46,618 nt of DNA from the NCBI GenBank assembly GCA_002162795.1, contig MAAY01000047.1, positions 1 to 46,618 of the forward strand, given 5' to 3'. Source of the stretch: Rhodobacterales bacterium 56_14_T64 (lineage in GTDB: Bacteria; Pseudomonadota; Alphaproteobacteria; Rhodobacterales; Rhodobacteraceae). The position numbers were made by a program, and so were the translations under genes. The notes below the pieces were generated by a model. The model saw only the letters and a list, made by a program, of their open reading frames with translations. It made no database searches and was not told the origin of the DNA. This document shows, piece by piece, positions 1-46,618 of this stretch (within the stretch, counting starts at the first letter, position 1; the number at the start of each line of letters is the position of its first letter).

Positions 1-181
1 AGGCCAATATCAAATGAGGATTGCGAAGTTCCCCCATCACAAGGATTTTGCCACCTTCGATTACAACGCGGCCGCCGTCAGGCAGGCGCAGATCGAACCC
101 TTTTGTTCCGGCCAGTTCACCCAGGATGCCCACAATCTCATTCGGGTGGGCGTTTGCGTTGGGCGCACAACCGTGGAAGCT
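1..181 (-). other. Partial open frame running off the left edge
   Basis: The minus-strand frame is open from a TGA at 182-184 to the window edge and reads like real protein, with stretches such as NEIVGILGELAG and LPDGGRVVIEGGK. There is no ATG ahead of these residues; the first possible start is a GTG at 133-131, without a convincing ribosome binding site. It could be the 5' end of a gene continuing leftwards or a remnant cut by rearrangement. The family is not recognised. Only the codon pattern supports coding, so confidence is low. Confidence 0.25.
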
Positions 182-184
182 TCA

Positions 185-834
185 GGAACGAAGTCAGTTG
201 TGTGAATAGCCCCGAGTTTCTTAGACGCCTTGCAGCTTCCGCAGTTGTCGCCCTTTCAGATGTATAGGATGAGCGCATTCTTCATATAAATTGTCATCTC
301 CCGCACCTTGTGGCTGTCTTAATCTCAGATCAAGCCATCTGCGGTAGTATTAGTGCCTGTCGCCTGAAGAAAGCTGCATTCTTGTCTCCGAGGCAGGTTT
401 TTGTGATTTAGGGGGTGATCGTCGCTCACCCAGACAAATATGTCGAGCCGCCTTTCTTTAGCTTTTGCCATCGTCGCTGTCCTGTTGGAAACGGAGGTGC
501 ACGTAGCCGCCGGATTGCCGCCAGATTGCCGCTGACTGTGACTTCGGCCAGCAGAAATGTGATGTCCCTTGCTTGGCTGACAACCCGTGTTCGGGTTTTG
601 GTCAGACGGGTCTGCGGCTGGTCAGCGACAAGTTGACCAACTCTTCGGGCGGACCAGTGCCTTGCAAGAATTCACCGGGATTGAACCACGACAGGACTAG
701 GCCTTGTCATGGCCGTGATCGGTCGCTTGGGTTGAGTATCATGGGAATGCTGGAAGTCACGCTTAAAGCATTAGTTTTTCCTCGATGTCAGAACACCTTG
801 CACATCCTTTAAGACGCCAGCGTCAAACTTAGCA
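185..834. other. Gene-poor stretch left of the uronate operon
   Basis: No convincing gene was found on either strand. Plus-strand frames at 415-636 and 573-812 are open but have atypical composition (rich in Arg, Cys, Trp and Ser), no ribosome binding site and no recognisable motif, so I treat them as chance. The stretch may hold decayed sequence between two gene blocks. Confidence 0.5.
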
Positions 835-865
835 TTGACTCTTGTATACATGAATGCTTGCATAC
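835..865 (+). promoter_or_regulatory. Promoter with FCD-GntR-type operator
   Basis: A TTGACT hexamer (835-840) is a plausible -35 element. Between it and the likely -10 area lies an imperfect 22-bp dyad at 844-865, with outer arms GTATACA and TGCATAC (one mismatch), whose left part is contained in the perfect 8-mer TGTATACA (843-850). FCD-type GntR proteins typically bind short dyads with a GTATAC-like core, and the E. coli uronate regulators UxuR/ExuR use such a core. The position just ahead of the GntR gene suggests autoregulation and control of the downstream uronate genes. Confidence 0.55.
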
Positions 866-881
866 TGACAGCGAGGACGTA

Positions 882-1580
882 ATGACAAATTCAACCGCCA
901 ACAAAATCAACAAGCCGTCTAGGCCGCCTTTTATTCGTGACATTGATCGGTCACGACCAATAGGCGGGCAGATCTATGAAGCGGTTCGTTTGAATATCAT
1001 TCTGGAAAACCTGAAGCCGCGGGAACCCATTAACGAGACAGATTTGGCGGCATGGTTCGGAGTAAGCAGAACGCCGGTTCGTGACGCCTATCTGCGCCTG
1101 ATTGAGGATGGGTTGATCAACGCGCAATACAAGGTGGGCACTATCGTAGCGCCGATTGACGAGGCCCGGGTGCGAGAGGGCATCATCATCCGTCGTGCGC
1201 TTGAACGCGAGGTGGTCAAGATTATTTGTGAGGGCACAACAGATCTGCGGTCCTTGGACAAAATCATTGCGCTGCAAAGCGTGGCGGTGTCGCACAATGA
1301 CCACATCGAGTTCTTTCGATTGGACGAAGAATTTCATGCCGAGCTTGCCGAATTGGCAAGTTTACCCTCGGCCTGGCGGCTGGCATATTCGGTCAAGGCC
1401 CACACTGATCGGGCGCGGATCATGCTGACTGGCAATATGCCGAACCGGATCAACATCGCCTTTCAAGAGCATCTGGGCTTGGTTGAGGCGCTTGTGGCCC
1501 GAGATGGCGAATTGGCCCAGGCCTTGATCGCCAAACACATCAATTCGGCCATAGAGGCAGTGCAAGAGCATGCTAAGTAA
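882..1580 (+). CDS. GntR family (FCD subfamily) transcriptional regulator
   Basis: A 232-residue protein with an N-terminal winged helix-turn-helix (about residues 28-90, including NETDLAAWFGVSRTPVRDAY) and a C-terminal all-helical FCD ligand-binding domain (about 95-220). Family members bind small acids, often sugar acids, and usually repress the adjacent catabolic operon. I chose the ATG at 882 because GAGG (873-876) precedes it at good spacing; an in-frame TTG at 858 would overlap the operator and has no binding site. The stop overlaps the start of uxaC by 11 bases, so the regulator is the first gene of the operon it probably controls. The ligand is inferred to be a hexuronate or downstream intermediate. 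Confidence 0.85.
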   Translation: MTNSTANKINKPSRPPFIRDIDRSRPIGGQIYEAVRLNIILENLKPREPINETDLAAWFGVSRTPVRDAYLRLIEDGLINAQYKVGTIVAPIDEARVREGIIIRRALEREVVKIICEGTTDLRSLDKIIALQSVAVSHNDHIEFFRLDEEFHAELAELASLPSAWRLAYSVKAHTDRARIMLTGNMPNRINIAFQEHLGLVEALVARDGELAQALIAKHINSAIEAVQEHAK

Positions 1581-2982
1581 AGACAGATTTTTCCCGGCAG
1601 ACCCAACAACGCGGGGGATTGCGCGGCGTCTGTTTCAAGAGGTTGAGACTCTGCCGTTGATCTGTCCGCATGGGCATACTGACCCGTCTTGGTTCGCGCA
1701 AAACCAAGCCTATAGCGATCCGGCTGAATTGCTGATTGTCCCCGACCATTATATTCTCAGAATGCTGGTGTCGCAGGGCATTGATCACATCAAATTAGGG
1801 GTGCATCCGATTGATGGGACAGTGGGGCAGGCCGACAGTCGCGAAGTCTGGCGCCTGTTCGCCGCGAATTATCACCTGTTCCGCTCGACCCCTGTTCGCC
1901 ATTGGATGGATCACACGCTTGAGACTTTGTTCGGGATCGAGGCACCGTTGAATGCCGGTATGGCGGATCACTCGTATGATGTGATCGCCGAGGCTTTGGC
2001 CACCGATGCCTTCAAACCACGCGCCTTGTATGAAAGGTTCAATATCGAAGTGCTTGCGACCACGGACTCCTGTCTGGATGATTTAAGCCATCACCGGGCC
2101 ATCGCGGACAGCGGCTGGGGCAGGCGGGTTATTCCAACCTATCGCCCGGATATCGTCACCAACCCCGACAGCGTTGGATTTGCTGCGGGCCTGAAGACAC
2201 TGGGCGACATCACTGGCGAAGACACCATGACCTGGAAAGGTTTGTTGCGGGCGCATCAGGCGCGGCGTCAGCATTTTATCGCCATGGGGGCAACTGCAAC
2301 AGACCACGGCCATCCCAACGCGTTGACCTTTGACTTGTCACTGCAAGACTGTGAGGCGCTGTATGATGTCATTTTGACTGGCAGGGCCTCGGCTGCCCAG
2401 AATGAGCAGTTCCGCGGACAGATGTTGACTGAAATGGCCCGGATGAGCTTGGACGATGGTTTGGTCATGCAGATCCACGTGGGCTCGGTGCGCAATCACA
2501 GCGCCTCGGTTTTTGACCGGTTTGGGCCAGACAAAGGCTTTGATATTCCTTGCCAAATTGACTTTGTGAATGCGCTAAGACCGCTGTTGAACATCTTTGG
2601 CCATGACCCCCGCCTGACCCTTATTGTATTTACTCTGGACGAGACCACCTATGGCCGCGAGCTAGCGCCGCTTGCCGCAGCCTATCCCTGTTTGCGGCTT
2701 GGCCCGGCATGGTGGTTCTTTGATAGCCCGGATGGGATGATGCGGTACCGAGAAATCACCACCGAAACCGCAGGCTATTACAATACGGTTGGCTTTAACG
2801 ACGACACACGGGCGTTGCCATCCATTCCAGCCCGTCATGATCTGGCCCGTCGGATCGATTGCGCCTATCTGGCCAGACAGGTCGCCGAGGCGCAATTGGG
2901 CGAAGACGAAGCGGCGGAGGTCATTGTTGACCTGACCTATGGGTTGGCCAAACGCGCCTACAATCTGGATGGCTCGTCATGA
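1570..2982 (+). CDS. uxaC: Glucuronate isomerase (uronate isomerase)
   Basis: A 470-residue protein of the uronate isomerase family in the amidohydrolase superfamily, interconverting D-glucuronate and D-fructuronate (or galacturonate and tagaturonate) in the cytoplasm. Near the N-terminus the metal-binding segment CPHGHTDPSWF replaces the family's CHCHLxP-like HxH motif, and a conserved GFNDDTRALPSIPARHD segment near the C-terminus is typical of UxaC. The length is as expected. The ATG at 1570 lies inside the end of the regulator gene, and the stop overlaps the uxuA start by four bases (ATGA), indicating translational coupling. With uxuB and uxuA next to it, it supplies the first step from glucuronate toward 2-keto-3-deoxygluconate. 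Confidence 0.93.
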   Translation: MLSKDRFFPADPTTRGIARRLFQEVETLPLICPHGHTDPSWFAQNQAYSDPAELLIVPDHYILRMLVSQGIDHIKLGVHPIDGTVGQADSREVWRLFAANYHLFRSTPVRHWMDHTLETLFGIEAPLNAGMADHSYDVIAEALATDAFKPRALYERFNIEVLATTDSCLDDLSHHRAIADSGWGRRVIPTYRPDIVTNPDSVGFAAGLKTLGDITGEDTMTWKGLLRAHQARRQHFIAMGATATDHGHPNALTFDLSLQDCEALYDVILTGRASAAQNEQFRGQMLTEMARMSLDDGLVMQIHVGSVRNHSASVFDRFGPDKGFDIPCQIDFVNALRPLLNIFGHDPRLTLIVFTLDETTYGRELAPLAAAYPCLRLGPAWWFFDSPDGMMRYREITTETAGYYNTVGFNDDTRALPSIPARHDLARRIDCAYLARQVAEAQLGEDEAAEVIVDLTYGLAKRAYNLDGSS

Positions 2983-4202
2983 AGGAAACCTGGAGATGGT
3001 TTGGCCCGGCGGATGTCGTGGGCATTTCGGACATCGAACAAGCAGGCGCAACAGGCGTCGTTTCGGCCCTGCACCATATCCCCAACGGGGCGGTGTGGAC
3101 CCCAGATGAGATTTCCCAACGCCACCGTCAGATTGCAACGCGCCAAGACGGCTCTGCGTCAGGTCTGACCTGGGATGTTGTCGAAAGCCTGCCAGTGTCA
3201 GAAGACATCAAAAAGCAGGATGGTGCCTGGCGCGAACATATCGCCAATTACAAAACCAGTCTGGAAAATCTGGCCGCCTCAGGGCTGCGGGTGGTTTGCT
3301 ACAATTTCATGCCGGTGCTGGATTGGACGCGGACCGATCTGACCTGGAGCCTGCCAAACAGATCGACCTGTATGCGGTTTGATCTGGTTGATTTTGCGGC
3401 GTTTGATCTCTTTTTGTTAGAGCGGCCGGGGGCTGGGCAAGATTTTGATGATGCCACCAAAATCGAGGCTTCTCAGCGGCTTTCTGGTATGTCTGCGGCA
3501 GATCGAAAGGCGCTGATAGCCAATGTAACGCAGGGTTTGCCGGGGGCTAATCAGGAACTGTCATTTGATGAGTTCGGTGCTTTGCTTGCCAGTTACGCCG
3601 ACATTGACGCGGCTCAGTTGAGATCAAATCTACATAGGTTTCTTGAGGAGATCATTCCGCTGGCCGAAAGCCTGGGTATCCGCATGTGCTGTCACCCTGA
3701 TGATCCGCCATTCCCGCTTTTGGGACTTCCCCGGATTATGTCAACAGAAGCGGATTATTGCGATTTGATCAATGCCGTAGACAGCCCGTCCAATGGCATA
3801 ACCCTGTGCAGCGGCTCGCTAGGAGTGGATCCTGGCAATGATTTGCCGGGCATGATGAAACGGTTAGGCCACCGGGTTCATTTCCTTCACCTGCGCAATG
3901 TGCAGCGTGAAGAGGACAGGTTCCCGGGATCTTTTCACGAGGCCGCCCATCTTGAAGGCAGCACCGACATGGTGGCCCTGATTGATGCGGTGTTGATCGA
4001 AGAAAATCAGCGCAAAAGCCAGGGCCGTGCGGATTGGAATATTCCGATGCGACCGGATCATGGCCACCAGATTGCTGATGATTTCAACCGTGCAGTCCAA
4101 CCCGGCTATCCGCTGATTGGGCGGCTGCGCGGGCTGGCTGAATTGCGCGGAATTGTTGCGGCCTTGACCTCTCGGAACAACACTGCCGGAGCAGATCTAT
4201 GA
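2979..4202 (+). CDS. uxuA: Mannonate dehydratase
   Basis: A 407-residue UxuA-family TIM-barrel enzyme dehydrating D-mannonate to 2-keto-3-deoxy-D-gluconate. Recognisable segments are the N-terminal MKETWRWFGPADVV, VCYNFMPVLDWTRTDL, IRMCCHPDDPPFPLLGLPRI, LCSGSLG and the C-terminal MRPDHGHQIADD, which carry the family's metal-binding His/Cys/Asp residues. Start and stop both overlap the neighbours by four bases. The enzyme is the last of the three isomerase-reductase-dehydratase steps; the KDG kinase and aldolase needed afterwards are not in this window. Confidence 0.93.
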   Translation: MKETWRWFGPADVVGISDIEQAGATGVVSALHHIPNGAVWTPDEISQRHRQIATRQDGSASGLTWDVVESLPVSEDIKKQDGAWREHIANYKTSLENLAASGLRVVCYNFMPVLDWTRTDLTWSLPNRSTCMRFDLVDFAAFDLFLLERPGAGQDFDDATKIEASQRLSGMSAADRKALIANVTQGLPGANQELSFDEFGALLASYADIDAAQLRSNLHRFLEEIIPLAESLGIRMCCHPDDPPFPLLGLPRIMSTEADYCDLINAVDSPSNGITLCSGSLGVDPGNDLPGMMKRLGHRVHFLHLRNVQREEDRFPGSFHEAAHLEGSTDMVALIDAVLIEENQRKSQGRADWNIPMRPDHGHQIADDFNRAVQPGYPLIGRLRGLAELRGIVAALTSRNNTAGADL

Positions 4203-5677
4203 CATTTTCAGATACAGTCGAAAATAGCTGGCAGGGTGCTCTTGGATATACTCCAGAGGACCATGATGTGGGGATTGTTCACATCGGTGCCGGCGCCTTT
4301 CACCGGGCGCATCAGGCTGTTTATACCGATGATGCGCTGGCTAAATCTGGCGGCGACTGGCGTATTTTGGGTGTCAGTCTGCGCAGCGCTGAAACAGCAA
4401 ACGCTTTGAACGCCCAAAACGGGCTCTACAATTTGGTTATCCGTTCAGATCAATCAGACGCACCGGCGTTTCGTGTCATCGGGGCAATGGCGGGGATCAT
4501 GACTGCGCAGGATGGGATCGATCCTATCATTGCCGCGATGATCGACCCCAAAGTTCGGATCGTTAGCCTGACAATAACAGAAAAAGCTTACGGGCTGGAC
4601 CGTGCAACCGGAGATCTGGACCTTTCGGATCCAATGATTTCGGCTGACCTCAGGACACCCGAAGTTCCGCGTTCGGCCATTGGGCTTATCGTGCGGGTCT
4701 TGCATCTGCGGCAGCAACTTGGCCACGGTGCCTTTACAGCGCTGTCTTGCGACAACTTGCCAGACAATGGGCGGCTGTTGCGATCTGCGGTGCTGGGCTA
4801 TGCCCAGCAAATTGACCCTGACCTTGCAGGTTGGATCGCTGACAACGCGCGTTTTCCTTGCACGATGGTGGATCGCATCACCCCGGCCTGCACGCCCGAG
4901 CTGATCCAAGAGACGCAGGATCTTACTGGGCTGGCTGACAGTGCGCCGATTGAAACCGAACCTTTCTCGCAGTGGGTCATAGAGGACGATTTCGGCAATG
5001 GTCGCCCCGCCTGGGACGAGGTGGGTGTTCTGATGGTCGACGATGTCGCGCCCTACGAGAACATGAAACTGCGTCTGCTGAATGGCGCGCATTCCATGCT
5101 GGCCTATGCCGGGTTTCTTTCCGGGCACAGCTATGTGCGCGACGTCATGAAGGATCCTGTGCTTAGCCAGCTGGTGGCGCGTCACATCAAAACCGCGACG
5201 GCAACACTCGCCCCGCTAGAGGGCATAGATTTTGACGCCTATGGACGCGCGCTGCTAGAGCGGTTTCGCAATCCCAATATTGCCCACGAGACCTATCAAA
5301 TTGCCATGGATGGCAGCCAAAAAATGCAGCAACGCATTTTTGAACCTGCGACCAAGGCAATCGCGCAGGGCACCGACACAGGTACATTCACTTTTGCGAC
5401 CGCTGTGTGGATCAGATATTTGCTTGGTCGTTATGACAGTGGTGAGACCTATGCCCTTCGCGATCCGCGCGAAGCTGAGCTGGCGAGCCTGTGCATATCT
5501 TGTGATGAAAACCCCGAGGCACTGGTGGCGGCGGTGTTTGCACTGCCAAATTTGCTTCCTGCCGAGCTTGCCGAAAATTCCGAATTTCAAAAGGCCGTAC
5601 AGAACCACCTAAAACAGATGCTGGCCAACGGGATGCAGTCCGCCATTGCCACTGCAGCGGGGAATAATAATGAATAG
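4199..5677 (+). CDS. uxuB: D-fructuronate reductase (mannitol dehydrogenase family)
   Basis: A 492-residue polyol/long-chain mannitol dehydrogenase family protein. The N-terminal nucleotide-binding segment GIVHIGAGAFHRAHQAVYTDD is the family signature, and the catalytic-domain segment NMKLRLLNGAHSMLAYAG contains the Lys and Asn-Gly-Ala-His residues of the active site. In this operon the substrate is most likely fructuronate, reduced with NAD(P)H to mannonate, which uxuA then dehydrates. Mannitol or tagaturonate are alternatives for the family. The start overlaps the uxuA stop (ATGA), and the stop overlaps the next start. Confidence 0.9.
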   Translation: MTFSDTVENSWQGALGYTPEDHDVGIVHIGAGAFHRAHQAVYTDDALAKSGGDWRILGVSLRSAETANALNAQNGLYNLVIRSDQSDAPAFRVIGAMAGIMTAQDGIDPIIAAMIDPKVRIVSLTITEKAYGLDRATGDLDLSDPMISADLRTPEVPRSAIGLIVRVLHLRQQLGHGAFTALSCDNLPDNGRLLRSAVLGYAQQIDPDLAGWIADNARFPCTMVDRITPACTPELIQETQDLTGLADSAPIETEPFSQWVIEDDFGNGRPAWDEVGVLMVDDVAPYENMKLRLLNGAHSMLAYAGFLSGHSYVRDVMKDPVLSQLVARHIKTATATLAPLEGIDFDAYGRALLERFRNPNIAHETYQIAMDGSQKMQQRIFEPATKAIAQGTDTGTFTFATAVWIRYLLGRYDSGETYALRDPREAELASLCISCDENPEALVAAVFALPNLLPAELAENSEFQKAVQNHLKQMLANGMQSAIATAAGNNNE

Positions 5678-6731
5678 TTTGTCAGTTGAAACCGCGGCTC
5701 GCAGCCCGATGAAGCTTGCCGTGATTGGGCTGGGAATGGCGTCCAAACCTCATCTGGCAGCCCTGCGCCAATTGTCTGACACGGTCGCAGTGACCGGCGT
5801 TTTCACCCGCAACCCAACACGGCGGGCCGAAGTTGCGGCTCAAACCGGATGGCGTGCCTATGATAGCGTTCAGGCGATCTGCAAGGATCCGGACGTAGAT
5901 GGCGCCGTAGTCATCACTCCACCAAATGCACGGGCCGAAATTGTTGCTCAGCTGGCCCAGTCCGGCAAGCACATTTTGATGGAAAAACCAGTGGAGCGCA
6001 GCCTTCGCAATGCCGAAGGCATCGTGGAAACCTGTGAACGCGCGGGTGTCACCCTTGGGATTGTGCTGCAACACAGGTTCCGCGCTGGTGCCGAGGCACT
6101 TGGCAAACTGGTTCAGTCGGGCAAATTGGGGCGCATTCACTTGGCCCGTGTTTCAGTTCCTTGGTGGCGTGATCAATCTTACTACGACCATGCCGGGCGA
6201 GGGCGCTATGATACCGACGGTGGCGGCGTTCTGATCACCCAAGCGATCCATGTGCTTGACCTGATGCTCAGCCTGACCGGTCCTGTCAAAACCGTCAGCG
6301 CCCTGACCGGGACAACCCTGCTGCATAGGTTAGAGGCCGAGGATTTCGCCAATGCGGGACTGATTTTTCAATCCGGTGCGCTTGGGTCTGTGATGGCCAC
6401 TACGGCCAGCTATCCAGGCAGTGCCGAAACGCTTGAATTAGACACCGAACATGCCGCCCTGCGTTTGACAGCGGGGGAGCTGCTTATTCATTGGCGCAGT
6501 GGCCAGGTCGAGACAATCGGCGAAGTCACCGGTTCAGGCGGGGGCAGCGATCCGATGGATTTCCCCTGCGACTGGCACCGTGATCTCATCGAAGATTTCG
6601 CCAGCAGCTGGCGTGAGAAACGTGCCCCCCGGATCACCGGTCGCGCGGCGCTAGAGGTTCACCGGCTGATCGACGCGATTGAACGCTCTGCCAAGAATGG
6701 CTGTCAGGAAACCGTAGAGGTGGCGTTATGA
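5670..6731 (+). CDS. Gfo/Idh/MocA family NAD(P)-dependent oxidoreductase
   Basis: A 353-residue protein with an N-terminal Rossmann fold (VIGLGMASKPH, around residue 20), the family EKP motif (ILMEKPVER, Lys for cofactor and substrate) and the central GGGVLITQAIHVLDL with the catalytic-type Asp/His region. The family oxidises or reduces sugar or sugar-acid carbons. I use the ATG at 5670, which follows GGGGAA and overlaps the uxuB stop, rather than an in-frame start at 5646 deeper in uxuB. The operon position suggests it feeds a uronate or glycosyl-uronate derivative into the UxaC-UxuB-UxuA route, but the exact substrate cannot be read from the sequence. Confidence 0.85.
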   Translation: MNSLSVETAARSPMKLAVIGLGMASKPHLAALRQLSDTVAVTGVFTRNPTRRAEVAAQTGWRAYDSVQAICKDPDVDGAVVITPPNARAEIVAQLAQSGKHILMEKPVERSLRNAEGIVETCERAGVTLGIVLQHRFRAGAEALGKLVQSGKLGRIHLARVSVPWWRDQSYYDHAGRGRYDTDGGGVLITQAIHVLDLMLSLTGPVKTVSALTGTTLLHRLEAEDFANAGLIFQSGALGSVMATTASYPGSAETLELDTEHAALRLTAGELLIHWRSGQVETIGEVTGSGGGSDPMDFPCDWHRDLIEDFASSWREKRAPRITGRAALEVHRLIDAIERSAKNGCQETVEVAL

Positions 6732-7750
6732 AACCACTTAAATTTGCCGCCATCGGGTTGGACCACCGGCACATATTTGGAATGTCGGCTGGAATGATCG
6801 CCGCTGGATGTGAGTTCGCAGGGTTTTGGACCGAAGGTGAGCCAGAGCCATTGGCAGGTTTCAAAAAGAGATTTCCAGATGTGCCACGGGTCTCTGACCT
6901 TGCCCGCATTTTGGAAGACGACAGCATCCAGCTGGTCCTGATCGCGGCTGCGCCCAAGGACCGCGCGGCTTTGTCCCTTTTGGCCATGCAGCACGGCAAA
7001 GATGTGATGCTGGATAAACCGGGATGCCTGACCCAAGCAGAACTGTCGCAAATCGAGCGTTGCGTCCAAGAAACCGGGCGCATCTGGAGTGTAAACTTCT
7101 CGGAGCGGTTCGAAGTGCCGTCTGTGACACTTGCTGATCAATTGCTGGATCAGGGGCGGATTGGCAAAGTTGTGCATATCCTGTCAGTGGCGCCACATCG
7201 GATGAATGAGCCGATGCGCCCAGACTGGTTTTGGAACCCAGCGGACTATGGCGGTATTCTTGGTGATATCGGAACCCATCAGATTGATCAATTTCTGCAC
7301 TTCACCAAATCAGATGATGCCGAGATCACGCGGTCGACTGTGGGCAATTTCAACACCCCGCAGCATCCCGAGTTTCAGGATTTCGGCGAAATGAACCTTA
7401 GTTCTGATACCGCTCAGGGCTATGTGCGGCTGGATTGGTTCACACCAGACGCTGCGCCCAACTGGGGCGACGGCCGACTGACCATTCTTGGCACCGAAGG
7501 TTATATCGAAATCCGCAAATACATGGACATCGCCGGTCATAGCGGGACGGACCATGTGTTTTTGGTGAATGGCACCGAGTGTACCCGGTTTGATGCGTCA
7601 GATGCCGGCACGCCTTATTTTGCCCGCCTTCGGGCTGACATCGAAAACCGAACGGAATCCGCCTGCCCACAAGCGCACACTTTGCGTGTGATGCGACTGG
7701 CGATGGAGGCACAGAATCGAGCACTTAAGCTGGGCGCTTTGAAGACCTAG
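6728..7750 (+). CDS. Second Gfo/Idh/MocA family oxidoreductase
   Basis: A 340-residue Gfo/Idh/MocA protein with only distant similarity to its upstream neighbour. The start of the Rossmann domain is unusual (AAIGLDHRHIFGMSAGMI, where most members have GxGxxG). The DKP motif (VMLDKPGCLT) replaces EKP, and GGILGDIGTHQIDQFLHF gives the catalytic Asp-x-x-x-His region. The start overlaps the previous stop (ATGA). Paired Gfo/Idh genes in sugar-acid loci often act in sequence or as partners with different substrates; that role here is inference. Confidence 0.82.
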   Translation: MKPLKFAAIGLDHRHIFGMSAGMIAAGCEFAGFWTEGEPEPLAGFKKRFPDVPRVSDLARILEDDSIQLVLIAAAPKDRAALSLLAMQHGKDVMLDKPGCLTQAELSQIERCVQETGRIWSVNFSERFEVPSVTLADQLLDQGRIGKVVHILSVAPHRMNEPMRPDWFWNPADYGGILGDIGTHQIDQFLHFTKSDDAEITRSTVGNFNTPQHPEFQDFGEMNLSSDTAQGYVRLDWFTPDAAPNWGDGRLTILGTEGYIEIRKYMDIAGHSGTDHVFLVNGTECTRFDASDAGTPYFARLRADIENRTESACPQAHTLRVMRLAMEAQNRALKLGALKT

Positions 7751-7789
7751 CCACATCAAATTACAGACCAATATGAAGAGGAGGACACT

Positions 7790-8779
7790 ATGAATTTCAA
7801 ACACTTAATCGTCGGAGCCCTGACGACTGTGGCGCTTGCCGGACCAGCCTTTGCGGAATGGCCAGAAAAACCCATCCAGCTGATCGTGCCATGGGGAGCA
7901 GGCGGGGCCACCGACCAGGTGAGCCGGGTTGTCGCCGCAGAGCTTGAGGCCGCACTGGGTCAAAGCATTGTGGTTGTAAACCAGCCGGGCGCGTCAGGAT
8001 CTATCGGATCACAGGCCGCCTGGGATGCACCGCATGATGGTTACACTTGGACCGCTGGCGCCGCCAAGGATCTGGGCACCTACGGTGTCACCGGCAAAAT
8101 GGATACCTCGATCAAGAATTGGGATCTCTATCTGAACTCTGCTTTGGCCAGCGTGATCAGTGTCTCGGCAGATTCCGAGATTGATGATCTGGATGAATTC
8201 CTTGAAGCGTTGAAAAGTGGCGGTCTGAAGGTCGGAACGTCGGGCGTAAACTCGGCCGGTCACTCAACAATCGAGGCACTGTCGGCAGCGGTCAACGGCA
8301 GCTATATTCATGCGTCTTATGACGGTGGTTCTGCGGCCGTTTTGTCCACTGTGTCCGGGGAAACGAGTGTCACTACGCAGCTGATCTCTGAACAGATCGA
8401 CATGCTGCGCGCCGGTCAGTTGAAAGCGATTGCCATTATCTCGGATGTGGATGTAGACGTTCCGGGAGTTGGCACAATTCCAGCCGTGACGTCGGCACTG
8501 GCTGATTTCACCGTTGCCCCCATCTATTTTGGCATTTTTGTTCCAGGTGATGTGCCTGACGATGTGCGCGCCAAAATGCAGGGGGCTTGGGACACGGCAA
8601 TTGCCAACTCGTCCAAGCTTGCAGAATACACCGAAGGTCGTGGGTCGATCATGACTGTGCATTCCGGTGATGATGCGCAAATGCGTGTTTGGCCGTCCAT
8701 TCAGGCCAACGCCTGGTTGTTGCATGACGGCGGCCAGTCTGCTGCAGATCCAGACAAGCTGGGCATTCCGCGCCCATAA
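7790..8779 (+). CDS. tctC: TTT-family periplasmic solute-binding protein (TctC-like)
   Basis: A 329-residue Bug/TctC-family extracytoplasmic binding protein. It has a Sec signal peptide with cleavage likely after AGPAFA (about residue 22), then the family opening EWPEKPIQLIVPWGAGGATDQ, and the ligand-loop region HASYDGGSAAV. It captures a carboxylate in the periplasm and hands it to the TctA/TctB membrane complex encoded directly downstream. A strong GAGGAGG site precedes the ATG. Its place behind the uronate enzymes makes a uronate, or a uronate-bearing sugar, the likely ligand rather than citrate. Confidence 0.9.
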   Translation: MNFKHLIVGALTTVALAGPAFAEWPEKPIQLIVPWGAGGATDQVSRVVAAELEAALGQSIVVVNQPGASGSIGSQAAWDAPHDGYTWTAGAAKDLGTYGVTGKMDTSIKNWDLYLNSALASVISVSADSEIDDLDEFLEALKSGGLKVGTSGVNSAGHSTIEALSAAVNGSYIHASYDGGSAAVLSTVSGETSVTTQLISEQIDMLRAGQLKAIAIISDVDVDVPGVGTIPAVTSALADFTVAPIYFGIFVPGDVPDDVRAKMQGAWDTAIANSSKLAEYTEGRGSIMTVHSGDDAQMRVWPSIQANAWLLHDGGQSAADPDKLGIPRP

Positions 8780-8841
8780 ACTGAATCACAATCTGGGGCC
8801 GCTACGTGATCCGTGGCGGCCCCATGTTGCAGGGAGCCACC

Positions 8842-9354
8842 ATGACCAATCACCGCTTAGATAGAATAACAGGCTTTGTTTTTGCCCTTTTGGGGGCATG
8901 GGTGGCTTATGGCGCCTGGCGCATGCCACGATTTGAGGACAGGGGCGCCCAGTTATACGAAACGCCAGGGTTCACACCTGGACTGCTGGGATGCGCACTG
9001 GCCCTTTGTGGCTTGGTTCTGGCGTTTCGATCGGCTGGTCCCAACGGACAGAGCCGAGAGTATTGGAATGAAGTCATGGGGTCGTCAATAACGCGACGCC
9101 GGGCGCTGGCGGCAGTGGGTCTGACCCTTGGCTACGGAGCGGTGCTTTTTGGCTCTGTGCCCTATCTGATCGCAACATTTGGGTTCATCTTTTGCTTTAT
9201 TGGCATTTTTGAATTGGTGCTAACTCCGGTCGACAAACCGCAAAGATCAGCGTCGGTCCCGCAGGTTTTGGGTGTCGCTGCTGCGATCGCCTTGGTGGTG
9301 GCGTTTACAACCCAGTACATTTTCAAAACGCTGTTTCTCATACAGCTACCCTGA
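8842..9354 (+). CDS. tctB: TTT-family small membrane subunit (TctB-like)
   Basis: A 170-residue protein with about four transmembrane helices (for example LDRITGFVFALLGAWVAYG and the C-terminal VLGVAAAIALVVAFTTQYIF), the usual size and pattern of the small integral subunit of tripartite tricarboxylate transporters. I choose the ATG at 8842, preceded by AGGGAG, over the upstream in-frame ATG at 8806, which would add 12 polar residues. The gene sits between tctC and tctA, the standard order. Confidence 0.85.
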   Translation: MTNHRLDRITGFVFALLGAWVAYGAWRMPRFEDRGAQLYETPGFTPGLLGCALALCGLVLAFRSAGPNGQSREYWNEVMGSSITRRRALAAVGLTLGYGAVLFGSVPYLIATFGFIFCFIGIFELVLTPVDKPQRSASVPQVLGVAAAIALVVAFTTQYIFKTLFLIQLP

Positions 9355-9361
9355 GGTCGAC

Positions 9362-10858
9362 ATGCCAGATTTCTCCCTTGTTGCGGTTGCTTTTTACAAC
9401 GCACTTTCGCCAGACCAATTGTTCATTACACTTTGGGCAACGTTGCTTGGTGTGATCATCGGCATGATGCCAGGGCTGACGGCCACAATGGGCCTCGCAC
9501 TGTTGACTACTCTGACGTTTCAGATGGAAAGCGGCTCGGCCATCACCGCGCTTCTGGGGATGTATGTCGGAGCAATTTATGGCGGCAGCCGAACCGCGAT
9601 CATCCTGAATATGCCGGGTACCCCGGCCAGCGCTGCCACAACCTTGGATGGCTATCCCTTGGCCCGTCAATCGCGCGCCCGTGAAGCGCTGGGATTAGCC
9701 ACAATTGGGTCGCTATTTGGCACCCTTGTAGGGGTATTACTGTTGGTGTTCACAGCCCCATTGCTGGCGGGATATGCCCTCAAATTCGGGTCGTATGAAT
9801 TTTTCTGGCTGGCGCTGTTTGGCGTTGTCATTTCTGGGCGACTTACCTCCATGGACGATCCTCTCAAAGGGTGGATCGCCGGGTTTCTCGGTTTGATTAT
9901 CGCGATGGTCGGGCAGGAGCAGGTCTTTGCCTATGCGCGGTATAGCTTTGATTATCAGCCGCTGACCGGTGGCGTCAGTCTTATCCCAGCCATGGTTGGC
10001 GCGTTTGGGCTGGCTGAAATCCTGTCGAATATTACCGGCAGCAAGACCCCGATAATTGCGGAAAACAAAGGTCGTATCCTACCAAGATTTCGTGAGCTGT
10101 TGCGTTACTCACCAACCATTGGACGCTCTGGAGTGGCGGGCACACTGATGGGGTTGATACCTGGTGTTGGCGAAGACATCGGGGCCTGGGTATCTTACGC
10201 CATTGCCAAGCGGTTCAGCCGCGAGAAAGAGATGTTTGGCAAAGGCTCCAAAGAGGGCCTGATTGCTGCGGAAACCGGCAATTCCGCCGCAGTGCCGGGC
10301 GCGATCATTCCTGTCCTGACACTGGGCATTCCCGGGTCTGCCCCGTCAGCGGTGTTGCTGGCGGCGATGGTCATTCACGGCATTCAGCCGGGCCCGCTAA
10401 TCATGATCCAAAGTGCCGGAATGGTCTACGGCGTTGTGGCGGCCATTGTCTTGTCCGCGATCGCTATGACGCTCTATGGAATTTTGCTGACCAGCCCGTT
10501 GTTGTTGGTCTTGCGGATCCCGCGCGAACGGTTGCTGCCGATTATTTTCGTGCTCTGTGTGGTTGGTTCCTTTGCTATTGCCGCACGCGAATTTGACGTC
10601 TGGATCATGCTTGCCTTTGGTAGTTTTGGCTTTGTATTGCGGCAAATGAACTATCCGATGGCGCCGCTTGTGTTGGGTCTGGTGCTTGGGGAAATCCTCG
10701 ACAAAAGCCTGAGGCGAGGTCTGATTTTGTCCGAAGGATCACTCGAACCATTCCTGACCCGCCCGGTAAGTGCAGTTTTGGCCATCGCGACGCTGGCCAG
10801 CATTGCTGCAATTGCTATTGCGGGGTTTAAGTCTCTAAGGCCCAAAAAACAGGGCTAA
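9362..10858 (+). CDS. tctA: TTT-family large membrane subunit (TctA-like permease)
   Basis: A 498-residue polytopic permease. Family landmarks are the N-terminal GVIIGMMPGLTATMGLALL, YGGSRTAIILNMPGTPASAAT and the mirrored GLIPGVGEDIGAWVSYA/ETGNSAAVPGAIIPVLTLGIPGSAPSA in the second half, reflecting the internal duplication of TctA proteins. The ATG at 9362 follows GAGG; the longer frame from 9272 would read through the end of tctB. It completes a one-operon secondary transporter probably energised by an ion gradient. A weak inverted repeat (AAGGCCC / GGGCCTT, 10837-10869) spans the stop codon. Confidence 0.92.
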   Translation: MPDFSLVAVAFYNALSPDQLFITLWATLLGVIIGMMPGLTATMGLALLTTLTFQMESGSAITALLGMYVGAIYGGSRTAIILNMPGTPASAATTLDGYPLARQSRAREALGLATIGSLFGTLVGVLLLVFTAPLLAGYALKFGSYEFFWLALFGVVISGRLTSMDDPLKGWIAGFLGLIIAMVGQEQVFAYARYSFDYQPLTGGVSLIPAMVGAFGLAEILSNITGSKTPIIAENKGRILPRFRELLRYSPTIGRSGVAGTLMGLIPGVGEDIGAWVSYAIAKRFSREKEMFGKGSKEGLIAAETGNSAAVPGAIIPVLTLGIPGSAPSAVLLAAMVIHGIQPGPLIMIQSAGMVYGVVAAIVLSAIAMTLYGILLTSPLLLVLRIPRERLLPIIFVLCVVGSFAIAAREFDVWIMLAFGSFGFVLRQMNYPMAPLVLGLVLGEILDKSLRRGLILSEGSLEPFLTRPVSAVLAIATLASIAAIAIAGFKSLRPKKQG

Positions 10859-11183
10859 CTCTGGGCCTTGGGCGATTGTGAGACCGGGTTGTTTTGCGGT
10901 AAATGCACGCCGGTCTTGATCGGCGGATATTTCTCAGTACGTCGGCACTCTCTAAGTGAACTATGAAGCTCTGCCTCTGGCCACGTTAACACACTGATAT
11001 AAAGCAAAGAGCAGGCGGTCATGGACATGTCGGTGTCCAGATCCTTTGGAATTGCCGGTTAAATGTAACTAAATTTTGGAGATATAGCCTGCCTGTTTGG
11101 CCGCTTTTTCCGGGGACGTTCACAAATGATTAAGCCGCTGGGTGTTGAGGTGGAGCGAAGAACTCGATCTTGCCTAGGAGGGA
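10859..11183. other. Intergenic region between TTT permease and histidine kinase
   Basis: No open frame with coding character was seen. The stretch should contain the end of the uronate transcript and the promoter of the kinase gene. The most AT-rich part is about 11056-11090. I see no confident -35/-10 pair and no strong terminator with a T-run. Confidence 0.4.
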
Positions 11184-11930
11184 ATGAAAGTGTGGAGTCA
11201 ATTCAATCAGGCCGTTGCCAACCGCGCGCCGGCACCAGTCGAAAGCGATCCCAGTGATCAGGAATTTGAGAAGTTTATCTACCTGATTAGCCATGATGTG
11301 CGCGCTTCTGTCCGGGCTCTGATCGAGCTGCCACAATGGATCGAAGAAGATCTATTGGAGGAGGGCCGAGAACTGCCGGCAACAGTTACCAGAAGTATTC
11401 GAATGATGAACACGCATACGTTTCGTCTTGACCGGATGCTAAACGATTTACTAGTGCACTCGCGGATCAGCCGGATGCAGACATTCCGTGCGAACGACCT
11501 GAATGCAGCAATCGACACCGTGCTGGAAAAAGTGACTGTTCCAGAAGGGTTTAAGATAGAACGGGAACTGAATGGCCATAGTGTCTATATGGGGGAGCGG
11601 GACGTTCTCACCATGCTAGAGGCCTCCATTTCCAACTCAATCAAGCACCACGATCGCGAGTCCGGGACGATCCGGATATCTGCACAAGTGGGGTCTGGCG
11701 AATTGATCCTGGAAATCAGCGATGACGGTCCCGGAATCGACCCTGAATACCGCGAAAAGGTGTTCGAGGCGATGGCGATGCTCCAGCCGCGCGATGAAGT
11801 GGAGGGCTCCGGTATGGGGCTGACACATATTCGCAAAATTGCCGAAGACTGCGGCGGAAACGCTGAGTGGCTGGATGTGGACACTGACCGTGGCAGCCGC
11901 TTGGAAATTCGCTTGCCGCTCTATTCATGA
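11184..11930 (+). CDS. Sensor-less histidine kinase
   Basis: A 248-residue histidine kinase with only a short N-terminal tail before the dimerisation domain: the H-box FIYLISHDVRASVRAL (His about 37), an N-box EASISNSIKHHD, a D-box EISDDGPGID and a G2-box GSGMGLTHIRK of the HATPase domain. There is no signal peptide, membrane segment, PAS or GAF domain, so it is a cytoplasmic kinase whose input must come from a partner. The AGGAGG at 11176-11181 is only two bases from the ATG at 11184 but eight from an in-frame GTG at 11190, so the true start may be the GTG. A single-domain response regulator follows. Confidence 0.85.
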   Translation: MKVWSQFNQAVANRAPAPVESDPSDQEFEKFIYLISHDVRASVRALIELPQWIEEDLLEEGRELPATVTRSIRMMNTHTFRLDRMLNDLLVHSRISRMQTFRANDLNAAIDTVLEKVTVPEGFKIERELNGHSVYMGERDVLTMLEASISNSIKHHDRESGTIRISAQVGSGELILEISDDGPGIDPEYREKVFEAMAMLQPRDEVEGSGMGLTHIRKIAEDCGGNAEWLDVDTDRGSRLEIRLPLYS

Positions 11931-12029
11931 GGTTTACGTTGAGTGTGGTCGCACTATCTTTCTGTTGAGCTCCAAGCTCCCTCCTATCCGGTTGAAGGAC
12001 AGATCCAAGTCAGAGCAACCTCCCTCATG

Positions 12030-12045
12030 CCCGTATCAATACGGG
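12030..12045 (+). repeat. Perfect hairpin in the kinase-regulator intergenic leader
   Basis: CCCGTAT and ATACGGG form a perfect 7-bp inverted repeat around a two-base centre, 50 bp ahead of the response regulator start. There is no T-run, so it is more likely an operator dyad or an RNA structure between the two genes than a terminator. Confidence 0.5.
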
Positions 12046-12094
12046 ACAGACATGCCACTTAAACCTAGGCGCTAACTCCGGGGGAAAGCCTATA

Positions 12095-12484
12095 ATGCGT
12101 TCGAAATTCACAGACCCCATTCTGCATTGCCTGATCATCGAAGACAGCGAGTTTGATCAGGAAATGATGCGCCGTGCAGTTAAAGCTGCTCGGGACAAGA
12201 TACTAGTAAAGACCGTGACCACGTTGCAGGCTGCCCGCAAAGCGTTGATGGAAGGCCCTGTTTCATTTATCTTGCTGGATAACTCTCTTCCTGATGGGAA
12301 GGGCGCCGATTTTGCTGTGGAACTGGCACAATACCCCAAACTGGCCCGCATTCCGATCATAATCGCATCGGATTGGCCGTCGCCCTTTATGTGGGACAAG
12401 GCGAATGAAGCGGGCGTCAAATTTGTGGTGAGCAAGTCAGATTTCAAGCCCGAGTTGATCCGCAAGGTCCTGAACATTTCTTGA
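12095..12484 (+). CDS. Single-domain response regulator
   Basis: A 129-residue stand-alone receiver domain. The acidic pair E16-D17 (IIEDSEFD), the phospho-acceptor D62 (FILLDNSLPDGKG), the Ser switch residue near 92 (IIIASDW) and Lys114 (FVVSKSDF) are in the expected places. There is no output domain. GGGGGAAAG precedes the ATG. It is separated from the kinase by 164 bp but in the same direction, so the two are probably a cognate pair acting by protein-protein contact or phosphorelay. The target process is not evident from the neighbours. Confidence 0.85.
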   Translation: MRSKFTDPILHCLIIEDSEFDQEMMRRAVKAARDKILVKTVTTLQAARKALMEGPVSFILLDNSLPDGKGADFAVELAQYPKLARIPIIIASDWPSPFMWDKANEAGVKFVVSKSDFKPELIRKVLNIS

Positions 12485-12523
12485 CACTGTTCAGAAGGTC
12501 TGCGGCCATATGATCTCTTGATC

Positions 12524-12553
12524 TGGCTCCTTCCAATATCAAGGTTGGAGCCA
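12524..12553. terminator. Possible hairpin between convergent response regulator and ureG
   Basis: TGGCTCC and GGAGCCA form a perfect 7-bp stem with a 16-base loop in the short region where transcription from both sides ends. No T-run follows on either strand, so termination activity is uncertain. Confidence 0.35.
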
Positions 12554-12651
12554 AATCAGTGCCCTGTTCCACTGACGTTTCATTGCTGTAGCGTCGAGCA
12601 GGATCAGCGACTTTTCAATCCCTCTGACATATCGCCGAGACACTGGCCAAA

Positions 12652-13272
12652 TCAGCTGATGGAAAACCCGCCGACCTCGGCAAGTTGCGCCACGATCTCC
12701 GAGATGCCCTTGTTGTGTTTCAGGCTGGCGAAGAAATGTGGCCCGTCGCCGCGCATGCGTTTTGCGTCCCGGTCCATCACCTCCAGCGAGGCGCCGACAT
12801 AGGGGGCCAGATCTGTTTTGTTGATGACCAATATATCAGACCGGGTGATCGCCGGGCCGCCTTTGCGCGGGATTTCTTCGCCAGCAGCAACGTCGATGAC
12901 ATAGATGGTCACGTCGGCTAGTTCGGGGCTAAAGGTAGCTGACAGATTATCGCCGCCGCTTTCAATCAACACAATCTCTAGGTCTGGATGTCGGCCCTGC
13001 ATCTCAGCAATTGCGGCCAGGTTGATCGAGGCATCTTCGCGGATTGCAGTATGCGGGCAGCCGCCGGTTTCCACGCCAATCACCCGGTCTTGCGGCAGGA
13101 TCTGCATGCGCATCAGCGCCTCGGCATCTTCCTGTGTGTAGATGTCGTTGGTTATGACACCGATCGAGTGGGTCTTGGACAAGATGCGCGCCAGAGCAGC
13201 GGTCAGAGTGGTCTTGCCTGCTCCGACCGGGCCGCCGATGCCAATCCGTAAAGGACCATTGAATGTGCTCAT
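12652..13272 (-). CDS. ureG: Urease accessory GTPase UreG
   Basis: A 206-residue SIMIBI-class GTPase that delivers nickel to apo-urease in the UreDFG complex. The P-loop GGPVGAGKT lies at residues 13-21. The metal-binding Cys-Pro-His of the family is seen in [15 protein letters not shown], and [13 protein letters not shown] is the G4 region. Length is standard. It is the last gene of the urease operon and its start overlaps the ureF stop by four bases. Confidence 0.96.
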
Positions 13273-13940
13273 GAGCGAAACATCCTTGAATATTGGGTTT
13301 CATGTTGCATCGACTTGATGTCGGCCAAAAAGCAGGATCCGCTAAGATCGGATATATCCGACTTAAGTGCATCCTGCGCCAATTGGGCGATCAAAGGGGC
13401 CAGGCCTGTCAGGATGCGCTGGCCCTCCACTTGGCCCACCGGCATCAACCGCTGCGCCGCGGCCACAAGGTTAGACACAAAGGAATGCAGATACATATGC
13501 ACCGTCGCCTCCAGCGGCAGATCGTGCAGCCGTGCGGCATAGCCAAGTGCAACAGGGTAGGTCAGCTTGGCAATCTCGTGGCCGGATATCGCGGCTGTTG
13601 TCTGGCAAAACGCCGCGCCCTGCAGATTGGTTTCCGCCAGGCGCTCTTTGGACGGAGCAAAGGCGCGTGCCATCTGGTCAATGTCCTGTAAGTCTTCGGC
13701 ATCCCTGTGGCGATAGGCTGCGACCAGCAATATTGGATCACTGTAGCCGGCACCGCTGGTCAGTAGATCCTCTAGCCAAAGCCTCAGATCATCAACCGAG
13801 CCAATGGCCCCGGTCTCCACCGCAGCTTCCAGCCCATGGGAATAGGCAAAGGCCCCGACCGGGTAGGCGGGGGACAGCCATTGCTGCAACAGCGTGATGC
13901 CTGGATCAATGCGCATGCGAATGGGTGCGCCCGTGGCCAT
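13269..13940 (-). CDS. ureF: Urease accessory protein UreF
   Basis: A 223-residue all-helical urease maturation protein that bridges UreD and UreG. Typical segments are [22 protein letters not shown] near the N-terminus and a C-terminal [14 protein letters not shown] tail. The ATG at 13940 lies 35 bases inside ureE but has an AAGGCGG site, whereas the next ATG (13916) has none. The stop overlaps the ureG start. Confidence 0.94.
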
Positions 13941-14361
13941 AGGCGCCGCCTTCGGGGGTAAAGGCCTCGGTGACCTCGGTCAGTGTCGCGCCCAACAGGA
14001 TCAGCATGTCGTGGATTACGTGGTCGTGCTGGATCAGCAGGCGGGTTGGCTCGATCTGGCAGGGGGTGTGGCGATTGCCAATATGCCAGGCCAGAGGGGT
14101 CAGGTCATCACCGGTAATCTGCAGCAGTTTTTCTGGGGCCGCGATCACCTCGATCTCGCCGCCACCTTCCAGCATCAGCACGCCCTTGTGGTCCAGTGAT
14201 GTGGTTTGGGGCAGATCGATCAGCAGTTTTTCACCCGCTTGGGTGGTCAGCACTTTGCGGCGCATGAAACGCGCGTCGTAGTCAAGCACAACCCGATCAA
14301 CCGGGGCCGGGTCATGCGCATGGCCGTGATAGGCACGGCAGGTCATCGACGGGACGCTCAT
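13906..14361 (-). CDS. ureE: Urease accessory nickel chaperone UreE
   Basis: A 151-residue nickel-binding metallochaperone. It has the peptide-binding-like N-terminal half, the Ni-site region LAWHIGNRHTPCQIE, and a short His-rich tail ending [10 protein letters not shown] use the ATG at 14361, which has AAGGGGC just upstream, instead of an in-frame start at 14403 that would add 14 unlikely residues. It overlaps ureF. Confidence 0.94.
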   Translation of the reverse strand: MSVPSMTCRAYHGHAHDPAPVDRVVLDYDARFMRRKVLTTQAGEKLLIDLPQTTSLDHKGVLMLEGGGEIEVIAAPEKLLQITGDDLTPLAWHIGNRHTPCQIEPTRLLIQHDHVIHDMLILLGATLTEVTEAFTPEGGAYGHGRTHSHAH

Positions 14362-14386
14362 GTCAGCGCCCCTTGATGGGTATGGC

Positions 14387-14611
14387 TTACATCCAGTGAC
14401 CAAAGACGTGCATCACGATGTCTTCGCGACGCAGGCCTTTTTTCGCCAGTTGTTCGTCGCTCAGCGCCTGCAGTTGCAGGATCTGCAAATAGCGCGGGTT
14501 GGCTTCGGCCACGTTGATCAGACCGTTGAAAATGGCCGACAGGCTGCGCTTGAGAACAGCGAAAGGGGACCGGACGGATACTGCTGTCTGTGTTGTTGCT
14601 GCGATTGCCAT
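14387..14611 (-). CDS. DUF1127 small protein inside the urease operon
   Basis: A 74-residue protein whose C-terminal half (NPRYLQILQLQALSDEQLAKKGLRREDIVMHVFGH) has the arrangement of the DUF1127/YjiS family: an Arg/Leu-rich helix, LxxLxDxxLxxxGLxRxDI, then a short tail. Members occur throughout Rhodobacteraceae, and some have been linked to RNA binding or nutrient responses. It lies between ureC and ureE, which is not part of the standard urease set. An AGGAG site precedes the ATG, and two adjacent dyads lie directly upstream, suggesting that it has its own regulation. Confidence 0.75.
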   Translation of the reverse strand: MAIAATTQTAVSVRSPFAVLKRSLSAIFNGLINVAEANPRYLQILQLQALSDEQLAKKGLRREDIVMHVFGHWM

Positions 14612-14630
14612 TGGAGCATACTCCTGAATT

Positions 14631-14677
14631 TGTGATCATGTTCTGTTGATCACAGAAGTATGCTGCATGTGCAGCAT
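14631..14677 (-). promoter_or_regulatory. Two adjacent perfect inverted repeats upstream of the DUF1127 gene
   Basis: TGTGATCA (14631-14638) and TGATCACA (14647-14654) are perfect complements with an 8-base spacer. Six bases further lie ATGCTGCA (14660-14667) and TGCAGCAT (14670-14677), perfect with a two-base centre. Both sit in the ureC-DUF1127 gap. They could be operators for an internal promoter or RNA hairpins limiting read-through from ureC. There is no T-run. Confidence 0.55.
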
Positions 14678-14751
14678 GCACCAGTGTTGGTTGGGAAGTT
14701 CCGTCATGCGCTGAGGACATACCGTCATTAAAATTTTGCATATTCAGCCTC

Positions 14752-16461
14752 TTAGAACAGGAAGTAGCGTTGGGCCATCGGCAGCACTTCGGCTGGCTGA
14801 CAGGTCAGTAACTCGCCATCGGCGCGTACTTCATAGGTTTCAGGGTTCACTTCCATATGCGGAGTGGCATTGTTCAGGATCAGGTCCGACTTGCCAATGT
14901 TGCGGGTGTTGCGCACGGCCACGGTCTGTTTGGCCAGGCCCAGTTTATCCCGCAGGCCATCCGCCTGCGCTGCCTCAGACACAAAGGTCACAGAGCTGTT
15001 TTCCAGTGAACGGCCAAGGGCGCCAAACATCGGTCGGGTATAGACTGGCTGCGGTGTTGGGATTGACGCATTGGGGTCGCCCATCTGCGCACAAACGATA
15101 GTACCCGACATCAAGATCATCTCGGGCTTGACCCCAAAGAACGCCGGGTTCCACAGCACCAGATCGGCGCGTTTGCCTTCAGCGATGCTGCCAATCTCAT
15201 GGGAAATGCCATGGGCGATGGCCGGGTTGATGGTGTATTTGGCAATATAGCGCCGCACCCGGAAGTTATCGTTTTCGCCGGTCTCCTCACTCAGACGCCC
15301 GCGCTGTTTCTTCATCTTGTCGGCGGTCTGCCAGGTGCGGATCAGCACTTCGCCGACACGGCCCATGGCCTGACTGTCCGACGCAATGATCGAAAACGCA
15401 CCCATGTCATGCAGGATATCTTCTGCGGCAATGGTCTCGCGGCGGATACGGCTCTCGGCAAAGGCGACGTCTTCGGGGATCGACTTGTCCAGATGGTGAC
15501 AGACCATCAGCATATCCAGATGCTCTTCCAGCGTGTTGACAGTGAAGGGCCGCGTCGGGTTGGTCGATGACGGCAGCACGTGCTCTTCGCCACAGATCTT
15601 GATGATGTCCGGTGCGTGACCACCACCTGCGCCCTCGGTGTGAAAGGCGTGGATGGTGCGGCCCTTCATGGCGCCAAGAGTATGTTCTACAAAACCGCTC
15701 TCGTTCAATGTATCGGTATGGATCATCACCTGAACATCCATCGCATCGGCCACACTCAGGCAGCAGTCGATGGTCGCAGGGGTGGTGCCCCAATCCTCAT
15801 GCAGCTTCAGTGCACAGGCACCGCCCTTCACTTGTTCTTCCAAAGCAAAGGGCAGGCTAGCGTTGCCCTTTCCAGCAAAGGCCAGGTTCATCGGCAGCGC
15901 GTCTGCGGCCTGCATCATGCGCCCAAGGTGCCAGGCACCGGGGGTACAGGTGGTGGCCAAAGTGCCATGCGCCGGCCCGGTGCCACCGCCCAGCATGGTG
16001 GTCAGGCCCGAATGCAACGCGTCTTCGATCTGTTGTGGGCAGATGAAATGAATATGGCTGTCAAAGCCGCCAGCGGTCAGGATCCTGCCTTCGCCCGCGA
16101 TGATCTCGGTTCCGGGGCCAATGATGATATCCACGCCGGGTTGCGTGTCCGGGTTTCCAGCCTTGCCCAGCTTGGCAATGCGCCCGTCTTTCAGCCCCAC
16201 ATCCGCCTTGAAGATGCCTGAGTGATCAACGATCAGTGCATTGGTAATCACCGTATCCACAGCCCCGTCAGAGCGGGTGATTTGCGATTGCCCCATGCCA
16301 TCGCGGATCACCTTGCCACCGCCAAATTTGACCTCTTCGCCGTAAGTAGTGAGGTCTTTTTCCACCTCGATGATCAGATCAGTATCAGCCAGACGCAGAC
16401 GGTCGCCTGTGGTGGGGCCATACATCGCGGCATAGTCGGAACGTTTAATCTTGGCGGGCAT
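14752..16461 (-). CDS. ureC: Urease alpha subunit UreC
   Basis: A 569-residue catalytic subunit hydrolysing urea to ammonia and carbamate. The nickel-ligand HIHFICPQQ, the carbamylated-Lys region [39 protein letters not shown], the flap region VCHHLD and the distal [11 protein letters not shown] are all present. Length is standard. The ATG directly follows the stop of the preceding 175-aa ORF. Together with UreA and UreB it forms the cytoplasmic apoenzyme activated by UreDEFG. Confidence 0.98.
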
Positions 16462-16989
16462 TTACGGGGCACCTTCATTTTTGGCGATGATTGTTGTCAG
16501 GCGGACAACGCAATCAGACAATTTGTCTAGACCAATGAAAAAAATCTTCGTTGCACTAGTTCGGTCCGAGGATACAAAGAAACCCGGATTTCCATTCGGT
16601 GTTGGCCAATTCAAATTCAGCAGACGATGATGAATGATTTGGTGGCACAATTCCTGGACAGTTAGATTGTAGCTTTGGTTCAGTTGGAATTTTGGACCGA
16701 TACTGCCGGGAAGTGAAAGTTGAGATTTTCCAAAGTCCACAATCTCCTCAGGGGCGGTTCTTAGATCGTTGAAATTTCCGCCAACCGCCCCGGAAGCTAC
16801 GCAGGAATCAGCTTCTTCGATTAGCCGTCGCAAGAAAAACGCGAAATTTAGAAGCCGTTTTTCAAATTCGAAAACCGAAAGACCGGCCTCTTCAAAGCTT
16901 TCCTCTCCCCCTAGATTATTGAAGGATAGCCATAATTCCTCGTCATTCTCAGCCAAGAAGTCTGCCCATTTTTCCAACGCAAAAATCAA
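16462..16989 (-). CDS. Hypothetical protein inserted between ureB and ureC
   Basis: A 175-residue soluble protein that I do not recognise, although the segment [18 protein letters not shown] followed by GFFVSSD resembles a widespread family of uncharacterised small proteins. It is acidic and helical at the N-terminus ([15 protein letters not shown]). It starts with TTG, overlapping the ureB stop by four bases, and its TAA abuts the ureC ATG, so it is translationally embedded in the urease operon. Base composition is clearly more AT-rich than in ureB and ureC, which points to later acquisition. It is not one of the known urease subunits or accessory proteins. Confidence 0.7.
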
Positions 16990-17291
16990 AGCGCGCCCAT
17001 AACCTTTTGATTAAACCCATACACACGGCGTGCCCCTGAAATCGGGATCAAGTTCACCTCGCGCCGCTGACCGGGCTCAAACCGAACTGCAGTGCCTGCG
17101 GCGATATCCAGTCGCGTGCCGTAGGCCGCATCGCGGTCGAACTCTAGGCCAGGGTTGCTTTCGGCGAAGTGGTAGTGACTGCCCACCTGAATCGGGCGGT
17201 CACCGGTGTTGGCGACCATCAGCGTCACCGCCTGCGCTCCCTCATTCAGCACCAGATCGCCCTCAGCCGGAAACAGCTCTCCGGGGATCAT
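16986..17291 (-). CDS. ureB: Urease beta subunit UreB
   Basis: A 101-residue non-catalytic urease subunit. Family landmarks are [16 protein letters not shown] at the start, [18 protein letters not shown] and [21 protein letters not shown] near the end. The start overlaps the stop of the small His-rich gene (ATGA). Confidence 0.97.
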
Positions 17292-17458
17292 TTGCGGGTG
17301 TTCCGGGCGTAGGCCAGAACGGATGCGCCAGCGATAGCCGTCAGACCCAGCACTAGCGGTAACCAGCTGCTGGCCTCGTGCGGGTGGATATGCGGGCCGC
17401 TGTGGGCCAGGGCAGGGGAGGCAAAGGCCATCAATGGCAGTAGTGTCAGAGTTTTCAT
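17288..17458 (-). CDS. Small secreted or membrane His-rich protein between ureA and ureB
   Basis: A 56-residue protein with a signal peptide ([18 protein letters not shown]), a short His-rich segment ([10 protein letters not shown]), a single transmembrane helix ([19 protein letters not shown]) and a basic end. If cleaved, the His cluster would begin the mature protein on the periplasmic side. AGGA precedes the ATG. No enzyme-like content is visible. A role in periplasmic metal (nickel) binding is inferred only from the His cluster and the urease context. Confidence 0.75.
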
Positions 17459-17468
17459 CTCAATGTCC

Positions 17469-17771
17469 TTATCGAATGGGGTTGTGAACGGTGACCAGTT
17501 TGGTGCCGTCGGGGAATGTCGCCTCAACCTGCACCTCGGGGATCATCTCAGCGATGCCGTCCATGCATTGCTCTACCGTGACGATTTCGGCCCCGGCTTC
17601 CATCATGTCGGCAACCGAGCGGCCATCGCGGGCACCTTCAACAACGGCGTCGGTGATCAGGGCAATCGCCTCGGGGAAGTTCAGCTTGACGCCACGGGCC
17701 AATCGCTTGCGGGCGACCTCGGCCGCCATGGCGATCAGCAGCTTGTCTTTTTCACGGGGGGTCAGGTTCAT
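17469..17771 (-). CDS. ureA: Urease gamma subunit UreA
   Basis: A 100-residue urease gamma subunit starting [12 protein letters not shown], with the typical [13 protein letters not shown] and [17 protein letters not shown] segments and the end [15 protein letters not shown]. The ATG at 17771 follows GGAG and lies one base after the ureD stop; a longer in-frame start at 17801 would run into ureD. Confidence 0.97.
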
Positions 17772-17772
17772 G

Positions 17773-18582
17773 TCATAGTCTCCAGCACAGCGGCAAGCCA
17801 TTGTCGGTCAGCCGGTCAAGAATGGGTAAAAGCGATTTGCGCAGCACAAAACTGTCTTCGGCCAGTAGCCGCATCACCAACAGATCATTGCCAATCAGGG
17901 ATACGCCGCCGGTTTTGGGCAGGGCATCGCGGATAAACGCCAGATGACGTTCGGCATCGGGGGCGGTAAAAATGACATTGGCCATAGATTGTGCGCCATT
18001 GGCCACAGCTGGCCGGGCCAGTCGAGCGGTGACATCCCCATCCAGTTTTACCGCGTCATAATAAAGACGCTGCCCGGACCGGCGAATGTCGATACGATCA
18101 CAGAAATGGGCCTGTGTCAGGGTTTCGCCCATGGCAACCCGGCCAAACACCAATGGCTCGACAATCAGCAATTCCGCATCCTCTGCCAGATCAGCGGTCA
18201 GTCGGCGTTGGAACGCGCAGTGGTTATACAGAATGGTTTCCTGAGGCATCCAGTTTAGGCGGGCACCTGATCCAACACGCAGACGGGTGTCCATTCGACC
18301 CATCTGGCCGGGTTGCGCACGATAAACCCGTTCAGCGGCCTGTGTTGTCAGTGTCATATCACAGGCGTCGCCAGCCTCGGCCGCAATGGAAAAACGGTCC
18401 CCGCCGGTGATGCCGCCAGCCGTATTGATCATCACCGCCTCAAACCCCGAGGCCCTGCGGGGAAACAGCAGTTTCAGCGCACCGGATTGACGCAGGTTTG
18501 CCAACCGGGTCTTGCCATTTTTCAGATGCGCAACAACCCGCGTCGCGCCAATGGCGCGCGGTTGATCTGTGACGGCTGCCAC
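17773..18582 (-). CDS. ureD: Urease accessory protein UreD
   Basis: A 269-residue urease maturation scaffold protein. Characteristic parts are [46 protein letters not shown] and FGRVAMGE. No in-frame ATG exists upstream before a stop, so translation most likely starts at the GTG at 18582, although its ribosome binding site is weak. It is the first gene of the urease operon and diverges from urtA. Confidence 0.94.
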
Positions 18583-19000
18583 AGTGGTTATGTCTTGCCG
18601 GATCGAAATGACGGTGTCCTCTAAAGCCGAGTGCTTGCCGGAATATTGAGCACAGCAAACTGCGGAAAACTAGAAAACTGGCAGTATCGAAGGCTGGCAA
18701 AAGTAGAGTTGGGCAAAAAATAGGCGCAACCGGAATAAACCGCACACTTATTAGTCATTCGATTTGTTTGAGACCCAATATGACCGCGCGGCAGTTGCTA
18801 ATCAGGCTGTCTCGCAGAACTTCTTGTGCGACTGGGGCGGCAACTACTTTTTCTGTCTCGGCTTATAGGTGTGTGACGACCATACGAATTGGACCTCGAA
18901 GCGGCCGCCACACGATTTGCAACGAAACGTTGCAGGGTTGACGTAGTAGTGCTGCCGTTGAAAGGCAAGTATTCCTACGAGCCCTGCCTGGGGAGATATT
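18583..19000. other. Divergent ureD-urtA intergenic region
   Basis: This 418-bp region must hold the promoters of the urease operon (leftward) and the urea transporter (rightward). I looked for a sigma-54 (GG-N10-GC type) element and found none that was convincing. GGGGAG, five bases ahead of the urtA ATG at 19001, is a good ribosome binding site. The central part holds a possible gene remnant, listed separately. Confidence 0.5.
18844..18978 (-). pseudogene. Possible truncated zinc-ribbon-like coding remnant
   Basis: The minus-strand frame ending in TAG at 18844 reads NPATFRCKSCGGRFEVQF and then a basic tail, which looks like real protein with a CxxC knuckle. There is no start codon before it runs into the antisense of urtA. 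It may be the 3' remnant of a gene displaced during assembly of the urea locus. The family is not identified. Confidence 0.25.
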
Positions 19001-20278
19001 ATGACCTTTCTGAAGAAAACCGCCGCCAGCGTTCTGGCTCTGAGCGTTATGTCAGGCGCCGCCTTCGCCGGTGACACCATCAAAGTTGGCGTTCTGCACT
19101 CGCTGTCGGGCACCATGGCGATTTCCGAGACCACTCTGAAAGACACCATGCTGATGCTGATCGACGAGCAAAACGCCAAGGGCGGATTGCTGGGCAAGCA
19201 GCTGGAAGCTGTAGTTGTTGACCCCGCGTCCGACTGGCCGCTGTTTGCGGAAAAAGCTCGTGAATTGATCTCTGTACACGAGGTCGACGTGATCTTTGGC
19301 AACTGGACCTCTGTGTCTCGTAAATCGGTTCTGCCTGTGATTGAAGAGTTGAACGGTCTGCTGTTCTACCCGGTTCAGTACGAAGGCGAAGAAAGCTCCA
19401 AGAACGTATTCTACACCGGTGCTGCTCCAAACCAACAGGCGATCCCTGCCACTGATTACTTCCTCGAAGAGCTGGGTGTCGAGAAATTCGCGCTGCTGGG
19501 CACCGACTATGTCTACCCACGCACCACCAACAACATTCTTGAGGCTTACCTTCAGGGCAAAGGCGTCGCAGACAGCGACATCTTTGTAAACTACACGCCA
19601 TTTGGTCACTCGGACTGGTCCAAGATCGTCGCTGACGTTGTTGCGCTGGGCGCTGACGGCAAAAAGGTCGGCGTGATCTCAACCATCAACGGCGACGCCA
19701 ACATCGGCTTCTACAAGGAACTGGCAGCGGCTGGTATCTCGGCGGATGACATCCCTGTTGTGGCGTTCTCGGTGGGTGAAGAAGAACTGTCCGGTTTGGA
19801 CACTTCCAACCTGGTTGGCCATCTGGCAGCCTGGAACTACTTCCAGTCGGCTGACACCGAGGTCAACGAAGCCTTTGTCGCCAAGTGGAAAGAGACCATG
19901 GGCGAAGAGCGTGTGACCAACGACCCAATGGAAGCCCACTATATTGGCTTCAACATGTGGGTGAACGCGGCAACCGCTGCTGAAACCGTTGACGTGGATG
20001 CCGTCCGGACTGCGATGTATGGCCAGGAATTCGGAAACCTGACTGGCGGTACTGCCGTTATGCTGCCAAACCACCACCTGGCCAAGCCAGTTCTGATTGG
20101 TGAAATCCAGGACGATGGCCAGTTCGACATCATCAGCCAGACTGACGAAGTCAATGGCGATGCATGGACCGACTTTCTGCCAGAATCTGCGGTTCTGATC
20201 TCGGATTGGAAAGAGCTGGGCTGCGGTATGTACAACACCACAACCAAGACCTGCGTTCAGACACTGTCGAACTACTAA
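19001..20278 (+). CDS. urtA: Urea ABC transporter substrate-binding protein
   Basis: A 425-residue periplasmic binding protein of the urea/short-chain amide (FmdD/UrtA) type. It has a signal peptide ending SGAAFA, then DTIKVGVLHSLSGTMAISE, DPASDWPLFAEKA, GNWTSVSRKSVLPV and FYPVQYEGEESSKN, all typical of UrtA. It captures urea for UrtBCDE. It is separated from urtB by a strong hairpin and diverges from the urease operon, so uptake and hydrolysis are encoded back to back. Confidence 0.95.
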   Translation: MTFLKKTAASVLALSVMSGAAFAGDTIKVGVLHSLSGTMAISETTLKDTMLMLIDEQNAKGGLLGKQLEAVVVDPASDWPLFAEKARELISVHEVDVIFGNWTSVSRKSVLPVIEELNGLLFYPVQYEGEESSKNVFYTGAAPNQQAIPATDYFLEELGVEKFALLGTDYVYPRTTNNILEAYLQGKGVADSDIFVNYTPFGHSDWSKIVADVVALGADGKKVGVISTINGDANIGFYKELAAAGISADDIPVVAFSVGEEELSGLDTSNLVGHLAAWNYFQSADTEVNEAFVAKWKETMGEERVTNDPMEAHYIGFNMWVNAATAAETVDVDAVRTAMYGQEFGNLTGGTAVMLPNHHLAKPVLIGEIQDDGQFDIISQTDEVNGDAWTDFLPESAVLISDWKELGCGMYNTTTKTCVQTLSNY

Positions 20279-20293
20279 GGTTCGAATAACTAT

Positions 20294-20317
20294 GACGAGA
20301 GCCACCCGGCTCTCGTC
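20294..20317 (+). promoter_or_regulatory. Perfect 10-bp hairpin between urtA and urtB
   Basis: GACGAGAGCC (20294-20303) and GGCTCTCGTC (20308-20317) form a perfect stem with an ACCC loop. No T-run follows, so it probably protects the 3' end of an abundant urtA message or attenuates read-through. This is a common way to express binding protein above permease. Confidence 0.7.
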
Positions 20318-20340
20318 CCTCCCTGGGCGGAACCATTACC

Positions 20341-22296
20341 ATGATACGAAGACTATTTGCGTGCCTTGCACTGATGTGCTGGTGCCAGGCCGGGCTTGCC
20401 CAGGGCATTACGGTGCAGGAGATCCTGCAAGAGAACAAAACACTGGTCGAGAAATTATCTCGTAAGACCATCGGGCCGGTGATCGAGCAAATCGCAGCTA
20501 GCGATCTACCACAGGCACAAGGATTTTTGGAAGCCTTGGCGACCAAGCAGGTTTGGCAACGTCGGTCAGACGGGTTGTTTTTCATCGCCACCGAAGTGGC
20601 CAAGCGCCAATATACTCTCAGCGACCCGGACGGTGCTTCCGTTGTCGGAGAATTCGCCAAGAAACAGCTGAAGCAGCTGAAACCAAACAGCGGTGTGCGG
20701 GCGCTGATCGCCACCGCCCTGGTGCAATTCCAATTGAGTGATGCAGATCCCGCCAAACGGGCTGAGGCGCTGCTGGCCATGGAGCGCGCACCTGCCGCTG
20801 ATCAACTGGCGCCGCTGCGCGCCTCTATCGAGAGTGAGCCGGACGCGGTTCTGAAAGCCCGCAAATCCCGCCTGGAACGGCTGCTGACCATTTCCTTTGA
20901 TCCGGATGATGCAATCCGCGTTGCCGCGATCCAGTCGTTTGACGGCGATTTGGGCGTGGATGTCCGCGCGACCCTAAATCCTTTGGTGGTCAAAACCCTA
21001 AACGTCACCGCAGGTGACCTGCCAGGTGACGTCAATATCGTCGGAATTGTAAAACCGGGCAGTGACGATCTGGACCGGGTGCAGGCCTATGATCTTCTCG
21101 TCGACAGCAAACTGGCCCCGGCGCCAACAACACCGGCTGACATTCGCGCTGCTCTGGCCGACCATATCGACGGTACGCAGGTGGCAAATGTGTCTGTTGA
21201 TCAACTATCGGATCCTGTGATCCGGCGTCAGGCCTATGACCGCTTGGCAGAGCAATCCCTGGTCCCTACCTTTACGGGCGAGGAAGACATCACCAAGACA
21301 CTGGACGATTACACTTTCTACGAAACCTATGCCGAGCCTTCGGCCACAGTCACCACTGCCGCCAACGAGGCCCTGACCACGATCGAGTTGAAGGTCGGCC
21401 TGAATCAGGCCTTTGATCTGGGGCTGGATGCGATTTCCCTAGCCTCGATCTACTTCCTGGCCGCCATTGGACTGGCCATCACATTCGGAGTGATGGGCGT
21501 GATCAACATGGCCCACGGCGAGTTCATCATGATGGGCGCCTATACCGGTTACGTGGTGCAGCAGATCATCCCCAACCACACCATCTCCATCCTTGTCGCC
21601 TTGCCGCTGGCCTTTGCAGTGACCTTCGCTGCGGGTGTCGCGATGGAGCGGCTGGTAATCCGCTATCTCTATAATCGCCCGCTGGAGACACTGCTGGCCA
21701 CCTTCGGGATCTCGATTGCACTGCAGCAGCTGGCCAAGAACATCTTTGGTACTCAGGCGCGTCCGCTGACTGCTCCGGGCTGGCTGGATGGTGCTTGGGT
21801 GATGAATGACGTGGTGTCGATCAGTTACATCCGCATCGCCATCTTCATTCTGGCGCTGATCTTCCTTGGCGTATTCCTGTTCATCATGAAGCGCACCCGG
21901 TTGGGTCTGGAAACCCGCACCGTCACCCAGAACCCGCGCATGGCCGCATCAATGGGCATCAACCCCGAGCGCGTGAATATGCTGACCTTTGGTCTGGGTT
22001 CGGGCATCGCTGGGGTTGCAGGCGTGGCCATCGGGCTGTTCGCCAAGGTCACTTCGGAAATGGGCAACGATTACATCGTGCAAAGCTTCATGACCGTGGT
22101 TGTCGGCGGTGTTGGCAACATCTGGGGTGCCTTGGCGGGCGCCACCATGATTGGCTTCCTGCAAAAAGGCATCGAATGGGGCAACCCGTCGAACACGCTG
22201 GCCGCGCAGACCTACATGATCATCTTCATCATCATTTTCATCCAGTTCAGACCTCGCGGCATCATCGCGCTCAAGGGTCGTGCGGCAGGAGATTAA
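20341..22296 (+). CDS. urtB: Urea ABC transporter permease UrtB with N-terminal periplasmic extension
   Basis: A 651-residue protein. Residues 1-20 are a signal peptide (FACLALMCWCQAGLAQ). About 21-350 is a soluble, helical-repeat-like extension. The LivH-type permease occupies about 360-651 (LASIYFLAAIGLAITFGVMGVINMAHGEF and the GVGNIWGALAGATMIGF loop). Many proteobacterial UrtB proteins carry such an extension, absent from plain LivH permeases. It forms the membrane channel with UrtC. Confidence 0.94.
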   Translation: MIRRLFACLALMCWCQAGLAQGITVQEILQENKTLVEKLSRKTIGPVIEQIAASDLPQAQGFLEALATKQVWQRRSDGLFFIATEVAKRQYTLSDPDGASVVGEFAKKQLKQLKPNSGVRALIATALVQFQLSDADPAKRAEALLAMERAPAADQLAPLRASIESEPDAVLKARKSRLERLLTISFDPDDAIRVAAIQSFDGDLGVDVRATLNPLVVKTLNVTAGDLPGDVNIVGIVKPGSDDLDRVQAYDLLVDSKLAPAPTTPADIRAALADHIDGTQVANVSVDQLSDPVIRRQAYDRLAEQSLVPTFTGEEDITKTLDDYTFYETYAEPSATVTTAANEALTTIELKVGLNQAFDLGLDAISLASIYFLAAIGLAITFGVMGVINMAHGEFIMMGAYTGYVVQQIIPNHTISILVALPLAFAVTFAAGVAMERLVIRYLYNRPLETLLATFGISIALQQLAKNIFGTQARPLTAPGWLDGAWVMNDVVSISYIRIAIFILALIFLGVFLFIMKRTRLGLETRTVTQNPRMAASMGINPERVNMLTFGLGSGIAGVAGVAIGLFAKVTSEMGNDYIVQSFMTVVVGGVGNIWGALAGATMIGFLQKGIEWGNPSNTLAAQTYMIIFIIIFIQFRPRGIIALKGRAAGD

Positions 22297-22299
22297 CCC

Positions 22300-23466
22300 A
22301 TGCGGACATCCTTTATCGCTAAAAACCCGTCGGTGCTGATCTTTCTGCTGGTGCTGGCCGTGTTCACTATCACCGTCACCATCCTGTCCGAGGGGTTTGG
22401 CATCGGCCTAATCTCCACCAGCTTTATCAAGACGCTGGGCAAGACCCTGTGTCTGTGTCTGATCGCGGTTGCCATGGATCTGATCTGGGGCTTCACCGGC
22501 ATCCTGTCGCTTGGCCATTTCGCCTTCTTCGGGCTGGGCGGTTACATGATCGGCATGTGGTTGATGTATGAGCGCACCCGCCTGATCGTCACCGAGGCGC
22601 TGATGCAGGGACAGATCCCGCCCACAGATACCGAGATCATCGACGGCATCGGCAACCAGATCTTTGGCGTGGTTGGCAGCAGCGACTTCCCACTGGTCTG
22701 GGCCTTCGCAGACAGTCTGGGCATTCAATTGCTGCTGGTGGTTCTAGTGCCCGGCCTGTTGGCGCTGGTGTTCGGATGGTTGGCCTTCCGCAGCCGCGTC
22801 ACTGGCGTTTACCTGTCGATCCTGACCCAAGCCATGACCCTGGCGCTGGCGCTGTATCTGTTCCAGAACGACAGCGGCTTGCGCGGCAACAACGGGTTGT
22901 CCGGCTTGCAAAACTTACCGGGGGTCGAAGCACCTCAGTCCATTGTATCGATGTGGTTCTTCCTCGCCTCAGCCTTGGCGCTGGCGCTGGGCTATGTGCT
23001 GGCCGCCTGGATTGTCTCGGGCAAGTTCGGCTCGGTCATTCGTGGCATTCGCGACAATGAAACACGGGTGCGTTTCCTGGGTTATTCGGTCGAGAGTTTC
23101 AAACTGGCGATGTTCACCCTCACCGCCTGCATCGCCGCCATCGCCGGCGCGCTGTATTACCCGCAAGCGGGTATCATCAACCCAGCTGAGCTGGTGCCCA
23201 TCGCCTCGATCTATCTGGCGGTCTGGGTCGCCATTGGTGGGCGCGGGCGGCTGTACGGCGCGGTGATCGGTGCGGGCTTTGTCAGTCTGATCTCCAGCTG
23301 GTTCACTGGCGGTCAAGCTCCCGACATTCCATTGGGGTTCTACACCATCAAATGGGTCGACTGGTGGCTGGTGCTGCTGGGGCTGTCCTTTGTCACCGTC
23401 ACCCTGTTTGCGCCCAAAGGCATCGGCGGGCTGTTTGACCTCTTCAAAAAGGAGAGCAACACATGA
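22300..23466 (+). CDS. urtC: Urea ABC transporter permease UrtC
   Basis: A 388-residue LivM-type permease with about ten membrane segments. LIWGFTGILSLGHFAFFGLGGYMIGMW, SRVTGVYLSILTQAMTLAL, LRGNNGLSGL and GGRGRLYGAVIGAGFVSL are family landmarks. The start lies three bases after the urtB stop, and the end overlaps urtD by four bases. Confidence 0.95.
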   Translation: MRTSFIAKNPSVLIFLLVLAVFTITVTILSEGFGIGLISTSFIKTLGKTLCLCLIAVAMDLIWGFTGILSLGHFAFFGLGGYMIGMWLMYERTRLIVTEALMQGQIPPTDTEIIDGIGNQIFGVVGSSDFPLVWAFADSLGIQLLLVVLVPGLLALVFGWLAFRSRVTGVYLSILTQAMTLALALYLFQNDSGLRGNNGLSGLQNLPGVEAPQSIVSMWFFLASALALALGYVLAAWIVSGKFGSVIRGIRDNETRVRFLGYSVESFKLAMFTLTACIAAIAGALYYPQAGIINPAELVPIASIYLAVWVAIGGRGRLYGAVIGAGFVSLISSWFTGGQAPDIPLGFYTIKWVDWWLVLLGLSFVTVTLFAPKGIGGLFDLFKKESNT

Positions 23467-24203
23467 GCACGCTTCTCGAAGTCTCGGGTGTTTCGGTCAG
23501 CTTTGACGGGTTCAAAGCGATCAACAACCTGTCGTTCCAGATCGCCGAGGCCGAAATGCGCGCGGTGATCGGCCCCAACGGCGCAGGCAAGACCACATTC
23601 ATGGACATTGTCACCGGCAAAACCCGCCCGGACGAGGGTCGGGTGATCTGGGGCGAGAAATCGATCTCGCTGTTAAGCATGAACGAGGCCCAGATCGCGC
23701 GCGAAGGCATTGGCCGTAAGTTCCAGAAACCCACCGTGTTTGAGGATCAAAGCGTGCGGGAAAACTTCCTGATGGCGCTGAAAAAGGATCGCGGGTTTCT
23801 TGCGGTGCTGCTGTATCGGCCCAGCAAGGCGGATTTGGCGCGCGTTGATGAACTGGCCGAAGAGGTCGGTTTGGCGAATGAACTGGGCCGATTGGCCGGA
23901 GAGCTGAGTCACGGTCAGAAACAATGGCTGGAAATTGGCATGTTGCTGGCGCAGGAACCACGCCTGCTGCTGGTCGACGAACCCGCCGCCGGCATGACAC
24001 CGGAAGAACGCGAACATACGTCCGCACTGCTGGTGGCCGCCGCCAAAACCCGCGCGGTTGTGGTGGTGGAACACGATATGGAATTTGTACGCCGCTTGGG
24101 CTGCAAGGTCACCGTGTTGCACGAAGGCGCAGTGCTGGCCGAGGGATCACTGGATCACGTGACCTCAAATTCCGACGTCATCGACGTTTATCTGGGGCGA
24201 TAA
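23463..24203 (+). CDS. urtD: Urea ABC transporter ATP-binding protein UrtD
   Basis: A 246-residue LivG-type ATPase. Walker A is GPNGAGKTT, the signature is ELSHGQKQWLEIG (ABC signature LSHGQ), Walker B is LLLVDEPAAGM and the switch His is in VVEHDMEFV. The ATG follows a good GGAG site. Confidence 0.95.
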   Translation: MSTLLEVSGVSVSFDGFKAINNLSFQIAEAEMRAVIGPNGAGKTTFMDIVTGKTRPDEGRVIWGEKSISLLSMNEAQIAREGIGRKFQKPTVFEDQSVRENFLMALKKDRGFLAVLLYRPSKADLARVDELAEEVGLANELGRLAGELSHGQKQWLEIGMLLAQEPRLLLVDEPAAGMTPEEREHTSALLVAAAKTRAVVVVEHDMEFVRRLGCKVTVLHEGAVLAEGSLDHVTSNSDVIDVYLGR

Positions 24204-24204
24204 C

Positions 24205-24900
24205 ATGCTGAAACTCAAAGACCTCACGCTGCATTACGGGCACTCACAAATCCTGCGCGACATCTCACTGGAGGCTCGCGCCGGCGAAGTCACCTGTGTA
24301 ATGGGCTGCAACGGCGTTGGTAAAACCAGCCTGATGAAGGCGATCACCGGCACGCATTTGCGATCCGGTGGGAAAATGTGGCTGGACGGCCAGGAAATGG
24401 GCATGGAGCCTGCCCATGTGCTGGCCCGCGCCGGGATTGCCTCGGTGCCGCAGGGCAGGGACATCTTTCCCCTGCTGACCGTGCGCGAGAACCTGGAAAC
24501 CGGCTTTGCCTGTCTGCCGCGCGATCAGCACCAGATCCCAGATCACATATTCGACCTGTTCCCGGTGCTGCGTGACATGATCACCCGACGTGGTGGCGAT
24601 TTGTCTGGGGGGCAGCAGCAACAACTTGCGATTGCCCGCGCCCTAATCACCCGGCCAAAGCTGTTGATCCTGGACGAGCCAACCGAAGGCATTCAGCCCA
24701 ATATCATCCAGCAAATCGGCGAAGTTATCCGTATGCTGCGTGATCAAGGCGACATGGCGATCATCTTGGTCGAGCAGTTCTTTGAATTTGCCTATGGGCT
24801 GGCCGATCAATGTATCGTGCTGCGCCGGGGTGAGATTATTCTGGAGGGTGCCAAGGAAACGCTGTCGCGGGAAGCGCTGCTCGAGGGTGTCTCGGTCTGA
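24205..24900 (+). CDS. urtE: Urea ABC transporter ATP-binding protein UrtE
   Basis: A 231-residue LivF-type ATPase. Walker A is GCNGVGKTS, the signature is LSGGQQQQLAIARAL, Walker B is LLILDEPTEGIQPNI and the switch His position is replaced by VEQFFEF, as in other LivF/UrtE proteins. It is the last gene of urtABCDE. Confidence 0.95.
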   Translation: MLKLKDLTLHYGHSQILRDISLEARAGEVTCVMGCNGVGKTSLMKAITGTHLRSGGKMWLDGQEMGMEPAHVLARAGIASVPQGRDIFPLLTVRENLETGFACLPRDQHQIPDHIFDLFPVLRDMITRRGGDLSGGQQQQLAIARALITRPKLLILDEPTEGIQPNIIQQIGEVIRMLRDQGDMAIILVEQFFEFAYGLADQCIVLRRGEIILEGAKETLSREALLEGVSV

Positions 24901-24945
24901 TAAAACCACTTTCCCTACGATGCTAAGTATGCCAACTTTTGTGTC

Positions 24946-25881
24946 ATGAAAACTCAGTTCAAAACCCCCGCTGGCGACCCTGTTTCACGCTTTTGCTTTG
25001 GCACCATGCAGTTTGGAGGCAAAGCCGATGCCTCTGCCAGCCAGGCGCTGTATGACGCCTGCCGCGATGCGGGTATCAATTTCTTCGACACCGCTGATGT
25101 TTACACCGGCGGCACATCGGAGACGCTGCTGGGGGGCTTTGCCAAATCTGAACGTGATAAACTGGTCATCGCCAGCAAGGTCGGGGCCGAGGGCGGCAGC
25201 AGTCGCAAAAACATCCTGACCCGATTTGATGGATGCCGCAGCCGCTTGGATATGGATTTTGTTGATATCCTGTACCTGCATCGCTGGGATGATGAGACCC
25301 CGCTGGAAGAAAGCTTTGAAACTCTGGCCGAGCTGCAGCAATCCGGCAAAATCGGCGCCATCGGTGTATCCAACTATTCTGCCTGGCAGATCATGAAAGC
25401 GCAGGCGGTTGCCGAGTCTTTTGCGACAAGCATCAGTATCCTGCAGCCAATGTATAGCCTGGTGAAACGTCAGGTCGAAGTTGAAATGCTACCCATGGCC
25501 CTCAGCGAAGGTTTTGCCGTGGCGTCATATTCGCCGCTTGGCGGTGGCTTGTTGACTGGAAAATACGCCGGTGGTGATGGCGGGCGACTGGTTGATGACA
25601 CTATGTACAAGGCGCGTTATGGCGTTGATTGGATGCATCAAGCGGCGCAGGATCTGTCAGCGCTGGCCAAGGATCACACTGTAGACCCGGCGACTTTGGC
25701 AGTGGCCTGGGTGGCGTCGAACCCGGCCATCACCTCACCCATCATCAGTGCGCGGTCGGTGGACCAACTGGCCCCATCATTGGCGGCGCTTGATCTTGAT
25801 CTCAGCGACGAGCTGAAGGCCCAACTGACAGCGCTGACCCCAACTCCAGCCCCGGCAACGGACCGTTTGGAAGAGGCTTAA
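24946..25881 (+). CDS. Aldo/keto reductase
   Basis: A 311-residue TIM-barrel NAD(P)H-dependent oxidoreductase. The catalytic tetrad is visible: Asp and Tyr in NFFDTADVYTGG, Lys in VIASKVG and His in DILYLHRWD. The substrate is unknown. It starts 45 bp after urtE without a clear ribosome binding site, and no functional link to urea is evident. Confidence 0.88.
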   Translation: MKTQFKTPAGDPVSRFCFGTMQFGGKADASASQALYDACRDAGINFFDTADVYTGGTSETLLGGFAKSERDKLVIASKVGAEGGSSRKNILTRFDGCRSRLDMDFVDILYLHRWDDETPLEESFETLAELQQSGKIGAIGVSNYSAWQIMKAQAVAESFATSISILQPMYSLVKRQVEVEMLPMALSEGFAVASYSPLGGGLLTGKYAGGDGGRLVDDTMYKARYGVDWMHQAAQDLSALAKDHTVDPATLAVAWVASNPAITSPIISARSVDQLAPSLAALDLDLSDELKAQLTALTPTPAPATDRLEEA

Positions 25882-25886
25882 AGGAG

Positions 25887-25908
25887 CGGGCTGATTTATG
25901 TCAGCCCG
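25887..25908. terminator. Bidirectional hairpin between convergent genes
   Basis: CGGGCTGA and TCAGCCCG form a perfect 8-bp stem with a TTTATG loop, six bases after the aldo/keto reductase stop. The stop codon of the convergent permease gene lies in the loop and adjacent stem. It probably ends transcription from both sides. Confidence 0.7.
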
Positions 25909-26651
25909 TCCCAGATCAACTTGGCTCCGGTGCAGCTGAGCAGCACATAGGTCAGAGCGAAAAAGAGTTTCTCGGGCACGCGGTGGTGCAGTTTGACCCC
26001 AATCCATGCGCCGATCAGGGCAAAGGGGGCCAGCACCAGGTCAACTTTTAGCGTTTCAAGGGTGAACAGCCCCAGAAATCCATAGGGAATGAATTTGACG
26101 GCATTCAGTACGCCAAAGACCAAAATGGTTGAGGCCTGGTATTCGGTTTTGCTCATCCGACGGCCCAGCAAGTAAACAGCGGCTGGTGGGCCCCCAGCGT
26201 GGCTGACAAAGCTGGTGAAGCCGGCAACCAGACCCGCGACGGCGCCAACCCATTGTGGAAAGGGGGGGCGCTCGGCCAGATGTTTGCGCAGGGACTGCGA
26301 CAGTTGCCAGGCGACAAACCCAATTGAGATCACCCCAATCAAAACCCGCATCGCATCGGCATCAACCAAGCGATACAGCAACGTCCCCAACAGCACTCCG
26401 GGTAAACCACCGGCCAGCAGCAACAGTGAGTCCCGCAGCTTCCATTTCCCCCAATAGGGTTTCAGGGACGCCAAATCGACCAACATCAGCAGCGGTAACA
26501 TCAAGGCCAGGGCGACGCCCGGTTCAAGGATGATTGCGAGAATGCCCGACGAGGCAAAGGCCGCCCCGCCGCCAAACCCGCTTTTGCTGGCACTTGCAAA
26601 AATCACTGCCGGAATAGCAAAAAGGAAAAAATAACCTGATAGTTCAATCAA
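25896..26651 (-). CDS. TSUP family (TauE/SafE) membrane permease
   Basis: A 251-residue polytopic protein with about seven to eight helices and the two-repeat pattern of the TSUP family. The N-terminal SKSGFGGGAAFASSGILA and the mid-protein GLVAGFTSFVSHAGGPPAAVYLL are the conserved repeat-start segments. Members export or import sulfite, sulfoacetate or related organic anions; the substrate here is unknown. The start is probably TTG at 26651. Confidence 0.85.
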   Translation of the reverse strand: MIELSGYFFLFAIPAVIFASASKSGFGGGAAFASSGILAIILEPGVALALMLPLLMLVDLASLKPYWGKWKLRDSLLLLAGGLPGVLLGTLLYRLVDADAMRVLIGVISIGFVAWQLSQSLRKHLAERPPFPQWVGAVAGLVAGFTSFVSHAGGPPAAVYLLGRRMSKTEYQASTILVFGVLNAVKFIPYGFLGLFTLETLKVDLVLAPFALIGAWIGVKLHHRVPEKLFFALTYVLLSCTGAKLIWDGLT

Positions 26652-26661
26652 AATTCAGCCC

Positions 26662-26707
26662 GCCCACGCCCTAGAATGCTAGCGTTTTAGCGCTATCAGG
26701 CGTGGGC
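26662..26707. terminator. Hairpin downstream of livF-like gene
   Basis: GCCCACGCC (26662-26670) pairs perfectly with GGCGTGGGC (26699-26707), with a second smaller stem in the loop. It lies in the 83-bp gap after the ABC operon and immediately before the TSUP gene, so it likely separates the two transcripts. Confidence 0.6.
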
Positions 26708-26734
26708 TTGCAAGCGGGCAGGGGCGGTTGGTCT

Positions 26735-27430
26735 TTAGACCCCAAGGTAGCGATGAATTTTGTCGGGATCGGCGCGCAGCTCAGCCGCGTCCAGCGTTTC
26801 GCGGGTCTGTCCATGTTCGATAAAGGCCACCTTGTTGGCAATCGACAAAACCGCATCTACCCGCTGTTCCACCAGTATGACTGCCACGCCTTCGTCGCGC
26901 ATACGCACCACCACCTGGCGGATCTGTTCAATCATCGACGGCTGCAATCCTTCGGTCGGCTCGTCGAGCAACAACACCCGTGGCCGCAGACACAGCGCAC
27001 GGGCGGTGGCCAGCATTTGTTGCTCGCCGCCTGACAATGTGCTGGCCTGCTGCTGCAGCCGTTCCCGCAAACGGGGAAAGATATCCAACACCCACTCGCG
27101 CGTGGCCTCGTCGGATTTGCAGGTCATCATACCCATCTCAATATTCTCAGCCACGGTCAGCTCAGAAAACAAACGGCGTCCTTGCGGTACATAGCCAACG
27201 CGTCGCGTGGGGATCTTGTGGGCGGGCAGGGCGCTGATCTCTTCGCCATCCAGATGGATGCTGCCCGACATCAGCGGCAGCAGCCCCATGATCGATTTCA
27301 TGATGGTGGTCTTGCCAGCGCCATTGCGGCCCAGAATGCACAGAATCTCGCCGGGCTGGGCGGTCAGCGTCACGCCAAACAACGCCTGCACGCGGCCATA
27401 GGCAACTTGGATATCGTTGATTTCAAGCAT
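26735..27430 (-). CDS. Branched-chain-type ABC transporter ATP-binding protein (LivF-like)
   Basis: A 231-residue LivF-family ATPase with Walker A GRNGAGKTT, signature LSGGEQQMLATARAL and Walker B VLLLDEPTEGLQPS. It is the last gene of a five-gene HAAT-family importer. The start overlaps the livG-like gene by eight bases. A shared upstream DNA element and the neighbourhood suggest that it imports a nicotinate-like heterocycle. Confidence 0.92.
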   Translation of the reverse strand: MLEINDIQVAYGRVQALFGVTLTAQPGEILCILGRNGAGKTTIMKSIMGLLPLMSGSIHLDGEEISALPAHKIPTRRVGYVPQGRRLFSELTVAENIEMGMMTCKSDEATREWVLDIFPRLRERLQQQASTLSGGEQQMLATARALCLRPRVLLLDEPTEGLQPSMIEQIRQVVVRMRDEGVAVILVEQRVDAVLSIANKVAFIEHGQTRETLDAAELRADPDKIHRYLGV

Positions 27431-28154
27431 CGGTGGTGGTCCCCAGATAAGCCGCTTGCACCGCCTCGTTTGCGTGGATCTCTTCGGGGGTGCCGGCCGC
27501 CAGGATCTCGCCGAAGTTCAGCACCGTGATATAGGCTGCTGTTTTCATCACCACATCCATATTGTGTTCGATCAGCAAAATGGTGGTTTCCCCCGCCAGC
27601 GAGTTGATTAGGTCGATGAAACTCGCAATCTCGGAATCTGCCAGCCCCTGCGTTGGCTCGTCCAGAATGAACAATCGTGGATCCTGCGCCAGTCCCATCG
27701 CGATCTCCAGCAGGCGCTGGTGACCATAACTCAGATCGCCGGCAATCTGATCCGCCCGGTCCATCAGCCCAACCCGAGCCAGCACGTCTGCCACCTTGGC
27801 ATCCACCGCCGTCACATCCGATCCCAACCTCCGCCGCGCCGCCAAAGCCACGTTCTCATGCAGCGACAACCCGGCAAACACCGAGGTGATCTGGAAGGTA
27901 TAGGCGATCCCCAGCGAGATCCGTTTGTGCGCGGGCAGGGCGTTGATGTTTTGCCCCTCAAAGAACACATCGCCACTGGTGGCCGCAATTCGCCCACAAA
28001 GCATGCCGACAAAGGTTGATTTGCCCGCACCGTTGGGGCCGATCAACGCCATGGTTTTGCCTTTGGGCAGGGCAAAGTCGATGTCTGTATTGGCCTTGAT
28101 GCCGCCGTAGGTCTTGGTCAGCCCTTTGGTGGACAGGATATTCACGGCATCCAT
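27423..28154 (-). CDS. Branched-chain-type ABC transporter ATP-binding protein (LivG-like)
   Basis: A 243-residue LivG-family ATPase with Walker A GPNGAGKST, signature LSYGHQRLLEIAMGL, Walker B LFILDEPTQGLAD and the switch His in LLIEHNMDVV. The start overlaps the permease gene ahead of it by 13 bases. Confidence 0.92.
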   Translation of the reverse strand: MDAVNILSTKGLTKTYGGIKANTDIDFALPKGKTMALIGPNGAGKSTFVGMLCGRIAATSGDVFFEGQNINALPAHKRISLGIAYTFQITSVFAGLSLHENVALAARRRLGSDVTAVDAKVADVLARVGLMDRADQIAGDLSYGHQRLLEIAMGLAQDPRLFILDEPTQGLADSEIASFIDLINSLAGETTILLIEHNMDVVMKTAAYITVLNFGEILAAGTPEEIHANEAVQAAYLGTTTDA

Positions 28155-29086
28155 TTGAACACTCGCTTTCTAAGTTCGCCTGCCAGCCCTTGCGGTGCAA
28201 ACAGTGTCAGCAACACCAGCACCACGCCGGCAATCAGCATATAGGCCGAGGTGATCGAGCTGCTCAGGTCGATGAGGTAGAACATGAAGATGACGCCGAT
28301 CAGCGGCCCGATGGTGGTGCCAGCCCCGCCCAGCAGCACCCAGAGCAGCGGAAAGATCGAATACTGCACGGTGGCAAATGTCGCCCCGGCATAACCAAAC
28401 AACAGCGCATAAGCCGCCCCTGCCAGACCTGAGATCGTGCCAGAGATGATGACCGCCTTCAGCTTATGGGTCACGGTATCATAGCCCAGCATCCGGGCGC
28501 GTTCCTCGTTCTCGCGGATCGCGACCAACGTGCGGCCAAACGGCGATTGCACCAGATGTGCCACCGCCAGAAAGCAGACTGAGAACAGCGCCAGCGCCGC
28601 GAAGTAGCGTCCGGTATCACTGCTTAGGTCCACGCCAAACAACACACGATCGGCTTGCTGTATTACAAAACCTTCGTCGCCGCGGGTATAGGTGCCAAAG
28701 TAAAGGATCGTCAGATATCCGGCCTGTGCGAACATCAGGGTGACGATCATGAAGGACACACCACTGGTGCGCAGAGCCAGAAACCCGATCACCGCCGAAA
28801 TAACCAGTGCCGACGCCAGCCCGACCACCAGAGCAGGGGCGGTGGTCAGATCGAACAGCTCCATCGACAGACCTAGCCCATACATGCCGGCGGCAAAGAA
28901 CAGCGCATGGCCAAGGCTCAGCAGCCCAGTGTAGCCGAACAGAAAGTTATAGCCGATGGCATAGACTGCCAGCACCATGATGCGCGACAGGTTGCCGACG
29001 TGATAGGTGGGCAGGATGAAAAACGCGACTGCAAGCAGGGTAATTGTGCCCAGATGCAGCAGGTTAGAACGTTGAGTATTGCTCAC
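28142..29086 (-). CDS. Branched-chain-type ABC transporter permease (LivM-like)
   Basis: A 314-residue permease with about nine membrane helices. NFLFGYTGLLSLGHALFFAAGMYG and LRTSGVSFMIVTLMFAQ are LivM landmarks, and GLAGAAYALLFGYAG is conserved. A GTG start at 29086 overlaps the last base of the livH-like stop, so the two permeases are translationally coupled. Confidence 0.92.
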   Translation of the reverse strand: MSNTQRSNLLHLGTITLLAVAFFILPTYHVGNLSRIMVLAVYAIGYNFLFGYTGLLSLGHALFFAAGMYGLGLSMELFDLTTAPALVVGLASALVISAVIGFLALRTSGVSFMIVTLMFAQAGYLTILYFGTYTRGDEGFVIQQADRVLFGVDLSSDTGRYFAALALFSVCFLAVAHLVQSPFGRTLVAIRENEERARMLGYDTVTHKLKAVIISGTISGLAGAAYALLFGYAGATFATVQYSIFPLLWVLLGGAGTTIGPLIGVIFMFYLIDLSSSITSAYMLIAGVVLVLLTLFAPQGLAGELRKRVFKWMP

Positions 29087-30009
29087 TAGGCCGATCTCCC
29101 CAGCAACCCTTGTGGGCGGAAGACCAGAACCATGGCCACCAGCAGCGTCGCGATGATCTTGGCTAGGGTCGGCGAGAAGAACACCGAGATGATGCCGTCG
29201 CTCATGCCGATCAGAATGGCGGCGATAATGGTGCCCGGCAGGCTACCAAGGCCACCAATGATCACGGTGATAAAGGCCAGCAGCAGCGGATCATGCCCCA
29301 TCAGGTAATGCGCCTGCTGGATTGGAACCACCAGCACCGCGCCAACGGCGGCCAGTCCAGCGCCCAGTCCAAACACCCACATATAGACCCGGTCCACCGG
29401 CACGCCAAAGGCCAACGCGGTTTCGCTGTCCAATTGCGTGGCGCGCATGATCAGGCCGATTTTGCTGCGGGTGATCAGCAACCACAACGTGGTCAGGATG
29501 GCCACGGCAGCAACGATCACGAACAGTTTGTAGCTGGTAATGCTCAACCCCCAGGGCCAGAACATCGCAAAGCCGCCTTCTCCGTATTCGAACCACGGCA
29601 GGGCAAGGCGCGTGTTGAACGGCGGCTGTACGGGGCGCGCATCGGGGCCAAATGTCATCAGTGTGGTTTGCTGGATGATATACAACAATCCGATGGTCGC
29701 CACGATGGTCCGGTCCGGATCATAGTTGATCTTTTGCAGGATCAGCTTATCGGCAGCCGCAGCCAGCAGCCCAACCACCAGCGGCGCAATGCCTAGCGCC
29801 ATCACAAAACCAATCGCAGGATGACCACCAATCAGCGATGTCACCCACCAGGCGATCACAGCGCCCAGCATATAAAATTCGCCATGTGCAACATTGACGA
29901 CGCGCATCACGCCAAAAACAATGCTCAGCCCCATGGCGGTCAGGGCCAGGATTGCCGCCGTAACAGCGCCCTCAAGCGAGGCCAGAAGTAAGTGAGGACC
30001 AAAGTCCAT
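29086..30009 (-). CDS. Branched-chain-type ABC transporter permease (LivH-like)
   Basis: A 307-residue permease with the LivH signatures ALTAMGLSIVFGVMRVVNVAHGEFYMLGA and GGLGSLPGTIIAAILIGM. Together with the LivM-like protein it forms the membrane channel. It is separated from the binding-protein gene by a strong hairpin. Confidence 0.92.
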   Translation of the reverse strand: MDFGPHLLLASLEGAVTAAILALTAMGLSIVFGVMRVVNVAHGEFYMLGAVIAWWVTSLIGGHPAIGFVMALGIAPLVVGLLAAAADKLILQKINYDPDRTIVATIGLLYIIQQTTLMTFGPDARPVQPPFNTRLALPWFEYGEGGFAMFWPWGLSITSYKLFVIVAAVAILTTLWLLITRSKIGLIMRATQLDSETALAFGVPVDRVYMWVFGLGAGLAAVGAVLVVPIQQAHYLMGHDPLLLAFITVIIGGLGSLPGTIIAAILIGMSDGIISVFFSPTLAKIIATLLVAMVLVFRPQGLLGRSA

Positions 30010-30056
30010 GAGTAATAACCTCGGTTTGAAGAGTTGTAATGCCTGGCCGATAGGCC

Positions 30057-30088
30057 GGGCCGCGCCTCCCCAAGGTTAAGCGCGGCCC
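30057..30088 (-). promoter_or_regulatory. GC-rich hairpin between binding-protein and permease genes
   Basis: GGGCCGCGC (30057-30065) and GCGCGGCCC (30080-30088) form a perfect 9-bp stem in the 104-bp gap. As between urtA and urtB, no T-run follows. It probably stabilises the binding-protein message or reduces expression of the permease genes. Confidence 0.65.
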
Positions 30089-30113
30089 TATCTTTTGTAG
30101 ACTAAACTAGGTC

Positions 30114-31412
30114 TTAGAAAGACTGAGTGGTGTAATCCACCTCGTCCTCATACAGACCATCCTCGATGGATGTCGTATGCTCGACCACCAACTTACCATC
30201 CGTAACTTTTGAGATGTACTGATGCCCAAAGGTCTGGTGCGTCTTGCCGTTGAAACGTTTCGCGCCCTGCGGATGATCATCCGACAGCGGCATATCCGAC
30301 ATCGCCTCAACAGCTTCGATCAGCTTCGCACGATCGGCCGGCCCCTGATAATTGGCAGTCTCCATGCCGCGTTTGATCACGTTCAGGGTCTCCCAGCAGC
30401 CGAACATGTGCGAGTAGGTCGACACGTCCTGTGCATCCTCCAGCGAGGCGCCATTATCATCGACGCCAACTGCGGCTCGATAGGCCTTGTCATGGCTGCT
30501 CTGGTCGGCCTGCGCATTGCGCGGGTTACCCTCCCAGAAATAGGTGCCCTCCAGGAACTCCAATCCGGGGCTCTTGATATCCACAGCTTCAAGGCTGTCG
30601 ATAAAGCCAAAAATCTCGGGGCTGCTGGGGCCAAAGAACTCACCCAGTTCTTTGACGAAGGTTAGAACTGCGGGGCCAACCATCACGTGATAGATCACTT
30701 CGGTCTCACGCGGAATGCGCGGGAAATACTTGGTGAATGATGTCTCGGTTGGCGGAATGGCAATCGCCTCAACCACTTCTCCGCCCTGCGCTTCGATCGC
30801 GGCAGTAAAGAAATCGCGGTGATCATGACCAAAGGCAAAATCAGGGAAGATCATGGTGACCTTCTTGCCCAGATTGTTGGCCACAAACGGTGCCATCGCC
30901 TGTACCTGGCTTTTCACATCCGTGATGCCCGGCTGCAATGTGTAGCGGTTCAACTTGCCGCTGGCGACGTGGTGACCTTCGGAGACCACAAAATACGGCA
31001 GCTTCAGCTCGCCGGCACGTGGGGCCGAGCCATAGACTACATGGCTGAACAGCGTACCAAATGCGATGTCACATTCGTGCTGGGTGGCGAATTTTTCAAG
31101 AACCTCGGCACCACGCTTGGGGTCGGTGCCATCATCTTCGGCGACGATTTCAACTGGGCGGCCATTGATCCCGCCCATGTCGTTGATGCGTTTCACCGCA
31201 GCTTCGGTGGTGCGGTTGTACCAGCGACCATAGGCTGCGCCGATGCCGGTGCGGTGCACCTGAAAGCCCAGTTTGATCGGAGCCGAGCTCTGTGCCTGGG
31301 CAAAGCCGCTCAGACCAGGTAGGGCGCTGGTGGCCGCAATCGCGCCGGTGCCAGCTGCCAAAGTTTTCAGCACTCCGCGGCGTGTAAATTTGGATTCGGG
31401 TTTAGTTACCAT
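30114..31412 (-). CDS. ABC transporter substrate-binding protein with Tat signal
   Basis: A 432-residue type I periplasmic binding protein (ANF/Peripla_BP_6 fold) opening IKLGFQVHRTGIGAAYGRW. The N-terminus carries a twin-arginine signal (FTRRGVLKTLAAG, RR at residues 11-12) ending near SGFAQAQ, so it is exported folded. I take the ATG at 31412, which has a perfect GGAGGTGA site, over the in-frame start at 31439. The ligand is not determined by sequence. The operon shares its upstream element with the enamidase and hydroxylase operons, so a pyridine carboxylate or similar ring is the best guess, rather than amino acids. Confidence 0.88.
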   Translation of the reverse strand: MVTKPESKFTRRGVLKTLAAGTGAIAATSALPGLSGFAQAQSSAPIKLGFQVHRTGIGAAYGRWYNRTTEAAVKRINDMGGINGRPVEIVAEDDGTDPKRGAEVLEKFATQHECDIAFGTLFSHVVYGSAPRAGELKLPYFVVSEGHHVASGKLNRYTLQPGITDVKSQVQAMAPFVANNLGKKVTMIFPDFAFGHDHRDFFTAAIEAQGGEVVEAIAIPPTETSFTKYFPRIPRETEVIYHVMVGPAVLTFVKELGEFFGPSSPEIFGFIDSLEAVDIKSPGLEFLEGTYFWEGNPRNAQADQSSHDKAYRAAVGVDDNGASLEDAQDVSTYSHMFGCWETLNVIKRGMETANYQGPADRAKLIEAVEAMSDMPLSDDHPQGAKRFNGKTHQTFGHQYISKVTDGKLVVEHTTSIEDGLYEDEVDYTTQSF

Positions 31413-31463
31413 TGTTTTCACCTCCCATAGACGCACCACTCATCTGGGCGCATTGCCTGCATC

Positions 31464-31480
31464 TTGTGTGTATACAAATG
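31464..31480 (-). promoter_or_regulatory. Shared 17-bp element, copy 1 (transporter operon)
   Basis: Read in the direction of the gene it precedes, the site is CATTTGTATACACACAA, 51 bp ahead of the binding-protein start. It matches the copies at 33069-33085 and 42008-42024 with consensus CATTWGYATACWMACAA, and its core is a GTATAC dyad. It is probably the operator of a common regulator. Confidence 0.7.
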
Positions 31481-31523
31481 ACTTGTCCAGTAATTTTTCC
31501 AAAGGACAAGGGGGTTAAGGGTG

Positions 31524-32843
31524 TTACATGCCGCGCGGTGTTGCCAGCAGCCACAGCCCAAAGATTGTATAAAGGATCATAAAAACCGCCAGCGGAAGCT
31601 GGCTGATCAGGGTCTGTCGTTTTGTCTTGTAAAGACGGGCTGCAAAACAATGCGCAATCAGAACCGAGATCACATGTGACAGCACCACACCCCCTGCCTG
31701 AATGAAGAACACCACCTGAACGCTGTTTTTTGTCTTTAGAAAACCTGTTGTTACCTGCGTCTTAGCCAGCCCTAGATAATTCGCGCCAGAGGTCAAGGGA
31801 TCGCTCAGGGCCAGCAGGGCGTATTGGCCGTTGACCAGAAAATAGATGAAAAAATGCGCAAAGTGATAGCCAAGTGCAATCGGAATGACCGACAAGGAAA
31901 ACCAGCAGAACGCGGTGGTGAAGGGAACCCGGTTCCTTGGCGCCAAGCTGCTGTTGGCGGCGCGGATGCCGATATAGGTCACCGCGGCAAAGACCGTGAC
32001 CAGCACCGCGTTCAGGGCCAGCATCCCATAAACGGACTGCCAGAAGATGGCAGATTTTCCCGGAAACATTAGCGGGTTCACGCCGATCTTGGCCAACCAC
32101 CAAAAACTCTCTTTCAACCCGTCAAAACTACCGACACCCAGCAGGGTGAGACAGAATACCGCAAGGCTGATGCTTGGCATGTTCAGCGAGAAAATCGACC
32201 AGCCAGGCAGGCCGATGCGCAATTCGGGTACCCAGCGAACGGGCGAGATCGCCGCGACAAGCTGGAATAGGATGGTGAAGGGCTCGCAGCGTGACAGCCA
32301 GACCTTGTCGCCAAACAGCACCATGCCGACAAAGGTAAACAGCCAGTACCCCAGCACAAATGTCGTCAGCCGTGCCGGATCGTCCGGCGCCGGATCGGCG
32401 ATCTCGAACACACCAAAACCCAAAAACACCAGCACCGCGATCCAGTGACCACAGGCCTTGGGCAATTTCAGATAGGGCGGCGCGGCTTGATAGCCGATCA
32501 GCACATGATACAGCCCGGTCCAGGGGTTCAGCAGGCTCCACAGATTGCCCAGTACCCCATGCGCCAGTACCAGCCCAACCCACCAAATCGCCCAGATCGT
32601 CAGTGAAAACAAATTGTTCAGCGGATCAGCTGTGCCAAAGGCTCCGATTGCGCTGATCGCAAACAGGAACGTCATCGAGGCAAAGCTGGTCACCAGCGGC
32701 ACAGTGTCGGGCAGGGGGGTGCGAAACAATGTCAGCGGTTTGAACGCCGCCAACAAACGCGACTCGGACAAATACGCTACGCCCACAATGGATGCCGCAA
32801 CCGCTACACATCCGGCGATGATATATAGATTGGTCGGCAGCAA
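31524..32843 (-). CDS. Polytopic membrane protein of unknown function
   Basis: At least 439 residues with about ten to twelve transmembrane helices and conserved-looking polar segments (NLWSLLNPWTGLY, SRCEPFTILFQL, GYHFAHFFIYFLVNGQYALLALSDPL). It is not a recognised transporter superfamily. The only standard start in frame is a TTG at 32843, but the open frame extends upstream to a stop near 33027 and encodes a signal-peptide-like run (LLIAGILGWVLQSLPAQAHA) with no ATG, GTG or TTG ahead of it. The true start is therefore probably upstream and non-standard, or the sequence has an error or mutation. It diverges from the enamidase gene and sits inside the heterocycle regulon, so a role in uptake or tolerance of the substrate is possible. 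Confidence 0.65.
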   Translation of the reverse strand: MLPTNLYIIAGCVAVAASIVGVAYLSESRLLAAFKPLTLFRTPLPDTVPLVTSFASMTFLFAISAIGAFGTADPLNNLFSLTIWAIWWVGLVLAHGVLGNLWSLLNPWTGLYHVLIGYQAAPPYLKLPKACGHWIAVLVFLGFGVFEIADPAPDDPARLTTFVLGYWLFTFVGMVLFGDKVWLSRCEPFTILFQLVAAISPVRWVPELRIGLPGWSIFSLNMPSISLAVFCLTLLGVGSFDGLKESFWWLAKIGVNPLMFPGKSAIFWQSVYGMLALNAVLVTVFAAVTYIGIRAANSSLAPRNRVPFTTAFCWFSLSVIPIALGYHFAHFFIYFLVNGQYALLALSDPLTSGANYLGLAKTQVTTGFLKTKNSVQVVFFIQAGGVVLSHVISVLIAHCFAARLYKTKRQTLISQLPLAVFMILYTIFGLWLLATPRGM

Positions 32844-33068
32844 TAAAACCAGAGCTTGCTCGGATGCATGTGCCTGTGCGGGCAGGGATTGCAGGACCCA
32901 GCCAAGGATGCCGGCGATTAATAAGGCGGGAAAAGAGCGTGAGATGTGTCTGAACCTTGGAAATATGTAAGTGATGTGCGCCAGCCTTATAGTCAGGCAG
33001 ATTGAAATCTGTACAGCGTCTTGCCTGCTGCCTCTTCAACCTTACAGGCTTGACGCTCGGAGTAAATA

Positions 33069-33085
33069 CATTAGCATACTAACAA
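33069..33085 (+). promoter_or_regulatory. Shared 17-bp element, copy 2 (enamidase)
   Basis: CATTAGCATACTAACAA, 27 bp upstream of the enamidase ATG, in the same orientation relative to the gene as the other two copies. Its centre TTAGCATACTAA is an imperfect 12-bp palindrome. The gap also serves the divergent membrane-protein gene. Confidence 0.7.
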
Positions 33086-33112
33086 ATAAAACACACCGTG
33101 GAGGCCCCGGCC

Positions 33113-34279
33113 ATGACCAAGAAACTTGTCGTCAAAAACATTGGCATGATACTGTCTGGCAAAATGGAGCAGCCGATCCTTGACGGTGACTGCCTGATTG
33201 CCATTGATGGCAAGATCCACGAGTGGGGTTATGAAAAAGACTTGGATACCGAGGATGCCACCTTGGTTGTTGACGCTCATGGCGTCACCTTGGCACCGGG
33301 GTTGATCGACAGTCACATCCACCCGGTGATCGGCGATTATACCCCGCGCCAGCAACAGCTTCATTGGATCGATTCGACCCTGCACGGCGGTGTCACCACG
33401 CTGATTTCTGCCGGTGAGGTGCATATGCCGGGCCGTCCCAAGGACATTGTCGGGCTCAAGGCGATGGCGATTGCGGCGCAACGCTGGTACGAAAATTTCC
33501 GTCCCTCGGGAATGAAGGTTCACGCCGGCGCGCCGGTGATCGAACACGGCATGGTCGAGCAGGATTTCAAGGATTTGGCCGATGCCGGTGTCAAACTGTT
33601 GGGTGAGGTCGGACTGGGCACCGTCAAGGACGGCAAGACTGCCAAACAGATGGTGGACTGGGCGCGGAAATACGGCATTCAGTCAACAATCCACACCGGC
33701 GGCCCTTCGATCCCCGGCTCGGGGTTGATCGATGCGGATATGGTGCTGGAAACCGGCACCGATATCATTGGCCACATCAACGGCGGCCATACTGCGCTGC
33801 CGGATGATCAGATCATGTGCCTGTGCGAAGGCTGTACTGCTGGACTAGAGATCGTTCACAACGGCAACGAACGCGCCGCGTTGTTGACCCTGAACACTGC
33901 GCGCGAGCTAAAGGTGATGGACCGCATCATTCTGGGGACCGATGGCCCTGCTGGATCGGGCGTTCAGCCGCTGGGAATCTTACGTATGGTGGCGATGCTA
34001 TCGTCGCTGGGTAATGTTCCGGCAGAAATCGCCTTCTGCTTTGCCAACGGCAATACGTCCCGCCAGCGCGAGTTGGATACCGGGCTGATCGAGCAGGGCT
34101 ATTGCGCTGATTTTGTGCTGATGGATCAGGCCCAGCACGCGCCGGGTAAAACGATGCTCGAGTCGGTTCAGCTGGGCAACCTGCCCGGTGTGGGCATGAC
34201 CATCATTGATGGCGTGGTCTGCAGTGAACGCAGCCGTAATACACCGCCAGCAACTCGCCTGCCTGAGGTTCTTGCTTAG
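33113..34279 (+). CDS. ena: Enamidase (amidohydrolase family)
   Basis: A 388-residue metal-dependent amidohydrolase closely resembling Eubacterium barkeri enamidase, which hydrolyses 1,4,5,6-tetrahydro-6-oxonicotinate to (S)-2-formylglutarate and ammonia. Shared landmarks include YTPRQQ, STLHGGVTTLISAG, MPGRPKD, GEVGLGTVK, HTGGPSIPGSG, GHINGGHTAL and the C-terminal SRNTPPATR. Likely binuclear metal ligands are H68, H70, E165, H194, H221 and D277. The ATG at 33113 follows GTGGAGG (33098-33104); an in-frame GTG at 33098 is part of that binding site. It stands alone on the plus strand with its own copy of the shared element, convergent with marR. Confidence 0.88.
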   Translation: MTKKLVVKNIGMILSGKMEQPILDGDCLIAIDGKIHEWGYEKDLDTEDATLVVDAHGVTLAPGLIDSHIHPVIGDYTPRQQQLHWIDSTLHGGVTTLISAGEVHMPGRPKDIVGLKAMAIAAQRWYENFRPSGMKVHAGAPVIEHGMVEQDFKDLADAGVKLLGEVGLGTVKDGKTAKQMVDWARKYGIQSTIHTGGPSIPGSGLIDADMVLETGTDIIGHINGGHTALPDDQIMCLCEGCTAGLEIVHNGNERAALLTLNTARELKVMDRIILGTDGPAGSGVQPLGILRMVAMLSSLGNVPAEIAFCFANGNTSRQRELDTGLIEQGYCADFVLMDQAQHAPGKTMLESVQLGNLPGVGMTIIDGVVCSERSRNTPPATRLPEVLA

Positions 34280-34300
34280 TAACTGGGAAGCTAGAAGGCG

Positions 34301-34324
34301 CTGCCCGGCCTGCCGGCTGGGCAG
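34301..34324. terminator. Hairpin between convergent enamidase and marR genes
   Basis: CTGCCC (34301-34306) pairs with GGGCAG (34319-34324), with further GC pairing inside the loop, midway between the two stop codons. On the plus strand it is followed by a T-rich stretch (AAGTTTGATTTGGTGTTT), so it is a likely terminator for the enamidase transcript. Confidence 0.6.
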
Positions 34325-34350
34325 AAGTTTGATTTGGTGTTTCGAGATTT

Positions 34351-34788
34351 TTAAGTCAGCTTGCGCAGCAGCTTTAATAATTTACGTTGTTCAGCGGCGG
34401 TCAGCGGCGCAAGTGTCTCGGCGGTGATCTGGTGCGCAACCGGGAACATGTTCTCGACCAGCTGTTGCCCCTGCGGCGAGAGTGAAATCAGGCTGCGCCG
34501 CTTGTCATTCGGGTCGGACTCGACCAACGCGTAACCCTTTTGGCGCAACCGATCCACCACTCCCTTGATGGTGGCGACATCCATCGATGCAAGCCGCCCC
34601 AAGTGGTTTTGCGAGCATTTTCCCTGCTCATACAGGCGCGCCAGTGCGGCGAACTGAGTTGCCGTGAGCCCCTGCAAGGCATGGGATTGATAGATCGCGG
34701 CGTGTTTCTGGCTGGCCAGGCGCATAATATAGCCGACCTGATCGTCCAGAATGTAGCTGTCTTGCGCGTCTGTCTTGGTCTCGGCCAT
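34351..34788 (-). CDS. MarR family transcriptional regulator
   Basis: A 145-residue winged-helix protein of the MarR type: helix ALQGLTATQFAALARL, recognition part NHLGRLASMDVATIKGVVDRL and the wing GYALVESDPNDKRRSLISLSPQG, with the family's DxRxxxxxLTxxG-like motif. MarR proteins are dimeric repressors often released by aromatic acids. I use the ATG at 34788, two codons inside a TTG alternative. It is the only regulator gene in the heterocycle region and therefore the first candidate to bind the shared 17-bp element. Confidence 0.88.
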   Translation of the reverse strand: MAETKTDAQDSYILDDQVGYIMRLASQKHAAIYQSHALQGLTATQFAALARLYEQGKCSQNHLGRLASMDVATIKGVVDRLRQKGYALVESDPNDKRRSLISLSPQGQQLVENMFPVAHQITAETLAPLTAAEQRKLLKLLRKLT

Positions 34789-34804
34789 GGTCAATCATCT
34801 CACT

Positions 34805-34844
34805 CACGTTTTATTCGTGGTATAATGAAAAATGCCGACGGGCA
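34805..34844 (-). promoter_or_regulatory. Inverted repeat and small terminator-like hairpin upstream of marR
   Basis: CACG and CGTG (34805-34819) flank a 7-base AT-rich centre 16 bp ahead of marR and could be an operator. Just upstream of it in the direction of transcription, TGCC-GACG-GGCA (34833-34844) is followed on the minus strand by a run of T residues, a plausible small terminator for the long catabolic operon. No copy of the shared 17-bp element is present here. Confidence 0.35.
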
Positions 34845-34909
34845 ATGTCGATCACGAGAAGCTTTGAGCGGTTATGCCCTTCGTTTCCCGTGACCCGACT
34901 AGCGCTAAG

Positions 34910-35494
34910 CTACCGTAATCCGTCTTTGCCCACAGCATCACTGCTGGTCAGCCCACCCACACGGGGCAGGGGGCGACCACTGTCGGTCACCGCCACGGCC
35001 ACCATGATTTCATTGGCACGCGGCGCATCGTTCAGGCGCACCTCGATACCGTCGAAATGACTGCGCACATAAGCCGCATCCTTATGGCCCAGTGGCACAT
35101 CCAGCACCTGACCGGGGCTGCCCATTTTCTTCGAAGAGGCGACAAGCGCCGCGCCTTTTTCAACAGCCTCACGCAGGGGGGCTCCCATTTTGGGATGCAG
35201 AATGGCGGCGGCATGTTCCAACTCGCCGTTCTCGCCAACCATCGCTGATTTGCCATAGCTTTCGGCCTGCTCAGGGGGGATGCCCAAGGCCGCCACACAT
35301 TTGGCCCCCAGCAATCCGCCCAACTCGGCACCGATTTCCATCAGGTCCGACAGGTCCTCGTGATATTGCCCGGCAAAGGGATTTGCGATCACCGCCACAG
35401 CCACCGCCTTGCGGGTCGGAGGGTTAATGATGCGGCCAATTTCAGAATGTGTCTCCTCGACATTCACCGCAATCTTGCGAATTTGAGCTTTCAT
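34910..35494 (-). CDS. AA_synth (DUF1185) family protein, second paralogue
   Basis: A 194-residue protein of the amino acid synthesis family (PF06684, formerly DUF1185). It shares with its upstream neighbour NPFAGxY, YGKxxxVGExGELEHxA, SSKKxGxxGxxLDVPxxHxxAAYVRSHFD and NDAPRANE. The family has a chorismate-mutase-like fold in known structures, but no reaction is established. Conserved Ser, Lys, Glu and His residues make an enzymatic role likely. The start overlaps the first paralogue's stop (ATGA). As the last gene of the hydroxylase-reductase operon it should act on an intermediate, or as a partner, of that pathway. Confidence 0.8.
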   Translation of the reverse strand: MKAQIRKIAVNVEETHSEIGRIINPPTRKAVAVAVIANPFAGQYHEDLSDLMEIGAELGGLLGAKCVAALGIPPEQAESYGKSAMVGENGELEHAAAILHPKMGAPLREAVEKGAALVASSKKMGSPGQVLDVPLGHKDAAYVRSHFDGIEVRLNDAPRANEIMVAVAVTDSGRPLPRVGGLTSSDAVGKDGLR

Positions 35495-36072
35495 CGTAAT
35501 CCATCCTCTCCTTTGATGTCCCAGGCTTCCAACCCGCCAGAACGGGAGTGGACACGAGCACCCGTTGTCATCACCAATGCAAAGGCCAGCTCATTTGCGC
35601 GAGGCGCGTCGTTACAGCCGACTTCCATTGAATCGAAATGGCTACGTACATAAGCAGCGTTGATATGGGTGATCGGCACATCCAGCCGCGCGCCGACGCC
35701 GCCGACCTTTTTCGACGAGGGCACAATGGCGTTGGCAGTGCCCAGCGACTGCCGCATGGCATAGCCGCCCGGCGCATGCCACAGCGCGCCATGCTCCAGC
35801 TCTCCGCCTTCGCCGACCAGCGACCCCTTGCCGTAGCCTTCGATCTTGTCCGCGCCACCCAGCATTTCGAGCAACCGTTCAGCCATCTCCAGGCCCAGAG
35901 GTTTCAGATCCTCCATGAAACCTTGGATCTCGGGCTCATAACGACCTGCGAACGGGTTCTTGATGATGGCCAACATCGACCCGCGCAGCAGGGGCGTCTC
36001 GGCAACCGGGCCGCCTTCGTGGTGAATTTCTTCACGCGATGAGACGATTTTTCGGATGATTAATTCAGGCAT
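35491..36072 (-). CDS. AA_synth (DUF1185) family protein, first paralogue
   Basis: A 193-residue paralogue of the next gene with the same conserved blocks (NPFAGRY, YGKGSLVGEGGELEH, SSKKVGGVGARLDVP, NDAPRANE). It differs mainly in the central segment and the N-terminus. I use the ATG at 36072, which overlaps the UPF0280 stop by eight bases, rather than an in-frame ATG at 36114. Two coupled, divergent copies suggest a heteromeric complex. The function is unknown. Confidence 0.8.
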   Translation of the reverse strand: MPELIIRKIVSSREEIHHEGGPVAETPLLRGSMLAIIKNPFAGRYEPEIQGFMEDLKPLGLEMAERLLEMLGGADKIEGYGKGSLVGEGGELEHGALWHAPGGYAMRQSLGTANAIVPSSKKVGGVGARLDVPITHINAAYVRSHFDSMEVGCNDAPRANELAFALVMTTGARVHSRSGGLEAWDIKGEDGLR

Positions 36073-36922
36073 GTAAAAGTGTCCTGTGAGAGGAGGTGAA
36101 ACCGGTTTGGCCAACCAGCGTGCTTTCGCCCTGCAAAAACAGCGCTGCGGCGATGATATGGCCTGCGTGTTGCATGTCCAGGGCGCGGTGATATCCGGCC
36201 TGCAATGCTAAATGGGTTTTGGCTAGGGTAAGCGGCTCGCAATGTGTCACCACAGACTGCTCGCCCAGATCGCTATCGCTTTGCAGCTGGTCAGCGGCGC
36301 GGCGGTGAATTCCCGGGTGGCCCGGCAGATCCACGTCATTGGCGATCAGGGTGGCTGCGGCATCGGCTTGTGCGGCGCTTCGGGCCAGCACCGTGACACT
36401 GTCGGCAATACCCAGGGACAGGCTGCGACCATGGCGACCCGAGGTGGCAATGCCACTGATCCCGTCCGAATGGCTGATTTCAAGGCGGCCAAGATCACGG
36501 CCCTCGTGATCCATCATTGCACTGGCAAAGCTTTGGCCAAGGGCAAGGTGCAGGGCAATATCACCGCCGTTATTGACATAGGCGCGTTGCAATGGTGTGG
36601 CGGCACACATCGCGGTCAGAATGGTATCCGCCACCGCCCCCGCCACCGCTGCCATAGGGGTGATGAACTTGGCGCAAAGTGGTCGCGTCGCCTGATCCAT
36701 GCGCTGGGCAATTGCGCCCCGCGGCAGGGATGAGCCCGGCTCGAGCTGTGAGCGCAACAGCGGCAGTTCGCTCACCAACTCGTCCAGCACAGTTTCAAAC
36801 CGCGCTTGCGCGGCGGCAAAGGCCGCCTCTCGGTCACCATCCGCCCCAATCACCAGATCAATTGGCCCGTGCTGCAAATGCAGCCGGGTGCCACAGGGCA
36901 ATAGGGTGGCCAGCGGTGCCAT
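36065..36922 (-). CDS. UPF0280 family protein (ApbE-like fold)
   Basis: A 285-residue UPF0280 protein. The stretch FITPMAAVAGAVADTIL (about 87-103) followed by AYVNNGGDIALHL (about 114-126) matches the pattern of the ApbE flavin-transferase superfamily, where a GGD-type motif helps bind flavin and metal. No signal peptide is seen, so it is cytoplasmic, unlike classical ApbE lipoproteins. Its start overlaps the stop of the 6-hydroxynicotinate reductase gene (TGATG). Because E. barkeri Hnr carries covalent flavin, a role in flavinylating Hnr is an attractive inference. The family's activity is not established to my knowledge. Confidence 0.78.
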   Translation of the reverse strand: MAPLATLLPCGTRLHLQHGPIDLVIGADGDREAAFAAAQARFETVLDELVSELPLLRSQLEPGSSLPRGAIAQRMDQATRPLCAKFITPMAAVAGAVADTILTAMCAATPLQRAYVNNGGDIALHLALGQSFASAMMDHEGRDLGRLEISHSDGISGIATSGRHGRSLSLGIADSVTVLARSAAQADAAATLIANDVDLPGHPGIHRRAADQLQSDSDLGEQSVVTHCEPLTLAKTHLALQAGYHRALDMQHAGHIIAAALFLQGESTLVGQTGFTSSHRTLLHA

Positions 36923-38412
36923 CAGCTGCGCTCCCGTGCCCAGCGATAGTTGGTGTGATCCATCGGGTCGGGTTGGTTGCCGATCTGAGCCACCTTGCGG
37001 GTCTCAGCCGAGACAATTGCCGACACCTTTTTGACCTCGCTCATATGGCCGCCAAGTGTTGCGTAATCACTCACCCGCATGGTGAACTCGATCGGCGCCA
37101 CCAGTGCTGGCGTGGGCACATAGCCAAACGAGCCGGTCGGCATGTCCAAAACATCCACCATCACGGTGATACCGCCGCCGGGCCAAACATAGGATTCAGC
37201 ACCACCACAAGACACAAAGGTCAGCGAGTCCTTGACCGACCGGGTCAGCCGCACCGGATTTTCCGTCACCCCGGCGCGCAAGCTGCCACCGGCACCGCCC
37301 ATGAACAGCACCGAACAGACCGAGGGTTCGCAGTTCTCGGCAATCAAGTCCGCCGAGGCCCTGAGCCGGTCAGGGATGGTGGCCGCCTGTGGCACCAGAT
37401 CGCCGTCCAGCACAAAATAGGCATATTGCTCGCCAGTGGTCGAGACCATCAGCAGACTCAACCCCTCCCAGGCGATTTTGGCGTTGAACGGGCCAAGGAT
37501 GGTCAGCGGATCCTCAATATCCGTGCCACCCCAGCCAGTACCAGGCTGGGCCACCTGAAAATAGCGGCCAGGAGTGGACTTGCGGCCCTTGATCTTGATG
37601 CCGGTGGGCGCAACATCCAGCAACTTGCCGGTCTGGTGCTCGGACAATACGCCAGTGATATGGTCATCCACCACCACCACCTCGTCGACATGGCCGACCC
37701 ATTGCTTGGGGAACATGCCGATGGTGGCAGAGCCACAGCCCACTCGCATCAGTTTCTCTTCCATGCCATTGACCACAGGAGGCTTACCAGCCTCGACCAC
37801 GACGGTTGTTGTGTGATCTTCGTCGCCGATCTCCATTTCAACAGCTTCGCGGTTGCACAGGCGCAGCAGTGCGTCACAGGTGACGCGGCCCTCTTTCTTG
37901 GACCCACCGGTCAGGTGCTCGACCCCGCCCAGTGACAACATCTTAGAGCCATATTCGCTGGTCATCACATGGCCGATGGGTTCACCGTTCACCCGCACCA
38001 CATCGCACTCGTGTCCGATGTGGCGGTCAGTGTCGATCTTCACCTTCACGCCGCAGTAGGAAAAAATGCCCTCGGTCACCACGGTGACCATATCAACGCC
38101 TTCGATTTCCTGACTGACAATGAACGGCGCGGGTTTGTAGTCGGGATAGGTGGTGCCAGCGCCGACGGCCGTAACAAAGGGACGGTCGCCCTGAACGATG
38201 TCGCCATTCCAGTCATCCGGCTGGCTGTCGCTCAGGAATGGCACCAGCTTGTGGCTGGTGTTTTCAATAATGGTCAGCGGATCCAGTCGCACCAGATCGC
38301 CGCCATGATTGGCATAGCGGTCACAGGCGCCGATTTTACCGTCCGCGATGAAACACATCACCGGGCAGGCATCGCAGCGAATTTTCTCAGGCGTCACGCG
38401 GTCAGTTGCCAT
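36922..38412 (-). CDS. hnr: 6-Hydroxynicotinate reductase-like iron-sulfur flavoprotein
   Basis: A 496-residue protein resembling E. barkeri Hnr, which reduces 6-hydroxynicotinate to 1,4,5,6-tetrahydro-6-oxonicotinate and contains covalent flavin plus one [2Fe-2S] and two [4Fe-4S] clusters. The N-terminal Cys block CDACPVMCFIADGKIGACDRY (C13, C16, C20, C30) and further Cys at about 120, 136, 179, 186 and 226 fit several clusters. GCGSATIG (T230) resembles a flavin-attachment Ser/Thr-Gly-Ala-Thr motif. The start overlaps the preceding hydroxylase gene by 11 bases. In the pathway it stands between the hydroxylase and enamidase. Confidence 0.85.
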   Translation of the reverse strand: MATDRVTPEKIRCDACPVMCFIADGKIGACDRYANHGGDLVRLDPLTIIENTSHKLVPFLSDSQPDDWNGDIVQGDRPFVTAVGAGTTYPDYKPAPFIVSQEIEGVDMVTVVTEGIFSYCGVKVKIDTDRHIGHECDVVRVNGEPIGHVMTSEYGSKMLSLGGVEHLTGGSKKEGRVTCDALLRLCNREAVEMEIGDEDHTTTVVVEAGKPPVVNGMEEKLMRVGCGSATIGMFPKQWVGHVDEVVVVDDHITGVLSEHQTGKLLDVAPTGIKIKGRKSTPGRYFQVAQPGTGWGGTDIEDPLTILGPFNAKIAWEGLSLLMVSTTGEQYAYFVLDGDLVPQAATIPDRLRASADLIAENCEPSVCSVLFMGGAGGSLRAGVTENPVRLTRSVKDSLTFVSCGGAESYVWPGGGITVMVDVLDMPTGSFGYVPTPALVAPIEFTMRVSDYATLGGHMSEVKKVSAIVSAETRKVAQIGNQPDPMDHTNYRWARERS

Positions 38413-41152
38413 GTCTTAGATCCTTGATTGCAGCACGGACGCGTGCAGGTGTGGCGGGGACTTCGGTCAGTCGCGCACCAGTAGCGTCTTTAATCGCGTT
38501 GAGAAGTGCCGGAGCGGTGGGGATCAGCACATGCTCCCCCAGTCCCTTGGCCCCGTAAGGGCCGTGAGCGTCTGGAACCTCGATAATGAGGGTCTCGATT
38601 GGGGGAATGTCGCCTATAGTTGGGATCAAATAATCGTGCAGGTTTTCGGTGCGTCCGGGGATGTATTCTTCCATCAGCGCCATGCCCAGCCCCTGCGCGA
38701 TACCGCCTTCGACCTGACCTTCGACTAGCATTGGGTTGATCGCCTTGCCAACATCATGTGCGGCGACAAACTTGATCGGAGTCACCGTGCCCAGCGCCAT
38801 GTCGACCTCGACCACCACCAACTGCGCGGTATAGCCAAACTGCGCATAGGGCACGCCCTGACCGTTGACATCCAGCGGCTTGGTCGGCGGGTCATAGGTT
38901 TCCTGCGCGCAGAAAACATAGCCCTCGTCACACTGCGACAACGAAGACAGGTTGATCCAATGGCTTGAGGCCCCGTCATTCACCTCGATCATCTCGCCTG
39001 CAAATTTCAGGTCTGCGGTCTGGCTGGCGTTGACCTTGGCCAATATATCGCCGCGCAGGGCGTCTCCGGCCAGTCTGGCGGCATTGCCCGAAACAAAAGT
39101 CTGGCGCGAGGCCGAGGTTTTGCCGGCGTCCGGAGTTACATCGGTGTCCGCCCCAACAAGCTGGATCTGTTGCACCGGTACGCCCAGCGCCGTGGCGAAA
39201 ATCTGAGTGATGACGGTATTGGCCCCCTGACCAATGTCCATAGCGCCCTGATGCAGAACAATCGTTCCGTCAAACCGAACACCCGCCTTGATGGTTGATG
39301 GATTGGGCAGCGAGGTATTGCCGCAGCCATACCAGCCCGCCGCAATCCCAACGCCACGCTTGTGCACTGGGTTGACCGCGTTGAACGCCGCTACAGCCTT
39401 GCGTTCGCTGTCCCATGCCGGGCGCAACGCCTCAAGACAGGCTTTGATGCCGACACCCTGTTCAAACACCTGACCGCAAACCGTGGGCGTGTTGTCCTGC
39501 AGCGCGTTGCGCAGGCGAAACTCCAGCCGGTCGATCCCCAGCTTGTCGGCCAACTCATCAAACAGACTTTCCTGAGCAATGGCCGATTGTGGCACCCCAA
39601 ATCCGCGAAAGGCACCCGACGGCGGGTTGTGGGTGTGAATGGCGCGGGCCTCGGCCTGGTAGTGTGGGATGCGATATGGGCCGGATGCATGAACAGGTAC
39701 GCGGTTGGACACTGTCGGTCCCCAACTGGCGTAAGCGCCGGTGTTGAAATCGCCGGAGAAATCAAACCCGGTGATGCGTCCGTCGCGGGTGGCACCAATC
39801 TTCAGCTGGATGTCTGAAGGGTGCCGTTTGGTGGTCGATTGCATGGATTCTGTGCGCGAATAGGTAATCCGCACGGGCTTGCCGGTCTTCAGCGCCGCCA
39901 GCGCCAGATAAGGCTGTACTGAGATGTCCAGTTTGGAACCAAAGCCGCCGCCAACACCGGTCGGAACAATGCGGATATTCCTGCGGTCCATGCCCAGAAT
40001 GATCTCAAGCGCCTCAAGATCCATCACCGGAGCCTGGGTGCAGGCGTGCACTTCAACCCGGCCATTTACAACTTCAGCATAGCCCGCTTCGGGTTCGATA
40101 TAGGCGTGTTCGACAAAACCGGTTTGAAACCGTCCCTCAACACAGACATCCGCCGATGCCAGCGCCTGTTCTGCGTTGCCTTGTTTGACAAAGCCGCCAC
40201 ACATCAAGTTGCCATCACGCCCCGCGTGCAATTGCGGAGCCTGCGCCGCCTTTGCCTCGGCAACGGTTCCGGCGCTGGGCAGCTCGGTCCACTCAATAGG
40301 GAAACCTGTGGTGTCGAACGCCTGCACAACATCCGGGTGCAGGATCACCGCAGCCACGGCCTCGCCCCGGAACCGGGTCTCTCGCTCAGCAAAGACCGGC
40401 TGATCCACGAATGCCGGGATAACGCCAAACAGGTTTTTCCCTGGCACATCCGCACTGGTCAGCACGGCTTCAACGCCCGAGGTCTGCGCCTGCCACTGCT
40501 CAGTATCGCCAAAGGTGAAACTGGCCCGCGCAAAGGGCGAGCGGATGATCTGGACTACCAGAGCATCACGCGGGGCGACATCATCGCCGAATGTCTCGGT
40601 TCCATTGACTTTGTTCGCGCCGTCCAGCCTGCGGATCGGCGCGCCAACCTCGCCATTGCTCGTCGCAACAGGTTGCTCCGCGTGGCTGCAAACCACCGCA
40701 TCAATGATCTTGCGATACCCGGTGCAGCGACACAGCACGCCGCCCAAAGCATCCTGCACCTGTTCACTGCTCGGTTCAGGCGTTTGCCGCAGCAACGCCA
40801 CCGCTGACACCATCATGCCAGGCGTGCAAATCCCACATTGCGCCGCACCGTGGTTTTGAAAACTCTCCGCCAGTCGCAACGCATCAGCATCTTGCCCGGC
40901 CAAACCAGCAAGCGTCTCAATGTGCCGACCAGCGGCCTGCTGCGTCGGGGTGAGACAGGCGCAGACCGGGGCGCCGTCGAGCAAAACCGTACAGGCACCG
41001 CAATCACCGGCATCGCAGCCGATTTTCACATCCCGCTGACCCAATCCCTCGCGCAGGGTTTGCGACAACCGCTCTCCGGCCTTGGGGGCGGTGCTGACAT
41101 TCTGGTTGTTCAACAGGAAGTCTGTCATGGTTTCTGAGACCTGCTTATCCAT
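38402..41152 (-). CDS. Molybdenum hydroxylase with fused 2Fe-2S domain (nicotinate dehydrogenase-like)
   Basis: A 916-residue xanthine dehydrogenase-family protein fusing an N-terminal two-cluster 2Fe-2S domain (C46, C51, C54, C66; C106, C109, C141, C143) to a full molybdopterin domain (from about 165). Landmarks are VGGGFGSKLD, the Moco-binding PPSGAFRGFGVPQ, GAMDIGQGANT and the C-terminal GAKGLGEHVLIPTAPALLNAI with the catalytic Glu. The same fusion occurs in E. coli XdhD. Context predicts hydroxylation of nicotinate, or a related ring, at the carbon next to nitrogen. The ATG at 41152 overlaps the FAD-subunit stop by eight bases; 41128 is a possible alternative. Confidence 0.88.
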   Translation of the reverse strand: MDKQVSETMTDFLLNNQNVSTAPKAGERLSQTLREGLGQRDVKIGCDAGDCGACTVLLDGAPVCACLTPTQQAAGRHIETLAGLAGQDADALRLAESFQNHGAAQCGICTPGMMVSAVALLRQTPEPSSEQVQDALGGVLCRCTGYRKIIDAVVCSHAEQPVATSNGEVGAPIRRLDGANKVNGTETFGDDVAPRDALVVQIIRSPFARASFTFGDTEQWQAQTSGVEAVLTSADVPGKNLFGVIPAFVDQPVFAERETRFRGEAVAAVILHPDVVQAFDTTGFPIEWTELPSAGTVAEAKAAQAPQLHAGRDGNLMCGGFVKQGNAEQALASADVCVEGRFQTGFVEHAYIEPEAGYAEVVNGRVEVHACTQAPVMDLEALEIILGMDRRNIRIVPTGVGGGFGSKLDISVQPYLALAALKTGKPVRITYSRTESMQSTTKRHPSDIQLKIGATRDGRITGFDFSGDFNTGAYASWGPTVSNRVPVHASGPYRIPHYQAEARAIHTHNPPSGAFRGFGVPQSAIAQESLFDELADKLGIDRLEFRLRNALQDNTPTVCGQVFEQGVGIKACLEALRPAWDSERKAVAAFNAVNPVHKRGVGIAAGWYGCGNTSLPNPSTIKAGVRFDGTIVLHQGAMDIGQGANTVITQIFATALGVPVQQIQLVGADTDVTPDAGKTSASRQTFVSGNAARLAGDALRGDILAKVNASQTADLKFAGEMIEVNDGASSHWINLSSLSQCDEGYVFCAQETYDPPTKPLDVNGQGVPYAQFGYTAQLVVVEVDMALGTVTPIKFVAAHDVGKAINPMLVEGQVEGGIAQGLGMALMEEYIPGRTENLHDYLIPTIGDIPPIETLIIEVPDAHGPYGAKGLGEHVLIPTAPALLNAIKDATGARLTEVPATPARVRAAIKDLRHGN

Positions 41153-41978
41153 TTGGTAGCGCCGCCTTATGAATGGCTCGGGTAATTTGCTCGGAGACCA
41201 CGTCCAGCCGGTAATCCGCATCGGCGCGGATATCCGAGATCGGCGACAGCGGGCTAAGGTGGTCGGGTGTAATGACCACCTGCTGCGGCATTTGCCCGAT
41301 CAGATCCGCCTCTAGCCCGATCAGCCGCTTGGCCACGGGCGAGCAGGCTCCAACGGCAACACGGGCAAAATCAATCCGACCCTCGCCGTCACAGCCGATC
41401 ACCACCGCCACCATCGTGATCGAGATCACCAGATACTTGCGACTCCCCAGTTTCTCAAACGCGCTGCGGGTGTGCGGCGGCAGGGCGGGAATGGTGATTG
41501 CAGTGACCAGCTCACCGGGACGTAATTGGGTGCGACGAGGGCCAGTGACAAAATCCTGCAGTGGCATTTGGCGTATTTCACTTGGGCCCGCCAGCTCGAC
41601 TTCGGCACCTAGGGTCAGCAGCGGCGGCATGCCATCTGCGGCAGGTGAGGCATTGCAGATATTGCCCGCAATTGTGCCTGAGTTTTGGATTTGCACACTA
41701 CCAACATCACGCGCTGCGGCCTGTAGGGCTGCAAAACACGTCGGCAGATCTGCCCTGGCAATCTCGCTCCAGCTTGTCGCCGCCCCAATGCGTAACCCGG
41801 TTGAGGTCCACTCAAGCCCCGACAGCCCATCGATGCGCGTGATGTCCAAAAGCCCTTTTTGCAAAGGCGTCTGGCCGCGTGCGGGAAAGGCATCGGTGCC
41901 GCCGGCAATGATATTCAGGTCTTCAGATGCCATCAGATCAAGGGCTTCGTTCAGCGCTGTTGGGGCGAAATACTGCAA
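41145..41978 (-). CDS. FAD-binding subunit of the molybdenum hydroxylase
   Basis: A 277-residue CoxM/XdhB-type FAD subunit with the family motifs IIAGGTDAFPA and SGTIAGNICNASPAADGMPPL. Electrons would pass from molybdenum through the fused 2Fe-2S domain to this flavin. The start is most likely the TTG at 41978, placed six bases after GAGGAGGAG. The longer frame from ATG 42041 would put the shared 17-bp element inside the coding sequence. It is the first gene of the catabolic operon. Confidence 0.88.
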   Translation of the reverse strand: MQYFAPTALNEALDLMASEDLNIIAGGTDAFPARGQTPLQKGLLDITRIDGLSGLEWTSTGLRIGAATSWSEIARADLPTCFAALQAAARDVGSVQIQNSGTIAGNICNASPAADGMPPLLTLGAEVELAGPSEIRQMPLQDFVTGPRRTQLRPGELVTAITIPALPPHTRSAFEKLGSRKYLVISITMVAVVIGCDGEGRIDFARVAVGACSPVAKRLIGLEADLIGQMPQQVVITPDHLSPLSPISDIRADADYRLDVVSEQITRAIHKAALPNG

Positions 41979-42007
41979 AAAGTCTCCTCCTCGGACACCC
42001 GAAAACA

Positions 42008-42024
42008 TTGTTTGTATGCAAATG
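42008..42024 (-). promoter_or_regulatory. Shared 17-bp element, copy 3 (hydroxylase operon)
   Basis: Read in gene direction the site is CATTTGCATACAAACAA, 29 bp ahead of the TTG start of the FAD subunit. It differs from copy 1 at three positions and from copy 2 at two. The core TTTGCATACAAA is a near-palindrome. It is probably the operator controlling the six-gene catabolic operon. Confidence 0.7.
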
Positions 42025-42220
42025 GTATTGCGGGAGCTCAAACCTTGTCAAACGGAAAACTGTTTCCAGCGCCATCTTCAGGGAAATCTTGCAAAGCTGC
42101 GATATGTTTCGCGGGCAATTCCTCAGCGTTTGAGACTTGCGGGCATCAAGGTGATAGGGGGAGTATTGGTTCTGACCGCGGGACGGAAAGATCAGATGTC
42201 AGAGGCGATATTACCGCCAA

Positions 42221-43012
42221 TTAGCTTTGGGCAAAAATGCTGCGCCATGCCTGCAGGGCAGCGTCCAAATTCTGAACTGACAGGGTAAGAAGCAAGATCT
42301 CATTGCGGTCGCAAGCCACAATAACCCGCATGTTGGGGGACATCGTCAGCACCATGCAACTCGGCGCCTGGTCTGGTACTTGCGGTGTCGGGCGGCGCTT
42401 TTGTCTAGCCACCGCGTCTGAATTTGCCAAGTCCGTTAAGCGCTGGATCTGATCATCAGGCCCGAAGCTCTCCGTCTTTGCGGTGCTGCCGTCCTGGAAC
42501 ACCCAAGCCTCGGCATCAGTTCCAATCGACGACATCAAACTGCGCAATCGGCCTTGGTCCTGCTGCGTGGTCAGTGTTTCCATCAGCAGTCTTGCCGAGC
42601 AGCTTTCGCTCTCAGCACTAATCTCGCAGGGCTGGCGCGTGATCCGAAAACCAGCGCCCTTGTTGGACAAAACCAACTGGCGCAACCGCTGTGCATAGAT
42701 CTGGGCGATAGAAGTCTGGTTGCCGGCAGGGGACGAGACACCGCTCAGATCCAGCGACAAAAGCCTGCGATGGGACACCGTCAATTCAGCAACCGCCCGT
42801 TGATCAAAATACAACGTCAACTGCCGGGGTAATATAGTTTCATCAATCTCACGCAGCAAGCTGTGCATCAGGTCAGCACGCCCCTCAAAGGCATCTTGTT
42901 TCTCAGCAAGCAGGCAGGATGCATCCGCCGCAAACCGGGCAAGCACCTGTTTCAAGGCGCCGTCGCGATCATCAACTGTGATAATGCTTTCTGCGGTCGA
43001 CGATTGCATCAT
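42221..43012 (-). CDS. Unknown protein with C-terminal Roadblock-like module
   Basis: A 263-residue cytoplasmic protein that I do not recognise by family. The N-terminal third is helical with a strand pair (RQLTLYFDQRAVAELTV). From about residue 150 the predicted order of helix, hairpin (TDAEAWVFQDGSTAKTESF), helix (DDQIQRLTDLAN), strands (MVLTMSPNMRVIVACDRNEILLLTL) and helix (NLDAALQAWRSIF) resembles a Roadblock/LC7 domain, a fold that often binds and regulates GTPases. ATGA overlap with the gene before it indicates coupling. It is the last gene of the GTPase operon. Confidence 0.6.
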   Translation of the reverse strand: MMQSSTAESIITVDDRDGALKQVLARFAADASCLLAEKQDAFEGRADLMHSLLREIDETILPRQLTLYFDQRAVAELTVSHRRLLSLDLSGVSSPAGNQTSIAQIYAQRLRQLVLSNKGAGFRITRQPCEISAESESCSARLLMETLTTQQDQGRLRSLMSSIGTDAEAWVFQDGSTAKTESFGPDDQIQRLTDLANSDAVARQKRRPTPQVPDQAPSCMVLTMSPNMRVIVACDRNEILLLTLSVQNLDAALQAWRSIFAQS

Positions 43013-43398
43013 GCGCCCCCAGCCAGATCGTTTAGAAGGTTGATGGCCGGGGTGATCAGGGTTTTGGCGGTTGTCTCGCTGTCACAGACGCACAAAATTG
43101 CATCGCATGCAGTGTCTTGGCCTGCATTCTGGGCCCGGATGTATACTCGGGTTTCCTGCGGTGTGATCACCATCACCTCGGGCACAGTGCGGTCGCGCGG
43201 CGAAACTTGGCTTGCAAGCACATCCTGCAAGCCAAAGCCATGATCCGCTTGCGCGCAAAGCTGATCCAGATATTCCTGAGGCGGCTGCGATGCGGCACTA
43301 CTGCGCAGCACCAACCGGGTGCCAAGGTCGCCAAAGGCAACGAGATCACAGCCGGGGGCAGCCTGGCGCATGGTGTCAAGCCGCTCTGCAATGTTCAT
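43009..43398 (-). CDS. Small Roadblock/LC7-like protein
   Basis: A 129-residue protein whose layout fits a single Roadblock/LC7 domain: helix (NIAERLDTMRQAAPG), hairpin (CDLVAFGDLGTRLVLRSS), helix (PQEYLDQLCAQAD), strands (PEVMVITPQETRVYIRAQ; CDAILCVCDS) and a final helix (AKTLITPAINLLNDLAG). This is a fold-level guess without a diagnostic motif. I use the ATG at 43398, which has GGGGGAA ahead, instead of a GTG at 43413. It follows the two GTPase genes and overlaps the next gene, so a regulatory or scaffold role for the GTPases is inferred. Confidence 0.6.
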   Translation of the reverse strand: MNIAERLDTMRQAAPGCDLVAFGDLGTRLVLRSSAASQPPQEYLDQLCAQADHGFGLQDVLASQVSPRDRTVPEVMVITPQETRVYIRAQNAGQDTACDAILCVCDSETTAKTLITPAINLLNDLAGGA

Positions 43399-43479
43399 GC
43401 CGGATTCCCCCACGCGTGGCAGAACTCAGCAGGTAGCTTGCTGAATACCACGCCAGTCTGACAAAGGGGGGGTGAGGCT

Positions 43480-44409
43480 CTACTCATCCAGAACGTCCAA
43501 TCGCGGTTGGCGAACACTGGGCCGCGCACCTTGTCGTTGCGCCTTTACCCGTCTGGGCACCACATAGTCGCCACCCGCAGGAACGGCGGCGGGTGCAGCC
43601 TCTTGTTGGGAGTGTTCGGCGGCGTCGCGGACTTCGCCGATAGCAAAAACTTCGGCCTGACTGATCTGCTCGGGTGCGCTGTCAGCTGGCACAGCAGAGG
43701 TGTTGGATGCCGACACCCCACGATGAGGCTGGTTCAGCAGGGTTTCGACTAGAAACTCAACCAGCTTATCGGCTCCGCTGTTGCTCCAGGCCTCCATGTC
43801 ATCGCCGGCATCCAAGGCCTGGCTGAGGGAGACCGGGAAAATGCTGTCGAACAGCCCGTCGGTTTCTTTGCCGACGCGGGCATTGACGCGGGCACGGTCG
43901 CGGTCCGAGCGGAGTTTGTCGAAATGGGTGATCAGCAGAATATTGGGCCCACTCACGCCATCAGCGATGCTTTCCCAGACGGCAGCTTCGGACTGGCGCC
44001 AGGCCTGGGTGGCATGGGTACACCAGATCACCCCGTCCACATGCGGCATCAATGATTGCCAGACTTCGGCAGGCATGTTGGGGTCGGAAATACCCGGCAT
44101 GTCGATCAGATCGCACAGGGTCAGCGCATCAGAGGGAAAGAACAGACGGATCATCGCCGTTGTTTCCATCGCAACCTCGTTCAGATCTTCGGGGTTGATG
44201 GCACTCTGGGTGCCGTCGTTGGATACAACATATGCGGCTTCTTCGCCGTAAGAAATCCACACGGGGGGCAGTCGGGTTGCAGTCACTCGCGTCGGCAGGA
44301 TCTGACGGCCAACCAGCAGGTTGGTCAGGGTGCTTTTGCCGGCGCTAAATTCGCCCATCAGGGCAAGGCGCGGTTTACGCTGCGGCTGCGGGCTCTCTGT
44401 GCTGTGCAT
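43480..44409 (-). CDS. Dynamin-family-like GTPase, short form
   Basis: A 309-residue GTPase. P-loop GEFSAGKST (residues 19-27), a switch I Thr in RVTATRLPP, DMPG (103-106) and, at the G4 position, THFD (161-164), which departs from the usual N/TKxD. After about residue 225 there is no assembly stalk, only a disordered acidic-then-basic tail (ending QRQGARPSVRQPRLDVLDE). It therefore looks like a G-domain-only partner of the long GTPase ahead of it. The ATG at 44409 has AGGAGA at good spacing; ATG 44427 overlaps the previous stop and is the alternative. Confidence 0.8.
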   Translation of the reverse strand: MHSTESPQPQRKPRLALMGEFSAGKSTLTNLLVGRQILPTRVTATRLPPVWISYGEEAAYVVSNDGTQSAINPEDLNEVAMETTAMIRLFFPSDALTLCDLIDMPGISDPNMPAEVWQSLMPHVDGVIWCTHATQAWRQSEAAVWESIADGVSGPNILLITHFDKLRSDRDRARVNARVGKETDGLFDSIFPVSLSQALDAGDDMEAWSNSGADKLVEFLVETLLNQPHRGVSASNTSAVPADSAPEQISQAEVFAIGEVRDAAEHSQQEAAPAAVPAGGDYVVPRRVKAQRQGARPSVRQPRLDVLDE

Positions 44410-44423
44410 GGCTGTCTCCTGCG

Positions 44424-46487
44424 TCATGCTGTGTATTTTTTGAGTGTGCTTAATGCGGTATCCGTCGTCTGCTGCCGCTGTTGTTCGTCTTCGTTCGAGA
44501 ACAGTTTTTGCATATCGTTGCCCTGACGACTGTGATCGGCGATTTCCATTAAGATATCGCGTTGTTCGTCAAAGAAAGTCCTGAGCCGGGCCACGGTATT
44601 GGTATGCGCATCTGCCGTTTGCACAAATTTGAGCTGGGTCATGAAGTCCTCAGTCTCGGCGCAGATCAGTTTTTGGAAGCTTTTGACAAAGGCTTTGTAG
44701 CCCCGGGTGCGACGCCACCACGACGACCACCAGCTATCGTTGAAATCCAGCGCAATGGTCTGCCCAAGCGCCACCGGTGAGGCCACAAGGGGGACTTCGG
44801 GCACCGAAATCTGGATGCCCTCAACGGCCGATCCAAACCCAGTATAGAGCAATTCGGCGACCTCTTGCACGGCCTGTTCATAGCGCGCCAGTGCTGTTGT
44901 CTGAACCCGGCTGCTCATGACGGAGTAGGCGGATTTCAACAGCAACCGCAGGCCCGCAGGATCATATTCCCAAACGCATTCTTCGCCCCAGCGTTCCAAA
45001 TGTTCGATCAGCGAATGTGAGGCGCGGCTGATAAAGGTCGCATGTGCCCGGTCGGCGCGGTCTCGATACGCTAGGAAAACAGTGTCGATGTCTTCTTCAA
45101 GGGCTTGCAGATTGGACGCCGCGATCTGATCAAACCGGGTTTTGATGTCGTGCATGCTCAGGTTAGATCCCTGCGCAGCACCGTTGATCATAATGGATCG
45201 TGCGGCCTGTTGCCCAGTGACCAAGGTGATGGCAGAACTGGCAACCCGCGCCAGTAAAGGCGCGCCCAGATCCTTGACGATCCGAGTTGAGATTGATCGC
45301 AACAGCGCGGGCAACCCGGACAACTCCCAGACCATATTCTGCGAAGACTGTTCCGAGTTTGCGGCCTCAGGATTGGCTTCGGCCCAGTTCAGCAAGGCGG
45401 CACCGCTGGCGGGTTCCATCTCTTCCAGCTCACCGGTCAGCACCTTGCCTGCCCAATAGGCGCTGCCAAAGATGATCTCGGCGTCTTTTGGGCCGTGATG
45501 GGTGTCCAGCGTCTGGCGAATGCTGGCCTCAATCTCGGGGATCTGCCGGGCCGGGTCGGCCAATTCATCGATCCGGTTCACAAAGATCACCACCTCACGC
45601 GATTTGAGGTTCGAGATCATCCGGATCAGCCCCATATCAACCGAGGTCAGCGCCTGACTGGCCGACAAAACCACCACGCAGATGCGACTGTCGCGGATCG
45701 CCTGAATGGTGACCTGTTCGCGCATCATGAAGGTGTCATTCACACCCGGAGTATCGCGCAGGCACAGGGGGATGGGGACGGACTGGCTGTTCAGGTACAG
45801 ATCGGCTGACCGGGTGATATCGGCAAACCGTCCCTGTGTGTCATCGCCGTCCATCCCCGGCTCCAGATCGAAGTCATCACCGAGGCAGATGTAACGTTCG
45901 ATCAGGTTCTTATCAAAATACTCGTACTCGTGGGTTTGGCCCATCAGCAGTTCGAATTTGCGCCCCAACCGACTGCGCGAGCGCTCGCGCATCTGCTCGA
46001 TCTGGGTCTGGATCTTTTGCAGCTCACTTTCGGCGCCAGCCCGCCCGGCCATCTCGCCGATACGACCACCTTTGGTCAGCAGGCGGTCCCATTCCTGTTC
46101 GGTCATGAACTGGAAACGCGCACTTGTTTCAACACGTTGATCGCCCGGCGTCAGGTGTAGCGAAGTCACCACGGACGTCCAGGGGTTCACATCCGAGGGC
46201 AGCAAATCAGCCCAGCCGCCCATGGCGTTGACCAGCGAGGTTTTGCCCGATTTCACCTGCCCCAACAGGGTGATGCAAGGCTCGAAGCTGCTCAACTCCT
46301 TTTTCAGGCGCGGCAGAGTACGTGCGGCCTTGTCGCCCAACACGCCGGACAGCGAGTCCAACGCCGTCTCAAGCTCACCCATCTGGGTGGCGAACGCGGC
46401 GAGGGGTTCCATACCGGCGTTCAAATTGCTGGGTCGCGCGGCGGCGCGAATGTTGGTCATACTGTCAATCCGAGGCTGCATGTTCAT
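44424..46487 (-). CDS. Bacterial dynamin-like GTPase, long form
   Basis: A 687-residue dynamin-like protein. P-loop GQVKSGKTS (76-84), switch I Thr near 104, DTPG (245-248) and NRID (304-307) give a complete G domain, with a charged helical insertion at about 130-185. Residues 400-550 are helical, fitting a stalk. The segment NDSWWSSWWRRTRGY (583-597) is a Trp/Arg-rich element well placed to be a membrane-inserting paddle, followed by a helical return to the C-terminus. There is no signal peptide or true transmembrane helix. Dynamin-like proteins remodel or tether membranes and often work in pairs, as with the short GTPase encoded next. Confidence 0.82.
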   Translation of the reverse strand: MNMQPRIDSMTNIRAAARPSNLNAGMEPLAAFATQMGELETALDSLSGVLGDKAARTLPRLKKELSSFEPCITLLGQVKSGKTSLVNAMGGWADLLPSDVNPWTSVVTSLHLTPGDQRVETSARFQFMTEQEWDRLLTKGGRIGEMAGRAGAESELQKIQTQIEQMRERSRSRLGRKFELLMGQTHEYEYFDKNLIERYICLGDDFDLEPGMDGDDTQGRFADITRSADLYLNSQSVPIPLCLRDTPGVNDTFMMREQVTIQAIRDSRICVVVLSASQALTSVDMGLIRMISNLKSREVVIFVNRIDELADPARQIPEIEASIRQTLDTHHGPKDAEIIFGSAYWAGKVLTGELEEMEPASGAALLNWAEANPEAANSEQSSQNMVWELSGLPALLRSISTRIVKDLGAPLLARVASSAITLVTGQQAARSIMINGAAQGSNLSMHDIKTRFDQIAASNLQALEEDIDTVFLAYRDRADRAHATFISRASHSLIEHLERWGEECVWEYDPAGLRLLLKSAYSVMSSRVQTTALARYEQAVQEVAELLYTGFGSAVEGIQISVPEVPLVASPVALGQTIALDFNDSWWSSWWRRTRGYKAFVKSFQKLICAETEDFMTQLKFVQTADAHTNTVARLRTFFDEQRDILMEIADHSRQGNDMQKLFSNEDEQQRQQTTDTALSTLKKYTA

Positions 46488-46541
46488 GATGTTCTGACCG
46501 CTTGGTAAAAGTGTCGTGGTGATGTTGGGGCGTCGCAGGGA

Positions 46542-46618
46542 TCAATGAGAGATGTCATCGGCGATCTCCCGTTTTAGCTGCAGCATCAGGGTCACGGCAT
46601 CGACGGCAGCATCTTCAC
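46542..46618 (-). CDS. 3' end of an unknown gene upstream of the dynamin operon
   Basis: An open minus-strand frame enters from the right edge and ends in TGA at 46542-46544. The visible part is about 24 residues, an amphipathic helix-like acidic end (VTLMLQLKREIADDISH). It lies 54 bp before the long GTPase start and in the same direction, so it is probably a member of the same operon. The family cannot be determined. Confidence 0.5.
   Translation of the reverse strand, partial: EDAAVDAVTLMLQLKREIADDISH

Follow-up and report, generated by a model that had tools for sequence, protein, structure and literature searches.

A conserved eight-gene operon of Rhodobacteraceae encoding dynamin-type GTPases, Roadblock-like proteins and a kinase, FHA and PP2C trio

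We found that a pair of dynamin-type GTPase genes from Rhodobacterales bacterium 56_14_T64 lies in an eight-gene operon, together with a protein whose predicted structure is clearly a Roadblock fold (c3), a second protein that appears Roadblock-like in part (c4), a degenerate GTPase paralogue (GTP1), and a Ser/Thr kinase (STK), an FHA protein and a PP2C phosphatase. The order of the operon is STK-FHA-PP2C-GTP1-DLP-GTP2-c3-c4. The analysis started from a window of 46,618 nucleotides, which is the whole stretch of DNA analysed. A preliminary description had placed four genes (DLP, GTP2, c3 and c4) in one operon, and all of them are present on the minus strand at 42221–46487. These genes are real, but they are the 3' half of a larger unit, with four more operon genes upstream beyond the window. 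The idea of Roadblock-like proteins beside dynamins was retained; the kinase, FHA protein, PP2C and degenerate GTP1 change its reading.

The window ends inside GTP1, a third GTPase-fold gene whose 3' end occupies 46542–46618 (minus strand). The start of GTP1 and the PP2C, FHA and kinase genes are located upstream in the same genome, outside the window, and reach up to position 11448 of locus L104 (G000:C61:40001-60000). In this genome the gaps from the kinase trio through GTP1 to DLP are 29, −92 (with an uncertain start), −4 and 54 bases, followed by −4 (DLP-GTP2), 81 (GTP2-c3) and −4 bases (c3-c4). The promoter/terminator scan stayed close to shuffle level (4 vs. 3.1 and 10 vs. 9.4). Xanthine-dehydrogenase-type genes were observed 3' of c4 in the window and in L105, L106 and L116, and similar genes 3' of a detached c3-c4 in L190; these cases are too few for a functional reading.

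DLP is a long bacterial dynamin-like GTPase of 687 aa (44424–46487, minus strand; G1 GQVKSGKT, G3 DTPG, G4 NRID), and GTP2 is a short dynamin-type GTPase of 315 aa (43480–44427, minus strand; G1 GEFSAGKS, G3 DMPG). Both matched Dynamin_N (PF00350; 48.4 bits for DLP and 50.3 bits for GTP2, cut-off 27). The best solved relatives of the DLP profile were 5owv, a GTP-binding protein (Campylobacter DLP1), and 2j68, a bacterial dynamin-like protein from Nostoc. The G1, G3 and G4 patterns, sought anywhere in the protein, were each found in 133 of 134 DLP frames; this total is not the number of genomes, because 10 DLPs sit in both locus sets. The Trp-rich paddle candidate proposed in the preliminary description, WWSSWW (residues 586–591; 44715–44732, minus strand), was well conserved: in an alignment of 25 DLPs, W586, W587 and W591 did not vary and W590 hardly did, and the pattern WWxx[W/F]W was present in 120/134 DLP frames. 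The 14 frames lacking it all belong to the family set L050–L103, being mostly distant DLPs plus one fragment. PADLOC gave weak matches over part of DLP to LeoA (32.9 bits) and LeoBC (27.3 bits), which are likely to reflect generic dynamin similarity. Relatives of GTP2 kept the P-loop pattern (127/127) and D-x-P-G (122/127), and only a poorly conserved tail follows the G domain. This tail is in line with GTP2 being a G domain without a stalk, as had been suggested earlier.

GTP1 and GTP2 are paralogous (hhalign, 99.6%). They were told apart by position-based profiles, since iterated profiles converge and mix the labels. GTP1 of one relative (L055) reached 27.5 bits against PF00350, just over the same cut-off of 27. 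Across 68 operons the P-loop of GTP1 was kept in 67 and D-x-P-G (G3) in 4; GTP1 probably binds nucleotide or acts as a scaffold, without normal hydrolysis. Upstream of GTP1, the sequence patterns of the trio were kept in nearly all relatives: HRD (103/105) and DFG (105/105) in the kinase, DGMGG (108/110) in the phosphatase and GRG (108/109) in the FHA protein. The linker motif KTRLLGF of the FHA protein was found in 97/109, and its conserved Thr is probably a phosphorylation site.

We then assigned the start of c3 (43009–43398, minus strand) to the ATG at 43398, which gives 129 aa and fits the relatives; the open reading frame list had a GTG at 43413. The single-chain AlphaFold model (pLDDT 90.3) has the order a-b-b-a-b-b-b-a. 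Foldseek matched 3kye (E 9.9 × 10−6, TM 0.73–0.80) and the MglB structures 1j3w and 3t1s; the 50 matches listed were Roadblock, MglB, Ragulator/MP1-p14, Rag-complex, dynein-arm or doublet-microtubule entries. Against an alignment of 30 canonical Roadblocks, drawn from the 52 matches listed, the c3 profile scored 25.8 over 115 columns (hhalign probability itself only 24%). The maximum of 100 shuffles was 15.7, and five unrelated control profiles scored 12.2–16.8. None of 60 c3 sequences reached the PF03259 cut-off, the one match among them having an E of 0.3, and a search of the profile against PDB sequences returned chance matches only (best E 0.49). A Pfam match of c3 to Sf6 terminase was rejected (23.3 bits, below the cut-off of 27, and seen in 1/60 relatives). 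The model clearly has the Roadblock fold, and c3 is a member of a Roadblock-like family missed by Pfam.

The second small protein, c4 (42221–43012, minus strand), has 263 aa and was modelled as two domains (AlphaFold single chain, pLDDT 90.9, pTM 0.72). Its C-terminal domain spans about 153–263, and residues 155–260 repeat the strand and helix order of c3, which the preliminary description had predicted for both proteins. That description had also made its proposal depend on Roadblock-like predicted structures for both; the models show this clearly for c3 and in part for c4, which also carries an N-terminal domain whose class is uncertain. Only two Foldseek matches of c4 reached E 0.001 (MON1-CCZ1 and Fuzzy-Inturned). 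The further matches included GATOR/LAMTOR and Roadblock2/3 chains as well as bacteriophytochrome chains, and TM-scores by query were only about 0.2–0.3. The profile of the C-terminal half scored 16.4 against Roadblocks, above the maximum of 60 shuffles (13.8, P about 0.02), but it did not exceed the best unrelated control (a kinase profile, 16.8). For 60 c4 sequences PF03259 was not among the matches listed (25 of 26 families), the c4 profile gave chance matches only against PDB sequences (best E 0.54), and hhalign found no significant similarity between c3 and whole c4. On its model, the C-terminal half of c4 appears Roadblock-like in part.

The four genes are kept together in related genomes, the other point on which the preliminary description had made its proposal depend. 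Of the 80 best relatives, 66 have the full eight-gene order, and 11 of the remaining 14 are cut off by a contig end. Among 198 genomes of the family, sampled one per genus, DLP was found in 49, c3 in 43 and c4 in 41, and DLP was present in all 43 genomes with c3 and all 41 with c4 (Fisher's test, 2 × 10−37, uncorrected for kinship). The only genome with c3 in which c4 was not found is G058; the c4 of G062 was missed by one search and found by two others. The sole c3-c4 match of G003 is at a long distance from the DLPs. Over 68 loci, the eight proteins had correlated pairwise distances (r 0.78–0.91), which also follows from shared inheritance.

Reduced loci were seen too. In the Marivita locus L171 the operon lacks GTP1, and the whole genome gave no c3 or c4 match. 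The Tritonibacter locus L145 gave no c3 match, and its c4 stops at position 142 of the 254-position model. If c3 had the C-terminal half of c4 as its partner, such joint losses, of c3 and either all of c4 or that half, would be expected. Because the L171 genome and six of the 198 genomes keep DLP without c3 or c4, the Roadblock part is dispensable for some dynamin loci. In rearranged loci a GTP1-like gene was found beside c3-c4 in L084, L086 and L191 and, with a weak score of 30 bits, in L095; GTP1 assignments in L085 and L086 have modest scores. That c3-c4 have GTP1 and not DLP as their neighbour in several such loci alters the preliminary reading.

From the genes, their order and conservation, the modelled folds of c3 and, partly, of c4, the kept and lost motifs and the co-occurrence, we infer one membrane-remodelling machine, a phospho-controlled dynamin pair gated by the degenerate GTP1 and the Roadblock pair. 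We propose it tentatively, at slightly less than even confidence. DLP and GTP2 would be the working dynamin pair; the G domain of DLP is intact, and its Trp-rich stretch is a candidate for insertion into the membrane. The Roadblock-type pair would consist of c3 and the C-terminal half of c4, docked on GTP1, and the resulting complex would gate either the GTP hydrolysis or the assembly of DLP-GTP2. In response to an envelope signal, the kinase would switch the machine, the FHA protein would read the mark and PP2C would reset it. More specifically, the Roadblock pair on the degenerate paralogue, as Ragulator for Rag, might relay Ser/Thr phosphorylation to the active dynamin pair and so switch membrane fusion, fission or tethering in Rhodobacteraceae; this fuller version we regard as plausible but somewhat doubtful. 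Several arrangements speak against docking on GTP1: c3 follows GTP2 and not GTP1 in the main operon, c3-c4 lie between two DLP-GTPase pairs in L085, L087 and L189, and no GTP1 was recognised beside c3-c4 in L098/L099.

The position of c3 immediately 3' of GTP2 (main operon, L090 and L189) could instead mean that DLP or GTP2 is the direct target of the Roadblock proteins, which would serve as GAP or co-GAP, GTP1 being a side component. MglB is the Roadblock GAP of MglA (PMC9481161), and the matches of the c3 model to 1j3w and 3t1s agree with such a role. However, the GTP1-like gene beside c3-c4 in L084, L086 and L191 stands apart from the DLP pair or on its far side, and the L171 operon lacks GTP1 along with c3-c4. 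DLP-GTP2 loci without c3-c4 also exist, both in genomes without any c3 or c4 match (L094, L096, L097 and L101) and in genomes with c3-c4 elsewhere (for example L088, L093, L100, L102 and L193). We consider direct action unlikely.

Two further explanations concern the purpose of the locus and of the trio. Patchy presence (49/198 genomes), plasmid copies in Leisingera and Ruegeria, and the weak LeoA match of DLP would suit a defence against phage or membrane damage, with the kinase trio as the sensor of infection and the dynamin pair sealing or closing membranes; a Bacillus dynamin has a phage role. We think this rather improbable, as no match beyond the family turned up in class samples, a pattern scan of viral contigs gave 43 matches and no confirmed relative, c3 and c4 had no PADLOC match, and some clades share neighbours (mreB-mreC, quorum-sensing genes). 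Type VI secretion is also controlled by a kinase, an FHA protein and a PP2C, and the trio could be a switch of that kind merely adjoining the dynamin genes; no kinase trio was found within the stretch examined in L083, L084 and L099. This is very improbable, given that the trio precedes GTP1-DLP in 66/80 loci with short or overlapping gaps in our genome, adjoins the dynamin genes of L081, L086 and L087 in different arrangements, and that none of six recurrent flanking proteins (Pfam) is a secretion gene.

For the on/off switching of bacterial dynamins, the operon encodes candidate regulators (kinase, phosphatase, phospho-reader, degenerate GTPase and Roadblock pair) with their dynamin pair, and L171 and L145 are natural reduced versions with which it can be compared. 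Its c3 also brings Roadblock-like proteins into a bacterial family in which our PF03259 search was positive in 0/100 genomes. If the proposed machine is true, Roadblock control would be extended from Ras-like to dynamin-type GTPases, and a Roadblock pair on a degenerate dynamin paralogue would be a new class of bacterial signalling machine.

The preliminary description knew of no system combining dynamins with Roadblock proteins. Our literature search agrees: among the matches listed for CC-licensed PMC papers, the combination of dynamin, Roadblock and kinase/phosphatase/FHA was not found. The GAP1-N2 GTPase-centric conflict systems resemble the operon in having GTPases, to which one of their themes links a protein kinase and PP2C; they differ in their zinc ribbons, FNIII and vWA proteins and in a kinase theme restricted to actinobacteria, and the word dynamin is absent from the available main text (PMC7159879). 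As in MglA-MglB, a Roadblock-fold protein is encoded with a GTPase, and the c3 model matches MglB; however, the GTPases here are dynamin-type, not Ras-like, and there are two different Roadblock-like proteins, neither at the PF03259 cut-off. Ragulator-Rag and the RabGEF complexes of the MON1-CCZ1 type likewise set several Roadblock or longin domains on GTPases, and c4 matches such chains. These complexes are eukaryotic and work with Ras-like GTPases, and with its low TM-scores the likeness of c4 is likely to be an analogy. Bacterial DLP genes are mostly paired in operons (PMC6104087). Like the Campylobacter DLP pair, Nostoc BDLP and LeoABC, our operon has Dynamin_N G domains and two adjacent GTPase genes. 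Unlike paired DLPs, it has a second GTPase that seems stalkless and a third that is a degenerate paralogue, and it also encodes Roadblock-like proteins, a kinase, an FHA protein and a phosphatase.

The preliminary description had placed four genes here, and this cluster was confirmed. The long bacterial dynamin-like GTPase (DLP, 44424–46487), the short dynamin-type GTPase GTP2 (43480–44427), the Roadblock-like protein c3 (43009–43398) and the two-domain protein c4 (42221–43012) are tightly spaced, all on the minus strand. Pfam agrees with the dynamin type proposed for DLP and GTP2, and the solved structures closest to the DLP profile were the dynamin-like entries 5owv and 2j68; neither c3 nor c4 reached a curated family in Pfam, NCBIfam or PADLOC. 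The window ends within a gene, and the contig extends to 68,949 bases. In the stretch of the same genome reaching past that end (L104), four further genes lie upstream of DLP in the same direction: GTP1, a third GTPase-fold gene (401 aa, including a stretch of unknown residues), PP2C (340 aa), FHA (441 aa) and a Ser/Thr kinase (472 aa). Pfam placed a kinase, FHA, PP2C and Dynamin_N at corresponding positions in a relative (L055), and the annotation of Leisingera plasmid NZ_CP041163.1 holds the same eight genes, with GTP1, c3 and c4 labelled hypothetical. A run of unknown bases within GTP1 (ten X when translated) starts at about the window end, 46618, which suggests that the edge is a gap from assembly or masking.

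Twenty-five aligned DLPs were used as the query against genome contigs, and the best 80 of 539 confirmed relatives were analyzed. These 80 were mostly named Rhodobacteraceae or Roseobacteraceae; L169 is a MAG assigned only to Proteobacteria. The expectation that the genes stay together in related genomes held, as the full eight-gene order was present in 66 of the best 80 relatives (66/79 in a second count that set apart L170, where no DLP frame could be called). Among the 14 loci without full order, 11 run off a contig end by coordinates (L113, L117, L129, L143, L151, L154, L165, L170, L173, L176, L184) and L181 has an additional GTPase frame. Two true exceptions were found among the best 80 of 539. 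In Marivita geojedonensis (L171), GTP1 has no space and c3 and c4 are absent after GTP2; a whole-genome search, run without a positive control, gave no c3 or c4 match. In Tritonibacter aquimaris (L145), c3 is absent and the c4 frame is 162 aa, covering model positions 3–142 of 254; a search of its genome, likewise without a positive control, gave no c3 and no c4 besides this frame. The full order also occurred in 26 of 54 family neighbourhoods (L050–L103), a set that includes second and distant DLP copies and shares 10 DLPs with the best-80 set. The operon is real, conserved and larger than first noted.

Co-occurrence was examined in 198 family genomes, one per genus, identical for DLP, c3 and c4, which were found in 49, 43 and 41 genomes, respectively. 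DLP was present in all 43 c3 genomes and all 41 c4 genomes and alone in 6 (Fisher 2e-37, kinship ignored). G003 has a single c3-c4 pair, located 3.378 Mb along a 3.559-Mb contig, with DLPs near 0.30 Mb. One pair of G168 adjoins DLP; the contig of the second has FHA and GTP1, and no DLP was found beside that pair within the stretch retrieved. In G061 and G024, the pair and DLP are on separate short contigs, which may reflect assembly breaks. In the class samples, the DLP profile (E 1e-20) matched 2/337 genomes and the c3 profile 2/289, none outside the family; both times these were the own genome and G448. Among 72,556 plasmid records 19 matched. In 18 of them the match spans 80% or more of the query, and the remaining one, from Calditerrivibrio, is a distant dynamin.

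The small proteins had been proposed to be Roadblock-like, and this stood for c3 and in part for c4. The c3 model (pLDDT 90.3) has the element order a-b-b-a-b-b-b-a. All 50 Foldseek matches listed were Roadblock, MglB, Ragulator, Rag-complex, dynein-arm or doublet-microtubule entries, the top one among them being 3kye (E 9.9e-6, TM 0.73–0.80). Against 30 canonical Roadblocks, the c3 profile scored 25.8 over 115 columns (hhalign probability 24%), versus maxima of 15.7 in 100 column shuffles and 16.8 in five unrelated profiles. In the c4 model (pLDDT 90.9, pTM 0.72), the Roadblock order recurs at residues 155–260. At E 0.001, c4 had two Foldseek matches, MON1-CCZ1 (2.4e-4) and Fuzzy-Inturned (5.1e-4); GATOR, LAMTOR, Roadblock and bacteriophytochrome chains were among the lower matches, with low TM-scores. 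The C-terminal half of c4 scored 16.4 and 16.2 against Roadblocks and c3, above 60/60 shuffles, but 16.4 does not exceed an unrelated kinase profile (16.8); the N-terminal half was not above all shuffles in either comparison. The Roadblock-like assignment is therefore well supported for c3 and moderately supported for c4. PF03259 was found in 0/100 family genomes versus 3/14 control genomes.

Motifs were counted by sequence pattern matching. DLP carries G1, G3 and G4 in 133/134 each, and GTP2 the P-loop in 127/127 and D-x-P-G in 122/127. GTP1, a paralogue of GTP2 (hhalign 99.6%), has the P-loop in 99/112 (67/68 in operons) and D-x-P-G in 7/112 (4/68 in operons). The kinase patterns were present in 97/105 (VAIK-type Lys), 103/105 (HRD) and 105/105 (DFG), DGMGG of PP2C in 108/110, and GRG and SR-HA of FHA in 108/109 and 102/109. 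KTRLLGF in the FHA linker (97/109) is a candidate phosphosite.

Sub-modules were assigned with position-based profiles. Several loci have DLP-GTP2 with c3-c4 absent from the stretch; four of them (L094, L096, L097, L101) belong to genomes without any c3 or c4 match, and for the remainder c3-c4 was found elsewhere in the same genomes. A GTP1-like gene adjoins c3-c4 in L084, L086 and L191, and also in L095 at 30 bits. Contrary to a simple rule, c3-c4 sits between two DLP pairs in L085, L087 and L189, and has a phosphatase-like and a P-loop gene beside it in L098 and L099. The traffic of genes among loci suggests three layers: a phospho-switch, a gate (GTP1-c3-c4) and a working pair (DLP-GTP2). 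The mechanism of the operon is likewise one that we infer; the genome checks of L171 and L145 strengthen this reading and the c4 control weakens it, about evenly.

Other neighbours were also observed. In L099 (5467–8802), L098 and L084, c3-c4 occurs together with genes for a dual-specificity-type phosphatase and a P-loop protein of about 400–500 aa, and the kinase trio is absent from the stretch retrieved. A xanthine-dehydrogenase-type gene set follows c4 in the window (36065–42041, minus strand) and in L105, L106 and L116, and a similar set lies two genes on from the detached c3-c4 of G003 (L190, 12865–18711), both named from sequence. The flanks, upstream or downstream, repeatedly carry response regulator, histidine kinase and autoinducer synthase genes, identified by Pfam on L121 only, in 18/80, 15/80 and 16/80, respectively, of the best 80 of 539 loci (L118, 14345–19465; L121, 14648–18342; and relatives). 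In one genome group, mreB and mreC are directly downstream of c4 (L074, 13169–17719; L070, L071 and L075 by cluster), in L074 with a penicillin-binding protein gene.

It had also been noted that no described system was known to combine dynamins with Roadblock proteins, and a limited literature search, covering titles and abstract openings, agreed, with no such operon among the papers listed. The parts are known families, and it is their combination that appears undescribed.
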